A DNA stretch of 64,000 nt from Niveispirillum cyanobacteriorum (GTDB taxonomy: Bacteria > Pseudomonadota > Alphaproteobacteria > Azospirillales > Azospirillaceae). Below, in pieces: positions 1-64,000 of the stretch. The DNA lies in NCBI RefSeq assembly GCF_002868735.1, contig NZ_CP025611.1, positions 1,730,501 through 1,794,500 of the forward strand, in the 5' to 3' direction. How positions within the stretch are numbered: the stretch's first letter is position 1; each line of letters starts with the position of its first letter. A program made the position numbers and the translations under genes. The notes beneath the pieces were generated by a model. That model worked only from the letters and a program-made list of their open reading frames with translations. It made no database searches and was not told the DNA's origin.

Positions 1-329
1 AGCGGGTGGAACAGAAAGAGTCGCCCACGCGTCAGCAACACCCAACGCGATTCCGGGAAAATCTGAAGACGCTTCTCAGAAGCCCCATATTCAATCTGAA
101 AACGTGGGACTTTAAGAGGAACCGTTATGCCAGCCTTCTTGGCCACAGGGTCGAGACTGTCGGCGTCATGTCGGGTAACGATAAAATCTTCACCAACCGG
201 AAGCCACCCTTCCAGGGTGCCGTATAGTTGGCGAAGACGGGATAGCCAATCCTGCTGTTCCTCCTCCACCTCACCCTTGGACAACAGGGGGGGGAACACA
301 TCCTGATCATCATCAAACGCATAGGCCAT
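1..329 (-). CDS. Unknown protein, 3' end cut by the window edge
   Basis: An open frame begins at an ATG 25 bases downstream of the trpA stop codon, on the same strand, and runs without a stop to the edge of the window (109 codons seen). The product starts MAYAFDDDQD and is acidic at first, then mixed. I recognise no domain. The short spacing suggests co-transcription with trpA, but the protein does not resemble AccD or FolC, which often follow trpA in proteobacteria. The DNA is less GC-rich than trpA. A run of eight G on the plus strand (287-294) lies near the start of the gene and is a possible frameshift or sequencing-error spot. That it is a real gene is likely but unproven. Confidence 0.5.
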   Translation of the reverse strand, partial: MAYAFDDDQDVFPPLLSKGEVEEEQQDWLSRLRQLYGTLEGWLPVGEDFIVTRHDADSLDPVAKKAGITVPLKVPRFQIEYGASEKRLQIFPESRWVLLTRGRLFLFHP

Positions 330-353
330 GGCGCACCTCGCGGGTCATGGCAC

Positions 354-1202
354 TTACCCCCGGGCGGTACGCACGCCCTGGGCCAGCGCCCGCACGAAGT
401 CTAGCACGTTGGGTACCAGGGCGGCAGTAGGCTTGCCGTCAGCGTCCAGGTTGAGCTCCACCTGACGCACGATCGCGCTGCCCACCACGGCGGCGTCGGC
501 CACGCGGGCCACGGCGGCAGCGGCGTCGGGCGTGGTGATGCCGAAACCAACGGCCAGCGGCAAATCGGTATGGCGGCGCAAACGGGCTACCGCGTCGTCA
601 ATGGCACCGGCACTGGCGCTGCCGGCCCCGGTGATGCCGGTCACGGAGACGTAATAGACAAAGCCAGAGGTATTGGCCAGCACGGCGGGCATACGCGCGT
701 CATCGGTCGTCGGCGTCGTCAGGCGAATGAAGTTGACGCCAGCGCGCAAGGCCGGCTCACACAGTTCCCCATCTTCTTCCGGCGGCAGGTCGACCACGAT
801 CAGGCCATCCACGCCCGCCGCCTTGGCATCGGCCAGGAACCGTTCGACACCATAGGAATAGACGGGATTGTAGTAGCCCATCAGGACCAAGGGCGTTTCA
901 TTGTCGCCCTTACGGAACTCCCGCACCATATCGAGCGTTCGGGTCATACGGGCGCCATTGTTCAGAGCGCGCAGGCCCGCCGCCTGAATGGCGGGACCAT
1001 CAGCCATGGGGTCGGTAAACGGCATGCCCAGTTCGATGACATCGGCCCCGGCAGCCGGCAGGCCCTTCAGCAGGGCCAAGCTGGTCTCATGGTCGGGATC
1101 ACCGGCGGTGATGAAGGTGACAAGGCCGGCCCGGCCCTCCGCCTTCAGCGCGGCAAAGCGGTGGTCGATGCGGGTGGCGGCTTGGATCGGGGCGCTGGTC
1201 AT
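354..1202 (-). CDS. trpA: Tryptophan synthase alpha chain
   Basis: Cleaves indole-3-glycerol phosphate to indole and glyceraldehyde-3-phosphate, the first half of the last step of tryptophan synthesis, as the alpha subunit of the cytoplasmic TrpA2B2 complex. The product is 282 residues with the TIM-barrel signature: catalytic Glu57 in [11 protein letters not shown] and Asp68 in MADGP, spaced 11 residues apart as Glu49 and Asp60 are in Salmonella TrpA. The chosen ATG ([16 protein letters not shown]) fits the family length and has a GGAAG about ten bases upstream. In-frame upstream starts would add up to 22 poorly conserved residues. trpB is not in the window; the upstream neighbour is a divergent sensor kinase. 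Confidence 0.96.
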
Positions 1203-1409
1203 GCGGGTGGGCTTCCAAACTGCTTTCAAAAGGCGGCGCACCATAGACGCAGGAACCAGACGAAACAACCGCCGCTTTGTGCGTGCCGGCCCGGCGTGGC
1301 ACGGGTTCCTATGCGGTTCGTCATAGGTCCGCCTCTATCGATGAAACAGCTTCACGGACACAGGTCACAGGGCGTATCAGCTATATAGCACCCAGCGAGG
1401 TCGATCAGC

Positions 1410-3452
1410 GTGCAGGACATCTTCGACCATCCCGCCGCGCCGACACAGGCGTTGCGTCAGGCCAATCCGTCCCGCGCCGTCGTCTGGCTGGCGCTGACGG
1501 CGCTGCTTGTCGCCCTGGCGCTGTTCGGGGGGGAGTTGCTGCTAGGCCGCGCCCGGGTCATGGAACGGGCGGCTATCGACACACGCACAGAAGCCGACCA
1601 GTTGGCCGAGCATGCGGCACGCCTGATGGGGGCGCACGCTCTTGTGCTACGAAATGCTGAATGGCTGGTGCGCAGCCAGGGTTGGGACGCGGTGGCCGGC
1701 ACCCCGCACCTGCATGAATGGCTGCGCGATCTGGCCAGCGAGGCGCCCGAGGTGCAGTCCTACTGGCTGGCCGACGCCAGCGGCAAGGTGCGGGTCAGCA
1801 CCCTGCGCTGGCCGGCGCCGGATCTGAATGTCGCCGACCGCGACTATTTCACATCGCACCAGAGCCAGAATGCCGGCCCGCATGTCAGCACGCGCCTGGC
1901 AGGCCGCCTGAACCCGGAATTATTCTTCGCCCTGTCGCGTCGTGTGGAGGCGCATGACGGATCGTTCCTGGGCGTTGTCCAGGTATCGATGCGGCCCGCC
2001 TATTTCGAATCCTTCTATGCCAGCGTCGCGACCCGCCCGGATGTGGAGGTGATGCTGGTCCGCAGTGACGGGGAGGTGCTGGTGCGCCACCCGGCCACGG
2101 CGGATGCCGGGCTGACGCTGGGCAATGTCAGCGATCTGGTTGCCCAACGCGACCCGGCATCCGGCCTTGTCACCGCTATGTCGCCCTTCGATGGGCAGGA
2201 GCGGCTCTACGCCGTGGCCGATGTCGACCGTGTACCAGTGCGCGTGGTCTATGGCATCTCTACCGCGGGTCTGCGCGCCGACTGGGGCTGGTCGGCACTG
2301 GGCCATTTCAGCTTCGCCTTGCTGGCCACGCTGATGCTGTTGCCGCTGGCGGCCATCGCCCTGCGCCAGACACGGCAGGCAGAGGTGGCGCAGGGAAAGC
2401 TGCGCAGTTCCAATGTAGCGCTGGAGGCACGGGTACGGGAACGCACCGCCCATCTGGACATCGCGCTGGATGATCTGCGCCGTAGCGAGGAACGGTTGAG
2501 CCGGCTGGTCAGCACGGCCCCGGTCGCCATCATGGAGATCGGGCCCGACGGGCGTTTCACCGATGTGAATGCCGCCGCCGAGCGTATCCTGGGCCTGTCA
2601 CGACAGGCCATCATCGGGGTGCGCCATGACGCCGCCATCTGGCATGCAACGGCCCTGGATGGCCGGCCCATGGCCAGTGTGGATTTCCCGACGGCCCGCG
2701 CCCTGGCAGGGGAAGAGGTGCGTGACGGCGAATATGCCCTGCGCGACCCCAAGACGGGCGCGCGGCAAATCCTGTCCGTCAATGCCGTGCCCATCCGGGA
2801 TGAGGATGGGCGCATCATCGGCTGTACCGCCACCGCCATGGATGTGACGGGCCGGTACGAGGCGGAAGACCGCCAGCGCCTGCTGATGCGCGAGGTCGAT
2901 CACCGCGCCAAGAACGCGCTGGCCGTGGCGCAGGCCGTGGTGAGGTTGAGCCGGGCCGACAGTATTGAGGCCTTCACCAGCGCCGTGGAAGGCCGCATCT
3001 CCTCCCTGGCGCGGTCGCACTCCCTGCTGGCCCAGGCATCCTGGTCCGGTGCTGACCTAGAACGGCTGGTGGAGGATGAGGTACAGGCCTTTGCGGCGGA
3101 ACCGTCGCAACTGACCCTGCGCGGCCCGCGCGTCCGCCTGGGTGCGGACATGGTGCAATCGCTGGGTCTGGTGTTCCATGAACTGGCCACCAATGCGGCC
3201 AAGCATGGCGCCCTGTCCCGCCCCGACGGACAGGTGACGGTGGATTGGACGGTCCGCCGCAACGTCCTGGAACTGACCTGGACGGAAACCGGTGGCCCGG
3301 CCGTGACGGCCCCACCCACACGCAAGGGCTTCGGCTCCACCCTGCTGGGTCAAGTGCTGCGCCATCAACTGGGCGGAAAGATCGACATGGATTGGGCTGC
3401 AACGGGGCTGAAATGCCACGTGACCTTGCCATTGGGCACCGGCAACGGCTGA
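1410..3452 (+). CDS. Membrane-bound HWE-family sensor histidine kinase with PAS domain
   Basis: A 680-residue sensor kinase. A first membrane segment lies near residues 23-45 and a second near 297-318. They enclose a periplasmic sensor of about 250 residues that looks like a double-Cache fold (motif NVADRDYFTSH). A PAS domain follows at about 362-480. The kinase core is the HWE/HisKA_2 type: phospho-acceptor His498 in REVDHRAKN, N-box HELATNAAKHGALS, and a short G-box GFGSTLL. Kinases of this class often feed single-domain or PhyR-type regulators in alphaproteobacteria; none is adjacent, so it is an orphan. The start is GTG with GCGAGG upstream. It converges on the next gene with only four bases between stop codons. 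The ligand is unknown. Confidence 0.88.
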   Translation: MQDIFDHPAAPTQALRQANPSRAVVWLALTALLVALALFGGELLLGRARVMERAAIDTRTEADQLAEHAARLMGAHALVLRNAEWLVRSQGWDAVAGTPHLHEWLRDLASEAPEVQSYWLADASGKVRVSTLRWPAPDLNVADRDYFTSHQSQNAGPHVSTRLAGRLNPELFFALSRRVEAHDGSFLGVVQVSMRPAYFESFYASVATRPDVEVMLVRSDGEVLVRHPATADAGLTLGNVSDLVAQRDPASGLVTAMSPFDGQERLYAVADVDRVPVRVVYGISTAGLRADWGWSALGHFSFALLATLMLLPLAAIALRQTRQAEVAQGKLRSSNVALEARVRERTAHLDIALDDLRRSEERLSRLVSTAPVAIMEIGPDGRFTDVNAAAERILGLSRQAIIGVRHDAAIWHATALDGRPMASVDFPTARALAGEEVRDGEYALRDPKTGARQILSVNAVPIRDEDGRIIGCTATAMDVTGRYEAEDRQRLLMREVDHRAKNALAVAQAVVRLSRADSIEAFTSAVEGRISSLARSHSLLAQASWSGADLERLVEDEVQAFAAEPSQLTLRGPRVRLGADMVQSLGLVFHELATNAAKHGALSRPDGQVTVDWTVRRNVLELTWTETGGPAVTAPPTRKGFGSTLLGQVLRHQLGGKIDMDWAATGLKCHVTLPLGTGNG

Positions 3453-3456
3453 ACCG

Positions 3457-4257
3457 TTACCCCTTCGTCATCAGGAACACCAGGATGGCCGTGGTCGCGG
3501 ACACGTTCAGCGACTGGACCCAGCCGCTGCCGGCGATGGTGACAAGATCGGTACAGGCGGCCTGACTATCCGGCGGCATGCCATGTTCCTCATTCCCCAT
3601 GACCACGGCCACGGGCTTTCCCCCCGGCTGCCGCGACAGGTTGGACAGGGCCGGGAACGGTCCCAGGGCGGTACCGATGGTGCGGTAAAGGCCGCCCAGC
3701 GCCTTCAAGGTGGCGGCAAAGCCTGTGGCACGGTGCAGGTTCACATACTCGAACCCGCCTTCCGCCACGCGATATGCCGCCTCCGACGGCAGGGCCTGCC
3801 CCGGATGATCGGAAATCACGATGCGATCGACGCCAAAGAAGGCGGCGGTACGTACGATGGCGCCTAGATTATGGGGGTTCGACACCCCGTCCAGGATCAG
3901 CAGCGGCTGGCCCGCCGCCGCCCAGCCCTTGGCCAGATCCAGACTGAAGGGGTGGACCGGCCTGGGCGACGCCTCCACCACGATGCCGCCATGCATCGCG
4001 GAGCCGGCAATCTTCTCCAACTCTTCGGATGGGACCAGCCGGAAGGGTTTGCGGGCCGCCGCCATGCGGGTGCAGAAGGGGGCGGCAGCCAGTTTCAGCC
4101 GCTCATCGAAATAGAGCTTCTCTGCCCGATCCGGATCGCGGTCGAACAGGGCCGATACCGCCGGCAAGCCGCCGATGCGGAACGGCTTGCGCCGCGCCTT
4201 CGCGGGGGCTTGGGGTGCCGGCCTGGGTTTCAGCGACAGGGTCGGGCGGTCAACCAT
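3457..4257 (-). CDS. TrmH/SpoU-family RNA 2'-O-methyltransferase (RlmB-like)
   Basis: A SPOUT-class methyltransferase of 266 residues that would transfer a methyl group from S-adenosylmethionine to a ribose 2'-OH in rRNA or tRNA. An N-terminal substrate-binding region (about 25-95) precedes the knotted catalytic domain. All three family motifs are visible: SNPHNLGAIVRTA (126-138), VMGNEEHGM (219-227) and VQSLNVSAT (247-255). The Arg and Asn of motif 1 and the Glu and Asn of motifs 2 and 3 are the usual catalytic and cofactor-loop residues. Which RNA position is modified cannot be told from sequence; RlmB (23S G2251) is one guess. It lies four bases downstream of uppP and is probably co-transcribed with it. 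Confidence 0.9.
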   Translation of the reverse strand: MVDRPTLSLKPRPAPQAPAKARRKPFRIGGLPAVSALFDRDPDRAEKLYFDERLKLAAAPFCTRMAAARKPFRLVPSEELEKIAGSAMHGGIVVEASPRPVHPFSLDLAKGWAAAGQPLLILDGVSNPHNLGAIVRTAAFFGVDRIVISDHPGQALPSEAAYRVAEGGFEYVNLHRATGFAATLKALGGLYRTIGTALGPFPALSNLSRQPGGKPVAVVMGNEEHGMPPDSQAACTDLVTIAGSGWVQSLNVSATTAILVFLMTKG

Positions 4258-4261
4258 GGGA

Positions 4262-5077
4262 TCAGCCTGCGAAGAAGGTCAGCCAGACCAGCATGATGCT
4301 GCCGATGACGATGCGGTACCAGGCGAACGGGGCGAAACCGTGCCGGCCCACAAAGGCCACCAGCCAGCGCACGACCAGCAGGGCTGACAGGAAAGCCACG
4401 ATGAACCCGACGGCAATCATCCCCACGCTATCGACGGCCAGAACCTCCCTGTTCTTGTAAAGGTCATAGGTGGCGGCACCTAGCATCGTGGGGATTGCCA
4501 CGAAGAAGCTGAACTCTGCCGCTGCCTTGCGCTCCACCCCCATCAGCAGGGCGCCGATGATGGTGGCGCCCGACCGCGACACGCCGGGGATCATGGCCAG
4601 ACACTGGGCAAAACCGATGGAGAGCGACAGTTTCGGCGGGAATGCCTCTACCGCGAAATGTTGTGGCCGGGGCACCAGCCGTTCGGCCAACAGGATGGCG
4701 ATACCGCCCGTGATCAGGGCGACGGATACAACGGTCGGGTTGAACAGCACGCTCTTGATGTAGGAATGCGCAAAGACGCCGATCACCGCGGCAGGCAGGA
4801 AGGCCAGCAGGATGGCGGCGGTGAACCGGTAGCTCTCGCCATTGCCCTGCACCAGCCCGCGCACCACGCCCCAGAGCTTCTGGAAATAGACCAGCAGGAT
4901 GGCCAGGATGGCGCCCAGCTGGATCACCACCTTGAACAGGTCTTCCGCCTGCCCCTTGAAGCCCAGCATCTCCCCCAGCAGGATCAGATGTCCGGTGGAG
5001 GAGACGGGAATGAATTCCGTCAGCCCTTCCAGCAGGCCCAGAAGGATGGCGTCGAGATATTGGGCAAGGTCGGTCAA
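4262..5077 (-). CDS. uppP: Undecaprenyl-diphosphatase
   Basis: Dephosphorylates undecaprenyl diphosphate to the lipid carrier undecaprenyl phosphate used for peptidoglycan and other envelope polymers; an inner-membrane enzyme of the BacA/UppP family. The 271-residue product has the two family signatures: EGLTEFIPVSSTGHL starting at Glu17, with Glu21, Ser27 and His30, and PGVSRSG at 164-170 with the catalytic Arg168. About eight hydrophobic segments are visible, and the length is normal. It is the upstream member of a probable two-gene unit with the TrmH-family gene. The 232-base gap to divergent clpS should hold both promoters. Confidence 0.96.
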   Translation of the reverse strand: MTDLAQYLDAILLGLLEGLTEFIPVSSTGHLILLGEMLGFKGQAEDLFKVVIQLGAILAILLVYFQKLWGVVRGLVQGNGESYRFTAAILLAFLPAAVIGVFAHSYIKSVLFNPTVVSVALITGGIAILLAERLVPRPQHFAVEAFPPKLSLSIGFAQCLAMIPGVSRSGATIIGALLMGVERKAAAEFSFFVAIPTMLGAATYDLYKNREVLAVDSVGMIAVGFIVAFLSALLVVRWLVAFVGRHGFAPFAWYRIVIGSIMLVWLTFFAG

Positions 5078-5309
5078 TTAGGGGGGCATCCCGGCTGGCA
5101 TAGGTCCGCGCCTTATAGCAGCCGGTACCGGGGGCGGCGAGGGGCATGATTGTGGCCCGATGCCGCGCCGCACTGGCATCGCCCCCTTCCCTTTTCAAGT
5201 ATCCTTCAAAACCTTTCGGACAATGCAGATACGCCCTTCCAACCGGGCCCAATCATTTCATATGATCATAGGGCGCAAGAGGGGACCCATCAATTGATCG
5301 TTAACCGCC

Positions 5310-5636
5310 ATGGCTGAGGATGACAAGCACGGGAATGGGGGGACGTCGACAGGCGTGGTCGTGAAGGCCAAGCCGAAGACGAAGAAACCCGCCATGTACA
5401 AGGTGCTGATGCTGAACGACGACTACACCCCCATGGAGTTCGTCGTGCATGTCCTTGAACGCTTCTTCAACAAGAACCGTGATGAAGCGACGCGGATCAT
5501 GTTGCATGTCCATCGGCGTGGCGTCGGCGTCTGCGGCGTGTTCACCTATGAAGTGGCGGAAACGAAGGTGACCCAGGTCATGGACTTCGCCCGTCAGCAC
5601 CAGCACCCGTTACAGTGCACCCTGGAAAAGGATTAG
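5310..5636 (+). CDS. clpS: ATP-dependent Clp protease adaptor
   Basis: ClpS delivers N-degron substrates to ClpAP by binding the ClpA N-domain and recognising destabilising N-terminal residues. The product is 108 residues: a flexible charged N-terminus (1-27) followed by the folded core. The [15 protein letters not shown] segment (35-49) carries the Asn36-Asp37 pair that grips the substrate amino group, and His66 of HVH lies in the conserved second half. clpA starts six bases downstream, so the two are translated from one message. A perfect palindrome, TATGATCATA, lies at 5261-5270 in the leader; its meaning is unknown. Confidence 0.97.
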
Positions 5637-5642
5637 CGCATC

Positions 5643-7943
5643 ATGCTGTCGCGGAATCTCGAACAGACCCTCCACCGGGCCCTGGCCAACGCCAACGAAC
5701 GGCGTCACGAGTATGCGACGCTGGAGCATCTGCTGCTGGCGCTGACGGAGGACCAGGACGCGCTGGCGGTGCTGCGGGCCTGCGGCGTGGATGTGGCGAA
5801 GCTGAAGGCCGAACTGGTCGAATATCTGGACGGTGAACTGTCCAATCTGGTGACGACCCGCCAGGACGATGCCAAGCCCACCGCCGGTTTTCAGCGCGTG
5901 CTGCAACGCGCCGCCATCCATGTGCAAAGCTCGGGCCGTGAGGAAGTGACGGGCGCCAACGTCCTGGTTGCCCTGTTCTCCGAACGCGAAAGCCACGCCG
6001 TCTATTTCCTGCAGGAGCAGGAGATGACCCGGTTCGACGCTGTCAACTACATCTCCCACGGTATCGCCAAGGCCCCCGGTCGGGCTGAGCCGAAGCGCGT
6101 GTCGGGTGCGGATGAAGAGGCGCATGCCGAGAAGGTGGTGAAGAAGGGGACGGAGGCGCTGGAAGCCTATTGCGTCAACCTGAACAAGAAGGCCCTGTCC
6201 GGCAAGATCGACGCCCTGATCGGGCGCGAGCAGGAGGTGGAGCGCACCATCCAGATTCTGTGCCGCCGGTCGAAGAACAATCCGCTTTACGTGGGTGATC
6301 CCGGCGTGGGCAAGACCGCCATCGCCGAAGGTCTGGCGCGCCGCATCGTACAGGGTGAGGTGCCGGAGATTCTGCGTAAGGCCACCATCTACTCGCTCGA
6401 CATGGGTTCGCTGCTGGCCGGCACGCGCTATCGTGGCGACTTTGAGGAGCGGTTGAAGGCCGTGGTGTCGGAGCTGGAAGCGATGGAAGGCTCCATCCTG
6501 TTCATCGACGAAATCCACACGGTCATCGGCGCCGGCGCCACCAGCGGCGGGGCCATGGACGCGTCCAACCTGCTGAAGCCGGCCCTGGCGTCCGGCGCCC
6601 TGCGCTGTATCGGCAGCACGACCTACAAGGAATATCGGTCGTACTTTGAAAAGGACCGCGCCCTGGTGCGGCGGTTCCAGAAGATCGACGTCAACGAGCC
6701 GTCGATCGAGGATGCGATCAAGATTCTGGATGGCATCAAGGTCTATTACGAGACGCACCATAAGGTGCGCTACACCAAGGACGCCATCCGGTCGGCGGTG
6801 GAGCTGTCCGCGCGCTATATCGGCGACCGCAAGCTGCCCGACAAGGCCATCGACGTGATCGATGAAGTCGGGGCAGCGCAGACCATGCTGCCCGAGAACA
6901 AGCGCAAGAAGACCATCACCCAGAAGGATGTGGAGGCCGTGGTCGCCAAGATCGCGCGCATCCCGCCCAAATCGGTCAGCCGCGATGACAAGGAAGTGCT
7001 GCTGAACCTAGAGCGTGATCTGAAGACCATGGTCTTCGGCCAGAACGCCGCCATCGAAGCGCTGGTATCGGCCATCAAACTGGCCCGCGCCGGCCTGCGC
7101 GAACCGGAAAAGCCCATCGGCAACTACCTGTTCTCCGGCCCCACTGGCGTCGGCAAGACGGAAGTGGCCAAACAGCTTTCCCGGACGTTGGGGATTGAGC
7201 TGATTCGCTTCGATATGTCCGAATATATGGAGCGTCACACCATCAGCCGCCTGATCGGCGCACCGCCGGGCTATGTGGGGTTCGATCAGGGCGGCATGCT
7301 GACCGACGCCATCGACCAGCATCCGCATTGCGTGTTGCTGCTGGACGAGATCGAGAAGGCGCATCCCGACATCTACAACATCCTGTTGCAGGTGATGGAT
7401 CATGGCAAACTGACGGACCATAACGGCAAGATCGTCGACTTCCGCAACGTCATCCTGATCCTGACAACCAATGCCGGTGCCGCCGACATGGCCAAGCATG
7501 CCATTGGTTTCGGCAGCGGTGTACGCACAGGCGACGATCAGGAAGCCATCAACAAGACCTTCACACCGGAATTCCGCAACCGTCTGGATGCCATCATCCC
7601 GTTCGGCAATCTGGGACCGGATGTGGTGGCCCGCGTGGTGGACAAGTTCGTGATGGAGCTGGAAGCGCAGTTGACCGACCGGGGCGTGACCATCGAACTG
7701 ACCGATGGTGCGCGCGCCTGGCTGGCCAAGAAGGGCTACGATCCCGTCATGGGCGCCCGCCCGCTGGCCCGCACCATTCAGGAACATGTGAAAAAGCCGC
7801 TGGCCGAGGAATTGCTGTTCGGCAAGCTGTCAAAGGGCGGGGCCGTGCGCGTCATCCTGAACAAGGAAGGCGACGGTCTGGATTTCGACTATGCCGAGCC
7901 GAAAGGCCAAAAACGCGAGGAGAAGATCGAAGAACTCGCGTAA
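5643..7943 (+). CDS. clpA: ATP-dependent Clp protease ATP-binding subunit ClpA
   Basis: Hexameric AAA+ unfoldase that feeds substrates to ClpP. The 766-residue protein has the Clp N-domain (1-145, two repeats), a first AAA module with Walker A GDPGVGKT (218-225) and Walker B ILFIDE (285-290), and a second module with Walker [10 protein letters not shown] (498-506) and Walker B VLLLDE (564-569). The ClpP-docking tripeptide Ile-Gly-Phe is at 621-623. No ClpB-type middle coiled coil is present, which fixes the ClpA identity along with the adjacent clpS. The C-terminal small domain is complete. clpP is not in the window. Confidence 0.97.
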
Positions 7944-8006
7944 TTTGACATTCCGCATCATTTCCCCGCACAGTGAGCGCATGAATAATGCCCATTGCGC
8001 GGGGGA

Positions 8007-8660
8007 ATGATGCGCGGTTTGTCTATATTGAGCTGGCCGATCCTGCTGCTGTTCAGTGCCATCATGACAGGGTGCGGCGGCAATGCTGCCCTGGTCCGTG
8101 ATCGGGAGGATGTACCGGTCCTGCAAGGTTCTGGCAAAGCACTGGTCTATTTAAGCTCAGGCATCGACAACAAAGGCAATTTGTTCGTCGGCGACCATGT
8201 AACACAGCCGATACTGTCGCTGGTATTGGACCCGCCCGTCAAAGTATTGGAAAAGGGTGTTCTGGTCGAAAAGACCGTTTTTTCCCCCATAGGCAATGAC
8301 CGGTTCTTCACGCTTCCCGCCGGTCGTTATGGTTTGGCCTTTGTTGCGAGCCTTGCGGGCGGTGTGAACAACGCCACCTATCAACTTGGCAAGCCGAATG
8401 GACGCTGGGTCATTGATTTTGAGGTCAAGGAAGGCGATGTCCTTTACCTGGGCCACTGGCATTTCACGCCGGATCGGCAAGACCTCAACAAAGCGCAACT
8501 GAACATTCGGGTTGAGGATCGGTTCGACCAGATCGCCACCGACCTGCGAAAGGACCTGAATGAACAAGAACCGGGCCGGGGTGACCGACTTGTTCGGCGG
8601 CTTGTCGTGCCCAGCCGTACGTCCATTCCGTTAACCGCGATGCCGGCGAACACGCCGTAA
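8007..8660 (+). CDS. Putative lipoprotein of unknown function
   Basis: About 217 residues beginning MMRGLSILSW. A hydrophobic stretch ends in MTGC, a plausible lipobox with Cys about 20 residues in, so the mature protein is probably an envelope lipoprotein. The body has alternating beta-type segments (for example RFFTLPAGRYGLAF and GDVLYLGHWHF) and a basic C-terminal tail; I recognise no family. Two ATG codons stand in tandem behind a GGGGGA, and a TTG 12 bases upstream is also in frame, so the exact start is uncertain by a few residues. The DNA is visibly less GC-rich than clpA just upstream. It ends at a shared hairpin terminator facing the DUF418 gene. Confidence 0.7.
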   Translation: MMRGLSILSWPILLLFSAIMTGCGGNAALVRDREDVPVLQGSGKALVYLSSGIDNKGNLFVGDHVTQPILSLVLDPPVKVLEKGVLVEKTVFSPIGNDRFFTLPAGRYGLAFVASLAGGVNNATYQLGKPNGRWVIDFEVKEGDVLYLGHWHFTPDRQDLNKAQLNIRVEDRFDQIATDLRKDLNEQEPGRGDRLVRRLVVPSRTSIPLTAMPANTP

Positions 8661-8668
8661 AAATGCAG

Positions 8669-8712
8669 GGGCCGTTGGCAGGTGTGTTGTTGCCCATCGA
8701 AGCCAACGGCCC
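8669..8712. terminator. Hairpin between convergent genes
   Basis: Arms GGGCCGTTGGC (8669-8679) and GCCAACGGCCC (8702-8712) form a perfect 11-bp stem with a 22-base loop, followed on the plus strand by TTGTTAT. It sits between two convergent genes and probably stops both transcripts. The T tract is weak, so efficiency is uncertain. Confidence 0.7.
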
Positions 8713-8718
8713 TTGTTA

Positions 8719-9927
8719 TCAGATCACCGCGCGCCGCAGCGGCACATCGAACCGGCCCAGCGTGGCGCAGCGCCAGAGCCATTCCACCGGGCCATAGGCA
8801 TGGTGGCGCAGCCACCAGTCGGCAAAGCGCATCTGTGCCGCCACGAACAGCACGCCCACGCCCACCGACAGGGCAATACCCCAATGCTGATAGAAGCCCA
8901 GCCCATAGCCATGGAAGAAGGGCACGAAGATGATGGAATGCATCAGGTAACAGGTCAGGCTCATCCGCCCGAACGCAGCCAGCCGGCCCGTGAAGCCAAA
9001 GCCCGCGATGCGGCGATAGATCAGGGCAAAACCTGAGGCCCAGAGCAGCATCTGCATGAGGTTGGCCCAGCCGCCCGTCATCATGCCCAGATGGTATTTC
9101 AGCAGGCCCTGCAAGGGCAGCCCCTGAACCCATAGTGACAGGGGGAACAGAAAGACGAACCCGGCCAGGGCCAGTTGGAATGTCCGCGTCCAGATGCGAC
9201 GGTTGCCCGGATTATCCAGGTAAAGCTGCCGCCGTCCGGCCATCATGCCCAGGATCAGCAGGCCCGCCATCTGCTGCCACCGCCCCGATTCGGCAAAGAA
9301 CCAGAATCGCGCCGTCTGGCCCGTCGTCAGGTTGTTCAAGAACACCGCCGACCAGCTATCCTGGGTGAACAGGGTGAAGATGCGGCCATAAAGCGCCCAG
9401 TGCGAGGGGTTGGACGGCGTGGTCTCCGGCGTGATCCACAGGGCGATCACGGTCCATAGCGACAACGCTTGCCCCAGCAGCAGGATGACCAGCGGTGCCA
9501 GCCAGCGGTCCGGCACGCGGTAGAGAAAGACCAGCGGCAGTCCGAAGACGGCCAGGACCAACAATATATCGCCGATATAAAGCAGGGCGTGGATATAGCC
9601 CATGGCCCCCAGCAGTACCAGCCGCCACAGGAACCGCAGCCTTGCTGCTGCATCCCCATCCCTCTTCGCCCAACTTTGCAGGATCAGGGTGAAGCTGATC
9701 CCGAACATCATGGCGAAGATGGCATAGGCCTTGCCCGCGAACAGGCCGAAGGTCAGGTGATGCACCCACTGGTTCAGGCTGTTCAGCCAGTCCGGCGCGT
9801 TGGCCGGATAGCGCAGCAGTTCGAAATGTTCATCCATATGGACCAGGAACAGCCCGATCAGGGCCGTTCCGCGCAGCGCATCCACCATGTCGATGCGGCT
9901 GCCGTCCCGTGACACGACATTGCCCAT
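8719..9927 (-). CDS. DUF418-family polytopic membrane protein
   Basis: A 402-residue inner-membrane protein with roughly ten hydrophobic segments. The N-terminus (RIDMVDALRGTALIGLFLVH) and the C-terminal signature GPVEWLWR are typical of DUF418 proteins, which are distantly related to membrane acyltransferase-like (heparan-alpha-glucosaminide/OpgC-like) proteins. The biochemical role of the family is not established; an envelope-modifying or transport role is only a guess. The start is ATG with no strong upstream Shine-Dalgarno. The gene stands alone: it converges on the lipoprotein gene on one side, and 210 bases separate it from the small lipoprotein gene on the other. Confidence 0.85.
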   Translation of the reverse strand: MGNVVSRDGSRIDMVDALRGTALIGLFLVHMDEHFELLRYPANAPDWLNSLNQWVHHLTFGLFAGKAYAIFAMMFGISFTLILQSWAKRDGDAAARLRFLWRLVLLGAMGYIHALLYIGDILLVLAVFGLPLVFLYRVPDRWLAPLVILLLGQALSLWTVIALWITPETTPSNPSHWALYGRIFTLFTQDSWSAVFLNNLTTGQTARFWFFAESGRWQQMAGLLILGMMAGRRQLYLDNPGNRRIWTRTFQLALAGFVFLFPLSLWVQGLPLQGLLKYHLGMMTGGWANLMQMLLWASGFALIYRRIAGFGFTGRLAAFGRMSLTCYLMHSIIFVPFFHGYGLGFYQHWGIALSVGVGVLFVAAQMRFADWWLRHHAYGPVEWLWRCATLGRFDVPLRRAVI

Positions 9928-10137
9928 TATCTACTCCCCTGCCCTGCCAGAACTCTTCTGGCGGGCCGCCCCGGTCTTGCCGCCGGTGGTCATTGGTCGG
10001 GCACCCCACTTCCGGCGTGGAAGGTGACATGGCGGGCGGGGGATGGGCAAGCACCGGCATGCGCCAAAATAACCTTCCGCTTCATCGGGAAGGGCATTAG
10101 GCTGCGCATCCTGAACACTGTTCTGGAGAAAGCCGCG

Positions 10138-10299
10138 ATGATCGCGACGCTGCGTCTGATGCTTATCCTGGCTGGCGCCCTGGCCCTGTCGGGCTGTGGT
10201 GTCGCCTCCACGGTGGGCACCGTCGTCGGCACCACGGTTGACGTCGCCACAACGGCTGTCTCCACCACTGTGGATGTGGTGACAGCACCCTTGCCGTAA
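10138..10299 (+). CDS. Small lipoprotein, 53 residues
   Basis: A short gene with a clear GGAG nine bases before the ATG. The product has a lipoprotein signal (LALSGC, Cys about residue 20) and a mature part of only about 34 residues, rich in Val and Thr with repeating TVGTVVGTTVDV-like units, which looks like a glycine/valine membrane-associated or amyloid-like segment. I recognise no named family. It ends directly at a strong hairpin terminator, which supports a real transcription unit. Longer in-frame readings starting upstream look non-coding. Confidence 0.65.
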   Translation: MIATLRLMLILAGALALSGCGVASTVGTVVGTTVDVATTAVSTTVDVVTAPLP

Positions 10300-10303
10300 A
10301 ATG

Positions 10304-10344
10304 CAGAAGGCCCCGCCACCCTGGGGTGACGGGGCCTTCTGTTT
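10304..10344. terminator. Strong bidirectional terminator
   Basis: Arms CAGAAGGCCCCG (10304-10315) and CGGGGCCTTCTG (10330-10341) form a perfect 12-bp stem with a 14-base loop, followed by TTT on the plus strand. It lies between the small lipoprotein gene and the end of gatA and should serve both. It also shows that no gene follows gatA in its operon. Confidence 0.85.
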
Positions 10345-10354
10345 CAAGCCATAA

Positions 10355-11836
10355 TCAGCGGCAGTAGGGCGGCAGCGGCTGCGGGCCGGCGGCCTTTTCG
10401 ATGATGTCGGCGACGCGCAGCAGCGTCTCCTCATCAAACGGACGGCCGATCAGCTGCAGACCCAGCGGCAGACCGTCGGACGCCAGACCCGCCGGCACCG
10501 ACATGCCCGGCAGACCGGCCAGCGAGGCCGGCACCGTGAACACGTCGTTCAGGTACATGGAAATCGGGTCGTCCTGCTTTTCCCCAATCGCGAACGCCGT
10601 GCTGGGGGCAGTCGGTGTCAGCAGGATGTCACACTGCTCGAACGCCTTGGCGAAATCCTCGGCGATGCGGGCGCGCACCTTCTGGGCCTTCAGGTAATAA
10701 GCATCGTAGTAACCAGCCGACAGCACGTAGGTGCCGATCAGGATACGGCGGCGCACTTCCTTGCCGAAGCCTTCGCCACGCGTATTCTCATACATCTCCT
10801 TCAGATCCTTGCCCTCGACCCGCAGGCCGAAGCGCACGCCGTCATAGCGGGCGAGGTTGGAGGAGCATTCAGCAGGGGCGACCACGTAATAGGTGGCCAG
10901 CGCGTACTTGGTGTGCGGCAGGCTGACCTCCACCGGCGTGGCGCCGGCGGCCTTCAGCCATTCGATACCCTGCTGCCAGACACGCTCAATCTCCGCCGGC
11001 ATGCCATCGACGCGGTATTCCTTGGGAATGCCGACGCGCAGGCCACGGATATCGCCGGTCAGGGAGGCCAGCAGGTCCGGCACCTTCATATCGACGGACG
11101 TGCTGTCCTTCGGGTCGAAGCCGGCCATGCTCTGCAGCATCAGGGCGGCATCGCGCACCGTGCGGGTCATGGGGCCTGCCTGATCCAGCGAGCTGGCAAA
11201 GGCGATGGTGCCCCAGCGGGAGCAGCGGCCATAGGTGGGCTTCAGACCAACAATGCCCGTGAAGCTTGCCGGCTGACGGATCGAACCGCCCGTGTCGGTG
11301 CCCGTGGCGGCGATGGCGAAACGACCAGACACGGATGCAGCAGACCCGCCCGACGAACCACCCGGCACCAGCTTGCGATCCGCACCGGCGGGGTCCTTGC
11401 CCGTCCAGGGGTTCAGCACGGGGCCGTAATAGGAGGTGATATTGGCCGAACCCATGGCGAATTCGTCCAGGTTCAGCTTGCCAAGCATGACGGCACCGTC
11501 ACGGAACAGGTTCTCCGTGATCGTGCTTTCATATTCCGGCTTGAACCCGTCCAGGATATGGCTGGCGGCGGTGGTCAGCACGCCCTTGGTGCAGAACAGG
11601 TCCTTGATGCCCAACGGCATACCGTCCAGCGGCAGATTTGTGCCGGCGGCATAGCGCGCGTCGGACGCCTTGGCCTGCTCCAGGGCGATGTCCGGCGTCT
11701 CCGTGATGAAGGCGTTCAGCGGGCGTGCCGCCTCAACAGCGGCGATATAGGCGTTGGTCAGTTCCAGCGCCGTGAAATCCTTGGCCTTCAGCCCGGCCAG
11801 GGCTTCGGACATGGAGAGATGGGTCAGGTTGGTCAT
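10355..11836 (-). CDS. gatA: Glutamyl-tRNA(Gln) amidotransferase subunit A
   Basis: Amidase subunit of GatCAB, which converts Glu-tRNA(Gln) (and possibly Asp-tRNA(Asn)) to the amidated form; it releases ammonia from glutamine in the cytoplasm. The 493-residue product has the amidase-signature triad: Lys78 in PLGIKD, Ser161 in the GGSSGGS loop and nucleophile Ser185 in [10 protein letters not shown]. The Ser-Ser spacing of 24 is that seen in the family. Its start codon overlaps the gatC stop codon by one base (TAATG), so the two are translationally coupled. gatB does not follow; a terminator stands immediately after gatA. Confidence 0.97.
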
Positions 11837-12138
11837 TATTCGACGACCTTGGGCACGGAGAAGAAATGTTCGGCGGCGTCGGTCGCATTCGATACGACCT
11901 TGTCGGGATAGCCGCCATCCGTGACGACATCCGCGCGGCGGCGCAGGGTCTGGGCCGCGACGGACGTCATCGGCTCCACCCCGTCAGTATCGACCTCGCC
12001 CAATTGCTCGACCCAGTCGAGCAGCTTGTTCAGCTCGCCCGCCAAATGCTCCTGCTCTTCAGCGGGAACCTTGATGCGGGCAAGATGGGCGATCTTCGCC
12101 ACGGTCTTGGCGTCCAGGGTGGCCTTGTCCTGCGACAT
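11836..12138 (-). CDS. gatC: Glutamyl-tRNA(Gln) amidotransferase subunit C
   Basis: Small GatC subunit that wraps around GatA and GatB and stabilises the GatCAB complex. About 100 residues: an N-terminal helical part with the family motif [13 protein letters not shown], and the conserved tail ending in FFSVPKVVE. The start [11 protein letters not shown] was chosen over an ATG 18 bases upstream because it matches the usual family beginning; both are possible. First gene of a gatC-gatA unit, divergent from ruvX with about 100 bases between the start codons. Confidence 0.95.
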
Positions 12139-12235
12139 GGTGCTAAATCTCATCATTGCTGTGGGCTTGTCGTCCCAGCCGTCCGCCGAATGGAAGACGC
12201 GGGCGTTAAAGCGGTCAGGAAGCTAGCATCCCATC

Positions 12236-12745
12236 ATGTCCATCCGCAACCTTGTGGAACTGAAAGCGGTCATGCCGCGTCACGCACGCCTTATCGGGCT
12301 CGATATTGGCGAAAAAACCATCGGTATGGCGGTCTGTGACCCCGGTTTTACCGTCGCCTCACCCATCGGCACCATCCGGCGCACAAAGTTTATGCAGGAT
12401 GCGCAGGAGCTTGTCCGCGCCATGAAGGACCGCGACGTGCGCGGTCTGGTCATCGGCCTGCCCGTGAACATGGACGGAACGGAGGGGCCGCGTTGTGAGT
12501 CGGTGCGCGAATTCGCCCGCAATCTGCTGATCCGGCCCGAACTGTTCGGCAAGGTGGAGCCGGAGATCGCGTTCTGGGACGAACGCCTGTCCACCAGCGC
12601 CGTCGACCGCATGATGATCGAATGGGACATGACCCGCAAACGCCGGGACGAGGTGGTGGACAAGATGGCCGCCGCCTACATCCTGCAAGGTGCGCTGGAT
12701 TATCTGAAGAAGGCGGCGGAGACACCGGAGGATACCGGACCTTGA
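12236..12745 (+). CDS. ruvX: Putative pre-16S rRNA nuclease (RuvX/YqgF)
   Basis: RNase H-fold nuclease that helps mature the 5' end of 16S rRNA (the Holliday-junction role proposed earlier is doubtful). The 169-residue product has the signature LIGLDIGEKTIGMAV with the first metal-binding Asp23, the central VIGLPVNMDGTEG motif, the FWDERLST segment with a catalytic Glu, and a final Asp in RRDEVVDKMAA. An internal ATG (MPRHARLIGLD) would give a product 12 residues shorter that is closer to the family norm, so the start is uncertain. No close functional partner lies nearby. Confidence 0.93.
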   Translation: MSIRNLVELKAVMPRHARLIGLDIGEKTIGMAVCDPGFTVASPIGTIRRTKFMQDAQELVRAMKDRDVRGLVIGLPVNMDGTEGPRCESVREFARNLLIRPELFGKVEPEIAFWDERLSTSAVDRMMIEWDMTRKRRDEVVDKMAAAYILQGALDYLKKAAETPEDTGP

Positions 12746-12800
12746 GCCGCAGGTCAGATTGGGGGCCGAGGCGAACGCAAGCTGGCATACGCGCCATCTC

Positions 12801-13067
12801 TCAATAGTGCTTGCGGCAAGACAAAACCTCTATCCGCTGATCCGGGCCGGCACCAGCTACCTGATACACGAGGCGGTGCTCCTGGGTGATCCGGCGGGAC
12901 CAAAAGCCGCTCAGCGGACCCTTCAATGGCTCAGGCTTGCCGATACCGGTGAAGGGCGTGCGCCGGGCGCTTTGCAGCAAATCGTTGATACGCCCAACAA
13001 TCTCCGGGTGCTGGGCCTGCCATGCCAGATAGTCGTCCCAAGCCGCCTCAGAAAAGACGACCTTCAT
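12801..13067 (-). CDS. yoeB: YoeB-type mRNA interferase toxin
   Basis: RelE-superfamily endoribonuclease that cleaves mRNA in the ribosomal A site and is neutralised by the upstream antitoxin. 88 residues; the residues needed for catalysis in E. coli YoeB are all present: Glu46, Arg65 and the C-terminal His-Tyr (87-88, in SCRKHY). The LSGFWSRRITQEHRLVY core is typical. The ATG overlaps the antitoxin stop as ATGA, so translation is coupled and the antitoxin is made first. Intact and probably functional. Base composition is somewhat lower in GC than the flanking genes, consistent with mobile toxin-antitoxin modules. Confidence 0.95.
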   Translation of the reverse strand: MKVVFSEAAWDDYLAWQAQHPEIVGRINDLLQSARRTPFTGIGKPEPLKGPLSGFWSRRITQEHRLVYQVAGAGPDQRIEVLSCRKHY

Positions 13068-13315
13068 TCAGGCGGGTTCCATTCAACGATCCGGCCCGCA
13101 TCCAATTGTTCCATGGATCGCCGCAGATGTTCCGCGTTCGCGGGTGAACTGAGCAGGTGAACCGTCTCCTGCCACCCCTCGAACTCACTCATGGACATTA
13201 AAATCACATCCTCGGCACCTTGGCGCGTCACCACGACAGGCGTTCGATCCTGTGTAACCTTGTCCATAAGGCCCGCCAAATTCTGTCGGGCTGTGCTGTA
13301 ATTCACCACATCCAT
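13064..13315 (-). CDS. yefM: YefM/Phd-family antitoxin
   Basis: 83-residue antitoxin of the YefM/Phd fold. It starts MDVVNYSTARQNLAGLMDKV, the DNA-binding N-terminal half typical of the family, followed by the PVVVTRQGAEDVILMS core and a C-terminal tail that would wrap the toxin. In the known family the antitoxin dimer, with toxin as co-repressor, binds its own promoter. A perfect inverted repeat about 25 bases upstream of the start is the likely operator. A longer in-frame reading would run back into the neighbouring hydantoinase gene and is not credible. Confidence 0.93.
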   Translation of the reverse strand: MDVVNYSTARQNLAGLMDKVTQDRTPVVVTRQGAEDVILMSMSEFEGWQETVHLLSSPANAEHLRRSMEQLDAGRIVEWNPPE

Positions 13316-13338
13316 GGCATCCTCCACTGTCACTCCGT

Positions 13339-13364
13339 TATCTGTACCATCTTTTGTACAGATA
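13339..13364. promoter_or_regulatory. Likely YefM-YoeB operator
   Basis: Arms TATCTGTAC (13339-13347) and GTACAGATA (13356-13364) are a perfect 9-bp inverted repeat with an 8-base spacer, just upstream of the antitoxin gene. It contains TGTACA (13355-13360), the core hexamer known from the E. coli yefM-yoeB operator palindromes. Position and sequence both fit autoregulation. Confidence 0.8.
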
Positions 13365-13376
13365 TGTAGTGCCAAC

Positions 13377-16300
13377 TTATGCCCCATAGCCCCCGCCGCC
13401 CGGCGTCTCGATGACGAATACGTCCTCGGCCCCCATCTCCGCCTTTGCGGTGGCGGACAGGACCTCCACCCTGCCGTCCGCCCGTTCCACCCGCGCACCT
13501 CCCGGCAAGGCGTCACCACCGCCCGCCGCGCCATAGGGCCGGATGCGGCGGTTGTTGGACAGGATGGCGGCGGTCATCGGCTCCAGGAAGCGGATGCGAC
13601 GTTCCACGCCCTCCCCGCCCTTCCAGCGGCCCTGCCCGCCCGAACCGCTGCGCAGGCGGAAACTGTCCAGCATCACGGGGAAGCGCCATTCCAGCACCTC
13701 CGGATCAGTCAGGCGGCTGTTGGTCATGTGGGTATGCACCCCGTCCGTCCCGTTAAAACCGGGACCGGCGCCCGATCCGCCGCAAATCGTCTCGTAATAC
13801 TGGTACGTCGCATTGCCGAAGGTGAAGTTGTTCATGGTCCCCTGGGCCGCCGCCAGAACGCCCAGCGCCCCGTAAAGGGCGTTGGTCACGGCCTGGCTGA
13901 CCTCCACATTGCCGGCCACCACGGCGGCGGGATAGCGTGGGTTCAGCATGCTGCCTTCGGGGATGATGATCTCCAGCGGCTGTAAGCAGCCATCATTCAA
14001 CGGGATGTCATCATCCACCAGGGTGCGGAAGACATAGAGAACGGCAGCGCGCACGATGGCCGAGGGTGCATTGAAGTTGCCCGGCTGCTGTGGGGATGTG
14101 CCGGTGAAATCGATCCGCGCCGACCGGGCCGCACGGTCGATGGAAACGGCCACGCGCACATGCGCCCCACTATCCATTTCGAGATCGAAATGACCATCCT
14201 TCAGGACGCCGATCACCCGGCGCACTTGCTCCTCGGCATTGCGCTGAACATGGCACATGTAGGAGGTTACCGTTTCGATACCGAAAAGATCGACCATCTT
14301 CATCAACTCATCCCGCCCGCGCGCATTGGCGGCGATCTGGGCACGCAGGTCGCCCAGATTCTGTTCGATGTTGCGGGCGGGATAGGGACTGCTGGTCAGC
14401 AGGTCCACCACCTCGCGTTCGAGAAGAGCGCCATCGCGGACCAACAGGAAATTATCGATCAGGATGCCTTCCTGATCGATATGGGTGCTGTCGGGCGGCA
14501 TGGAACCCGGCGTGATGCCGCCAATATCGGCCTGATGCCCCCGGCTGGCCACCCAGAACAGGATGTCCGTGCCGGCCTGATCAAAGACCGGCGTCACCAC
14601 GGTCACGTCGGGTAGATGCGTGCCGCCGCGATAGGGGTTGTTCAGCATGACGGCATCGCCAGGACGCAGACTGTCGCGCCTAGCATTGATCACGGTGCGC
14701 ACGCTGTCGCCCATGGAGCCCAGATGCACCGGGATATGCGGGGCGTTGGCGATCAGGTTGCCGCCCGCATCGAACAGGGCGCAGGAAAAATCCAGCCGTT
14801 CCTTGATATTCACGGAATGGGCCGTGTTCTCCAGCGCCAGACCCATCTGTTCGGCGATGGACATGAACAGGTTGTTGAACACTTCCAGCATCACGGGATC
14901 GGCATCGGTGCCCACGGCCACACGGGCCGGCAGCGGCACCACCCGGCGCAGGATCAGGCCGCCGCGCGCCGTCACCCGCGCCTGCCAGCCGGGTTCGACC
15001 AGCGTGGTTCCCGTCGCCTCCGTCAGGATGGCGGGGCCGTCAATGGCAACACCGGGGGCCAGGGCGTCGCGGTCATGGATGGCGACCGCCCGCTCCACCC
15101 CGTCCATCCAGACGGGCACGGTAGCGCGCGGCGACGGGGCGGCCACGCTCTCCGGCTCGGCCATCACGGCGTCCGACAATTGCTCCCCACTGGCCGCCAC
15201 CGCTTCGGCCGACAGGCTTTCCACCACCAGCGGGCGGTGGGGTACGTCAAAGCCGAAGCGCTGCCGATGTTCGGCCGCAAAGGCGGCGCGCATCGCCCCC
15301 TCATCCCCGAATGGCACTTCCAGCGTCGCATCGGTGCCCGCCACCTTGATGCGGGCCGTATGGATCAAGCGGATGCCGGCATCGGTCACCCCCTGTTCGC
15401 GCAGTTCCGCCGCCGCATCGGCGCCCAGCGCATCCAGCACCGATGACAGTTCAGCCATCGCATCCGGCCCCAGCGTCCGTTCCACCGACCGGTCGCGCAA
15501 GGCCCCCAGGTCGGCTAGCCCCATGCCATAGGCCGACAGCACGCCCGCAAACGGGTGCAGATAGACGCTGGTCATGCCCAGCGCGTCGGCCACCAGACAG
15601 GCATGCTGTCCACCCGCCCCGCCGAAACAGTTCAGGGCATAACGGGTGACGTCATAGCCGCGCTGGACCGAGATGTGCTTGATGGCGTTCGCCATGTTTT
15701 CAACGGCGATCTTCAGGAAGCCCTCGGCCAGTGCCTCTGCCCCCATGGCCCGGCCCGTGGCCGCCGAAACCTCTGCCGCCATGGCCGCGAACTTGGCCCG
15801 CACCACATCGGCGTCCAGCTTCTGGTTCCCGTTGGGACCGAAGACGGCGGGGAAGAAATCGGGATGCAGCTTGCCGACCATGACATTGCAGTCGGTGACC
15901 GTCAGCGGCCCACCCCGGCGATAGGCGGCGGGACCCGGATTGGAGCCCGCCGATTCCGGCCCCACCCGCAGCCGCGCGCCATCGAACCGGCAGATGGATC
16001 CACCACCCGCCGCCACCGTGTGGATACGCAGCATCGGCACGCGCAGACGCACACCCGCCACCACGGTCTCAAGGCTGCGTTCATAGGTGCCGGCATAGTG
16101 GGAGACGTCGGTGCTGGTACCGCCCATGTCAAAGCCGATGATACGGTCCAGCCCTTCTGCGGCGGCCGTCCGCACCGCACCGACAATCCCGCCGGCGGGA
16201 CCCGACAGAATGGCGTCGCGGCCCTGGAACCGTGCCGCCTCCGTCAGGCCGCCATTGGACTGCATGAAATAGAGCGGAATGCCGGGCAGGGCATCGGCCA

Positions 16301-16979
16301 CCTGCGCCACATAGCGGCGCAGGATGGGCGACAGATAGGCATCGGCCACGGTCGTATCGCCGCGCCCCACCAGTTTCATCAAGGGACTGACCTGATGGCT
16401 GGCCGAGACCTGCGTAAACCCGATCTCCCGCGCCAGATCGGCCACCGCCGCCTCGTGTGCGGGATAGCGGTAGCCGTGCATGAAGATGATGGCGCAGGCG
16501 CGGTAGCCAGCGTCGAATGCCGCCTGCAAGCCCGTGCGCGCGGCCCCCATGTCCAGGGGGCGGCGCACGGTGCCATCGGCCATCACGCGTTCCGGCACCT
16601 CCACCACGCTGGTGTAAAGCTGTTCCGGCAGTTCGATCCGGCGTGCAAAAATCTTGGGCCGCGCCTGATAGCCGATGCGCAATTGATCACCCAGGCCGGC
16701 CGTGATGACCAGCAGCGTCTTCTCCCCTTTGCGTTCCAGCAGGGCGTTGGTGGCAACCGTCGTGCCCATGCGCACCGCCTCCACCGCGTCCGCCGGCACG
16801 GGTTCCCCCGGCGCCACGCCCAGCAGGTCGCGGATGCCCTGCACCGCCGCATCGCGGTAGCGTTCGGGATTTTCCGACAGAAGCTTGTGGGTCAGCAGGC
16901 GGCCATCCGGTCGGCGGGCCACAATGTCGGTGAAGGTGCCGCCCCGGTCGATCCAGAATTGCCAACGCCCGCCCGTCAT
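13377..16979 (-). CDS. Fused HyuA-HyuB protein (5-oxoprolinase / N-methylhydantoinase type)
   Basis: A 1200-residue fusion of the two hydantoinase/oxoprolinase subunits: HyuA-like ATPase (about 1-680, starting with the phosphate-binding [10 protein letters not shown] at about 9-18 and a second [11 protein letters not shown] loop) and HyuB-like part (about 685-1200, with [14 protein letters not shown] and the GGTHLPD region). Such fusions open cyclic amides such as 5-oxo-proline or hydantoins at the cost of ATP in the cytoplasm. The full length matches eukaryotic-type 5-oxoprolinases, but the substrate cannot be fixed from sequence. It is divergent from the LytTR/amidohydrolase operon and lies immediately upstream of the yefM-yoeB operator on the same strand. 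Confidence 0.9.
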
Positions 16980-17148
16980 CGCGCACCTTCTACCCTGTCA
17001 GAAACCAAACGGCGCGGAGTGTGCCGGGAACCGGGGGTGGGCGTAAACCCCTGTGACGGATTGGTACCGGGAAGGCACCCTTCAGGGTGGCACCCGTGCC
17101 GCCCTTCCACTATCCTGCCCCCTCACCATCACTGTTCCAAGCCGCCCC

Positions 17149-17976
17149 ATGAAAAGCCCACCCAGTATTCTCGGCATGGTGTTGATGTGGTTGATCATAT
17201 CGATCGCCCTCACCATCATGGGGCCGTTCGGAACGATCCGCATTCCGCTCCAGGAACGCCTGCCCTACTGGCTGGGGCTGATGGCGGTCAGTTGCCTGAA
17301 ATGGTGGGTCTGGTTCCGGCTTACCGGTCCGCTGGTGGGCTGGCGGGAACGCCATATGGCACTGATGGGTGTTCTGTCGGTGTTCATTCTGCACCTGACC
17401 CTGCCGTTCGAGGTGCAGGTGGCCAACGGGTTCGTTGGCGGCCCGGCGCCGGCCTATCTTCCGCTTTATGGTACGGCGGTGGCCCTTGGTCTGATCATCT
17501 GTGCCGGTATCGAGGCTGCCCGCTGGGGCATGCGCCGCCATCAGATGACCGGCACGTCCGAGATGGCGGCGGTTGTAACCCCCGCAGCGGCGGACATGGC
17601 AGTGACAGCACCGGCTCTGCCCATCGATCCACCCAGTGGCGGTCTGCTGTTGCGGGCCGGGGTGAGCGACCCGGCACAGGTGATGGCAGTGGAGGCAGAG
17701 GATCATTACCTGCGCCTGCATCTGAGCGATGGGCGAAAACCGCTAGTCCTGTACCGGCTGCGCGACGCGATGGCCGAGCTGTCACATCTCGACGGGGAGC
17801 AGGTGCATCGTGGCTACTGGGTGGCGGGACAGGCCGTGCGCGGCCTGGAACGGCGGGACGGGCGCAAATGGGCGCTGCGGCTGGAGGGCGGTCTGTTGGT
17901 CCCCGTCAGCGCCACCTTCATGCCGATGGTGCGCAAACGCGGCTGGCCGGAATTGACCCCGGCCCTGGAACGCTGA
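17149..17976 (+). CDS. Membrane-anchored LytTR-domain transcription regulator
   Basis: A 275-residue protein with about four hydrophobic segments in the first 130 residues and a LytTR DNA-binding domain at about 180-270 (VMAVEAEDHYLRLHL, then VHRGYWV). There is no receiver domain, so it would sense through its membrane part or a partner rather than by phosphorylation. The ATG at MKSPPSILGM was chosen because the upstream extension is hydrophilic and unlike the family. The next gene starts 21 bases downstream on the same strand, so it is probably the regulator of the exported-hydrolase operon behind it. The signal is unknown. Confidence 0.85.
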   Translation: MKSPPSILGMVLMWLIISIALTIMGPFGTIRIPLQERLPYWLGLMAVSCLKWWVWFRLTGPLVGWRERHMALMGVLSVFILHLTLPFEVQVANGFVGGPAPAYLPLYGTAVALGLIICAGIEAARWGMRRHQMTGTSEMAAVVTPAAADMAVTAPALPIDPPSGGLLLRAGVSDPAQVMAVEAEDHYLRLHLSDGRKPLVLYRLRDAMAELSHLDGEQVHRGYWVAGQAVRGLERRDGRKWALRLEGGLLVPVSATFMPMVRKRGWPELTPALER

Positions 17977-17997
17977 ACAGAGAAGGGAAACGGGGGC

Positions 17998-19428
17998 ATG
18001 AAGGGATTTCACGGAACCGTGCGGCCAGGAATGACCCGCACGGCCCTCGGCCTGCTGCTGCTGACGGCGTCACTTATATCCCCCGCCCTGGCCCATGCCC
18101 CGCCGGGTGCCATGGAGCGGCCCTTTGCCCCGGCGGAGAAGGGCGCGCGGGTGATCTATGCCGGGGTCACCCTGATCGATGGGCGCGGTGGTCCGGCACA
18201 GCCCGGCATGGCGGTGATCACGGAAGGGGAGCGGATCGCCAACGTCCTGCCCCTGGCGCAACTGGACGCGGCCAGCCGCACGGGCGCCACCCTGATCGAC
18301 CTGACCGGCCAATACCTGATCCCCGGCCTGATCGACAGCCATCAGCATATGGCGACACCGCCCAACCGGGTGCAGGCAGAAGCACAGATGCGCCGCGACG
18401 TGTTTGGCGGCGTCACCGCCGTGCGTGACATGGCCGACGACCTGCGCGCCATCAATGAATATGCCCGCGCCGCGCGCGTGGGCGAGGTGCCGGGGCCGGA
18501 CATCTGGGCCGCCGCCCTGTTCGCGGGTCCCGATTTCTTCGATGATCCGCGCACGGCAGCGGCAGCAGAGGGGGTGAAGCCCGGCGCCGTGCCCTGGATG
18601 CGCGCCGTCGATGACACCACCAACCTGTCCGAAGCCGTCACCCTGGCGCGCGGCACGTCCGCCATCGCGGTCAAGCTGTATGATAATCTGCGGCCACAGG
18701 ATGTCCGCGCCATTACCGCGGAGGCGCACCGCCAGGGCCTGCGCGTCTGGGCCCATGGCATGGTGTTTCCCACCCCGCCCGCCGATGTCGTGGCCGCCGG
18801 CGTCGACAGCATTTCCCACACCTGCTACCTCGCCTACCACATCTCCAACCCCCGCCCCCTGACCTACAAGGACCGGCGCCTGGTGGAGATCGACCGGCTG
18901 AAGGGTGGCGATAATCCGGAGATGGCGGCCCTGTTCAAGGATATGGCCAAGCGGGGCATCATCCTGGACGCCACCCTGCGCGTTTATCAGGAATATGATA
19001 AGCGGCTGACCGCCAAGCCCGACATGAAGCCCCGACCCCATTGTACCCTGGACGTGGCGGCGGCCCTGACGGCGCAGGCCCGGCGCGAAGGCGTCACCAT
19101 CGTCACCGGCACCGATGGCGTGCCGCCTGCCGCCCATCCCTGGCCCGCGCTCTATGACGAACTGACCCTGCTGCACAGCCGCGCGGGCATGAGCACGGCG
19201 GAAGTCATCCGCGCCGCCACGCTGGACGGTGCCCGCGTCCTGGGGCAGGAGGCAGAAATGGGCAGCGTAGAGGCCGGCAAGCTTGCCAATTTTGTGGTGC
19301 TGGCCCGCGACCCGCTGGCCGACCTGGGCAACCTGACATCCATACGTTTTACGGTGAAGCGCGGCACCCGCCTTGACCGCACCGCCTATCGCCCCATCAC
19401 CGCACAGGAGATGCCCCAGGATGACTGA
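17998..19428 (+). CDS. Exported amidohydrolase-family protein
   Basis: A 476-residue metal-dependent hydrolase with a signal peptide (basic start, then GLLLLTASLISPALAHA ending near residue 34), so it probably acts in the periplasm. The amidohydrolase metal site is visible: His115 and His117 in LIDSHQHMA, probable carboxylated Lys226 in AVKLYDN, His253, His274 and Asp373 in GTDGVPP. It resembles the imidazolonepropionase/prolidase-like branch that acts on amide or cyclic amide bonds; the substrate is unknown. The gene overlaps the next one by eight bases. An internal ATG at residue 12 would still keep the signal peptide. Confidence 0.85.
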   Translation: MKGFHGTVRPGMTRTALGLLLLTASLISPALAHAPPGAMERPFAPAEKGARVIYAGVTLIDGRGGPAQPGMAVITEGERIANVLPLAQLDAASRTGATLIDLTGQYLIPGLIDSHQHMATPPNRVQAEAQMRRDVFGGVTAVRDMADDLRAINEYARAARVGEVPGPDIWAAALFAGPDFFDDPRTAAAAEGVKPGAVPWMRAVDDTTNLSEAVTLARGTSAIAVKLYDNLRPQDVRAITAEAHRQGLRVWAHGMVFPTPPADVVAAGVDSISHTCYLAYHISNPRPLTYKDRRLVEIDRLKGGDNPEMAALFKDMAKRGIILDATLRVYQEYDKRLTAKPDMKPRPHCTLDVAAALTAQARREGVTIVTGTDGVPPAAHPWPALYDELTLLHSRAGMSTAEVIRAATLDGARVLGQEAEMGSVEAGKLANFVVLARDPLADLGNLTSIRFTVKRGTRLDRTAYRPITAQEMPQDD

Positions 19429-20578
19429 GATTGCCCGCCGCCATCTACTGCTGACCGGGGCTGCGGCGGCCCTGCTGCCAGCTGCGGTACAGGCCGCCAC
19501 CACCATCCCCGGCCCCACGGGTGCCACCAGCATCCGCGACATGCTGGTCATCAATGCCCTGGGCGGCCTGGGCAATCCCAATGTGAAGCCGGCGGACGGG
19601 GCGTCGCGGGCAGAAAAGCTACGTATCGATCAGCGCGCCCTGGACGATGCCCGCCGGTCGGGCCTGCATGTGGTCAACAGCACCATCGGCTGGGTCGCAG
19701 GACCGGAGGAGCCGTTTGAGTTCAGCGTGCGGGAGACAGCCTCCACCCTGCTGCAAATCCGCAATCAGCCGCGCGATCTGACCCTGATCCTGACAGCGGG
19801 CGACATTGAGCGTGCGCGGGCCGAGGGCAAAATCGGCATCATCATGGGCTTCCAGAACGCCGCCATGTTCGGCAAGGATGCCTCACGCGTCGATCTCTTC
19901 GCCGATATGGGCGTGCGGGTCATGCAACTGACCTACAATGTCCAGAATGACCTGGGTTCCGGCAGCCTGATGCCAGAAGACCAGGGCCTGACCAATTTCG
20001 GGCGGGAGGTGATGGCCCGGATCGAGGCCAACAAGGTCATGGTCGACCTGTCCCATTCCAACCGCCAGACCTGTCTGGACGCGATTAAGGCGGCGACCCG
20101 GCCCCTGTCGATCAACCATACCGGTTGCCGCGCCATCACCGATCTGGCCCGTAATAAGACGGACGCCGAAATGCGCGGCGTGGCTGACAAGGGCGGCTTT
20201 GTCGGCATCTATTTCATGCCCTTCCTGGCCAAGGGCCGCGTCGCCACCGCCGATGATGTGGCCACCCATATCCTGCATGCGGTCAAGGTGGCGGGGGAGG
20301 ACCATGTCGGCATCGGCACCGATGGCTATGTCACCTCCTATGACGATATGGATGCGTACATGGAGGAGCTGCGCAAAGAGAATGAGCAGCGGGTGAAGCT
20401 GGGCATTGCGGCGGCGGGCGAAAGTGCCACCACCACCCCCTTCATCATGGATCTGCGTGGACCGGGCCAGTTTCAGAAGCTGGCCGACCTGCTGTTGGCC
20501 AAGGGGCTGAAGACCGGACAGGTAGAAAAGATCCTGGGCCGGAATTTCCTGCGCTTTGCGCGCGATGTCTGGGGCTAA
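19421..20578 (+). CDS. Exported M19 (renal dipeptidase)-like protein with altered metal site
   Basis: 385 residues beginning MTEIARRHLLL, a twin-arginine-like exported leader. The body follows the M19 fold: VDLSHS (His212), SINHTG (His233) and HVGIGTDG (Asp301) are conserved. The first metal motif, normally Asp-Gly-His-x-Asp near residue 45, is replaced here by INALGGLG, and the bridging Glu of the EG motif is Gln145 (IMGFQNA). So it may bind one metal or none, or have a different activity from canonical dipeptidases. Translationally coupled to the amidohydrolase, and followed by the RidA-like gene. Whether it hydrolyses dipeptides is open. Confidence 0.8.
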   Translation: MTEIARRHLLLTGAAAALLPAAVQAATTIPGPTGATSIRDMLVINALGGLGNPNVKPADGASRAEKLRIDQRALDDARRSGLHVVNSTIGWVAGPEEPFEFSVRETASTLLQIRNQPRDLTLILTAGDIERARAEGKIGIIMGFQNAAMFGKDASRVDLFADMGVRVMQLTYNVQNDLGSGSLMPEDQGLTNFGREVMARIEANKVMVDLSHSNRQTCLDAIKAATRPLSINHTGCRAITDLARNKTDAEMRGVADKGGFVGIYFMPFLAKGRVATADDVATHILHAVKVAGEDHVGIGTDGYVTSYDDMDAYMEELRKENEQRVKLGIAAAGESATTTPFIMDLRGPGQFQKLADLLLAKGLKTGQVEKILGRNFLRFARDVWG

Positions 20579-20591
20579 AGGGGGAATGACG

Positions 20592-21026
20592 ATGATGAGG
20601 CATACACTTGTCGCCGGCCTGATGCTGGCCGGGCTGTCCACGGCACCGGCCCTGGCCGATGATATGGTCTTCCACAAATCCTTTCCCGGCGCCCCCTTCT
20701 CCGAATCGGTGGAGGTGGATGGGGTGCTTTACCTGTCGGGACAATTGGGCACCGATGCCAATCTGAAACTGCCCGACGGCATGGCGGCGCAGGGTCGGCA
20801 GGTGATGGAGAATATCAAGGCCGCCGTGGAAAATCGCGGCCTGACCATGGACCATGTCTTCAAATGCACCGTCATGATGGCGGACATGAAGCAGTGGGGC
20901 GACTTCAACAAGATCTACATCACCTATTTCAAGCCCGACCGCCTGCCCGCCCGCTCCGCCTTCGGCACCAACGGACTGGCCCTGGGTGCCCTGCTGGAGG
21001 TGGAGTGTCTGGCGAAGATGCGGTGA
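20592..21026 (+). CDS. Exported RidA/YjgF-family protein
   Basis: RidA proteins deaminate reactive enamine/imine intermediates and are normally cytosolic. This 144-residue version carries an N-terminal signal peptide (MMRHTLVAGLMLAGLSTAPALA), after which the RidA fold follows: GVLYLSGQLG, the conserved Arg in LPARSAFG and Glu in LEVECLA. The Arg and Glu are those needed for imine hydrolysis in active RidA members. The start behind GGGGGA was chosen over an ATG six bases earlier. Third enzyme of the exported operon, ending one base before the convergent fliJ stop. Confidence 0.85.
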   Translation: MMRHTLVAGLMLAGLSTAPALADDMVFHKSFPGAPFSESVEVDGVLYLSGQLGTDANLKLPDGMAAQGRQVMENIKAAVENRGLTMDHVFKCTVMMADMKQWGDFNKIYITYFKPDRLPARSAFGTNGLALGALLEVECLAKMR

Positions 21027-21027
21027 C

Positions 21028-21465
21028 TTACCCCTCGCCCTCCTCCGCTACCCCCTGCTGGCGGGAAAAGCGGATGGAAGCGACCTCGTCGAACATCTGG
21101 GTTTCCCGGTAACGCCGCGCTTCCTTGGCGGCAAGGTCGCGCTGTTCCTGCACTTGCTCGAACTTCTTCTGTTCGCGAAACGCCTCGGCCAGGGCTTCCT
21201 CCGCCCGCTCCAACTCTAGGCGCAGGGTGGCAGCGCGGCGTTCATATTCCTCGCGCAGCATTTCCACCCGCCTTGCGAAGGCCGGGTAGGATTTAGCCAG
21301 CATAAGGTCAGTGGCAGCGAGGTCGCGCTCCACGATCACCTGTTGTTCAAACTGCTCCCGCTCTGCCACCAGACGGTCCTGGCTTTCCTGAAGCTGCACC
21401 ACGACGCGGCGGCGCTGGTCCACCTCCCGCTGGTTCAGGCGGATCAGGGGCTTCAAATCCTTCAT
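21028..21465 (-). CDS. fliJ: Flagellar export chaperone FliJ
   Basis: 145-residue, highly charged, almost wholly alpha-helical coiled-coil protein with long Glu/Arg/Gln runs and no tryptophan or obvious globular domain, typical of FliJ. It binds FliI and FlhA and escorts substrates to the flagellar type III export gate in the cytoplasm. Its start codon overlaps the fliI stop by one base, so it is coupled to fliI. FliJ is poorly conserved and the call rests mainly on size, coiled-coil character and position. Confidence 0.85.
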   Translation of the reverse strand: MKDLKPLIRLNQREVDQRRRVVVQLQESQDRLVAEREQFEQQVIVERDLAATDLMLAKSYPAFARRVEMLREEYERRAATLRLELERAEEALAEAFREQKKFEQVQEQRDLAAKEARRYRETQMFDEVASIRFSRQQGVAEEGEG

Positions 21466-22790
21466 CAGCCGGCACCGCCCAGGATGGCCGCCAGTTCGGC
21501 ATAGCCCTGGTCAAGGGTACTGCGCTCCCCCTTGCCCTGGCGCAGAAAGGCCTCGATGGCGGGGTTGTAATGGATGGCCTCATCCACCTGCGCGTCGCTG
21601 CCCTTGCGGTAGGCGCCCAGGCGGATCATCTCCTCCATGTCGGAATAGGCGGACATCAGCCGCCGGGCCTTGCCGACCAGGGCGTTCTGTTCGGGCGTGT
21701 TACAGCCGGGCATGGTGCGGCTGACCGAGCGCAGGATGTTGATGGCGGGGTAACGCCCCCGCTCGCCAATCTTGCGTTCCATCACGATATGGCCGTCCAG
21801 GATACCGCGCACCGCGTCGGCGATGGGTTCTTCCATGTCGCCACCCTCGACCAGCACCGTGAACAGGCCACTGATCGTGCCCACGCCCGTACCCGGCCCG
21901 GCGCGTTCCAGCAGGCGCGGCAGTTCGGCAAAGACGGTGGGGGGATAGCCCTTGGTGGTCGGCGGTTCACCGGCGGACAGGCCGATCTCACGCTGGGCCA
22001 TGGCGAATCGGGTCACGCTGTCCATCAGGCACAGAACATCCTGTTCCTGATCGCGGAAAAATTCCGACACGGCGAAGGTCAGATAGGCGGCCTGACGGCG
22101 CATCAGGGGTGGCTCGTCCGACGTCGCCACGATGACGACAGAACGCGCGATACCTTCCGGCCCCAGATCATGTTCCAGGAATTCCTGCACCTCGCGCCCG
22201 CGCTCACCGATCAGGCCGATGACGCTGACATTGGCCTCCGTATATTTGGCCAACATGGACATCAGCACCGACTTGCCCACGCCGGAGCCGGCAAAGATGC
22301 CCATGCGCTGCCCCCGGCAGCAGGACAGGAAGGTGTTGATGGATTTCACACCCAAATCCATCTTGGCCCCCACACGTTTACGGGCATGGGCAGGCGGCGG
22401 GCCGGCCTTGATCAGATAAGGCACCTCGCCGGTGGGCAGCGGGCCCTTGCCGTCGATGGGCTGTCCCAATGCATTGATGACCCGGCCCAGCCAGGCTTGC
22501 GTTGGATAGATCGACGCCTGTCCCTCCGCCACCTCCGCCCGGCAGCCCAGGCCAATATCGTCCAGCGTGCCGAACGGCATCAGCAATGCGCGTCCCCCGC
22601 GAAAGCCCACCACCTCACAGGGGACAGGCTTCCCCCCGCGCGTGATGACGCGGCAGCGGCCGCCGATGGACAGGCGCCGTTCCACCCCACCCACCTCTAC
22701 CATCATGCCAAGCACCGAGGTGACGCGGCCAAAAACGGCGTAGGTCGGCAAGGCGTTGATCTCTTGCACCAACTGATCGTGATCAAGCAT
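21465..22790 (-). CDS. fliI: Flagellar protein export ATPase FliI
   Basis: ATPase of the flagellar type III export apparatus, a homologue of F1 beta. The 441-residue product has Walker A GSGVGKS (168-174), the ERGREVQEF segment and the conserved [14 protein letters not shown] loop. The start [11 protein letters not shown] was chosen because upstream in-frame residues are not family-like. It is followed directly by fliJ. The divergent gene is ctrA, the master regulator known to control early flagellar genes in many alphaproteobacteria. Confidence 0.96.
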
Positions 22791-22878
22791 GGAACGCCCC
22801 TGGTCTTTGGCAAATCCGCAATGACATGGCCGGACACATACGAATGAACAGGCGATGACCCCTGGCAAAACCATTGGT

Positions 22879-22893
22879 CGGATAGCATATCCG
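22879..22893. promoter_or_regulatory. Inverted repeat between fliI and ctrA
   Basis: Arms CGGATA (22879-22884) and TATCCG (22888-22893) with a three-base spacer lie in the 168-base divergent gap. A GTTAACC (22904-22910) nearby resembles half of a CtrA box (TTAACCAT), but no full TTAA-N7-TTAA site is present. Function unproven. Confidence 0.3.
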
Positions 22894-22958
22894 TAGAGGC
22901 TCTGTTAACCTATCTGCCGTAGATGGGGTATACCTACTCTTGCCTCAAGGAAACCATC

Positions 22959-23669
22959 ATGCGCGTCCTGCTGGTTGAAGACGATGCCGCGATGCAGAAA
23001 AGCATCCAGCTGATGTTGTCCGCCGAAGGTGGGTACATCGTGGACGCCACCAGCCTGGGTGAGGACGGGCTGGAGATCGGTAAACTCTACGACTATGATA
23101 TCATCATCCTGGACCTGATGCTGCCCGACATGGACGGGTACGAGGTGCTGCGCCGCCTGCGCGCCTCGCGGGTCAACACCCCCATCCTGATCCTGTCGGG
23201 CCTGTCCGACCTGGACAACAAGATCAAGGGCCTGGGCTTTGGCGCCGATGATTACCTGACCAAGCCGTTCGACAAGCGTGAATTGATCGCGCGTGTACAG
23301 GCCATCATCCGCCGGTCCAAGGGCCATTCGGAAAGCATCATCCGCACCGGCAAGCTGACCGTTAACCTGGATGCCAAGACGGCCACCGTGGAAGGGGCGC
23401 CCCTGCACCTGACCGGCAAGGAATATGGCATTTTGGAACTGCTGTCGCTGCGCAAGGGCACGACCCTGACGAAGGAGATGTTCTTGAACCATCTCTATGG
23501 CGGCATGGACGAGCCTGAGCTGAAAATCATCGACGTCTTCGTCTGCAAGCTGCGCAAAAAGCTGACCACCGCGACCGAGGGCGACAATTATATCGAGACG
23601 GTGTGGGGCCGCGGCTATGTGCTGCGCGACCCGGCCGAAGGTGCCGTAACCACAAAGGCCGCCGGTTGA
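22959..23669 (+). CDS. ctrA: Cell-cycle response regulator CtrA
   Basis: OmpR-type response regulator that controls cell-cycle, motility and flagellar genes in alphaproteobacteria. 236 residues: receiver domain 1-118 with phospho-acceptor Asp52 ([13 protein letters not shown]), one residue later than the Caulobacter Asp51 because of a single extra residue near 25-35, and Lys in [10 protein letters not shown]. The winged-helix output domain has the near-invariant CtrA segments [20 protein letters not shown] and [14 protein letters not shown]. The C-terminus does not end in the Caulobacter-type Ala-Ala ClpX degron; it ends AAG. Start chosen at [10 protein letters not shown] with AAGGAAA before it. 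Confidence 0.97.
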
Positions 23670-24742
23670 GGAGGCCACAGCGTATCCTGCTTCTGGGCGG
23701 CGGCCACGCCCGCCCGCCCCTGCTGAAACGCATGTCCGCCCTGGGCCGGGCTGGGCACAAGACCACGCTGCTATCCCCCGCCCCGCAGGTTTGGGCGGAG
23801 GCTGTGCCGGCCCTGCTGGCTGGACGCATTGATCCGGCCACCGCCCGCCTCGATGCCGGCGCCCTGGCGCGGGATGCGGGGATCGAGTTCATTGATGATG
23901 CCGTTCTGGGCCTGGACCTGAAGGCCGGGCTGGTTCATCGGCATGAGGGGGAGCCCGTCCCCTTCGACCTGCTTTCCATCGCGCCTGAAGCGGGCACCCG
24001 GCCCCTGCCCGGCACGCTGGGACATGCCCGCTGCTTCGCCACCCGCCCCCTATCCCGTCTGCTGGACCTGCGTTCGGCCCTGGAAGCGCGGTTTGAACAG
24101 CATCCGGGCCGCGTCGTGGCCCTGACCATCGCTGGCGGCGGGGTGGAGGCGGTGCGCATCGCCCTGTCGATCCTCCATCTTGCTGCCCTGCTGGGCGGGC
24201 ATGTGGCCGTCACCCTGCTGATGCGCGGCCTGATCCTGACAGGATTGCCGGGACCGGCGGGGGTTCGGCTGGCGGAAATCCTGTCGACCCATGGTGCCAT
24301 CCTGATCGAAAAGGCACCCGTGGCGCGGGTAGAGGGGAATGAGGCGGTATTGGTCAATGGTGACCGCATCGCCTTCGACCTGTTCTTGAATGCGACCGGC
24401 GGGGCCGGGCCGGCCTGGCTGAAAACCAGCGGGCTGACTGTCGATGCGAACGGGCGCCTGCGCTGTGATGCCAAGCTGTTCGTGGGCGGGTTGGAACATG
24501 TGCTGGCAGGTGGTGAAGCGGTCAGCCCGGAAGGCGGGCGGCATCCCGGCTGGGGCACGCTGACCTATAACCTGACGGCCATGGCCATTGATCTGGTGCC
24601 GCGCCGGGCATCGCCGCGCAAGCCCCCTCTATTCTTCGACCTGGGTAACGGCGAAGCGCTGGCCGCCTGGGGCCGGCACTGGACGCTGGGCCGTACCGCA
24701 CTATGGGCCCTGCGCTGGGCCGAGGGGCGCTGGCTGCTGTGA
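23666..24742 (+). CDS. FAD-dependent NAD(P)H dehydrogenase-like oxidoreductase
   Basis: About 358 residues of the NDH-2/pyridine nucleotide-disulfide oxidoreductase type, close to the oxidoreductase half of SelD fusion proteins but without a SelD domain. The N-terminal FAD loop is [11 protein letters not shown] (about 8-18). A second dinucleotide region, [11 protein letters not shown], lies near the middle, and the conserved [14 protein letters not shown] signature is near the C-terminus. The most likely start is TTG at the ctrA stop (TTGA overlap), since upstream codons are a poor match and no ATG is suitable. That would couple it to ctrA translation. Electron acceptor and role are unknown. 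Confidence 0.8.
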
Positions 24743-24816
24743 CCGCAAGAACCGGGTCGCTGCTTCGATCCCGGCCTGCCATCGTCGCGCCATCACGACA
24801 CGATGGAGCGCCCGCC

Positions 24817-25284
24817 ATGTCCTATATCGTCAGCGGCCTGCAATCCGCCCCTTTCGCCCCCCTGTTCGGCCTGGATGATCAGGCGCTGGCCCAGCGCGGC
24901 ATACGGCGCATGACGGCGCCACAGGACGGGCTTTACCCCTGCCGCGTCACGCTGGCCGATGTGCCGGCGGGCACCGATGTCCTGCTTCTGTCCTATCAGC
25001 ATCAACCGGCCCACACCCCCTACCGCGCCGAGGGGCCGATCTTCGTGACCGAAGGCCATGCCGAAACGGCGGTGGCGACGGGTGAGGTGCCGTTGATGAT
25101 GGCCAAACGCATCCTGTCCGTCCGCGCCTATGACGGCGATGACATGATCGTCGATGCCGATGTTATCGACGGGAAGGACGCCGATGCCCTGTTCCGCCGC
25201 TATCTGGCGCGACCGGAGGTGGCGTATCTGCATGTGCATCTGGCCCGGCGCGGATGCTATGCCGGGCGCGTGGATCGTATGTAA
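24817..25284 (+). CDS. DUF1203-family protein
   Basis: 155 residues matching the DUF1203 pattern: N-terminal YIVSGL, the PCRVTLADVPAGTDVLLLSYQHQP block, YRAEGPIFV and the C-terminal VAYLHVHLARRGCYAGRVDR. The family is widespread and uncharacterised; no signal peptide or membrane segment is present, so it is probably cytoplasmic. It follows the oxidoreductase after 74 bases on the same strand and may be co-transcribed. No function can be offered. Confidence 0.85.
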   Translation: MSYIVSGLQSAPFAPLFGLDDQALAQRGIRRMTAPQDGLYPCRVTLADVPAGTDVLLLSYQHQPAHTPYRAEGPIFVTEGHAETAVATGEVPLMMAKRILSVRAYDGDDMIVDADVIDGKDADALFRRYLARPEVAYLHVHLARRGCYAGRVDRM

Positions 25285-25341
25285 GTGTGCCCTCAAACGC
25301 CGGGCGGGCGCCGCCGCGCCCTTGGCTCACGCCGCATGTGC

Positions 25342-25390
25342 TGCGGGCCGGCAGTCGCCGGCCTGCGATGTCATGAGCCATAAGCTCATG
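25342..25390. terminator. Two adjacent hairpins in a convergent gap
   Basis: GGGCCGGC/GCCGGCCT-type stem with an AGTC loop (about 25344-25363), then CATGAGC (25372-25378) and GCTCATG (25384-25390), 7 bp with a five-base loop. They lie between the DUF1203 gene and the 3' end of the Amt-kinase gene. Without T tracts, simple rho-independent termination is only a guess. Confidence 0.4.
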
Positions 25391-25398
25391 CCATCGGC

Positions 25399-27537
25399 CT
25401 AACCCGTCCGCCGGTCCTTCTCCGCCGCCCGTTCGATGGTGCGGGCGATGGGGAAGCGGATATGGACGCTGGTGCCCTTGCCCGGCGCCGTCTGGATCAC
25501 CAGCGTCCCGTCATGCAGACGCACCAGGGCATTGACCAGCGACAGGCCAAGGCCCGAGCCGCCATGGCCCTTGGCCAACCCGCCTTCCAACTGCGTGAAG
25601 GGTTCCAGCGCCTTGGAGACCAGGGCCGGGTCCATGCCGATCCCCGTATCCGAGACAGTCAGGCACAGACGGCGGTCGGGCTCGAAACTGGCCGACAGTT
25701 TCACCTTGCCGCCCGCCGGTGTGAACTTGACCGCATTGCCAACCAGATTGATCAGGATCTGCCGGATGGCGCGTTCATCGGCCTGCAGAGCGGGCAGGTC
25801 GGGGGAGACATCCAGGATCAGGCCCATGCTGCCGCTTTCGGCCAAAGGCTGCATCAGGCGGTGGACGCCACGCAGGATGCGGGCCAGGTCCAGCGGCTGT
25901 TCGTTCAGCTGGAACTTGCCCGCCTCCAGCCGCGAGAAATCCAGCACATCATTGACCAGGGCCAGCAGATGCTTGCCACCATCATGGATGTCGCGGGCAT
26001 GCTCGACATAATGTTCGTCAATGGGGCCATAGGCCTGATCGGCGATCAGCTGTGAAAAGCCGATGACGGCGTTCAGCGGTGTACGCAGCTCATGGCTCAT
26101 CGTCGCCAGGAACTGCGACTTGGCAAGGTTGGAGTTCTCCGCCTCAACCTTCGCCTTTCCCAACTCGTCCAGCAGCAGGGAGTGGCGCTGGATCTCCGAC
26201 GTCACGCGGTCGATGACGCGGTTATACTGGGCGGCGATCAGCTCCACATCCGATTGTGGCTCCACATGCACCGGGCGGTCGAACTTGCCCTCCTGGCGGT
26301 GGCGCTCCATCTCGGCCGCCAAATCCAGCATGGGGGAGGTGGCCCCATGTTCGGCGACGTTCAGGCCCAGCCGTTCCGCCTCCACATCGATGCGCAGCGG
26401 GAAGATGCGGTTGATAACCCGCAGCAGGATATAGCCGCTGCCAAAGGTGAAGACGCCACAGGCCGCCACACCCGTCAACTGCACGCCCAGTTGCTGCCAC
26501 CGCGACAAGCCCGTGCCGAACAGGGCGACATCGCCAAAGAGCGCCACGCACAGGGTGCCCCAGATGCCGGCGAACAGATGCACGGGCACGGCACCCACGG
26601 CATCATCGATCTTCAACCGGTCCAGCAGCACGCCGCCGGCAATGACGATGATCCCGGCCACGGCCCCGATGATGGCCGCCGACCCTGTCCCCACCACCAG
26701 CGCACAAGCCGTGATGCCGACCAGACCACCCAGAATGCCGTTGAGGAAATGTTCGACGCGCGGCTTCGGCTCCATCAGCACGGACACGAAATGGCCCGTC
26801 AGGCCACCGGCACAGCCCGCGACCACGGTGTTCAACAAGACCCCCGGCGCCTTGTCCAGATCACCCAGCACCGACCCGCCATTGAAACCCAGCCAGCCGA
26901 ACCACAGGACCAGCACGCCAGACGCCGCCATGGTCAGGTTATTGCTGCCCAGCGCGCGCACGCCGGGATCAAAGCGCCCGGTGCGCGGCCCGATGACCAG
27001 CACCGCGGCCAGCGACAGCCAGCCGCCCACCGAATGCACGACGGTGGAGCCGGCGAAATCAATGAAGCCCAGAGCCGACAGCCAGCCCTGGCTCTGCGGT
27101 CCGGCCATCCCGCCCCAGGCCCAATGCCCGAAAACCGGATAGATCAGGGCCGACAGCAGGGCCGAGACGACGATATAGCTGCCATAGCCCATGCGTTCGG
27201 CCACGGCCCCCGACACGATCGTGGTGGCCGTGCCGCAGAACATGATCTGAAACAGGATGAAGACCAGGGGCGTCGCAGCATCCAGATGGTCGGGCATGAA
27301 GCCGCCGGTGCCGATCAGGCCCAGCCAGCTGGGCCCGAACATGATGGCGTAGCCGAACAGCCAGAACAGGAAACCGGCGATGCAGAAATCCATCACATTC
27401 TTGATGGCGACATTGATGGAGTTCTTGGCCCGGACGAACCCGACCTCCAACAGGCAGAATCCCAGCTGCATCGCGAAGACCAGGGCCGTCGCGGTCAGGA
27501 CCCATAGATGAACGACCGGATCACTCGTCATCCACAT
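25399..27537 (-). CDS. Ammonium transporter-histidine kinase fusion
   Basis: A 712-residue fusion. Residues 1-380 are a complete Amt/Rh domain with about eleven membrane segments. The twin pore histidines are His168 (TVVHSVGG) and His320 (VPVHLFAG), and Asp160 (FIDFAG) is the conserved ammonium-site Asp. A charged linker and coiled coil (about 385-470) lead to a HisKA domain with phospho-acceptor His482 (MSHELRTPLN) and a HATPase with N box NLVGNAVKFT and G box DTGIGMD...GSGLGLS. The arrangement matches the known Amt-kinase class (for example Ks-Amt5) that senses ammonium through the Amt fold. No response regulator or glnK is adjacent. The start could also be a GTG 12 bases upstream. Confidence 0.92.
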   Translation of the reverse strand: MWMTSDPVVHLWVLTATALVFAMQLGFCLLEVGFVRAKNSINVAIKNVMDFCIAGFLFWLFGYAIMFGPSWLGLIGTGGFMPDHLDAATPLVFILFQIMFCGTATTIVSGAVAERMGYGSYIVVSALLSALIYPVFGHWAWGGMAGPQSQGWLSALGFIDFAGSTVVHSVGGWLSLAAVLVIGPRTGRFDPGVRALGSNNLTMAASGVLVLWFGWLGFNGGSVLGDLDKAPGVLLNTVVAGCAGGLTGHFVSVLMEPKPRVEHFLNGILGGLVGITACALVVGTGSAAIIGAVAGIIVIAGGVLLDRLKIDDAVGAVPVHLFAGIWGTLCVALFGDVALFGTGLSRWQQLGVQLTGVAACGVFTFGSGYILLRVINRIFPLRIDVEAERLGLNVAEHGATSPMLDLAAEMERHRQEGKFDRPVHVEPQSDVELIAAQYNRVIDRVTSEIQRHSLLLDELGKAKVEAENSNLAKSQFLATMSHELRTPLNAVIGFSQLIADQAYGPIDEHYVEHARDIHDGGKHLLALVNDVLDFSRLEAGKFQLNEQPLDLARILRGVHRLMQPLAESGSMGLILDVSPDLPALQADERAIRQILINLVGNAVKFTPAGGKVKLSASFEPDRRLCLTVSDTGIGMDPALVSKALEPFTQLEGGLAKGHGGSGLGLSLVNALVRLHDGTLVIQTAPGKGTSVHIRFPIARTIERAAEKDRRTG

Positions 27538-27770
27538 CCCCACCGGCACCTTCCCCCCTCCCGTCGGGGGTGGGCCGGAAATATTGGTAAAGCTTGTTGC
27601 GTGACACCGCTAACATCCATGCCAACACGGATCATGTTGCATTGCAATCGAACTTTCATGGCGATTATGCGGGGGCGCTGGGGAACAATTGCATGCCGGG
27701 GCTGGGATATTGCCCGCCAATGCCCCATGTTAGGGAGATCGGATTTCCGCCAACCCTTGGATAAGAAACG

Positions 27771-28190
27771 ATGAAATACCTGCATACCATGGTCCGTGTG
27801 ACCGACCTGGAGCAGTCGCTGGATTTCTACTGCAACAAGCTGGGCCTGAAGGAACTGCGCCGCATGGAAAACCAGGCGGGCCGCTTCACCCTGATCTTCC
27901 TGGCCGCCGATGAGACACCGGATGCGCAGGTGGAGCTGACCTATAACTGGGACCCGGAGGTCTATACGGGTGGGCGCAATTTCGGCCATCTGGCGTTCGA
28001 GGTGGATGACATCTACGCCACCTGTCAGTCGCTGATGGACAAGGGCGTGACCATCAACCGTCCGCCGCGCGACGGCCGCATGGCGTTCGTCCGCTCCCCC
28101 GACAACATCTCGATCGAGTTGCTGCAGAAGGGCGGAGCCTTGGCCCCGGCAGAGCCGTGGACCAGCATGCCCAACACGGGCGTGTGGTAA
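27771..28190 (+). CDS. gloA: Lactoylglutathione lyase (glyoxalase I)
   Basis: Isomerises the hemithioacetal of methylglyoxal and glutathione to S-lactoylglutathione, detoxifying methylglyoxal in the cytoplasm. The 139-residue protein has the vicinal-oxygen-chelate fold and metal ligands in the expected places: His5, Glu55 (QVELTYNW), His73 (FGHLAFEV) and Glu116 (ISIELLQ). The length is slightly longer than Ni-type GloA of E. coli because of a C-terminal tail. It stands alone, convergent with panC through a shared terminator; 200+ bases upstream separate it from the Amt-kinase gene. Confidence 0.96.
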
Positions 28191-28198
28191 GGAAAGCA

Positions 28199-28222
28199 GG
28201 GGCGGGCCGGCGGGTCCGCCCC
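28199..28222. terminator. Terminator between gloA and panC
   Basis: Arms GGGGCGG (28199-28205) and CCGCCCC (28216-28222), extended inward by a G-T pair and two G-C pairs to about 10 bp with a four-base loop, and followed by ATTTCTT on the plus strand. Serves the convergent pair gloA and panC. Confidence 0.65.
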
Positions 28223-28227
28223 ATTTC

Positions 28228-29067
28228 TTACACCGCCATATTATCCAACAGCCGCACCCCGCCTAGCCGGGCGGTGCAGATCAGGCGGCCGGGGGCGGGT
28301 ACCGTCAGGGGTTCCAGGGTCAGCGCATCGACCAAGGCCAGGTAGTCAACGGCGGTGAAGCCGGCATCCAGCAGGGCCTTTGTGCCCGCCGAAAGGACCG
28401 CGTCCACCGCCTCTCCGGCGTGCAGCCGGTCGATCACGCCGCGCATGACGCGATTGAGCTGCCCCGCCACCTGCCGCTGTTCGGGCGACAGATAGGCGTT
28501 GCGCGATGACAGGGCCAAGCCATCGGCTTCGCGCACCGTCGGCACGCCCTCAATCTGCACCGGGATATCCAGGTCGCGCACCAGTTGCCGGATGGTGCAG
28601 AGCTGCTGGTAATCCTTTTCCCCAAAGCACGCGACATCGGCACCGGCCTGCAACAGCAGCTTGGTCACCACCGTGGCCACGCCCTGGAAATGGCCCGGGC
28701 GGAACGCCCCTTCCCAGCGGCTGGTAACGGGGCCGACATCGATGCTGGTGGCGAAACCCGCCGGATACATCACATCGACGGTCGGCGCGAACAGCAGGTC
28801 GCAGCCGGCACTGGCCAGCTTGGCGGCGTCACCTGCCTCATCGCGCGGATAGCGGCTGAAATCCTCATTCGGGCCGAATTGCGTGGGGTTCACGAACACC
28901 GTGGCAATCACCCGGTCGGCCAGTTCGCGCCCGTGCCGCACCAGGGTCAGGTGCCCGTCATGCAGCGCACCCATGGTGGGAACCAGGGCCGTGCGCAGCC
29001 CGGCCTGCCTCCAAGCGGACACCTGGGCACGCAGATCGGCGACAGTGCGAACGATGGGGAGGCTCAT
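28228..29067 (-). CDS. panC: Pantothenate synthetase
   Basis: Condenses pantoate and beta-alanine with ATP to pantothenate, the precursor of coenzyme A; cytoplasmic. 279 residues, normal for the family. The class-I-synthetase-like nucleotide site is clear: TMGALHDGHLTLV with the HIGH-type His36 and His39, the pantoate-binding FVNPTQFGPNEDFSRYPR segment, and the LSSRNAYLS motif near residue 185 that takes the KMSKS role. panB is not next to it. The next gene downstream on the same strand is an unrelated photolyase cluster member's 3' neighbour, across a 71-base gap. Confidence 0.96.
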   Translation of the reverse strand: MSLPIVRTVADLRAQVSAWRQAGLRTALVPTMGALHDGHLTLVRHGRELADRVIATVFVNPTQFGPNEDFSRYPRDEAGDAAKLASAGCDLLFAPTVDVMYPAGFATSIDVGPVTSRWEGAFRPGHFQGVATVVTKLLLQAGADVACFGEKDYQQLCTIRQLVRDLDIPVQIEGVPTVREADGLALSSRNAYLSPEQRQVAGQLNRVMRGVIDRLHAGEAVDAVLSAGTKALLDAGFTAVDYLALVDALTLEPLTVPAPGRLICTARLGGVRLLDNMAV

Positions 29068-29138
29068 GGCGGCGGCTCAAGGGCTGTTTCGCGGGTGCGG
29101 CATAGGGAGGTATGCCCTCGCCCGCCCCGCGACAAGCG

Positions 29139-29588
29139 CTAATGCGCCATATAGGCCTTGATCTTGCGCAGCACCCAGCCCAGCACGGGCAGCTTTTCGT
29201 AAAACTGCTCGGCCGCATCCCAATGGTCGATATGGCTGGTCACCTGTCCGGCCAGATCGAACCGCACTTCTGACATGCCCTCGATGGTGCTGGGGCGCGG
29301 CTGTCCCTTGCGGCGGAATACAAAGCCCCAACGCAGATAGGCCGTCTGTTCCGACACGGCATGGTCACGCACAATGAAACGCGGCTGCTCCAGCACATCG
29401 AACATCGCCGTGAACACCGCCTTCATCCGGTCGCGCGACCGGAAATCATTGAACGGGTCCTTGAAATGCACGTCCGGCACCGCCAGCCGGTCCAGCCTCA
29501 CCACCGTTTCGGGCCGCAGTTCCTGATAAAAGCGGATATAGGCGGCCAGCGCCTGATCCACCGGAACCTGTCCATTCACCGATCCCAT
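29139..29588 (-). CDS. NTF2-like (SnoaL-fold) protein
   Basis: 149 residues with the cone-shaped NTF2 fold pattern: an N-terminal helix, VPDVHFKDPFNDFRSRDRM (typical of nuclear-transport-factor-2-like proteins), and a C-terminal THIDHWDAAEQFYEKLPVLGW. Such domains often bind small hydrophobic ligands or act as isomerase/dehydratase scaffolds; the ligand is unknown. The ATG was chosen over a TTG 36 bases upstream. Last gene of the photolyase cluster, 45 bases after the SDR gene. In other alphaproteobacteria I recall similar small proteins near photo-oxidative-stress genes, so a shared stress role is a reasonable inference. Confidence 0.75.
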   Translation of the reverse strand: MGSVNGQVPVDQALAAYIRFYQELRPETVVRLDRLAVPDVHFKDPFNDFRSRDRMKAVFTAMFDVLEQPRFIVRDHAVSEQTAYLRWGFVFRRKGQPRPSTIEGMSEVRFDLAGQVTSHIDHWDAAEQFYEKLPVLGWVLRKIKAYMAH

Positions 29589-29633
29589 GCCAACCCTGAT
29601 CCAAGCCGTTTCCCGAAGGTCCAATCCCGGCGC

Positions 29634-30401
29634 TTACTTTGGCACGGTTCCACGGACCATCATGAAATACAGTGCATCGGGAAAACGGCGCAACAGCAGA
29701 AGCGGCCATGTAAAGCGACGCGGGAACGTTATCTGAAAACCGTTGCCTTTCAGCCCCGCCACCAACCGCGCCGCCGCCTTCTCCACCGGCATCAGGAAGG
29801 GCATAGGAAAGTCATTCTTGTCCGTCAGGGGCGTCTTGATAAAACCGGGGCAGACCAGTTGCACCTTGATGCCATACCGCTCCACATCCAGCTTCAGGCT
29901 TTCGGTCATGTTGTTCAACGCAGCCTTTGACGCGCCATAGGCCAGCGACCGGGGCAGGCCGCGATATCCCGCCACGCTGGACACCACGGCCACATGCCCC
30001 CGCCCCCGGTCGATCATGCCGGGCAGGATGGCCGCCAAGCAGTTGACCGTGCCGATCAGGTTGACATCGATGGTGCGGGCGAATGTGGCTGGGTCCAGCT
30101 CCTTGGCCCCATCCGGCTGATACGTCCCGGCATTGAGCACGGCCAGCGCGATAGGCCCGTGCGGTGCCAGCGCCGCCTTCACCCCGTCGGCATCGGTGAT
30201 ATCCAGCGGCACCGGAATAATCCGCCCCGCCCCCGAAGCCCGTTCCGCCAGCGCCACCAACGGTTCCACCCGCCGCGCACTGACCAGCACGCTCCACCCT
30301 TCCGCCGCCAGGGCCAGGGCCACATGCTCCCCAATCCCGGAAGAGGCACCGGTAACCCAGGCAAAACCATCGGCGGGCGTGGGGGTGTGCAGATTGGTCA
30401 T
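29634..30401 (-). CDS. Short-chain dehydrogenase/reductase
   Basis: 255-residue classical SDR. The Rossmann cofactor motif is WVTGASSGIGEH near residues 15-26, NAG at about 90, and the active-site Ser...YGASK with Tyr and Lys intact. The C-terminus is longer and basic-hydrophobic (RRFTWPLLLLRRFPDALYFMMV), which suggests membrane association and a lipid or hydrophobic substrate. Its start overlaps the photolyase stop by four bases (ATGA). Contrasts with the second SDR at the head of the cluster, which lacks the Tyr. The substrate is unknown. Confidence 0.85.
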   Translation of the reverse strand: MTNLHTPTPADGFAWVTGASSGIGEHVALALAAEGWSVLVSARRVEPLVALAERASGAGRIIPVPLDITDADGVKAALAPHGPIALAVLNAGTYQPDGAKELDPATFARTIDVNLIGTVNCLAAILPGMIDRGRGHVAVVSSVAGYRGLPRSLAYGASKAALNNMTESLKLDVERYGIKVQLVCPGFIKTPLTDKNDFPMPFLMPVEKAAARLVAGLKGNGFQITFPRRFTWPLLLLRRFPDALYFMMVRGTVPK

Positions 30402-31960
30402 GATCTCTCCGTTCCCGTGGCCGGATACGCTGGCACCAGCCCCGCGATGAACCGCCCCGCCTGCGCCCGGATGGCCTCTCGCTTGGCTGGTTCCATGCCG
30501 TCCAGGCCCTTATAGACCAGCCCCATCCTGGGATTGCCGCGCAGCTTGCCCTCATTCTCCATCAGGAAGTTCCAGTAAAGCGCGTTGAAGGGGCAGGCGG
30601 TGGTGCCGGTGGTTTCCTTCACGTCATACCGGCATTTGGTGCAGTAGTCCGACATGCGCTGAATATATTTGCCGCTGGCGGCATAGGGCTTGCTGCCCAG
30701 ATAGCCGCCATCGGCATGCATCACCATGCCATGCACATTGGGCAGTTCCACCCAATCATAGGCATCGGCATAGACGGCCAGATACCATTCCTCAATCTGC
30801 GCCGGTTCCACGCCCAGCAGCAGGGCGAAATTGCCCGTCACCATCAGGCGCTGGATATGGTGGGCATAGGCCAGCCGTTCGGTCTGCCCGATGACCTGCG
30901 CCATGCAGTTCATGTCGGTGCGCCCGGTCCAGTAGAAATCGGGCAGCGGGCGGTGGGCGTTGAGCGCGTTGGTGTCGGCATAGGCCGGCATTTTCAGCCA
31001 GTAGATGCCGCGCACATATTCCCGCCAGCCCAGGATCTGGCGAATGAACCCCTCCACCGCGTTCAAGGGCGCGTGGCCCTGACGCCATGCCCGTTCGGCA
31101 GCATCCACCACACGGCGCGGGTCCAGCAGGCCGGCATTGATGTAGGGCGACAGGATGGAATGGAACAGGGTCTCCTGGCCCATGGCCATCGCATCCTGAT
31201 AATCCCCAAAGAGGGGCAGGCAATGGCTGATGAAATGGTTCAGCGCCTTCTCCGCCCCCGCCGCCGTGACGGCATAGAAGAACCCTTCCAGCTTTCCGAA
31301 ATGGCCCTTAAATCGTTCGGCCACCAGGGCCAGGACCTCCGCCGTGATGGCGTCCGGCTCCTCCCGATAGGGCGGAGGGATTTTCAGGCCCTTGGGCAGG
31401 GATTTGCGATTTTCGGCATCGAAATTCCACTGCCCGCCCTCCGGCTGCCCCTCCGGGGTCAGCAGGATTTTGTAATCCCGCCGCATCTCCCGGTAAAAGA
31501 ACTCCATCCGCAACTGCTTGCGCCCATCGGCCCAGGACCGGAAGCGGGCGATGGGGCAGAAGAAGCGGTCATCCTCCTTCACCTCCACCGGCACGGCGAA
31601 ATCCTGCTGCCATTGCCGCATCGGTTTCCAAACGCGCCATTCACCGGGAAAGGTGACAATCGCGCGGGCGGCCCCGTGCCGGGCAATGGCGCGGGACAGT
31701 TCCCCGCCCAGCGTGCCGGTATTGTCGGGATCATCCAGGCGGATGTAATCGACACGGACGCCATCCGCCCGCAGTTCCTCAGCAAAGTGCCGCATGGCGC
31801 TGAACAGAAAGGCGATCTTCTGCGGGTGATGGGGAACGTAGGTTGCCTCCGCCATCACCTCTGCCAGCAAGACCACATCCTGGGTCCTATCCAGCCCGCG
31901 CAAGGACGCCAGATTGCGCGACAGTTGATCGCCCAGAACCAGACGGACAGCACCGCTCAT
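30398..31960 (-). CDS. Iron-sulfur cryptochrome/photolyase (PhrB/CryB class)
   Basis: FAD-containing photolyase-related protein of 520 residues, of the bacterial group typified by Agrobacterium PhrB ((6-4) photolyase) and Rhodobacter CryB. Four cysteines for a [4Fe-4S] cluster are present at 352, 440, 443 and 456, each offset by +2 from PhrB (350, 438, 441, 454). His368 corresponds to the PhrB catalytic histidine. The N-terminal half is the DPRP-type antenna domain (LVLGDQLS). Repair of UV (6-4) photoproducts or blue-light signalling are both possible from sequence; the cluster and His favour repair. Both start and stop overlap neighbouring genes by four bases. Confidence 0.93.
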   Translation of the reverse strand: MSGAVRLVLGDQLSRNLASLRGLDRTQDVVLLAEVMAEATYVPHHPQKIAFLFSAMRHFAEELRADGVRVDYIRLDDPDNTGTLGGELSRAIARHGAARAIVTFPGEWRVWKPMRQWQQDFAVPVEVKEDDRFFCPIARFRSWADGRKQLRMEFFYREMRRDYKILLTPEGQPEGGQWNFDAENRKSLPKGLKIPPPYREEPDAITAEVLALVAERFKGHFGKLEGFFYAVTAAGAEKALNHFISHCLPLFGDYQDAMAMGQETLFHSILSPYINAGLLDPRRVVDAAERAWRQGHAPLNAVEGFIRQILGWREYVRGIYWLKMPAYADTNALNAHRPLPDFYWTGRTDMNCMAQVIGQTERLAYAHHIQRLMVTGNFALLLGVEPAQIEEWYLAVYADAYDWVELPNVHGMVMHADGGYLGSKPYAASGKYIQRMSDYCTKCRYDVKETTGTTACPFNALYWNFLMENEGKLRGNPRMGLVYKGLDGMEPAKREAIRAQAGRFIAGLVPAYPATGTERS

Positions 31961-32682
31961 GGTGTCGCGGCCGATTGCGGGGCGGGCTCCGGCGGCACAG
32001 GAACGCTGTCCAGAACGTAGGTGATTTTCTGCCCCTTCGCCTCAAACGCCAAACCCACCCATTGGCCGGTTTCGTCGTACCACAGGTCGATCTGGTTGGT
32101 TTTGCCAGGCGGGTTGGTCAGGATATTGATCGTGTGATGGCGGGCCTGCATCGGGCCGGACTGGGTGGTCAAGGTCTCCGGACCCCGATCCTCCATCCGC
32201 ACATCCATGATCAGCCCGCGCTGCGTATCCAGAAGCTGGGTCGCGCTGGTGATGGCGTTGTTCCAGTAGCTGGTGGGGATGATGTCGGCGGGCGCGACAT
32301 AGGAGCCACCGCTACCTTCCACCATCAACCCGTCCGGCCCGGCCTTGGCGCGCAGCCAGTAATCGTCACCATCATCATCGGTGCGGGTTTCGATCTCCAC
32401 CAGCCGCCCCGCCTCCCAGACCTCCCGGTTGCGGTGGCGGTAGCGATAGGCGGTGACGAAGGCCAAGGTCACTTCCAGGCTGATCTCCTTTTCCATGATC
32501 AGCCGATCGCCATCGCGCGTGAATCGCAGGCGGTGATAGCCCATGGGGCTGTCATTCTTGCGGAACACGGAAAAGGAGATGGCGTCCGTTTCCGGCAGGA
32601 TGAACGCCGCCGACCGGCGCGGCAGGATCAGGCCAAGGCCCAGCGCCAGCGGGGCGGCAAGGATCAGGTGGCGGCGATGCAT
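31957..32682 (-). CDS. DUF6134-family exported protein
   Basis: 241 residues with a Tat-like or long signal peptide (MHRRHLILAAPLALGLGLILPRRSAA) and then a mostly beta domain rich in Arg/Asp/Glu (FRKNDSPMGYHRLRF). I recognise the DUF6134 pattern but not a function; the protein is predicted to be periplasmic. The start has a GGAGA in the expected position. It follows the first SDR gene by nine bases and overlaps the photolyase by four, so it belongs to the photolyase operon. Linking its job to lipid or envelope damage under light stress is only a hypothesis. Confidence 0.75.
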   Translation of the reverse strand: MHRRHLILAAPLALGLGLILPRRSAAFILPETDAISFSVFRKNDSPMGYHRLRFTRDGDRLIMEKEISLEVTLAFVTAYRYRHRNREVWEAGRLVEIETRTDDDGDDYWLRAKAGPDGLMVEGSGGSYVAPADIIPTSYWNNAITSATQLLDTQRGLIMDVRMEDRGPETLTTQSGPMQARHHTINILTNPPGKTNQIDLWYDETGQWVGLAFEAKGQKITYVLDSVPVPPEPAPQSAATP

Positions 32683-32691
32683 ATTCGTCTC

Positions 32692-33420
32692 CTATCCCTT
32701 GGTGCGAAGTGTACCACGTCCCCCATCAACGGCCAGAACCTGCCCCGTGATCCAACCGGCATCCGACGACAACAGAAAATCTGCCATGGCGGCCAGATCA
32801 TCGGCCTCCCCCAACCGGCCCAGCGGGTGCATGGCGGCGATGCCCTGCGCCATCTGTTCGGAGGACAGCAGCGGGGCCGCCAGCGGCGTGCGGGTCAGGG
32901 ACGGGGCGATGACGTTGACGCGCACATGCGGCGCCCATTCCGCCGCCATGGCCCGGCCCAGCCCCGCCACCGCCCCCTTGGCCGCCGCAATGACGGCATG
33001 GTTGGTGAAGCCTTGTTCCACCGCGACAGTGGAGAACAGCACGACAGAGCCCTTCGCCGCTTTCAACCCCTTTTCCGCCGCACGCAGCGCCGTGGCCGCC
33101 CCCAGTAGGTTCAGATTGAAGGCCGTCAGGAAATCAGCACTGCGGGTTGCCTTCAAGGGCTTGATCACGATGGACCCGACGCAATAGGCCAGCCCCGCGA
33201 TGCCGTCGCCCCGGTCGCCCAGCGCCACCGCATCGGCCAGCGCATCCTCCGCCGTCACATCAGCGACGGCATGGCTGGCGCCCAGGTTCTGGGCCAGATC
33301 CTCCACCCGCACCGCATCGCGCGCCACCAGATGCAGGGCATGGCCCTTGGCCGCCAGCCGTCGTGCCAGGGCCTGACCGGTACCGCCGGTTGCACCAATG
33401 ATGATGATGGGGGGTGCCAT
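32692..33420 (-). CDS. SDR-family protein lacking the catalytic tyrosine
   Basis: 242 residues with the SDR Rossmann motif IIGATGGTGQA (8-18), Asn103 and Ser130 (LFSTVAV), and Lys148. In the place of the catalytic Tyr four residues before Lys, the sequence reads Ile144 (HAVIAAAK), so the normal proton-relay triad is incomplete. The protein may bind NAD(P) and act as a regulator, as a partner of another SDR, or by another mechanism. It is the first gene of the five-gene photolyase cluster; 150+ bases upstream separate it from the divergent small lipoprotein gene. Confidence that it is SDR-fold is high; the function is unknown. Confidence 0.8.
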   Translation of the reverse strand: MAPPIIIIGATGGTGQALARRLAAKGHALHLVARDAVRVEDLAQNLGASHAVADVTAEDALADAVALGDRGDGIAGLAYCVGSIVIKPLKATRSADFLTAFNLNLLGAATALRAAEKGLKAAKGSVVLFSTVAVEQGFTNHAVIAAAKGAVAGLGRAMAAEWAPHVRVNVIAPSLTRTPLAAPLLSSEQMAQGIAAMHPLGRLGEADDLAAMADFLLSSDAGWITGQVLAVDGGRGTLRTKG

Positions 33421-33576
33421 AACGCTGTTCCATCCTGTCCTTTATGGGCAACAGGAGCTAGTGCGCGGCACGCCATCGCCAAGGGGGGCGGGAACCTTCT
33501 GCCCCCTTCGGCTGTTCTATCGCCGAAGACCACCCATCAGGGGTGGTCAAGCGATGCAAATGGATGGAGAGAGAAC

Positions 33577-33816
33577 ATGGGGATGAACCTTCTGCGCCAC
33601 GGAACCCTGGTCGCCTTGCTGCTGGCCGCCCCTCTGGCCCTGACGGCCTGTGACAACAAGGGTCCGGCGGAACGCGCGGGCGAAAAGATCGACGATGCCG
33701 CCGAAAAGGCCGCCGACAAGCTGGAAGAGGCCCGCGACAAGGCGGGTGAGGCCGTGGACGACCTGCGCGACAAGGCCGACGAAGCCGTGGAAAAGGCCAA
33801 GGAAGACAATAAGTAA
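33577..33816 (+). CDS. Small lipoprotein with amphipathic helical repeats
   Basis: 79 residues with a lipobox (ALTAC, Cys about residue 25) followed by a long stretch of Lys/Glu/Asp/Ala 11-residue-like repeats (AAEKAADKLEEARDKAGEAVDDLRDKADEA) predicted to be one amphipathic helix or coiled coil. The pattern is reminiscent of late-embryogenesis-abundant-like or apolipoprotein-type helices and of small envelope lipoproteins, but no family is assigned. GGAGAGAG precedes the ATG. It ends at a strong terminator that also overlaps the 3' end of the convergent dnaJ-like gene. Confidence 0.7.
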   Translation: MGMNLLRHGTLVALLLAAPLALTACDNKGPAERAGEKIDDAAEKAADKLEEARDKAGEAVDDLRDKADEAVEKAKEDNK

Positions 33817-33824
33817 GGTGAAAC

Positions 33825-33858
33825 GCGCAAGCTGGGGGCTCACACCCCCAGCTTGCGC
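33825..33858. terminator. 14-bp hairpin at a convergent 3' junction
   Basis: Arms GCGCAAGCTGGGGG (33825-33838) and CCCCCAGCTTGCGC (33845-33858) form a perfect stem with a six-base loop (CTCACA). No T run follows on either side. The stem lies partly inside the last codons of the DnaJ-like gene. Confidence 0.7.
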
Positions 33859-34817
33859 CGCACGTCGTAATCCTTACCCTTGGACCAGCGCTCGATGAAG
33901 CTGGTCAGCTCCGCATCCGGCTTTTCCGGCAGCATCACCATCAGCTTCACATAAAGGTCGCCCGTCACCTTGCGGTCGGCATTGGGGATGCCCTTGCCCT
34001 TCAGGCGCAGGATGGTGCCGCTATTGGCACCGGCGGGGACCTTCACGGCCACCTGCCCGTCCAGGGTCGGCACCTTGATGGCCGCCCCCAACACCGCCTC
34101 TTGCAACGTCACCGGCACATCCAGATGGATGTCATCATCCTTGCGGGTAAATAGCGGGTGGTTATCGACCAGCACCTCGACAATCGCGTCGCCCGCACCG
34201 GCACCGCCCAGCCCCGCCAGACCCTGCCCCTTCAGGCGCAGCTTGGTCTGATCGCGCGTGCCGGGGGGGATGTTGACATCGATGGTCTTGCCCGTGGACA
34301 GGGTCAGCCGTCGCTTGGCCCCCAGGCAGGCATCGGCAAAGCTGACGCTGACCGAATAATTGACGTCGCTGCCCTTGGCCTTGACGCCCGCACCACCACC
34401 CGAGGAGTAGCGGCGCTTGGTGGCCCCGAAGATATCATTGAACATATCGTCGGCGAAGGGATCATCGCCAGCACCCGCACCCGGCTTGGCACCACCACCG
34501 GGGCCGCGCGTGCCAAACCCCGCCCCGAATCCGCCGCCACGACCACTGCCGGCACCTGCACCCCAGGCGCGGCGGAAGGTGCGGTCGGGCCGTTCGGCGC
34601 CGCTGGCATCAATCTCGCCCTTGTCAAACCGCGCCCGCTTGTCCGGATCGGACAGCAGGGAATAAGCGGCGTTGACCTCCTTGAACTTCTGCTCAATGTC
34701 GGGACGGCCGGGGTTCAGGTCGGGATGGTACTGCTTGGCCAGCCCGCGAAAGGCCTGCTTGATGTCATCGGCAGAGGCACTCCGCGTCAGGCCGAGGACA
34801 AGGTAGGGATCGCGCAT
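33840..34817 (-). CDS. DnaJ-type co-chaperone without zinc finger (CbpA-like)
   Basis: 325-residue Hsp40. The J domain (1-65) has the DnaK-stimulating HPD motif (His31-Asp33). A Gly-rich region follows (about 85-125), then two C-terminal substrate-binding beta domains ending in [16 protein letters not shown]. There is no CxxCxGxG zinc-finger repeat, so it is of the CbpA/DjlA-like simple type rather than a full DnaJ. The start at ATG ([10 protein letters not shown]) was preferred over a GTG six bases upstream. A strong terminator for the next gene lies upstream of it, so it is separate from the 17-kDa gene. Confidence 0.9.
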
Positions 34818-34916
34818 GGTCACCAGCAGGCAGAAAAAGTGAAAACCTGCCGCATCCTACGCCCCGGCAGCCCCCGGTCAAGCATGGCCGACAGGAAGCT
34901 GCCAACGCATCCGTAT

Positions 34917-34954
34917 AAAAAACCCCGCGCCAGGGGTTAAACCCTGACGCGGGG
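34917..34954 (-). terminator. Rho-independent terminator of the 17-kDa-like lipoprotein gene
   Basis: Arms CCCCGCG-x-CAGGG (34923-34935) and CCCTG-x-CGCGGGG (34942-34954), with one internal mismatch and a six-base loop. Followed on the minus strand by six T (34917-34922). Classic minus-strand terminator, 30 bases after the stop codon. Confidence 0.85.
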
Positions 34955-34983
34955 CGATCATTTGCCCTGCTGCTGGGCAATCG

Positions 34984-35454
34984 TCAGCTGACGATCTTCC
35001 AGGAACCGTCCGGCTGCTGGCAGGCACGGCCAAAGGCTTGTTCGCTGCGGCCACCGACGATGATCGTCTGCTGGTATTCGCGGCAATAGGCGTTGGTGCC
35101 CTGCTGACGGCCCTCATTGGTCGGCGTCACGATGACGCGGTTGCTGTTATTGGGGTTATCCCAGACGATGGGCTGGTTCAGCGGCGCGTTGAAGGACGCG
35201 TATGTGTTGCGTTCCAGGGCGGCCCGGTCAGCCTTGTCCAGCGACGCGCCTACTTCCGAACCGATCAGCGCACCCAGCACCGCACCGGCACCCGTCGCCC
35301 ACAGCTTGCCCGAACCACCACCGATCTGGCTGCCGGCCAGACCGCCCATCAGGCCGCCGATCACGGCGCCACCGGTCTGCTTGTTGCCGCCCGTGGTCTG
35401 ACACCCGGCCAGCAGGGCCACCAGGGCGGTGGCGACAACGATCTTGCGAATCAT
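34984..35454 (-). CDS. 17-kDa surface-antigen-like glycine-zipper lipoprotein
   Basis: 156 residues with a lipobox (LLAGC, Cys about residue 18). A glycine-zipper region ([22 protein letters not shown]...[14 protein letters not shown], about 28-70) typical of the Rickettsia 17-kDa antigen family follows, then a C-terminal domain with [12 protein letters not shown] and [10 protein letters not shown]. The protein is probably an outer-membrane lipoprotein; its exact role in the family is not known. Preceded by AGAAAGG at good spacing. Divergent from pdxH with about 160 bases between starts. Confidence 0.85.
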
Positions 35455-35613
35455 TTTTCAGAACCTTTCTCGGATCATGCTTTGCCCCCGAACCATTCGC
35501 CGTCGGGCATTTCCGCCTGCGGACGGGTGCCATGCGGGGGACGGCATGGACAAACAACCCATGCTCCTTATCTTCGTGATGAATTCGGGCGCAACTATGA
35601 CGAAGATCAAGCC

Positions 35614-36207
35614 ATGACGCTGGAAAACGCCACCGACCCTTTCGCGCAGTTCCGGGCGTGGTTCGCCGAAGCCGAGACGGCAGAGATCAATGATCCAAAC
35701 GCCATGTCAGTGGCCACCGTCGGCGCCAATGGCCGCCCGTCGGTGCGCATCCTGCTGCTGAAGGGCCTGGATGACCGGGGTTTCACCTTCTACACCAATA
35801 CGCAAAGCCGCAAGGGCGACCAGTTGGAAGCCACGCATTTCGCGGCCCTGACCTTCCATTGGAAATCGCTGCGCCGGCAGGTGCGGATCGAGGGACCGGT
35901 GGAGCGGGTGACGGATGCAGAGGCCGATGCCTATTTCGCCAGCCGCCCGCGTGGCAGCCGCATCGGCGCCTGGGCCAGCCAGCAGTCACGTCCGCTGGAC
36001 AGCCGCGCCACCCTGGAACAGGCCGTGGCCGATACCGAGGCGCGGTTCGATGGCGGCGAAGTGCCGCGCCCGCCGCATTGGACCGGCTTCCGCGTCGTTC
36101 CCGACCGGATCGAATTCTGGCAGGATCGCGAATACCGGCTGCATGACCGTATCCTGTTCACCCGCGCGGGTGAGGGGGAATGGGCAAAGGGCCGGCTTTA
36201 TCCCTGA
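35614..36207 (+). CDS. pdxH: Pyridoxamine 5'-phosphate oxidase
   Basis: Oxidises pyridoxine or pyridoxamine 5'-phosphate to pyridoxal phosphate with FMN; cytoplasmic homodimer. The 197-residue product has the FMN-binding segments [28 protein letters not shown] and [14 protein letters not shown], and the C-terminal signature LHDRILFTR with substrate Arg. The ATG ([13 protein letters not shown]) fits the family; long upstream in-frame readings are not supported. The CDF exporter starts 11 bases downstream, so the two probably share a message. Confidence 0.96.
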
Positions 36208-36218
36208 TGTGAAGGTGC

Positions 36219-37136
36219 ATGGTGGCGGGTACGGGTGACGCGACGGACAAGTATCGGCGGTGGGCCACCTATGCCAGCGTCACGGTCGCCCTGATCCTGA
36301 TTGCGGCCAAGCTGGCCTCCTACATGGCGACGGGTGCCGTCGCCATCCTGTCCTCCCTGATGGACAGCTCGGTCGATCTGCTGGCCTCCATCGTCACGCT
36401 TCTGGGGGTCGCGCAGGCGCTGCGCGCCCCCGACACCACGCACCGTTTCGGCCATGGCAAGGCCGAGCCGCTGGCAGCATTGGCGCAGGCGGCGTTCGTG
36501 GCCGGGTCGGGCGTGTTCCTGGGCTATGAAGGTGTGGGGCGTCTTGCAGAGCCGCGCCCGGTGGAGAATGCCGAACTGGGCATCGCCACCATGGTCTTCG
36601 CCATCGTGATGACGGGCCTGCTGCTACTGGTGCAGCGCTGGGTGATCCGGCGCACGAAATCCATGGCGATTGCCGCCGACAGCATGCATTACAGCGGCGA
36701 TCTGCTGATGAATTCCGCCGTCATCGCGGCCTTGGGCCTGACAGCCTGGACCGGCTGGCCCTATTGGGACCCGATCTTCGCGCTGGGCATCGCCGCCTTC
36801 CTGGTCTGGGGTGCCAGCCGCATCGTGCGTGAGGCGCTGGGCGTGCTGATGGATCGCGAATTGCCCGATGGCGACCGGGCGCGCGTGAAGGAAGTGGTCC
36901 GCGCCCACAGCCAAACACGCGGCATCCATGATCTGCGCACCCGGTCCACGGGTATCGGCCAGCACATCGAATTCCACCTGGAACTGGACCCGCACCTGAC
37001 ACTGGCCGAAGCCCACGACATCACCGACGAGATCGAGCGTGAACTGCGCGCCGCCTTCCCCAACGCGGAGTTCGCCATCCATCAGGAACCGGCGGGCCTG
37101 GAAGATGAACGTCTGGATCACCGCATCCGGCGATAA
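36219..37136 (+). CDS. Cation diffusion facilitator (FieF/YiiP-type)
   Basis: 305-residue proton-coupled exporter of divalent metals (Zn, Fe, Cd or Mn). Six membrane segments precede a cytoplasmic C-terminal metal-binding domain. The transport-site residues align with YiiP with an offset of +4: Asp49 and Asp53 (MDSSVD) and His157 and Asp161 (MHYSGD). A His-rich loop, HRFGHGKAEP, follows segment two. DSSVD...HxxxD is the Fe/Zn-type pattern, not a manganese-type DxxxD pair, but metal choice should not be read from this alone. GAAGG precedes the ATG. It follows pdxH closely. Confidence 0.92.
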   Translation: MVAGTGDATDKYRRWATYASVTVALILIAAKLASYMATGAVAILSSLMDSSVDLLASIVTLLGVAQALRAPDTTHRFGHGKAEPLAALAQAAFVAGSGVFLGYEGVGRLAEPRPVENAELGIATMVFAIVMTGLLLLVQRWVIRRTKSMAIAADSMHYSGDLLMNSAVIAALGLTAWTGWPYWDPIFALGIAAFLVWGASRIVREALGVLMDRELPDGDRARVKEVVRAHSQTRGIHDLRTRSTGIGQHIEFHLELDPHLTLAEAHDITDEIERELRAAFPNAEFAIHQEPAGLEDERLDHRIRR

Positions 37137-37300
37137 TATTGTCACTGCGGTTTCCAACCTATCCCGATGCACGCCCGCCATGACAGATTCGTGACTGCGC
37201 CTGTGTGCCTCGTCACAGGAACATCGGCACGGTCGCATTTATTTTTGTGGAACCTTCGGCGTGTCTGGCGGAATGTGTCCGCTGGTAACCGGGGGCAATC

Positions 37301-37319
37301 GGCCGGGCATCGCCCGGCC
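37301..37319 (+). promoter_or_regulatory. Leader hairpin just upstream of the MBL gene
   Basis: GGCCGGGC (37301-37308), ATC loop and GCCCGGCC (37312-37319) make a perfect 8-bp stem 13 bases before the ATG of the MBL-fold gene. It could hide or expose the ribosome binding site, or be an attenuator for the long leader; untested. Confidence 0.4.
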
Positions 37320-37332
37320 CCAGGGGCGTGTC

Positions 37333-38193
37333 ATGGAGTTCAAGGTTAAGTTCTGGGGCGTGCGCGGGACCTTTCCCTGTGCCTTCGCCTCGCATCTGAC
37401 CTATGGCGGCAATACCAGCTGCATCGAGGTCACCGTGGGTGGCCGCACGCTGGTGCTGGATGCCGGCACGGGCCTGCGCCCGATGGGCAAGCATTTCCTG
37501 CGCGACAATATCCGCAACGCCACCCTGCTGCTCAGCCACGCGCATTGGGACCATATCAACGGCTTCCCCTTCTTCGAACCCGGCTATTGCCCGGATTTCA
37601 GCCTGGATATCTTTGCCCGCGACCTGTCGGGCTGCTCCTGCATCGGGGAGGTTCTGACCACCTGCATGGAAAAGCCGCTGTTCCCGGTGCCGCTGACCAC
37701 CATGCGCGCCAAGATCGGCTTTCAGAACCTGCATGCCGGCGATCAGCTGGACCTCGCCCCCGGTCTGGTGGTGAAGACCGGGGAGCTGAACCATCCCGGC
37801 GGGGCCGTCGGCTACCGCATCGAATATGCCGGCAAGTCCTTCTGCTATGTCACCGACACCGAACATGTGCCGGGGCAGCTGGACCAGAATATCCTGCGCC
37901 TGATCGAGGGTGCGGACGTGGTCGTCTATGACACGACCTATACGGAGGCGGAATACGCCACCCGTGTCGGCTGGGGCCATTCAACCTGGAACGAGGGTGT
38001 GAAGCTGATGGAGGCGGCGGGTGCAAAGCGCCTGTGCCTGTTCCACCACGACCCGGACCATGATGATACGGCCATGGCCGCCATCGAGCGGGAGGCCGCC
38101 CAGCGCTTCCCCGGCGCCTTTGCGGCGCGGGAGGGGGTGACGCTGGACATGCTGAACCTGCCGGCGGTGGAAGGGATCGTGGTGGCGGCCTGA
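37333..38193 (+). CDS. MBL-fold metallo-hydrolase
   Basis: 286 residues of the metallo-beta-lactamase fold with the metal motif HAHWDH (His69, His71, Asp73, His74), a GGNTSCIEV start typical of the PhnP/RNase Z-like branch, TDTEH and a C-terminal FHHDPDHDD. Such proteins often act as phosphodiesterases or phosphorylated-sugar/lipid hydrolases; the substrate is not determined. The start MEFKVKFWGVRG was chosen over an upstream ATG because the extra 24 residues are not family-like. Probably monocistronic with its own 195-base leader. It converges on the AHSA1 gene with an eight-base gap. Confidence 0.85.
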   Translation: MEFKVKFWGVRGTFPCAFASHLTYGGNTSCIEVTVGGRTLVLDAGTGLRPMGKHFLRDNIRNATLLLSHAHWDHINGFPFFEPGYCPDFSLDIFARDLSGCSCIGEVLTTCMEKPLFPVPLTTMRAKIGFQNLHAGDQLDLAPGLVVKTGELNHPGGAVGYRIEYAGKSFCYVTDTEHVPGQLDQNILRLIEGADVVVYDTTYTEAEYATRVGWGHSTWNEGVKLMEAAGAKRLCLFHHDPDHDDTAMAAIEREAAQRFPGAFAAREGVTLDMLNLPAVEGIVVAA

Positions 38194-38201
38194 CGCCCGT
38201 C

Positions 38202-39119
38202 TTACGCCTTCCAGCCCTTTGCCGCTTCCACAAGCTGGTCCACGGCGGTCGACCAGCCGTCGTAGAAGCCCATCTCGGCATGGCTGGCCGCCCCATCGGG
38301 CGTCTGGTGCATGGCGCGCGCCGTATACCGCGTACCGCCCAGATGATCCTCAAAAGTGATGTCGGCGGTGAAGGCCACGAAGCCCGGCGTCACGGGCCGG
38401 AAACCCGGTGCCATCATGTTGGTGAAGACCAGGCGCTTGCCCTCTTCAATCAGCAGGAAGATGCCGGGATTGTCCGAGACGCCGCCATCCGGCCCCTCCA
38501 TGCGGGTATAGAATTCCCCGCCGGGCGCCAGGTCCATGCGAACCTCTACCGTCTGCCAGGGACGCGGGCACCACCATTGCTTCAGATGTTCCGGGCTGGT
38601 CCAGGCCTTCCAGACCAGGTCGCGCGGCACATCCAGGATACGGGTGATCCCCAGATCGCGGTCGGCGACCAGCACCTGACGTTCCAGCCGTTCCAGCGTC
38701 TGATGACCACCGGCCTCCGCCCCGAACTTGCGCTTTTCTTCCAGCGACTCCACCGTGGGGCAGACCATGGTCAGGGTCACCTTGGTCTTGTCCGTCCCAA
38801 CCTCCTCCAGCCTGATCGACGCATCGAACAGACAATGGTCGGGATCGTCGCCGCCATGTTCATATTCCAGCAGGGACGGCGCTTCGACCCGGCGATAGCG
38901 GATCCAGTTCTCAAAATCCTGACCCCATCCATGCATCGTGTAGCGCCAGGTGCCGCCCGGTCGCACATCCATCTCATGCACCGTGGTGGAGAAGCCGTTC
39001 GGACCCCAGAACAGGGGAATATGCTTCGGATCGGTCAGCACCTTCCACACCATCGGGCGCGGTGCGTTGAGCGTGCGGGTGATCACCATGCTGCGATCAG
39101 CGGGCGGCGGGGTCGTCAT
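38202..39119 (-). CDS. Tandem AHSA1 (SRPBCC) protein
   Basis: 305 residues containing two START/SRPBCC-like AHSA1 domains: about 10-150 and about 155-300, each with the MVWKVLTDPKHIPLFWGP / LVWKAWTSPEHLKQWWCP signature. AHSA1 domains occur in Hsp90 activators and in small-molecule-binding bacterial proteins; here a ligand-binding or aromatic-compound role is more likely. Its start overlaps the end of the ArsR-family gene by 23 bases, a common ArsR-AHSA1 arrangement in which the regulator controls the enzyme. No signal peptide. Confidence 0.88.
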   Translation of the reverse strand: MTTPPPADRSMVITRTLNAPRPMVWKVLTDPKHIPLFWGPNGFSTTVHEMDVRPGGTWRYTMHGWGQDFENWIRYRRVEAPSLLEYEHGGDDPDHCLFDASIRLEEVGTDKTKVTLTMVCPTVESLEEKRKFGAEAGGHQTLERLERQVLVADRDLGITRILDVPRDLVWKAWTSPEHLKQWWCPRPWQTVEVRMDLAPGGEFYTRMEGPDGGVSDNPGIFLLIEEGKRLVFTNMMAPGFRPVTPGFVAFTADITFEDHLGGTRYTARAMHQTPDGAASHAEMGFYDGWSTAVDQLVEAAKGWKA

Positions 39120-39471
39120 CGGTCGATTCCTCCTGTTTCTTCAATATCTGCAAATAGGCGTCCAGCCGGTCGAACCGGGCCTCCCAAACGGCCCGCTGCC
39201 GCGCAATCCATTCCCCCGCCGCATCCATCGCGTGGGGTTGAAGCCGGCAGGTGCGCACACGCCCCACCTTTTCCGTCTGAATCAGGCCGCACTCCTCCAG
39301 CAGCCGCAGATGCTGCATCAGGCTGGGCAGGGCCATGGTGAAGGGTTTCGCCAGCTCCCCCACACTGGCCGGCCCTTCGGCAAGCCGTTCCAGCACGGCC
39401 CGGCGCGACGGGTCGGCCAGGGCGTGGAACATGCGGTCAAGCTGCGTTGGTTCGGTTTGAATGTTAGGCAT
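39097..39471 (-). CDS. ArsR-family winged-helix regulator
   Basis: 124-residue ArsR-type helix-turn-helix repressor: FHALADPSRRAVLERLAEGPASVGELA...MALPSLMQHLRLLEECGLI matches the family core. The classical metal-binding ELCVCDL motif is missing, so it is probably a ligand- or redox-type sensor of the ArsR-AHSA1 class rather than a metal sensor. It ends inside the AHSA1 gene (23-base overlap). A perfect palindrome covers its own start codon, and a second inverted repeat lies 40 bases upstream, both candidates for autoregulation. Confidence 0.92.
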   Translation of the reverse strand: MPNIQTEPTQLDRMFHALADPSRRAVLERLAEGPASVGELAKPFTMALPSLMQHLRLLEECGLIQTEKVGRVRTCRLQPHAMDAAGEWIARQRAVWEARFDRLDAYLQILKKQEESTDDDPAAR

Positions 39472-39479
39472 ATGCCTAA
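39464..39479. promoter_or_regulatory. 16-bp palindrome over the ArsR gene start codon
   Basis: TTAGGCATATGCCTAA is a perfect 16-bp palindrome (39464-39479); the ArsR gene start codon lies inside it (39469-39471). Probable operator for autorepression, and the overlap with the start would couple it to translation initiation or leader control. Confidence 0.7.
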
Positions 39480-39507
39480 GTATCAGGGCAAGGGCGTTGA
39501 GGCAACG

Positions 39508-39535
39508 AAATAGTTTGGAAAGTACCTAACTATTT
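39508..39535. promoter_or_regulatory. Second inverted repeat between the ArsR and SLC13-type genes
   Basis: AAATAGTT (39508-39515) and AACTATTT (39528-39535), a perfect 8-bp inverted repeat with a 12-base spacer containing TACCTAA. It is in an AT-rich patch between divergent genes and may carry promoter elements or a second ArsR-family site. Unproven. Confidence 0.45.
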
Positions 39536-39617
39536 TCCCTTGCCGCAAATTCCCATGGCCCCGCCGGTTCGGTCGTTGTACGCCAAGGGGACGTCTCACC
39601 CCTCCCTACCGGCGCCC

Positions 39618-40847
39618 ATGACCATCCTGATCCTCACCATCTTCGTGCTGGTCTATCTGGGCATGGCCGTCGGCCGCTTCCCCGGATTGCAGATCGACCG
39701 GACCGGCATCGCCCTGCTGGGGGCTGTCATCCTGGCTCTGGCCGGGGCCATGCCTGGGGATGCGCTGGGTGCGGCCATCGATTACCCGACCCTGTTCATC
39801 CTGCTGGGCTTGATGATCCTGTCGGCGCAGTTCGAACTGGCGGGATTTTATGGCTGGTGCGCCGTCCGGCTGGCGCAGGCGGCGTACAGCCCCGTGGCGT
39901 TGCTGGCCCTGGTGGTGGCCGTGGGCGGCGGGCTGTCGGCTGTGCTGGCCAATGATGTCGTGGTCTTCGCCATGACGCCGCTGCTCTGCGCCGGGCTGCT
40001 GGCGCGGGGGCTGGACGCGCGGCCCTATCTGATTGCCTTGGCCGGTGCCGCCAATGCCGGATCAGCGGCCACCATCATCGGCAATCCACAGAATATCCTG
40101 ATCGGACAGTTGGGCCATCTGGATTTCTGGCCGTTCCTGGCGGCCTGCGGCGTGCCGGCCCTGCTGGGTATGGGCTGCGTCTTTGCCACCGTGGCCTTCA
40201 TCTGGCGCAGGCGGTTGGAAATGGCCGACGCCAGCCCCCTGCCCCTGGCCCCGCCCGATCTGGACCTGTGGCACCTGAAAAAGGCGCTGCTGGCCACCCT
40301 GGTGCTGCTGATCTTCTTCGCCACCCCCCTGCCGCAGGAGGAAGGGGTGCTGGCCGTGGCTGCCGCCATGCTGGTCAGCCGCCGGTTTGCCAGCCGGCGC
40401 ATGTTGGGGCTGGTGGACTGGCACCTGCTGGTGCTGTTCGCGGCCCTGTTCGTGGTGACGGCGGCACTGGCCCGTACCGGCCTGCCGGGGGAGATGGTGG
40501 CGGCACTGGCCAGCAGCGGCTGGGCGCTGGACCGGCTGACCGTGCTGGCGCCGCTGTCGCTGGCGGCCAGCAACACCATCGGTAATGTGCCGGCGGTGCT
40601 GCTGCTGATGCAGGTCTGGCCCAGCCCACCGGAAGGCGCGCTTTACGCGCTGGCCGTCCTGTCCACCCTGTCGGGCAACCTGCTGCTGCTGGGCAGCCTT
40701 GCCAACCTGATCGTGGTGGAACGTGCGGCGGCCAGTGGCGTCACCCTGGGCTTCTGGGAACATGCCAAATGCGGCGTGCCCATGACCCTGTCCTCCATCG
40801 CCCTGGCCATCGGATGGCTCTGGGCGATGGGGCATGTGGGGTGGTGA
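39618..40847 (+). CDS. SLC13/ArsB-type anion or arsenite transporter
   Basis: 409-residue membrane protein with about eleven hydrophobic segments of the ArsB/NhaD/SLC13 (IT) superfamily. The ANDVVVFAMTPLL and GAANAGSAATIIGNPQNILIG motifs and the SNTIGNVPAVLLLMQ repeat are the conserved substrate-binding loops. The substrate is uncertain: dicarboxylates, arsenite and sodium/proton exchange are all known in the superfamily. The ATG (MTILILTIFV) was chosen over an upstream start that adds 26 non-hydrophobic residues. Divergent from ArsR, but this ArsR lacks a metal motif, so a link to arsenic is not supported. Three bases separate its end from the convergent GTPase gene. Confidence 0.85.
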   Translation: MTILILTIFVLVYLGMAVGRFPGLQIDRTGIALLGAVILALAGAMPGDALGAAIDYPTLFILLGLMILSAQFELAGFYGWCAVRLAQAAYSPVALLALVVAVGGGLSAVLANDVVVFAMTPLLCAGLLARGLDARPYLIALAGAANAGSAATIIGNPQNILIGQLGHLDFWPFLAACGVPALLGMGCVFATVAFIWRRRLEMADASPLPLAPPDLDLWHLKKALLATLVLLIFFATPLPQEEGVLAVAAAMLVSRRFASRRMLGLVDWHLLVLFAALFVVTAALARTGLPGEMVAALASSGWALDRLTVLAPLSLAASNTIGNVPAVLLLMQVWPSPPEGALYALAVLSTLSGNLLLLGSLANLIVVERAAASGVTLGFWEHAKCGVPMTLSSIALAIGWLWAMGHVGW

Positions 40848-40850
40848 TCC

Positions 40851-42107
40851 TTACGCCGCCTTGGCGTTCACCACACTGTCGAACAGTTCCTGCACCGTCT
40901 CGCGCTTCAAATCCTTGACGATGAAGACGATACGGGTGCTCTGGTCAGCCGTCGGCCAGGCGTCAAGCTGGACCGGCGGGTGGAACAGGTGCTGCACGCC
41001 ATGGATGACGATGGGACGCTCCGCCTCCTCGACATTCAGCAGGCCCTTCACGCGCAGAATGTTATCGCCCTGCGCCTTGGCCACTGTCTCGAAGAAGGTC
41101 ACCAGCCCGTCCCAGGGCAGCGGCTTTTCCGACCGGATCACGAAGGACGAAATCTTATCATTGTGACGGTTGACGTCATGGTGGTGATGGTCGTGGCCAT
41201 GCCCATGGTCGTGATCGCAATGGCCATGATCATGGTCGCAATGGCTGTGGTCATGATGCTCGTGCCCATGGTCATGGGCGTGGTGATCATGGCCGTGCCC
41301 GTGATCATGTCCATGCTCATGCCCGTGATCATGATGATCATGGGTGCAATGGCCATGGTCATGGTCGCAATGCGCATGGTCGTGATCATGGTGATGATCG
41401 TGCCCGCCCTCATAGGCCTCCGCCTTCAACCAGCGCTGCACGTCCAGCGACTTGGTGGCCGGGTTGTACAGGCCCGCATCGAACAGCAGGACCGGCAAAC
41501 CCTGATCCTTCTGCGCATCGACATGGACCGCACCGGGGTTCAGGTCGTGCAGGCGGCGGCGCAGGGCGTCCACCTTGGCCGCATCAGCAAGATCGGTCTT
41601 GGTCAGCACGACGCGGTCGGCCACGGCGGCCTGCTTCAGGCTTTCCTCATGCTCGTCCAGCTGGCCCATGCCATGGACGCTGTCGATGGTCGTCACCACC
41701 CCGTCCAGACGGAAGCGCGAGGCGATCAACGGATCGGTCATCAGCGTGTGCAGGATGGGGGCCGGATCGGCCAGGCCCGTCGTCTCGATCACCACGCGGT
41801 CGAATTCCGGGATCTCGCCGCGCATGCGCTTCATGTACAGGTCACGCAGCGTCTCGGCCAGGTCGGAGCGAATGGTGCAGCACAGGCAGCCGCTATCCAT
41901 CAGCACCATGTTCTCGTCCGACTGTTCCACCAGCAGATGGTCCAGCCCGACCTCGCCAAACTCATTGATGACGACGGCGGTGCGCACCATGGCGGGATCG
42001 CGGATCAGGCGCGACAGAAGCGTGGTCTTGCCGCTGCCCAAAAACCCGGTCAGGACGGAAATGGGCAGGCGGGGCGGCGGGCTGGGCGGGGTCTGTTGCG
42101 TGGACAA
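40851..42107 (-). CDS. CobW/COG0523 metal-chaperone GTPase with long His-rich insert
   Basis: 418-residue GTPase of the COG0523 family. Walker A is GFLGSGKT (21-28), and the metal-binding CLCC (74-77) and TKTD (169-172) motifs are present. A His/Asp/Gly-rich segment of about 80 residues (236-316) with four interspersed cysteines (247, 254, 290, 297) separates the GTPase from the CobW C-terminal domain. Such proteins deliver zinc to client enzymes, especially when zinc is short. Close to a Zur-type regulator gene on the same strand, 69 bases upstream. The start is a TTG with GAGGAA before it; no ATG fits the N-terminus. Confidence 0.9.
   Translation of the reverse strand: MSTQQTPPSPPPRLPISVLTGFLGSGKTTLLSRLIRDPAMVRTAVVINEFGEVGLDHLLVEQSDENMVLMDSGCLCCTIRSDLAETLRDLYMKRMRGEIPEFDRVVIETTGLADPAPILHTLMTDPLIASRFRLDGVVTTIDSVHGMGQLDEHEESLKQAAVADRVVLTKTDLADAAKVDALRRRLHDLNPGAVHVDAQKDQGLPVLLFDAGLYNPATKSLDVQRWLKAEAYEGGHDHHHDHDHAHCDHDHGHCTHDHHDHGHEHGHDHGHGHDHHAHDHGHEHHDHSHCDHDHGHCDHDHGHGHDHHHHDVNRHNDKISSFVIRSEKPLPWDGLVTFFETVAKAQGDNILRVKGLLNVEEAERPIVIHGVQHLFHPPVQLDAWPTADQSTRIVFIVKDLKRETVQELFDSVVNAKAA
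41160..41402 (-). repeat. Low-complexity His/Asp-coding repeat inside the COG0523 gene
   Basis: Short GACCAT/CATGAT/GGCCAT-type units repeat imperfectly across about 240 bases and encode the His/Asp/Gly-rich segment. The repeats stay in frame. On the opposite strand they read as a long Met/Val run, which explains an apparent open frame there. Length variation between strains is likely. Confidence 0.85.
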
Positions 42108-42176
42108 GGGAGGATTCCTCGGGCAGAGAAAGGTCGGTTACTTAAACGGACATGTGGGGGACCAACACCCCAATCG

Positions 42177-42674
42177 TCAATGGTCGCGGCAGTCGGGGCA
42201 GATGCCCGTTACTTCAACGGTCTGCCGCTGTACCGTGAAGCCCTGTGCCGCCGCACTGTCGGCGATGGCTGCTGCAATGCCGCGGTCGGTCAGTTCGGTG
42301 GCATTGCCGCAGCAGGAGCAGACCAGGAACTGCCCCGTATGCGCCGTACCCGGATCGGGACAGCCGACAAAGGCATTCTGGCTTTCGATCCGGTGGATCA
42401 GCCCCTGTTCCAGCAGGAAATCCAGGGCGCGATAGACGGTCAGGGGCGCCACCCGCTTTCCATCCGCCGACAGGTCCTCCAGGATGGCATAGGCGCCGCG
42501 CGGCTTGTGGCTGGACCAGACAAGCTCCAGAACCCGCGCCCGCTGCGACGTGAGGCGCACGCCGCGTTCGGTACAGAGCGCATCGGCCCGCGCCAGCGCA
42601 TCCTTGACGCAGGAGCCATGGTCATGGCGAACGGCATGGTCATGGTGATTATGGGCGTGGGCAGGGCTGGACAT
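42177..42674 (-). CDS. zur: Zur/Fur-family zinc uptake regulator
   Basis: 165-residue Fur-family repressor with a His-rich N-terminal tail (HAHNHHDHAVRHDHG). The winged-helix part is at about 37-105 (RLTSQRARVLELV), and there is a structural zinc site C119-x2-C122 / C159-x2-C162. The two Cys pairs and the neighbouring COG0523 GTPase gene on the same strand indicate zinc rather than iron sensing, but Fur cannot be fully excluded. I did not find a clear Zur box in the 60 bases upstream. The 69-base gap to the GTPase allows one transcript. Confidence 0.85.
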   Translation of the reverse strand: MSSPAHAHNHHDHAVRHDHGSCVKDALARADALCTERGVRLTSQRARVLELVWSSHKPRGAYAILEDLSADGKRVAPLTVYRALDFLLEQGLIHRIESQNAFVGCPDPGTAHTGQFLVCSCCGNATELTDRGIAAAIADSAAAQGFTVQRQTVEVTGICPDCRDH

Positions 42675-42736
42675 GAGAAAGCCTTCGGCAAAGACACTGC
42701 CAATGTAGGCAGGCGGACCGCATAAGGAAAGGAGGG

Positions 42737-43366
42737 TCAGTCCCCTTCCCCCCAGCGCCGCACCCGGCCCGTATCAATATCAAACAGGTCCAGCACGCGC
42801 CCGATCGTGTGGTCGACCATGTCGTCCAGGCTTTGCGGCTTGGCATAGAAGGCAGGAACAGGCGGATAGACGATAGCCCCCATCTCCGTCACCGCCGCCA
42901 TGGAGCGGATATGGCCCAGATGCAGCGGCGTTTCGCGCAGCATCAGCACCAGCCGGCGGCGTTCCTTCAACACCACATCGGCGGCCCGGGTCAGCAGGGA
43001 ACTGGTCACCCCCGACGCGATCTCTGACAGGGACCGCACCGAACAGGGGGCCACGATCATGCCCATGGTGCGGAAACTGCCCGACGAAATCGCAGCCCCA
43101 ATATCGGTGATGGAATAATTGATATCGGCCAGCGCGCGGATATCCGCGACCTTCAGCCCCGACTCGTGCGCAGAGGTCACCTCCGCAGACCTGCTCATTA
43201 CGAGGTGGGATTCGATGCCCAGCCGGCGTAACGTTTCAAGCAGGCGTATGCCGTAAACAATGCCCGACGCCCCGCTGATCCCGACGATCATCCGTCGGGG
43301 CGGTGTCGATGCCGGGTACTGGTCAGGACCGGAAGAACCGGCCGGCTGTGGGAGGATATCTGCCAT
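42737..43366 (-). CDS. ubiX: UbiX-family flavin prenyltransferase
   Basis: 209 residues that would make prenylated FMN, the cofactor for UbiD-type decarboxylases in ubiquinone synthesis. The UbiX core is complete: IVGISGASGIVYGIRLLE, SRSAEVT, GSFRTMGMIVAPCSVRSL with the conserved Ser/Cys region, and RRRLVLMLRETPLHLGHI. The start MADILPQPAG was chosen because the upstream in-frame extension of 31 residues is not family-like. UbiD is not nearby. It lies upstream of zur on the same strand after a 62-base gap. Confidence 0.93.
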   Translation of the reverse strand: MADILPQPAGSSGPDQYPASTPPRRMIVGISGASGIVYGIRLLETLRRLGIESHLVMSRSAEVTSAHESGLKVADIRALADINYSITDIGAAISSGSFRTMGMIVAPCSVRSLSEIASGVTSSLLTRAADVVLKERRRLVLMLRETPLHLGHIRSMAAVTEMGAIVYPPVPAFYAKPQSLDDMVDHTIGRVLDLFDIDTGRVRRWGEGD

Positions 43367-43581
43367 GGAGGTGATGTAGCGCCCCCGATGGTTTTCGTCC
43401 AGGGTGGGCAATCCCCCTCTCGAAAAACCCCACCACCCTATCCATATGCATAGAGCCACAGGTTACGATTCCATGTCAGGATCGTGACCCATGTTTTGTC
43501 CATCAGGAAAGGTCAAGCCGCGTTTCAGGTACCAACAATCAGACAGGTCCGTTGTTCCATCGTTCAAGAAGGAGAGGCCGT

Positions 43582-43749
43582 ATGTTGTTCCCCGAGCGTG
43601 TTGAATCGCTGCGTACCAAGCACGAGAACCTGGACCGGGAGGTGCGCATGGAATCGCGCCGTCCCATGCCCGACACAACGACCCTGACCCGCCTGAAAAT
43701 GGAGAAATTGCGCGTGAAGGAGGAAATGGACCGTCTGGCCCGCGCCTGA
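43582..43749 (+). CDS. DUF465/YdcH-family small protein
   Basis: 55-residue, highly charged helical protein (MLFPERVESLRTKHENLDREV...LTRLKMEKLRVKEEMDRLARA) of the DUF465 type, common in alphaproteobacteria and of unknown function; probably a coiled coil. GGAGAG sits upstream of the ATG at good distance. The gene is followed by a strong terminator and stands alone, so it is a monocistronic unit. Confidence 0.85.
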   Translation: MLFPERVESLRTKHENLDREVRMESRRPMPDTTTLTRLKMEKLRVKEEMDRLARA

Positions 43750-43782
43750 CGGCATTTCCGGCCCCGAACGGCCAGAAGAAAG

Positions 43783-43813
43783 GCCCCTGTCCGCGATGCG
43801 GACGGGGGCTTTT
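43783..43813 (+). terminator. Terminator of the DUF465 gene
   Basis: Arms GCCCCTGTCCGC (43783-43794) and GCGGACGGGGGC (43798-43809) with one G-T pair, a three-base loop, followed by TTTT. A clean rho-independent terminator 33 bases after the stop codon. Confidence 0.9.
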
Positions 43814-43896
43814 GTCATATACCAGCGGCTTGAAATACCGGCTCATCGGCATTTCAAGCTTCGGCGGCACGATACGCTGGCGCACGCGCATCAGGT

Positions 43897-44346
43897 TCAA
43901 CCCACGGCACCACAGTTGGAATGTACCGACGTGACAGGCACGTCCGACTGGATGACGACAGCCATGGACCCGACGCCCTCCTGGCGTGTCAGCCGGGCCG
44001 TGAAGACATAGGCAACTCCCTCCGACGTCACGGACAGGAACGCCTTTACGTCCGAGGGCGCGCGCGGTTGGCCTGGGCGCCAGGATTCCCCGATGAAGCC
44101 GGCCTGCACAAGATAGTAATATCGCCCTTCAACATAGGGTATTGCCAGCTTCACCAGATCCCTCTGGTTCAGGGCGCGGAGGTTTTGTGCCTCGACAATG
44201 CCCAAATAGGCTTCCTGATGCTCCTCAGGAACCACGATCGCCTTGAACTCGCCCTTCAGCCATACCGTATCCATCGGAGGGCGGTCCCGCTCGCACATTA
44301 CTGGCGTCGTAAGAGTAGCGGCAAGGAGAAGGCCAGACAGAAGCAT
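43897..44346 (-). CDS. Secreted protein of unknown function
   Basis: 149 residues beginning MLLSGLLLAATLTTPVMCERD, a signal peptide ending near residue 18. The mature part has a mixed pattern (FKAIVVPEEHQEAYLGIVEAQNL, YYYLVQAGFIGESW, SVTSEGVAYVFTARL) and two Cys residues. I recognise no family. A longer in-frame start 60 bases upstream exists but lacks the clean signal peptide. Flanked by thiC on one side and the DUF465 transcription unit on the other, in DNA less GC-rich than its neighbours. The gene is plausible but unassigned. Confidence 0.6.
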   Translation of the reverse strand: MLLSGLLLAATLTTPVMCERDRPPMDTVWLKGEFKAIVVPEEHQEAYLGIVEAQNLRALNQRDLVKLAIPYVEGRYYYLVQAGFIGESWRPGQPRAPSDVKAFLSVTSEGVAYVFTARLTRQEGVGSMAVVIQSDVPVTSVHSNCGAVG

Positions 44347-44539
44347 GGGATTCTCGTGGATGAAAGGTTGGGACACCGTATGGCAAATCCCGATGAGTGA
44401 AATCACCAGAATTTGCCGTAACGATAACCTCTGACATGTGGCCAGGGGCCGACATCAATTTATGCCGCAGGCTTTGAGCGCGTCCTGGATCATCTCACTC
44501 CGCACGTGCTTTGCTGTGGCAGTCGCCCCCGTGCCAACG

Positions 44540-46572
<2,033 letters not shown>

Positions 46573-46636
46573 GGGGGAAGGTGCGGGATGATGGGGGCAG
46601 GTGTCAAGGGTGGGTAGTTCAGGGGACGAACAAATG

Positions 46637-46671
46637 AAAAGCCCCGGCCCACCATGCAGGTGGACCGGGGC
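46637..46671 (-). terminator. Terminator of the DegP-like protease gene
   Basis: Arms GCCCCGGCCCACC (46641-46653) and GGTGGACCGGGGC (46659-46671) with one mismatch, a five-base loop, then TTTT on the minus strand (46637-46640). It ends the protease transcript and insulates it from the thiC leader. Confidence 0.85.
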
Positions 46672-46700
46672 CCTACAATTCACCGGTGATGCGGTGATCC

Positions 46701-48242
46701 TTACTGCCCACCTTCCAGCGACAGGGCCAGGAAGGTCTGCTCGCCGCGGCGTTCGACCAGCAGCAGCACGGCCTTCTGGCCGGCGGTCTTGGCCTTGGTC
46801 ACGCGGTCCTGCACCTCGGCGGGGGTGGTCACCGGTTGCTGGCTGACCTCCAGCACCACATCGCCGGGGCGCAACTGACGCGACTGCGGCGGGGCGTTGG
46901 GGTTGACCTTGGTGATGACCACGCCCTTGGTGCCTTCGGCCAGCTCAAACTGCTTGCGCAGGTCCGGGGAGATGGAAGAGACGGTGAGGCCCAGCGCATC
47001 CACCTGCTGCTGAACGGCACCCTTACCGGGGGCCTGTTCCTCTGCTGCACCCTCTTCCTCGGCGGCGGCGGGTTCTTCGGGGAATTCGGCCAGGGCAACG
47101 GTCACATTCACGGGCGTGCCCTTGCGGGAAATGCCGACATTGACCTTGGTACCCACCGGCGTGCCGGCCACCATGCGCGGCAGGGTGCGGTTATTGGCCA
47201 CTTCCTTACCGTCGAAGGTCAGGATGACATCGCCGGGCTTCAGACCGGCCTCGGCGGCGGGGCTGCCCTCTGTCACGGTGCCGACCAGGGCGCCCTTGTG
47301 ATGGGCCAGACCCATGCTTTCGGCGATCTCCGGGGTCACCGACTGGATCTGCACGCCCAGCCAGCCACGGCGCACCTTGCCGGCCTTACGGATTTCCTCA
47401 ATCACGGTGCGGGCCATGCTGGATGGGATGGCAAAGCCAATGCCGACCGAACCGCCCGTGCGGCTGTAGATCGCCGAATTGATGCCAACCACGTCGCCGG
47501 CCAGATTAACCAGCGGGCCACCGGAATTGCCCTGGTTGATGGCGGCGTCGGTCTGGATGAAATCGTCAAAGCGACCGGCGCCGATATCACGGGCGCGGGC
47601 CGACACGATACCGGCGGTGACGGTACCGCCCAGGCCGAATGGATTGCCGATGGCCACGACCCAGTCGCCAACCTTCAGCACATCGCTGTCACCCCATTTC
47701 AGGGCCGTCAACTTCTGCTTGGCTTCCACCTTCAACAGGGCCAGATCGGTCTCCTTGTCGGTGCCGATCAACTTGGCCTTCAATTCCGTCTGGTCGGCAT
47801 CCTGGAAGATGACGGTGATCTCGTCCGCCCCCTCAATCACGTGGTTGTTGGTGACGATGTAACCCGACGCATCGATGATGAAGCCCGACCCCAGCGACTG
47901 CGCCTTGCGCGGGGCGCCCTGGCCCTGCTGCTGACGCTCCAGGAAGTCGCGGAAGAATTCTTCCATCGGCGAGCCGGGGGGGAAGTCGGGCATGGGCACA
48001 GCACCGCGACCACCCGGCTTGTTCTGGATCGTCTGGCTGGTCGAGATATTGACCACCGACGGCAGCGTCTTTTCGGCCAGCGGCGCGAAACTGTCGGGCG
48101 CGCCGCGCTGGGCCAGGGCCGGCGGGGTAAAGATCAGGGCGGCGGTCACCGCCAGCAGCGACAACAGGCCGGCCACGCGGCCTTCCCGGACGGCGGCCCC
48201 GGCAGGGGCGCAGGCGGAACGGGAACGGAAGGCGTCGATCAC
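46701..48242 (-). CDS. DegP/HtrA-family periplasmic serine protease
   Basis: 513-residue exported protease with a chaperone role in envelope stress. A signal peptide covers the first 44 residues. Catalytic triad: His134 (NNHVI), Asp166 (TDLALL) and Ser240 (GNSGGP). Two PDZ domains follow (about 290-380 and 420-505), with an Ala/Glu-rich linker (PAAAEEEGAAEEQ) between. The start is taken as GTG with GGAG eight bases before it; a longer reading would add 40 residues, unlike the family. Same strand as the downstream-of-hflC cluster; DUF2065 is 160 bases upstream. Confidence 0.94.
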   Translation of the reverse strand: MIDAFRSRSACAPAGAAVREGRVAGLLSLLAVTAALIFTPPALAQRGAPDSFAPLAEKTLPSVVNISTSQTIQNKPGGRGAVPMPDFPPGSPMEEFFRDFLERQQQGQGAPRKAQSLGSGFIIDASGYIVTNNHVIEGADEITVIFQDADQTELKAKLIGTDKETDLALLKVEAKQKLTALKWGDSDVLKVGDWVVAIGNPFGLGGTVTAGIVSARARDIGAGRFDDFIQTDAAINQGNSGGPLVNLAGDVVGINSAIYSRTGGSVGIGFAIPSSMARTVIEEIRKAGKVRRGWLGVQIQSVTPEIAESMGLAHHKGALVGTVTEGSPAAEAGLKPGDVILTFDGKEVANNRTLPRMVAGTPVGTKVNVGISRKGTPVNVTVALAEFPEEPAAAEEEGAAEEQAPGKGAVQQQVDALGLTVSSISPDLRKQFELAEGTKGVVITKVNPNAPPQSRQLRPGDVVLEVSQQPVTTPAEVQDRVTKAKTAGQKAVLLLVERRGEQTFLALSLEGGQ

Positions 48243-48403
48243 GTCAATCTCCAGGGGCCGGTCATCCGCGCCCACACCCCGGGGCACGCATCGGCACGCC
48301 GGCCCGAAAGGGGCGCACCGACAGCCAAGGAATATAGCGTGAAAGCCCGTCTTGCGAAGCATTCCTTCGTAACAGGCGGATGGTCTTGGGTGCGAAAGCG
48401 GCC

Positions 48404-48589
48404 CTATCCGCGAATGGCGCCCACGGCCACGACACCCAGGATGGCGGCACCCAGGCCGATCCGGCGCAGCATCACCGGTTCCATGCCTGTAATGCGCTGG
48501 GCCATGTCCCGCATGGAATTGGGTGCCACGGCATAAAGCAGGCCCTCAATCACGAAGACCAGGGCCAATGCGGTCAGGAAATCGGTCAC
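48404..48589 (-). CDS. DUF2065-family membrane protein (YjeT-like)
   Basis: 61-residue protein with two hydrophobic segments (VTDFLTALALVFVIEGLLYA and IGLGAAILGVVAVGAI) typical of DUF2065. In E. coli the family member YjeT also lies directly behind hflC, which supports the call. GTG start assumed from family length; the upstream Shine-Dalgarno is weak, so the start is uncertain. A 12-bp hairpin separates it from hflC. The function of the family is unknown; a membrane role with HflKC is plausible. Confidence 0.8.
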   Translation of the reverse strand: MTDFLTALALVFVIEGLLYAVAPNSMRDMAQRITGMEPVMLRRIGLGAAILGVVAVGAIRG

Positions 48590-48613
48590 GGAAGGTGTCC
48601 GGAAAAGGAGGGG

Positions 48614-48642
48614 GCGCGGGGCGGTCAAAAACCGCCCCGCGC
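48614..48642. terminator. 12-bp hairpin between hflC and DUF2065 genes
   Basis: Arms GCGCGGGGCGGT (48614-48625) and ACCGCCCCGCGC (48631-48642) with a CAAAA loop. No clear T run follows on the minus strand; it could be an intra-operon attenuator or partial terminator that lowers expression of the DUF2065 gene. Confidence 0.5.
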
Positions 48643-48651
48643 AAGGCAACA

Positions 48652-49527
48652 TCACCGCTTGGTCACGGTGCCCGTGCTGTTGAAGTAGCGGAAGAACTCG
48701 CTATCCGGTGACAGGACCATCTGCGTGTTATCACCCTTCATGGAAGCCTTATAGGCGTCCAAAGACCGGTAGAAGGAATAGAAATCCGGATTCTTGTTCG
48801 CGGATTCAGCCAGGATGCGGATCGCCTGGTTGTCGCCTTCACCGCGCAGCACCTGGCTGTCGCGCTGGGCTTCAGCCAGGATGACGGTGCGTTCACGTTC
48901 GGCCCGGCTACGGATCTGCTGGGCCTGTTCGTTACCTTGGGCGCGGGCCTCGCGGGCTTCACGCTCACGCTCGGACCGCATACGCTCATACACGGCCTGC
49001 GAGGTCGCTTCCGGCAGGTCGGCGCGGCGGATGCGGACATCTACGATCTCCACACCGAACTGGGCGGCTTCCTGGTTCACCTGTGCCTTGATGTCGGTCA
49101 TCACCTTGGCGCGTTCCTTGGACAGAACGGCCAGCAGGGTGGCGTTACCCAGCACACGGCGCAGGGCGGAATTGACGGTGGCGGCCAGACGCTGCTCCGC
49201 CACATTCTCATTGCCGACCGAGGTGTAGAACTTCAAAGGTTCGGTAATGCGGTAACGGGCAAACGCGTCCACTTCCAGACGCTTCTGGTCGGCCAGAATC
49301 ACCTGTTCGACGGGCGGATCGACATCCAGAACGCGGGAATCGATCAGAACCACATTCTGCACGAACGGGATCTTGGCATGCAGGCCCGGCTCCTGAATGG
49401 TGCGCTTCCATTCACCCAATTGCAGAACCAGGGCCTGCTGGGTCTGGTTCACGGTGAACAGGGAGGCCGAAGCCAGGATGGCGGTGGCAGCGGCGGCAAT
49501 GCCGAGAGCGACAAGTTTGGTGCTCAT
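48652..49527 (-). CDS. hflC: FtsH modulator HflC
   Basis: 291-residue prohibitin/SPFH protein that forms a complex with HflK and regulates the membrane protease FtsH. One N-terminal membrane segment (about 5-25), then a PHB domain with QTQQALVLQLGEWKRTIQEPGLHAKIPF and RVLDVDPPVEQVILADQKRLEVDAFARYRI. A charged coiled coil with RMRSEREREAREARAQG follows, and a C-terminus rich in charged residues. Preceded by hflK with 12 bases between, so they are co-transcribed. Confidence 0.96.
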   Translation of the reverse strand: MSTKLVALGIAAAATAILASASLFTVNQTQQALVLQLGEWKRTIQEPGLHAKIPFVQNVVLIDSRVLDVDPPVEQVILADQKRLEVDAFARYRITEPLKFYTSVGNENVAEQRLAATVNSALRRVLGNATLLAVLSKERAKVMTDIKAQVNQEAAQFGVEIVDVRIRRADLPEATSQAVYERMRSEREREAREARAQGNEQAQQIRSRAERERTVILAEAQRDSQVLRGEGDNQAIRILAESANKNPDFYSFYRSLDAYKASMKGDNTQMVLSPDSEFFRYFNSTGTVTKR

Positions 49528-49539
49528 GGTCCGTCCCCC

Positions 49540-50712
49540 TTACTGGCGCGGTGCGGCCGATGCGGCCGGCGTCTGTTGGCGGATCTGGTTCGTCAGCTCG
49601 TTCAGCGGCAGGAACGGCACGACACCGCTGCCCTTACCCTGATCGATAATGATCTTGTTGGTGCCGCCCAGCACCTCCTGCATCGTTTCCAGATACATGC
49701 GCCGCGCCGTGATCTCGGGCGCCTGGGTATAGGCGGACAGAACCTGCGCGAAACGCTGCGCGTCACCCTGTGCCAGGCTCACCACCTGTTCACGATAGGC
49801 CGACGCCTGTTGGATCAGCTGTTCAGCCTCACCGCGGGCGCGGGGGATGATGTCGTTACGATAGGCCTCGGCCTCGTTACGCAGACGCTCGCGGTCCTGG
49901 CGCGCGCGCTGCACATCGTTGAAGGCATCGACCACGGGGGCCGGCGGGTCCACCTTCTGCAACTGCACCTGCGTGATCTCGATACCGGACTGGTATTCGT
50001 CCAGCATGGTCTGCAACAGGGCCTTGGTCTGCTGTTCAATATCCTGGCGCGCCTCGGTCAGGGCCGGCTGGATATCGGTGCGGCCAATGACCTCGCGCAT
50101 GGCGCTTTCGGCGGCCATCTTTACGGTATTGGCCGGGTCGCGGATCTTAAACAGGTAATTGCCGGCATCCTTGATCACCCACAGGACAGTGAAGTCGATG
50201 TCGATGATATTCTCATCGCCCGTCAGCATCAGGCTTTCGTCGATGATGTCGCCGCCGCCCGGACGCCGGCTGTCGGTGCCGGAGCGGTAGCCAACTTCCA
50301 GACGGTTGACCAGTGTCACCTTCGGCGTGTCCACCATCTCAATGGGGGCCGGCAGGTGATAGCGCAGGCCCGGCTGTTCGGTGCGGACATATTCGCCGAA
50401 TCGGCGCACCACACCCTGCTCGTCAGGCTGCACGCGGTAGATGCCCGACAGGCCCCACAGCAGACCCAGCGCGACCAGCCCGAGCGCGATGCCCTTGCCG
50501 CCGCCCAGGCCACCGGGCGTCAGGTTCTTGAACCGCTCCTGCCCCTTGCGCAGCAGTTCCTCCAGGTCGGGGCCACCGGGCGGTTGCCCGCCGCCGCCAC
50601 CGCCGCCGGGCGGACGGCCCCACGGATTGTTACCGCCGCCATTGCCGCCACCACCCGGGGGAGAACCCCAGGGGCCACCGCCATTGCCGCCACCTTGATT
50701 GTTCCAGGGCAT
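49540..50712 (-). CDS. hflK: FtsH modulator HflK
   Basis: 390-residue SPFH partner of HflC. A Gly/Asn/Pro-rich cytoplasmic N-terminus (about 1-50) is followed by a membrane segment (about 75-95, IALGLVALGLLWGLSGIY), the PHB domain (VQPDEQGVVRRFGEYVRTEQPGLRYHLP) and a long helical C-terminus with repeated Arg/Glu/Ala. In known systems HflK-HflC cage FtsH and protect or expose its substrates. First gene of hflK-hflC-DUF2065; the 175-base gap to divergent mrp should hold promoters for both. Confidence 0.95.
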   Translation of the reverse strand: MPWNNQGGGNGGGPWGSPPGGGGNGGGNNPWGRPPGGGGGGGQPPGGPDLEELLRKGQERFKNLTPGGLGGGKGIALGLVALGLLWGLSGIYRVQPDEQGVVRRFGEYVRTEQPGLRYHLPAPIEMVDTPKVTLVNRLEVGYRSGTDSRRPGGGDIIDESLMLTGDENIIDIDFTVLWVIKDAGNYLFKIRDPANTVKMAAESAMREVIGRTDIQPALTEARQDIEQQTKALLQTMLDEYQSGIEITQVQLQKVDPPAPVVDAFNDVQRARQDRERLRNEAEAYRNDIIPRARGEAEQLIQQASAYREQVVSLAQGDAQRFAQVLSAYTQAPEITARRMYLETMQEVLGGTNKIIIDQGKGSGVVPFLPLNELTNQIRQQTPAASAAPRQ

Positions 50713-50887
50713 ATTGCCGACCCTTTGGTGATTGGACCCACGTAACTGCCAAACCGACAGGCCTGCCCCCAGGGACAGGACGCTTTCTCTCTGTGATACG
50801 CCACCCTATATATCGCGGCGCACCGGAGACAAGGCCCTTGGGCCATCGGTCACCGCAGATATTGGGAAAAGAACGGGGTTTTCAACC

Positions 50888-52042
50888 ATGGCTGTGGTCA
50901 GCGAAGAACAGGTTCTGAAGGCGCTCGGCACCGTGAAGGACCCCGACCGGGGTACGGATGTCGTATCGCTGGGCATGATTTCCGGTCTGACAGTGAAGGG
51001 CGGCAATGTCGCCTTCGCGCTGGAGGTGGACCCAAGCCGCGGCGCGGCATTGGAACCCCTGCGTCAGGCTGCCGAGAAGGCCGTGGATGCCTTGCCGGGC
51101 GTGACCTCAGTCACCGCAATGCTGACGGCCCACCGCGCACCGCCCAAGCTGGGGGGCGGCCATGATCATAAGGGGCATGACCATAAGGGCCACAGCCATG
51201 GCACCGCCCCTGCCGCCGCGCCGCCGCCGAAACCTGCTAAGATCGGCGTGCCCGGCGTGCGCGCCATCATCGCCGTCGCGTCAGGCAAGGGCGGGGTGGG
51301 CAAATCCACGACCTCCGTCAATCTGGCGCTGGGCATGGCGGCCAACGGGTTGCGCGTCGGTCTGCTGGATGCCGATATCTATGGCCCGTCCCTGCCCCGC
51401 ATGCTGGGCCTGTCGGGCAAGCCGGAAACTACCGACGGCAAGGTGCTGCGGCCCCTGGTCCGCCATGGGGTGAAGGTCATGTCCATGGGCTTCCTGGTGG
51501 CCGAAGAGACGCCCATGATCTGGCGCGGCCCCATGGTGATGGGCGCCATTCAGCAGATGCTGCGCGATGTCGCCTGGGGCGAACTGGACGTGCTGGTCGT
51601 CGACATGCCGCCGGGGACGGGCGACGCGCAGCTATCCTTGTCGCAGAATGTACCGCTGGCCGGGGCCGTTATCGTCTCGACGCCCCAGGACATTGCCCTG
51701 CTGGATGCGCGCAAGGGGCTGAACATGTTCCGCCGCGTCGATGTGCCCGTGCTGGGCATCGTGGAGAACATGTCCTATTTCTGCTGTCCCAATTGCGGCC
51801 ACCGCAGCGATATTTTCAGCCATGGCGGCGCGCGGGCGGAGGCGGACAAGCTGGGCATCGATTTCCTGGGCGAGGTGCCGCTGGATATCGCTATCCGCGA
51901 GACCAGCGACGGCGGCGACCCCATCGTTGTCTCCCAGCCCGACAGCGACCATGCCAAGGTCTACCGTTCCATCGCCGCCCGCGTCTGGGACAAGATCAGC
52001 ATCGGCAGCGGTCGCGCCGCACCCCGTATCGTGATCGAATGA
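50888..52042 (+). CDS. mrp: Mrp/NBP35-family iron-sulfur cluster carrier ATPase
   Basis: 384-residue protein that carries or inserts [4Fe-4S] clusters. An N-terminal MIP18/DUF59 domain (1-80) precedes a His/Lys/Gly-rich linker ([17 protein letters not shown], about 89-105), then a deviant Walker [11 protein letters not shown] (132-141) and a C-terminal CCPNCGH metal motif. The His-rich linker is unusual and might bind Zn or Ni. ATG is the natural start. Divergent from hflK. Its 3' side has two copies of a 10-bp palindrome. Confidence 0.94.
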
Positions 52043-52057
52043 TCAAGGCGCACCTGC

Positions 52058-52094
52058 CCCGATCGGGTGGCGATTACTGGTCACCCCGATCGGG
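52058..52094. promoter_or_regulatory. Duplicated palindrome CCCGATCGGG downstream of mrp
   Basis: CCCGATCGGG, itself a perfect 10-bp palindrome, occurs twice, at 52058-52067 and 52085-52094, centre to centre 27 bases. There is no T run, so termination is uncertain; a protein-binding site or REP-like unit is possible. The gap from here to the small unknown gene is AT-richer. Confidence 0.5.
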
Positions 52095-52253
52095 TTAGCG
52101 CGATATTTTACAAATGTTCATTTGAAACACCCTTTCGCGGACAGCCCGCAAAAAGACGGATTGCTGCACTGCGTATCGTGCAATGGATTTTTCCTTTCCG
52201 TCTAGGCCAGCATTTGGTACATAAACTTCGTACTCCGCTGGAGGACGGACAGG

Positions 52254-52550
52254 ATGTATCAAGACGAACCGATCCGAGTTGCATATGCGTTTCGCGATGG
52301 CGCCCACTCTTTCCGGGCTGCTGACCCTCGCACGGGTGACATTCAGGTTGCGCACGGCGTACCTGAAGTCGCCTATGAGGAAGTAACGCGCACGCTAAGC
52401 GAACGGGTCGCCGATCGTCTGGGTGCATACGCACAGGCCCGCCCCCAGCTGGCGTTCAAGGAATTCTGGACGTGGCTGCAGATGAACCCCATCGCGGCCA
52501 TGCCGAACACCCCTTGCCATGTCGAGTTCGCTTGGGAAGTCCGACCCTGA
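52254..52550 (+). CDS. Small protein of unknown function
   Basis: 98 residues (MYQDEPIRVAYAFRDGAHSFRAADPRTGDIQV...), no signal peptide, with a Trp/Met segment near the C-terminus (FKEFWTWLQMNPIAAMP). I recognise no domain. Evidence for a real gene: a GGAC/AGG-type upstream sequence, a reasonable amino-acid composition and a strong terminator 55 bases after the stop. The DNA is visibly less GC-rich than mrp, and the gene could be acquired. Other frames across this region give only short, poorly composed products. Confidence 0.5.
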   Translation: MYQDEPIRVAYAFRDGAHSFRAADPRTGDIQVAHGVPEVAYEEVTRTLSERVADRLGAYAQARPQLAFKEFWTWLQMNPIAAMPNTPCHVEFAWEVRP

Positions 52551-52604
52551 ACCCGGTATGGTGAGTCGCCATGTAGGCGGTATGTGTATGGATTGCTGAA
52601 CAAC

Positions 52605-52638
52605 TGGCGCCCGGCCCCAATCCGGGCGCCATTTTTTT
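52605..52638 (+). terminator. Terminator of the small unknown gene
   Basis: Arms TGGCGCCCGG (52605-52614) and CCGGGCGCCA (52622-52631), loop CCCCAAT, then seven T (52632-52638). A textbook rho-independent terminator on the plus strand. Its T run ends inside the stop codon of the convergent DUF29 gene. Confidence 0.92.
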
Positions 52639-53065
52639 ATTCCGGCCAGAAGCCGTCATCCGCCATCTGGTCATAGGTGAAGGGGCAGGTGGCCGGGAAG
52701 GTATGGCTGGATAACCCGGTCTCACGTTCGGCAGCGATTACCGCGTCGCCATAGGCCTCATCGATCGACTCTGCCAAAGTGCCTTTAAGGCTAGGATTAT
52801 CCTTCATATGACGCAAAAGTTGGCGGCGCTGCTCTCGCACTGTCAGTGTCCAACTACGACTGCGCAGCCCCGGCTGAAACTGCCACTTCAAAAGGTGAAG
52901 CAGCAGGACGGCCAGACGGCTGACCAGTTCGCGCTTTTCCGTCCGCCCCATGCTCTCGATCTCCTCGGCAATGTTGGCGATGTCGGCGGCATCGAGCTTG
53001 CCGGCGCGCAGCAGGGCGGCCTGCTGGTTGGCCCAGGCGTAAAAGTCCTTCTCATAAAGGCTCAT
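52637..53065 (-). CDS. DUF29-family protein
   Basis: 142 residues matching DUF29: an N-terminal LYEKDFYAWANQQAALLRAGKLDAADIANIAEEIESMGR, then REQRRQLLRHMKDNPSLKGTL and a C-terminal DEAYGDAVIAAERETGL. DUF29 proteins are common in cyanobacteria and alphaproteobacteria and have unknown function; an association with DNA or toxins has been guessed but not shown. The start at MSLYEKDFY was chosen over an upstream ATG (13 residues longer) because it is the family start. Confidence 0.8.
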   Translation of the reverse strand: MSLYEKDFYAWANQQAALLRAGKLDAADIANIAEEIESMGRTEKRELVSRLAVLLLHLLKWQFQPGLRSRSWTLTVREQRRQLLRHMKDNPSLKGTLAESIDEAYGDAVIAAERETGLSSHTFPATCPFTYDQMADDGFWPE

Positions 53066-53151
53066 GGCACCCTCCCTGGCGACGTCCCAGATTTGGGCAA
53101 TCACCGGCGGCGGGGCAAGCGGAATTCCGCCCGCCCCGCCCTTATCCCCGC

Positions 53152-54315
53152 TTACCGAAGCGCCTGCTCCAGGTCGGCCAGCAGGTCGTTCACATCCTCC
53201 ACACCCACCGACAGGCGGACCAGACCGTCATCAATGCCGATGGCGGCACGCTGTTCTGCGGGAATGCTGGCATGGGTCATGATGGCCGGATGTTCGATCA
53301 GGCTCTCCACTCCGCCAAGGCTTTCGGCAAGACTAAACAGTTCCGTCCGCTCCAACATACGGCGCGCGGGTTCCAGACCGCCCTTCAGGTGAATGGTCAC
53401 CATGCCGCCACCGGCCCGCATTTGCCGCTTGGCCAGATCATGCTGGTCGTGGCTGGGCAGGAACGGGTAGCGCACCTTTGCCACCGACGGGTGTTTTTCC
53501 AGCCATTCGGCGATCACGCCGGCATTCTGGCAATGGCGCTCCATGCGCAGCGCCAGGGTCTTCAGGCTGCGCATTACCAGGAAACTGTCAAACGGTCCCT
53601 GGATGGCGCCGACGGCATTGTGCAGGAAGGCCATGCGGTCGGCGATTTCGCCGGCCTCCCGCACCACCGCGACGCCACCCACCATGTCGGAATGGCCGTT
53701 CAGATATTTGGTGGCCGAATGCACGACAATGTCGAACCCCTGCTCCAACGGCCGCTGAATCCACGGGCTGGCAAAGGTGTTATCAGCAACCGAGATCAGG
53801 TTATGTGTCTTGGCCAGTTGCGCCAGCGCCTCCAGGTCTGCCAGCTTCAGCAGCGGATTGGTCGGCGTCTCCACCCAGATCATGCGGGTTTCCGGACGGA
53901 TGGCGGCTTTCACCGCTTCCAGGTCCGACAGGTCGACGGTCGTCACCGACAGGTTGGCCGTGCGCGACCGCACCCGGTGCAGCAGGCGGTAGGTGCCGCC
54001 ATACAGATCATCGGATGCGATGACATGCGCGCCGGCATCCAGCAACTCCAGGATCGTCGCTTCCGCCGCCAGCCCAGAGGCAAAGGCGTAGCCACGATAT
54101 CCTGACTCCAGATCAGCGATACAGGCCTCATAGGCCATGCGCGTCGGGTTCTGGCTGCGGGCATATTCATAGCCCTTATGAACGCCGGGGCTTTCCTGCA
54201 CAAAGGTGCTGGTGGCGTAGATCGGGACCATGATGGCGCCGGTCGTGGGGTCGGGCTGCTGGCCGGCATGGATGGCGCGGGTCGCGAATCCCTGGCGGTT
54301 GGGGCGGTCCTTCAT
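53152..54315 (-). CDS. Cystathionine gamma-synthase/lyase-family PLP enzyme
   Basis: 387-residue PLP enzyme of the trans-sulfuration family. Schiff-base Lys203 (SATKYLNGH), cofactor loop SGLAAEATILE near residue 80-90, and VETPTNPLLK (148-157) are standard. Whether it makes cystathionine (MetB), cleaves it (MetC-like/CGL) or acts on other substituted Cys or homoserine is not decidable by sequence alone. The ATG (MKDRPNRQG) has AGAGG at the right distance; an ATG nine bases upstream is less likely. A 32-base gap follows the CAT-like gene, which may be co-transcribed. Confidence 0.9.
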   Translation of the reverse strand: MKDRPNRQGFATRAIHAGQQPDPTTGAIMVPIYATSTFVQESPGVHKGYEYARSQNPTRMAYEACIADLESGYRGYAFASGLAAEATILELLDAGAHVIASDDLYGGTYRLLHRVRSRTANLSVTTVDLSDLEAVKAAIRPETRMIWVETPTNPLLKLADLEALAQLAKTHNLISVADNTFASPWIQRPLEQGFDIVVHSATKYLNGHSDMVGGVAVVREAGEIADRMAFLHNAVGAIQGPFDSFLVMRSLKTLALRMERHCQNAGVIAEWLEKHPSVAKVRYPFLPSHDQHDLAKRQMRAGGGMVTIHLKGGLEPARRMLERTELFSLAESLGGVESLIEHPAIMTHASIPAEQRAAIGIDDGLVRLSVGVEDVNDLLADLEQALR

Positions 54316-54347
54316 GCTGAACATCCTCTGTTGTAAGCGCCCAACCT

Positions 54348-55013
54348 CTATCGTGTCGGGTCGTTGACAGCCTCGGCCAGCACTTCCTCCAGCCGGGCGA
54401 TGAACTGGGCGATATGCAGCCCGTCGATCAGGCCGTGATGGGCCTGCACAGCGACGGGAAAATCCACGCGGCCATTGCTGTGGCCGAACTTGCCGATGGC
54501 AACGTTGGGAATGGAGCAGTCCCCGAACCGCGCCATCGGATGCTGGATTGAGGTGAAACGCAGCCAGGGCAAACAGGTGGTGAAGATGTAATCCCGGCTG
54601 GTCAGCGGCGTCAGGCGCAGGTCCACGGCATTGCGGGCAATCTCCCGGTCGGCCAGATAGGCGGCCAGGAAGGCCTGAAAATCCGGCGTATAGGGAATGG
54701 TGGAGAAGTTCAGGTTCTGATCCCGCCCGATCACCGTGTAGGACATGGTGAGGTTCTTGACCTCGCTGACCCGCTTTTCCAGCAGGCGCAGGCGCATATG
54801 CGGGATGTCCATACTGGCCCGCCCGATGGCGTGCAGAACCCGCGCGAAGGGCGGGATGCCCGCTTGCTTGGCCGGGGTCACGAAATCCGGGCAATCGGCC
54901 ACCGCCGCGATATTCACGGCGGGCTGGTCATAGCGGTCGAAAAGGGCAATCTGGCGGCTGCGGTCGATCAATTCAGTGCTCCCATGACGGGTTCCCGACC
55001 CGATCCGGGGCAC
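54348..55013 (-). CDS. CAT-fold acyltransferase (chloramphenicol-acetyltransferase-like)
   Basis: 221-residue protein of the chloramphenicol acetyltransferase fold. The active-site HHGLIDG is at 192-198 with catalytic His193 and Asp197, and SIQHPMARFGDCSIPNVAIGKFG fits the trimer core. Housekeeping members of this family often acetylate other small molecules or thiols, so resistance should not be assumed from the fold alone. The start is a GTG; the upstream Shine-Dalgarno is weak. Located between glgB and the PLP enzyme gene on one strand; a metabolic link to the latter (acylation of amino-thiols) is conceivable. Confidence 0.8.
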   Translation of the reverse strand: MPRIGSGTRHGSTELIDRSRQIALFDRYDQPAVNIAAVADCPDFVTPAKQAGIPPFARVLHAIGRASMDIPHMRLRLLEKRVSEVKNLTMSYTVIGRDQNLNFSTIPYTPDFQAFLAAYLADREIARNAVDLRLTPLTSRDYIFTTCLPWLRFTSIQHPMARFGDCSIPNVAIGKFGHSNGRVDFPVAVQAHHGLIDGLHIAQFIARLEEVLAEAVNDPTR

Positions 55014-55092
55014 TTAGTTGTCCAGGCCTGCGTTTGCAACGCCCCTCGGCTCCGCCAGAGCAAGGTTTGGATAAACGTGATGGGGGCCTTGG

Positions 55093-57309
<2,217 letters not shown>

Positions 57310-57383
57310 GGTCTACCTGGGTTGGGGTGGTGGGGAAAATTACCATGTTTGCGGGAATGTGGGGATATGGAGCGACGCCCCAA

Positions 57384-58247
57384 CTACCCCCGCTGCCCCA
57401 ACCGCCGCTCCCGGATCGGGCGCTTCGACCGCGCCAGGCTTTCCGCCAGATTGACGCCCCGGCGCAAGGCCACGGCGACCTGCAGCACGTCCAGCATGGC
57501 AAGATGAGCCAGACGGCTGACCATCGGCGTGTACATGCTGGTATCTTCCACCACATCGACCAGCAGCGACACCGTCGCCTTTTCCGCCAGCGGCGACCCG
57601 CCCGAGGTCAGCGCCACCACCTTGGCCCCGCTATCCAGCGCCAGATCGACCGAGCGCAGCAATTCGCGCGTGCGGCCTGTGTGGGAGATGACCAGGGCCG
57701 CCGCGTTGGGACCCAGCAGGGTGGCCGACATGGCTTGCACATGGAAATCGGTATAGGCGACGCAGGGGATGCCCAAACGGAAGAACTTGTTCTGCGCATC
57801 CATGGCCACCACGCCAGAGGCGCCGAAGCCATAGAATTCCATGCGCTGCGCTTCGGCCAGGATGCGCACCGCCTGATCCAACGCTTCCGGGTTGGTATGG
57901 TTGCGCACGCGGGTCAGCGAGGCGATGGACCGGTTCAGGACCTTGGCGGCGACGTCAACGACGGGATCGTCGGGCCGCACCTCCTCATGCACATAGGGCG
58001 TGCCTGTGGCCAAATCCTGGGCCAGACGCAGCTTGAAATCCTGAAAACCCGCGCAGCCAATAGAGCGGCAGAAGCGCACCACCGTCGGCTGGCTGACCTG
58101 CGCTTCCCGCGCCACCTCCGCGACGGAGGCATTGACCACCGAATGCGGGCGCTTAAGCACCACTTCCGCGATCTTCTGTTCGGATCGGCGCAGACCGGAC
58201 TGCATGCCACGGATACGTTCAAGCACGTCGGCCACTCCCCCAAACAT
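57384..58247 (-). CDS. hexR: HexR-type RpiR-family transcription regulator
   Basis: 287-residue RpiR/MurR-type repressor with an N-terminal HTH (1-80: RRSEQKIAEVVLKRP, VSQPTVVRFCRSIGCAGFQDFKLRLAQDL) and a C-terminal SIS sugar-phosphate isomerase-like domain (about 115-265, with GFGASGVVAMD and LVISHTGRTRE). In known HexR, 2-keto-3-deoxy-6-phosphogluconate (KDPG) binds the SIS domain and relieves repression of glucose genes. It is divergent from zwf-pgl-edd-eda, and a matching HexR box lies 21 bases upstream of its own start, so it is very probably autoregulated. Confidence 0.95.
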   Translation of the reverse strand: MFGGVADVLERIRGMQSGLRRSEQKIAEVVLKRPHSVVNASVAEVAREAQVSQPTVVRFCRSIGCAGFQDFKLRLAQDLATGTPYVHEEVRPDDPVVDVAAKVLNRSIASLTRVRNHTNPEALDQAVRILAEAQRMEFYGFGASGVVAMDAQNKFFRLGIPCVAYTDFHVQAMSATLLGPNAAALVISHTGRTRELLRSVDLALDSGAKVVALTSGGSPLAEKATVSLLVDVVEDTSMYTPMVSRLAHLAMLDVLQVAVALRRGVNLAESLARSKRPIRERRLGQRG

Positions 58248-58267
58248 ATGATACCGGCCGGCTGGGC

Positions 58268-58286
58268 CGTGTAAGGGAATTACACG
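58268..58286. promoter_or_regulatory. HexR box upstream of hexR
   Basis: Arms CGTGTAA (58268-58274) and TTACACG (58280-58286) with a five-base spacer form an inverted repeat that contains TGTAAGGGAATTACA. That matches the HexR palindrome consensus TGTAA-N5-TTACA. Its place, 21 bases before hexR, fits autorepression. Confidence 0.85.
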
Positions 58287-58396
58287 AAATCCAGCCGGAT
58301 TTGGCAAGGCCGGCATACCGGCGGTAACAGCGGGGCACCCCTGCCCGCCGATGTTGGCCCATTCCGCCTCCGAAATGCCTTCTATAGGGCAAAAAC

Positions 58397-58511
58397 CGTA
58401 GTAAAGTTACGCCGCAGCGCAGCATGGACGTTACAAACATGCGCGCGAATGCCGGAAATGCGGGCAGACGACGTAGTCGCCGCTTGCGAGCTTTGGTAAT
58501 TCTGCTACATT
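58397..58511 (+). promoter_or_regulatory. zwf upstream region: weak HexR-like site and candidate promoter
   Basis: The 344-base gap between hexR and zwf holds a degenerate HexR-like 15-mer, CGTAGTAAAGTTACG (58397-58411), which keeps only the CGTA and TTACG ends. It also holds a possible promoter, TTGCGA (58484-58489) and TACATT (58506-58511) with a 16-base spacer, 80 bases before zwf. A short GC stem (about 58525-58541) follows in the leader. Site and promoter are both weak predictions. Confidence 0.4.
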
Positions 58512-58591
58512 CATCCCAGAAGACGGCGCGGACCGCGCGCCGCCTCGGCCAGGAAATGGCCGGAAATCAAGGGACGGGCGGGCCGGGTGCC

Positions 58592-60067
58592 ATGGCTGAT
58601 GTGATGCAGGTTAATCCGTTTGACTATGTGGTGTTCGGCGGCACGGGCGATCTGGCCCTGCGCAAGCTGATGCCTGCCCTTTATTACCGCGAACGCGACC
58701 ATCAGCTGACCGATGACAGCCGCATCATCGGCGTGTCCCGTACCGACCAGAACACCGACGCCTTCCGCGCGCAGATCACCAAGGCCCTGGGTCAGTTCAT
58801 CCCAGCGGAAGATATCGATCAGGCCATCCTGGCCCGTTTCCTGGGCCGCATCACCTATGTCCCGCTGGACGCGACCAAGCCCGCCGGTAACTGGCCGCTG
58901 CTGGTCGAGGCGTTGAAGGATGGTGGGGACAAGGCCCGCGTCTTCTATCTGGCAACCTCGCCCGTGCTGTTCGGCGCCATCTGCCGCAACATCAAGGAAG
59001 CGGATCTCATCTGCCCCAAGACACGGGTTGTCCTGGAAAAGCCGATCGGCAAGGATCAGGCCTCTGCCAATGCCGTGAATAACGAGGTTGGCGCGATCTT
59101 CAAGGAAGAGCAGATCTTCCGCATCGACCATTATCTGGGCAAGGAATCGGTGCAGAACCTGATGGTGCTGCGCTTCGGAAATGCCCTGTTCGAACCGCTC
59201 TGGTCCGCCAACTATATCGACCATGTGCAGATCACGGTCGCCGAAAAGGTCGGCGTGGAAGGCCGCGCCGACTATTACGACAAGGCCGGCGCCCTGCGTG
59301 ACATGGTACAGAACCATTTCCTGCAGCTGTTGTGCCTTGTGGCCATGGAACCGCCGTCATCGCTGACGGAGGACATGATCCGCAACGAGAAGATCAAGGT
59401 GCTGCGCGCCCTGCGCCCCATCACGGCGCAGGAGGTAAAGGCCAAGACGGTCCGCGGCCAATATCGCCAGGGTGCGATTGAGGGCAAGTCCGTGCCCGGC
59501 TATGGCGAGGAGCTGGGCGCGTCGTCCAACACCGAAACCTTCGTTGCCATCAAGGCGGAGGTGGATAATTGGCGCTGGGGCGGGGTTCCGTTCTATCTGC
59601 GCACGGGCAAGCGCATGCCCACCCGCTATTCCGAGATCGTCATCCAGTTCAAGGCCACGCCGCACAATGTCTTCGGGCGCGGCGCGGGTGAGCTGACCGC
59701 CAACCGTCTGGTCATCCGGTTGCAGCCGGACGAGGGCGTGAACCTGTCGATCATGACCAAGGTGCCCGGTCCCGGCGGCCTGCGCCTGCGGTCCGTCCCC
59801 CTGAACCTGTCCTATGCGGAGACGTTCAAGGACCGTTACCCGGACGCCTATGAACGGCTGCTGATGGATACGGTGCGCGGCAACCCGTCTTTGTTCATGC
59901 GCCGGGACGAGGTGGATGCCGCCTGGGCCTGGATCGACACCATCCAGAAGGGCTGGAAGGACACCGACCAGCCGGCGGAACCCTATCCGGCCGGAAGCTG
60001 GGGGCCGCTGTCGGCGGCCCTGCTGCTGGCCCGCGATGATCGGCGGTGGAACGATGCCGACTATTAA
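58592..60067 (+). CDS. zwf: Glucose-6-phosphate 1-dehydrogenase
   Basis: First enzyme of the Entner-Doudoroff and pentose phosphate pathways; oxidises glucose-6-phosphate to 6-phosphogluconolactone with NAD(P). 491 residues; the cofactor loop FGGTGDLALRKLMPAL (15-30) and the substrate motif RIDHYLGKE (177-185) with catalytic-region His180 are present. The ATG at MADVMQVNPFDYVVFGGTG was chosen because upstream extension is Arg-rich and non-family. Overlaps pgl by 14 bases. It is the first gene of a four-gene operon under HexR control by inference. Confidence 0.96.
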   Translation: MADVMQVNPFDYVVFGGTGDLALRKLMPALYYRERDHQLTDDSRIIGVSRTDQNTDAFRAQITKALGQFIPAEDIDQAILARFLGRITYVPLDATKPAGNWPLLVEALKDGGDKARVFYLATSPVLFGAICRNIKEADLICPKTRVVLEKPIGKDQASANAVNNEVGAIFKEEQIFRIDHYLGKESVQNLMVLRFGNALFEPLWSANYIDHVQITVAEKVGVEGRADYYDKAGALRDMVQNHFLQLLCLVAMEPPSSLTEDMIRNEKIKVLRALRPITAQEVKAKTVRGQYRQGAIEGKSVPGYGEELGASSNTETFVAIKAEVDNWRWGGVPFYLRTGKRMPTRYSEIVIQFKATPHNVFGRGAGELTANRLVIRLQPDEGVNLSIMTKVPGPGGLRLRSVPLNLSYAETFKDRYPDAYERLLMDTVRGNPSLFMRRDEVDAAWAWIDTIQKGWKDTDQPAEPYPAGSWGPLSAALLLARDDRRWNDADY

Positions 60068-60749
60068 TAGCCACGCCGACAAGGCGTCCCTGGTCACGGC
60101 TCTTGCCGACCATATCGGCGGCCTGATCCGCGATGCGGTGGCCGCCTATGGCCGTGCCTCCCTGGTCCTGTCGGGCGGCACCACGCCTGCCGACCTGTTC
60201 GCCCGGCTGGATGGTTACGACCTTCCCTGGGACAAGGTCTATCTGACCCTGTCGGATGAGCGCTGGGTCGATCTGGATGATCCCGCCAGCAATGAGGCGA
60301 TGGTGCGCCGGACCCTGTCCGCTGCCGTTGCCAAGGGTGCAACCGTCGTCGGCCTGAAAAGCGTGGGTGCCACGCCCGCCGACGGTCTGGCCCGCACCAG
60401 CAGCCGGCTGGCCACCATGCCCCGCCCCTATGACCTTGTCCTGCTGGGCATGGGGGAGGACAGCCACACGGCCAGCTTCTTCCCTGGTGCGACCGGCTTG
60501 GCAGAGGCGTTGAGCGGTGCGCTGGGTCTGGCGGTTGCTGCCGTTACCCCCGCCGGTGGCGTGCCGGCCCGCATCACCCTGACCCTGCCGGAACTGCTGC
60601 GCTCTCGCGCCGTTGCCCTGCTGATCACGGGTGACAAGAAGAAGGCCGTTCTGGACGCGGCACTGAAGCCGGGACCGGTTGAGCCCGCCCCCGTCCGCGC
60701 CGTGCTGCACCAGACCCAGGTCCCCGTTTCCATCTGGTGGGCGCCGTAA
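60054..60749 (+). CDS. pgl: 6-phosphogluconolactonase
   Basis: Hydrolyses 6-phosphogluconolactone to 6-phosphogluconate. The 231-residue product has the DevB/Pgl (NagB-like) fold: SLVLSGGTTPADLF, VYLTLSDERWV with the conserved Asp-Glu-Arg, LLGMGEDSHTASFFPG and LPELLRSRAVALLITG. It begins inside the zwf 3' end (14-base overlap), showing coupled translation. 44 bases separate it from edd. The combination zwf-pgl-edd-eda gives the full lower path from glucose-6-phosphate. Confidence 0.95.
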   Translation: MPTINSHADKASLVTALADHIGGLIRDAVAAYGRASLVLSGGTTPADLFARLDGYDLPWDKVYLTLSDERWVDLDDPASNEAMVRRTLSAAVAKGATVVGLKSVGATPADGLARTSSRLATMPRPYDLVLLGMGEDSHTASFFPGATGLAEALSGALGLAVAAVTPAGGVPARITLTLPELLRSRAVALLITGDKKKAVLDAALKPGPVEPAPVRAVLHQTQVPVSIWWAP

Positions 60750-60793
60750 CCCCCACGGCCTTTGCCGGGCGCCCCTGAAGGAGGAAGTTCAAG

Positions 60794-62626
60794 ATGACAC
60801 AGGACGCCATCCGCCGCGTCACCGACCGGATCATCGGGCGCAGCGTCGCCACCCGGTCCAAATATCTGGAGCAGACCCGCGCCGCCGCCGGCAAGGGTCC
60901 CAAGCGCGGCACGCTCGCCTGTGGCAATCTGGCCCATGGTTTCGCGGCCTGTGCCGCCGATGACAAGGCCAAACTGAAATCCGGGACCGAGCCGAATATC
61001 GCCATCGTCTCGGCCTATAACGACATGCTGTCGGCGCATCAGCCGCTGGAACGCTATCCGGCCCTGATCAAGGATGCCGTGCGCAAGGCCGGCGCCGTGG
61101 CGCAGTTTGCGGGCGGCGTGCCCGCCATGTGCGATGGCGTGACCCAGGGTCAGCCGGGCATGGAACTGTCGCTGTTCTCCCGCGATGTCATTGCCATGTC
61201 GACGGCCATCGCGCTCTCGCACAACATGTTCGATGCCGGCCTGTATCTGGGTGTGTGCGACAAGATCGTGCCGGGCCTGTTCATCGGCGCCCTGTCTTTC
61301 GGCCATCTGCCCGCCGTGTTCGTGCCCGCCGGCCCCATGACATCCGGCCTGTCCAACCCGGAGAAGGCCAAGGTCCGGCAGTTGTATGCTGAGGGCAAGC
61401 TGGGCCGCGACGCGCTGCTGGAGGCGGAGTCGCAGAGCTATCACGGGCCGGGCACCTGCACCTTCTATGGTACCGCCAATTCCAATCAGATGCTGATGGA
61501 GATCATGGGCCTGCACCTGCCGGGCGCATCCTTCATCAACCCCAACACGCCGCTGCGCGATGCGCTGACGGTCGCTGCCGCAGAGCGGGCCGCCAAGATC
61601 ACGGCATTGGGCGATGATTACACGCCCATCTGCGACGTGATTGATGAAAAGGCCATCGTGAATGGCATCATCGGCCTGATGGCGACGGGCGGGTCCACCA
61701 ACCATGCCATCCATCTGGTCGCCATGGCCGCCGCCGCCGGCATCCAGGTCGACTGGCAGGATTTCAGCGACCTGTCGTCTGCCGTGCCGCTGCTGGCCCG
61801 CGTCTATCCCAATGGCGTGGCCGATGTGAACCATTTCCACGCCGCGGGCGGCATGCAGTTCGTGATCTCCGAACTGCTGGATAGCGGCCTGCTGCATGGC
61901 GATGTGAAGACGGTGGCCGGTGACGGTCTGGACGCCTATCGCCAGGATGCTTTCCTGGATAATCACGGTGTCGCCACCTGGCGGCTGGGCGTGAAGGAAA
62001 GTGCCGATACCAAGGTGCTGCGCCCCGTCGCCGACCCGTTCGACAGTACGGGCGGCATGCGGCTTCTCTCTGGCAATCTGGGCCGGGGCATCATCAAGGT
62101 GTCGGCCGTCAAACCTGAGCATCGGGTGATCGAAGCACCCGCCGCCGTGTTCGACAGCCAGGACGATTTGCAGGCCGCCTTCAAGGCCGGTGCCCTGAAC
62201 CGCGATGTCGTAGCCGTGGTCCGTTTCCAGGGTCCGCGCGCCAATGGCATGCCGGAACTGCACAAGCTGACCCCCGGCCTGGGCGTGTTGCAGGACAAGG
62301 GCTTCAAGGTGGCGCTCGTCACCGATGGCCGCATGTCGGGGGCGTCGGGCAAGGTGCCCGCCGCCATCCATATCACGCCAGAATGCCTGGGCGGCGGCCC
62401 GCTGGCCAAGGTGCGTGACGGCGACATCGTCAGCCTGGATGCCGAAACCGGCGAGTTGAACGTGCTGGTCGACGCCGCCGAATTCGCGGCCCGCACCGTT
62501 ACCGTGCCCGACCTGTCCCACAATGAATGGGGCATGGGCCGCAACCTGTTCGGTGCCTTCCGGGCATCCGCCACCGGGGCCGAACAGGGTGGTTCCTGTT
62601 TCGCCGCCCCCATCCCCACCGCCTGA
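60794..62626 (+). CDS. edd: Phosphogluconate dehydratase
   Basis: Dehydrates 6-phosphogluconate to KDPG, the committed Entner-Doudoroff step. 610 residues of the IlvD/Edd family with iron-sulfur ligand motifs [22 protein letters not shown] and [23 protein letters not shown] near the middle, and the C-terminal [18 protein letters not shown] loop. A clear AAGGAGGAAG precedes the ATG. The product is complete. The antisense long frame across it is a codon-bias shadow. Confidence 0.97.
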
Positions 62627-62646
62627 TCCGACCGGAACCTGACAAG

Positions 62647-63279
62647 ATGAGCATGGATATCACCCACATCGCCAGCCTGGCCCCGGTCATTCCGGTGATC
62701 ATCATCGACCGGCTTGAAGATGCCCAGCCGCTGGCCGAGGCGCTGGTGGCCGGCGGCCTGCCGGTGTTGGAAGTCACCCTGCGCTCCCCCGCAGCACTCG
62801 ACGCCATCCGCGTCATGGCCAAGGTGCCGGGCGCCGTGGTCGGTGCCGGCACCGTCATCGCCCCCGAACAGGTGGCGCAGGTGGCCGATGCCGGTGCAAA
62901 ATTCATCGTCAGTCCCGGCACCTATCCGGGTCTGGTCGATGCCGTGCTGGACAGCGGCATCCCCTATCTGCCCGGCGTCGCCACCCCGGCGGAGATGATG
63001 TACCTGCTGTCGCGCGGTATCCGTCACCAGAAGCTGTTCCCCGCCACGGTGGTGGGCGGTATCGACATGCTGAAGGCAGTATCCTCGCCGCTGTCCCAGA
63101 TCAAGTTCTGCCCCACGGGCGGCGTCACCGCCGCCACCGCGCCCGACTTCCTGGCGCTGCCCAACGTCATGTGCGTGGGCGGCTCCTGGGTGACACCCGG
63201 CAATATGGTCAAGGCGGGCGATTGGGCCGGCATCACGGCCTTGGCCCGTGAAGCAGCATCCCTGCCGCGTCGTTCTTAA
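62647..63279 (+). CDS. eda: 2-dehydro-3-deoxy-phosphogluconate aldolase
   Basis: Cleaves KDPG to pyruvate and glyceraldehyde-3-phosphate. 210 residues with the class I aldolase Schiff-base Lys129 (HQKLFPA), Glu42 in VLEVTLRS, and the phosphate-binding FCPTGGVT loop. The start [10 protein letters not shown] is taken; a second ATG six bases later is possible. Last gene of the operon, followed by two hairpins. No glucokinase gene sits in the operon, unlike some bacteria. Confidence 0.96.
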
Positions 63280-63297
63280 CGTTTTTCCGGTCCTCTA

Positions 63298-63373
63298 CGA
63301 TCGCCGTTGTCCGGTCATTTCACGGCGATCGACCTTATGGGCGGTTGGGGAAACCCAGCCGCCCATCTTTTTT
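63298..63373 (+). terminator. Double hairpin terminator after eda
   Basis: First stem CGATCGCCGT (63298-63307) / ACGGCGATCG (63322-63331), 10 bp with a 14-base loop. Second stem about 13 bp (63337-63349 with 63354-63366; one G-T pair) followed by CTTTTTT (63367-63373). The second is a strong rho-independent terminator ending the Entner-Doudoroff operon. Confidence 0.9.
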
Positions 63374-63440
63374 GGGGGATTGTGGTGGGCGAGAAGAGGC
63401 ACATCCATCTCGACGCCGCGAGCCGCTAGAAGGCCGATGG

Positions 63441-64000
63441 CTACTTTCCAGCGCGCTCCATTTTGTTGATCAACGACACCGACATGTCGATGCGTTGAAT
63501 TTGCTGGCGAAGCGGCGCGCAGTCTGGATAGGCTGCCAACAGGCATTGCTTCAATCCGCCTAGTATCTCAACGATGCCAGCGCGCGATTTCACTGCCTTC
63601 TGGAAAGCCATATCACTCTCTGTATCATTGTAATACACGTCGAAGAATTCAGGGCCATCAAGTTTACCTGTTTTGATCTCAAGACTCATCCAGTCTTCCA
63701 GGGTTGAGCGCAGCGCATTCATACGGGTATCGACGCTATGACATGACAGATCAGATCGGATCACGGCCTTGATGATCCGTCCCGCCATAACATGATCATC
63801 TATCGCCATGCTGGCAGCAGGGCGCCGTCGCGATGAGCCAAGGCTATAACTGTAAGGCACAGTTGTCGCGCTAGCGGTCGGAAAGATTGTCCCTCTACAC
63901 CGCGCTCGTCGGATATCTTGTGGCGATTTTGCCTTCGGGCTGACGAATTCATCCCAAGGGGTCACAGAATCGCCGGACCAGTTCTCGTCAATCAACGGTG
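63441..64000 (-). CDS. Unknown protein, possibly cut by the right window edge
   Basis: An open frame of about 184 codons in unusually AT-rich DNA for this window (a 60-base block at 63601-63660 has only 25 G or C). The product ends ...RIDMSVSLINKMERAGK and is helical and charged; I recognise no domain. The first in-window start is a TTG and the frame stays open to the edge, so the true start may lie outside. An internal ATG (MAIDDHVMAGRII) at 63809 would give 122 residues. The composition suggests recent transfer; the call as a gene is tentative. Confidence 0.45.
   Translation of the reverse strand, partial: PLIDENWSGDSVTPWDEFVSPKAKSPQDIRRARCRGTIFPTASATTVPYSYSLGSSRRRPAASMAIDDHVMAGRIIKAVIRSDLSCHSVDTRMNALRSTLEDWMSLEIKTGKLDGPEFFDVYYNDTESDMAFQKAVKSRAGIVEILGGLKQCLLAAYPDCAPLRQQIQRIDMSVSLINKMERAGK

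Follow-up and report, generated by a model that had tools for sequence, protein, structure and literature searches.

What is a RidA protein with an export signal doing outside the cytoplasm? RidA is a cytosolic guard against imines arising from PLP enzymes; RidA proteins can also have other roles. In Niveispirillum cyanobacteriorum, such a gene is the last of four tightly packed genes, all on the plus strand (17149-21026), which encode a LytTR regulator, an amidohydrolase (AmH), an M19-like protein and RidA. The window is the whole stretch of 64,000 nucleotides analysed here; it is part of a 3.4 Mb replicon in a genome of 6.05 Mb, and Niveispirillum and AAP38 contigs match this region at 95-97% identity. 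The cluster and its divergent neighbour comprise the following genes.

13377-16979, minus strand: fused HyuA-HyuB protein (HyuAB) of the hydantoinase/oxoprolinase type, divergent, no export signal (Pfam).
17149-17976, plus strand: LytTR membrane regulator, at the head of the cluster here, not conserved as a partner (Pfam, neighbourhood comparison).
17998-19428, plus strand: AmH, predicted exported amidohydrolase of 476 aa with a Sec-type signal (Pfam Amidohydro_1, ligand alignment); the nearest solved sequence, a weak match, is phenylurea hydrolase B.
19421-20578, plus strand: M19-like protein of 385 aa with predicted Tat-type export and an altered metal site (Pfam Peptidase_M19, motif table, AlphaFold model and fold search).
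20586 or 20592 to 21026, plus strand: RidA-like protein with predicted Sec-type export, catalytic Arg and Glu kept (Pfam Ribonuc_L-PSP, residue table).

The compact same-strand arrangement described in the original prediction is borne out. LytTR and AmH are separated by 21 bp, the AmH and M19-like genes overlap by 8 bp (the latter starts at ATG 19421), and a gap of 7-13 bp, depending on the RidA start chosen, follows. Pfam scores are above the curated cut-offs for all four families (LytTR 39.7 bits, Amidohydro_1 75.7, Peptidase_M19 232.4, Ribonuc_L-PSP 93.5). HyuAB and LytTR are 169 bp apart. A promoter and terminator scan of the locus gave matches at chance level.

Export had been proposed for three products, and reading of the sequence and hydropathy supports this. 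The N-termini of AmH and RidA are Sec-type (LGLLLLTASLISPALA and MMRHTLVAGLMLAGLSTAPALA, respectively), and that of the M19-like protein is Tat-type (IARRHLLLTGAAAALLPAAVQA). These signals are predicted, by eye and from hydropathy; the same signals recur in homologues. The N-terminus of LytTR has three or four hydrophobic segments. The genome contains ten RidA-family genes; among the five starts read, the window copy alone has a clearly signal-like N-terminus.

Conservation of this neighbourhood varies within the genus. Eleven Niveispirillum genomes were searched, including that of the window (G000), and close M19 copies are found in four only (G000, G070, G072 and G073). All four contain an unfused AmH-M19-RidA trio, at two different loci. 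In the nearly identical genomes G000, G070 and G072 the order is HyuAB, LytTR-AmH-M19-RidA and then FliJ (split over two contigs in G072); LytTR adjoins the trio in these three only. In G073 the trio (78-87% identity) is at another site, preceded by a glycoside-hydrolase-15/phosphorylase-kinase-type gene; neither LytTR nor HyuAB is present at this locus, and HyuAB is found elsewhere in the genome. Since the order is kept in three genomes and the trio stands alone in G073, the unit that stays together is the trio. LytTR is ruled out as a module member by G073, where another type of gene precedes AmH; we propose that it regulates the cluster locally, in this lineage alone.

The trio also occurs far outside the genus. 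A contig scan with a single protein query returned five near relatives only; the wider set comes from a genome search. In G1006, which belongs to another class, AmH and M19 overlap as they do here (51% and 56% identity), and an exported RidA (53% identity) faces the pair. In 11 of the 199 genomes of G1006's family, an exported AmH carries a C-terminal RidA domain. This set consists of the G748 protein and full-length matches to it (51-67% identity); both Pfam domains were confirmed in the one fusion scanned, and all 11 fusions have a Sec-type N-terminus. A Tat-type M19 gene directly follows the fusion in four (G748, G846, G993 and G935); the remaining seven have no M19 beside them. AmH-M19 pairs without RidA are found in 12 genomes, sphingomonads among them: two Kordiimonas, G694, G1250, G1195, G1065, G1200, G1098 and G1042, two Novosphingobium plasmids and one Streptomyces plasmid, whose AmH and M19 proteins both lack export signals.

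Overall, AmH adjoins M19 in 21 genomes of two phyla, which cannot be attributed to chance. RidA is absent from most of these pairs and M19 from seven of the 11 fusions; hence the partnership is not an obligatory one. An M19 gene with no adjoining AmH is also common (a genus of the same family, g11; G227, G593 and G485; and the f183 group). In an M19 tree built by one method from few sequences, the Niveispirillum proteins group as sisters to that of G1006, which is what a transfer of the whole trio between classes would produce. The fusion-associated M19 proteins form a distant, separate branch of that same small tree; the same three families are therefore associated in two M19 lineages. The conservation on which the original prediction depends is thus found for AmH, M19 and RidA, together with signals in homologues, and not for LytTR. 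It is very probable that the three-gene module is real. Adjacency, fusion and predicted export signals identify it as a putative functional unit outside the cytoplasm, and the AmH-RidA fusion suggests that in some bacteria an unstable imine arises and is cleared there.

Several AmH or M19 loci have a neighbour of the ornithine-cyclodeaminase (OCD) family. Such a gene is found near M19 or AmH-M19 at L170 and L209 (as third gene at both) and at L203, and is divergent on the Streptomyces plasmid (L171). Close OCD copies (55-60%) are present in G1177, G1042, G1250, G694, G065 and G059 and were not found in G000, G1006 and G993; they occur in genomes without an adjacent RidA. The OCD/mu-crystallin family includes imine reductases. 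In lineages without an adjacent RidA, an enzyme of this family may handle the product instead, as judged from few loci.

Two further loci contain related genes. In G227 (L050, 4825-8877), the neighbours of a related M19 gene encode an AMP-ligase and a PLP enzyme of the threonine-dehydratase type, which would itself yield an imine. G065 (L168, 569-10742) has a second cluster in which RidA is accompanied by exported enzymes; besides an exported RidA it encodes an S9 peptidase, a further exported amidohydrolase, a double ornithine-cyclodeaminase protein and a protein of the class-V aminotransferase type.

AmH retains a complete set of metal ligands. These are H115, H117, K226, H253, H274 and D373, and the HxH, Lys, His, His and Asp set is complete in all 33 aligned AmH sequences. 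Phenylurea hydrolase B and molinate hydrolase are the best, weak, sequence relatives of solved structure; several others are carboxypeptidases or prolidases. The structure model (pLDDT 48) is too poor for fold comparison.

The M19-like protein belongs to Peptidase_M19 by sequence (232 bits against a cut-off of 26) and by fold. Its AlphaFold model (pLDDT 78, pTM 0.81) matches 2i5g best in Foldseek, followed by 3itc/1itq; 2i5g is the closest solved structure by sequence as well. PvdM, of pyoverdine maturation, was considered as a model and rejected, as 3b40 is only the tenth fold match. The binuclear site is altered: NALGG occupies the place of HxD and GFQN (Gln) the region of the bridging Glu, while two further His and an Asp are kept. 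A canonical M19 protein (L102) has THLD and Glu at the same sites. The fusion-associated branch has IDGLS in the HxD place; no M19 relative of the group has HxD, and nearly all lack the bridging Glu as well. By its ligands, the protein does not qualify as an active binuclear dipeptidase. The loss of HxD and the exchange of the bridging Glu for Gln make an ordinary dipeptidase unlikely, contrary to the protein's initial assignment as a peptidase.

RidA retains its catalytic residues. The equivalents of Arg105 and Glu120, numbered on the E. coli RidA sequence, are kept in the trio and in the 11 fused copies, and Tyr17 is replaced by Phe (the L224 row is left out of the residue table). Scores are below the TIGR00004 cut-off of 106 bits (window RidA 89, fusion 95, G1006 85), which places these proteins in a divergent Rid group. 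The window protein is a member of the Rid fold family with catalytic residues and is a predicted imine deaminase.

One alternative is periplasmic peptide scavenging, with AmH as an Xaa-Pro/Xaa-Arg exopeptidase, M19 as a dipeptidase and RidA as accessory damage control without a step in the pathway. M19 is a dipeptidase family, carboxypeptidases and prolidases are among the solved relatives of AmH, and at L168, in a same-family genome, an exported RidA lies beside the S9 peptidase and another exported amidohydrolase. The best NCBIfam match of AmH is a Caulobacter Xaa-Pro dipeptidase model, but at 93 bits against a 500-bit cut-off. Scavenging is nevertheless unlikely, given that HxD and the bridging Glu are missing from the M19-like protein and that a RidA domain fused to AmH speaks for a direct step.

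Breakdown of hydantoin, 5-oxoproline or another cyclic amide together with HyuAB, as initially suggested, is improbable. HyuAB is divergent from the cluster here, as it is in G070 and G072, and in G1177 a HyuAB homologue (two frames, about 60%) lies less than 10 kb from M19 and OCD genes. However, all 11 Niveispirillum genomes carry HyuAB, mostly elsewhere; seven of these have no trio, and in G073 the two are unlinked. Outside the nearest relatives no HyuAB lies beside a trio, pair or fusion, and none was found at 1e-100 in G1006, G485, G593, G1195 and G1065. Nor does the protein have an export signal. The match of AmH to hydantoinase models is very weak (20.5 bits, cut-off 393). HyuAB is thus rejected as a module partner because of its genus-wide presence without linkage, and the hydantoin/5-oxoproline proposal is left unsupported.

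The region around HyuAB has features of its own. A YoeB-like/YefM-like toxin-antitoxin pair (12801-13315, minus strand) separates HyuAB from RuvX. In the close relative G070 the latter two genes are just about 26 bp apart; the pair was therefore inserted recently here or lost there. A second HyuAB homologue (34%; G000:C2:327558-331205) contains two in-frame TGA codons, alike in nine Niveispirillum genomes, and most likely consists of adjacent genes joined by the search.

Detoxification or use of xenobiotics or natural products through urea, carbamate or anilide hydrolysis would suit the phenylurea and molinate hydrolases as best solved relatives of AmH, the patchy distribution and the plasmid location, but the similarity is weak, RidA is uncalled for with such substrates, and this explanation is highly doubtful.

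We favour a module in which AmH would free an imine or enamine outside the cytoplasm, RidA would hydrolyse the imine and the M19-like protein would act on the same compound; its chances are about even. The imine chemistry itself is likewise evenly poised. The substrate of AmH may be a small amide-type periplasmic compound, e.g. an N-acyl or peptidyl dehydroamino acid or other enamide. The metal-dependent AmH would cleave the amide to yield an enamine, which would tautomerise to an imine; RidA, neighbouring or fused, would hydrolyse the reactive imine, giving a keto compound and ammonia. N-acyl and peptidyl dehydroamino acids are a guess, made because RidA needs an imine and AmH belongs to an amide-cutting family. 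With its broken binuclear zinc site, the M19-like protein might take the same compound one step further, by isomerisation or mono-metal hydrolysis, or might bind it; its place in the pathway is guesswork. The M19 renal dipeptidase was originally known as dehydropeptidase. A dedicated extracytoplasmic enamine/imine pathway, in which an imine-making hydrolase is hard-wired to RidA and a zinc-less M19 protein has a new non-peptidase reaction, is possible, though somewhat less than an even prospect.

Known systems share parts of this module. With the RidA/YjgF enamine/imine deaminases (Lambrecht et al. 2012; Niehaus et al. 2015, PMC4433059), the module RidA has in common the fold family and the catalytic Arg and Glu; it differs in being exported or fused to an exported amidohydrolase and in scoring below the TIGR00004 cut-off. 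Rid proteins hydrolyse enamines and imines (Lambrecht 2012, as cited in PMC9537276). The text of the Rid family survey (PMC4433059) mentions no amidohydrolase, dipeptidase, signal or periplasm. A literature search conducted mostly outside subscription journals found no description of the module or of an exported RidA, in agreement with the original prediction. In the Pseudoalteromonas ong cluster, an N-acyl hydrolase and a RidA protein, whose role is unknown, are both essential for growth on N-acetylglucosaminate (PMC9537276). The likeness is that a single pathway combines a deacylating hydrolase with a RidA protein; in contrast to the module, the OngB hydrolase and OngC deaminase are cytoplasmic, the deaminase is a separate enzyme and the gene set is different.

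The M19 dipeptidases DPEP1 (1itq) and Sco3058 (3id7) share the fold of the M19-like protein; their binuclear zinc ligands, HxD and Glu, are absent from it. Closer are 2i5g and the pepD of dgcAB operons in Pseudomonas and Vibrio, which belong to the same wider M19 branch (about 31-39% identity) and have likewise lost HxD and have Gln for the bridging Glu. In contrast to the module protein, this 2i5g-like branch has no Tat signal, and its context is glyA-M19-DUF5943-dgcA-dgcB-etf; no dgcA, dgcB or etf neighbours are found near the trio, which is thus not part of a dgc operon. The dimethylglycine-operon pepD is a predicted dipeptidase with no assigned role (PMC12093977). Two copies examined here (L172, 7031-8002; L174, 6950-7921) are annotated as dipeptidase and lack the zinc ligands.

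If the proposed chemistry is correct, reactive enamines and imines would also be made and handled outside the cytoplasm. The AmH-RidA fusion offers a single purifiable protein for finding the substrate. The module may also provide a handle on a large M19 branch, including the dimethylglycine-operon pepD, which is annotated as dipeptidase though its zinc site is gone.
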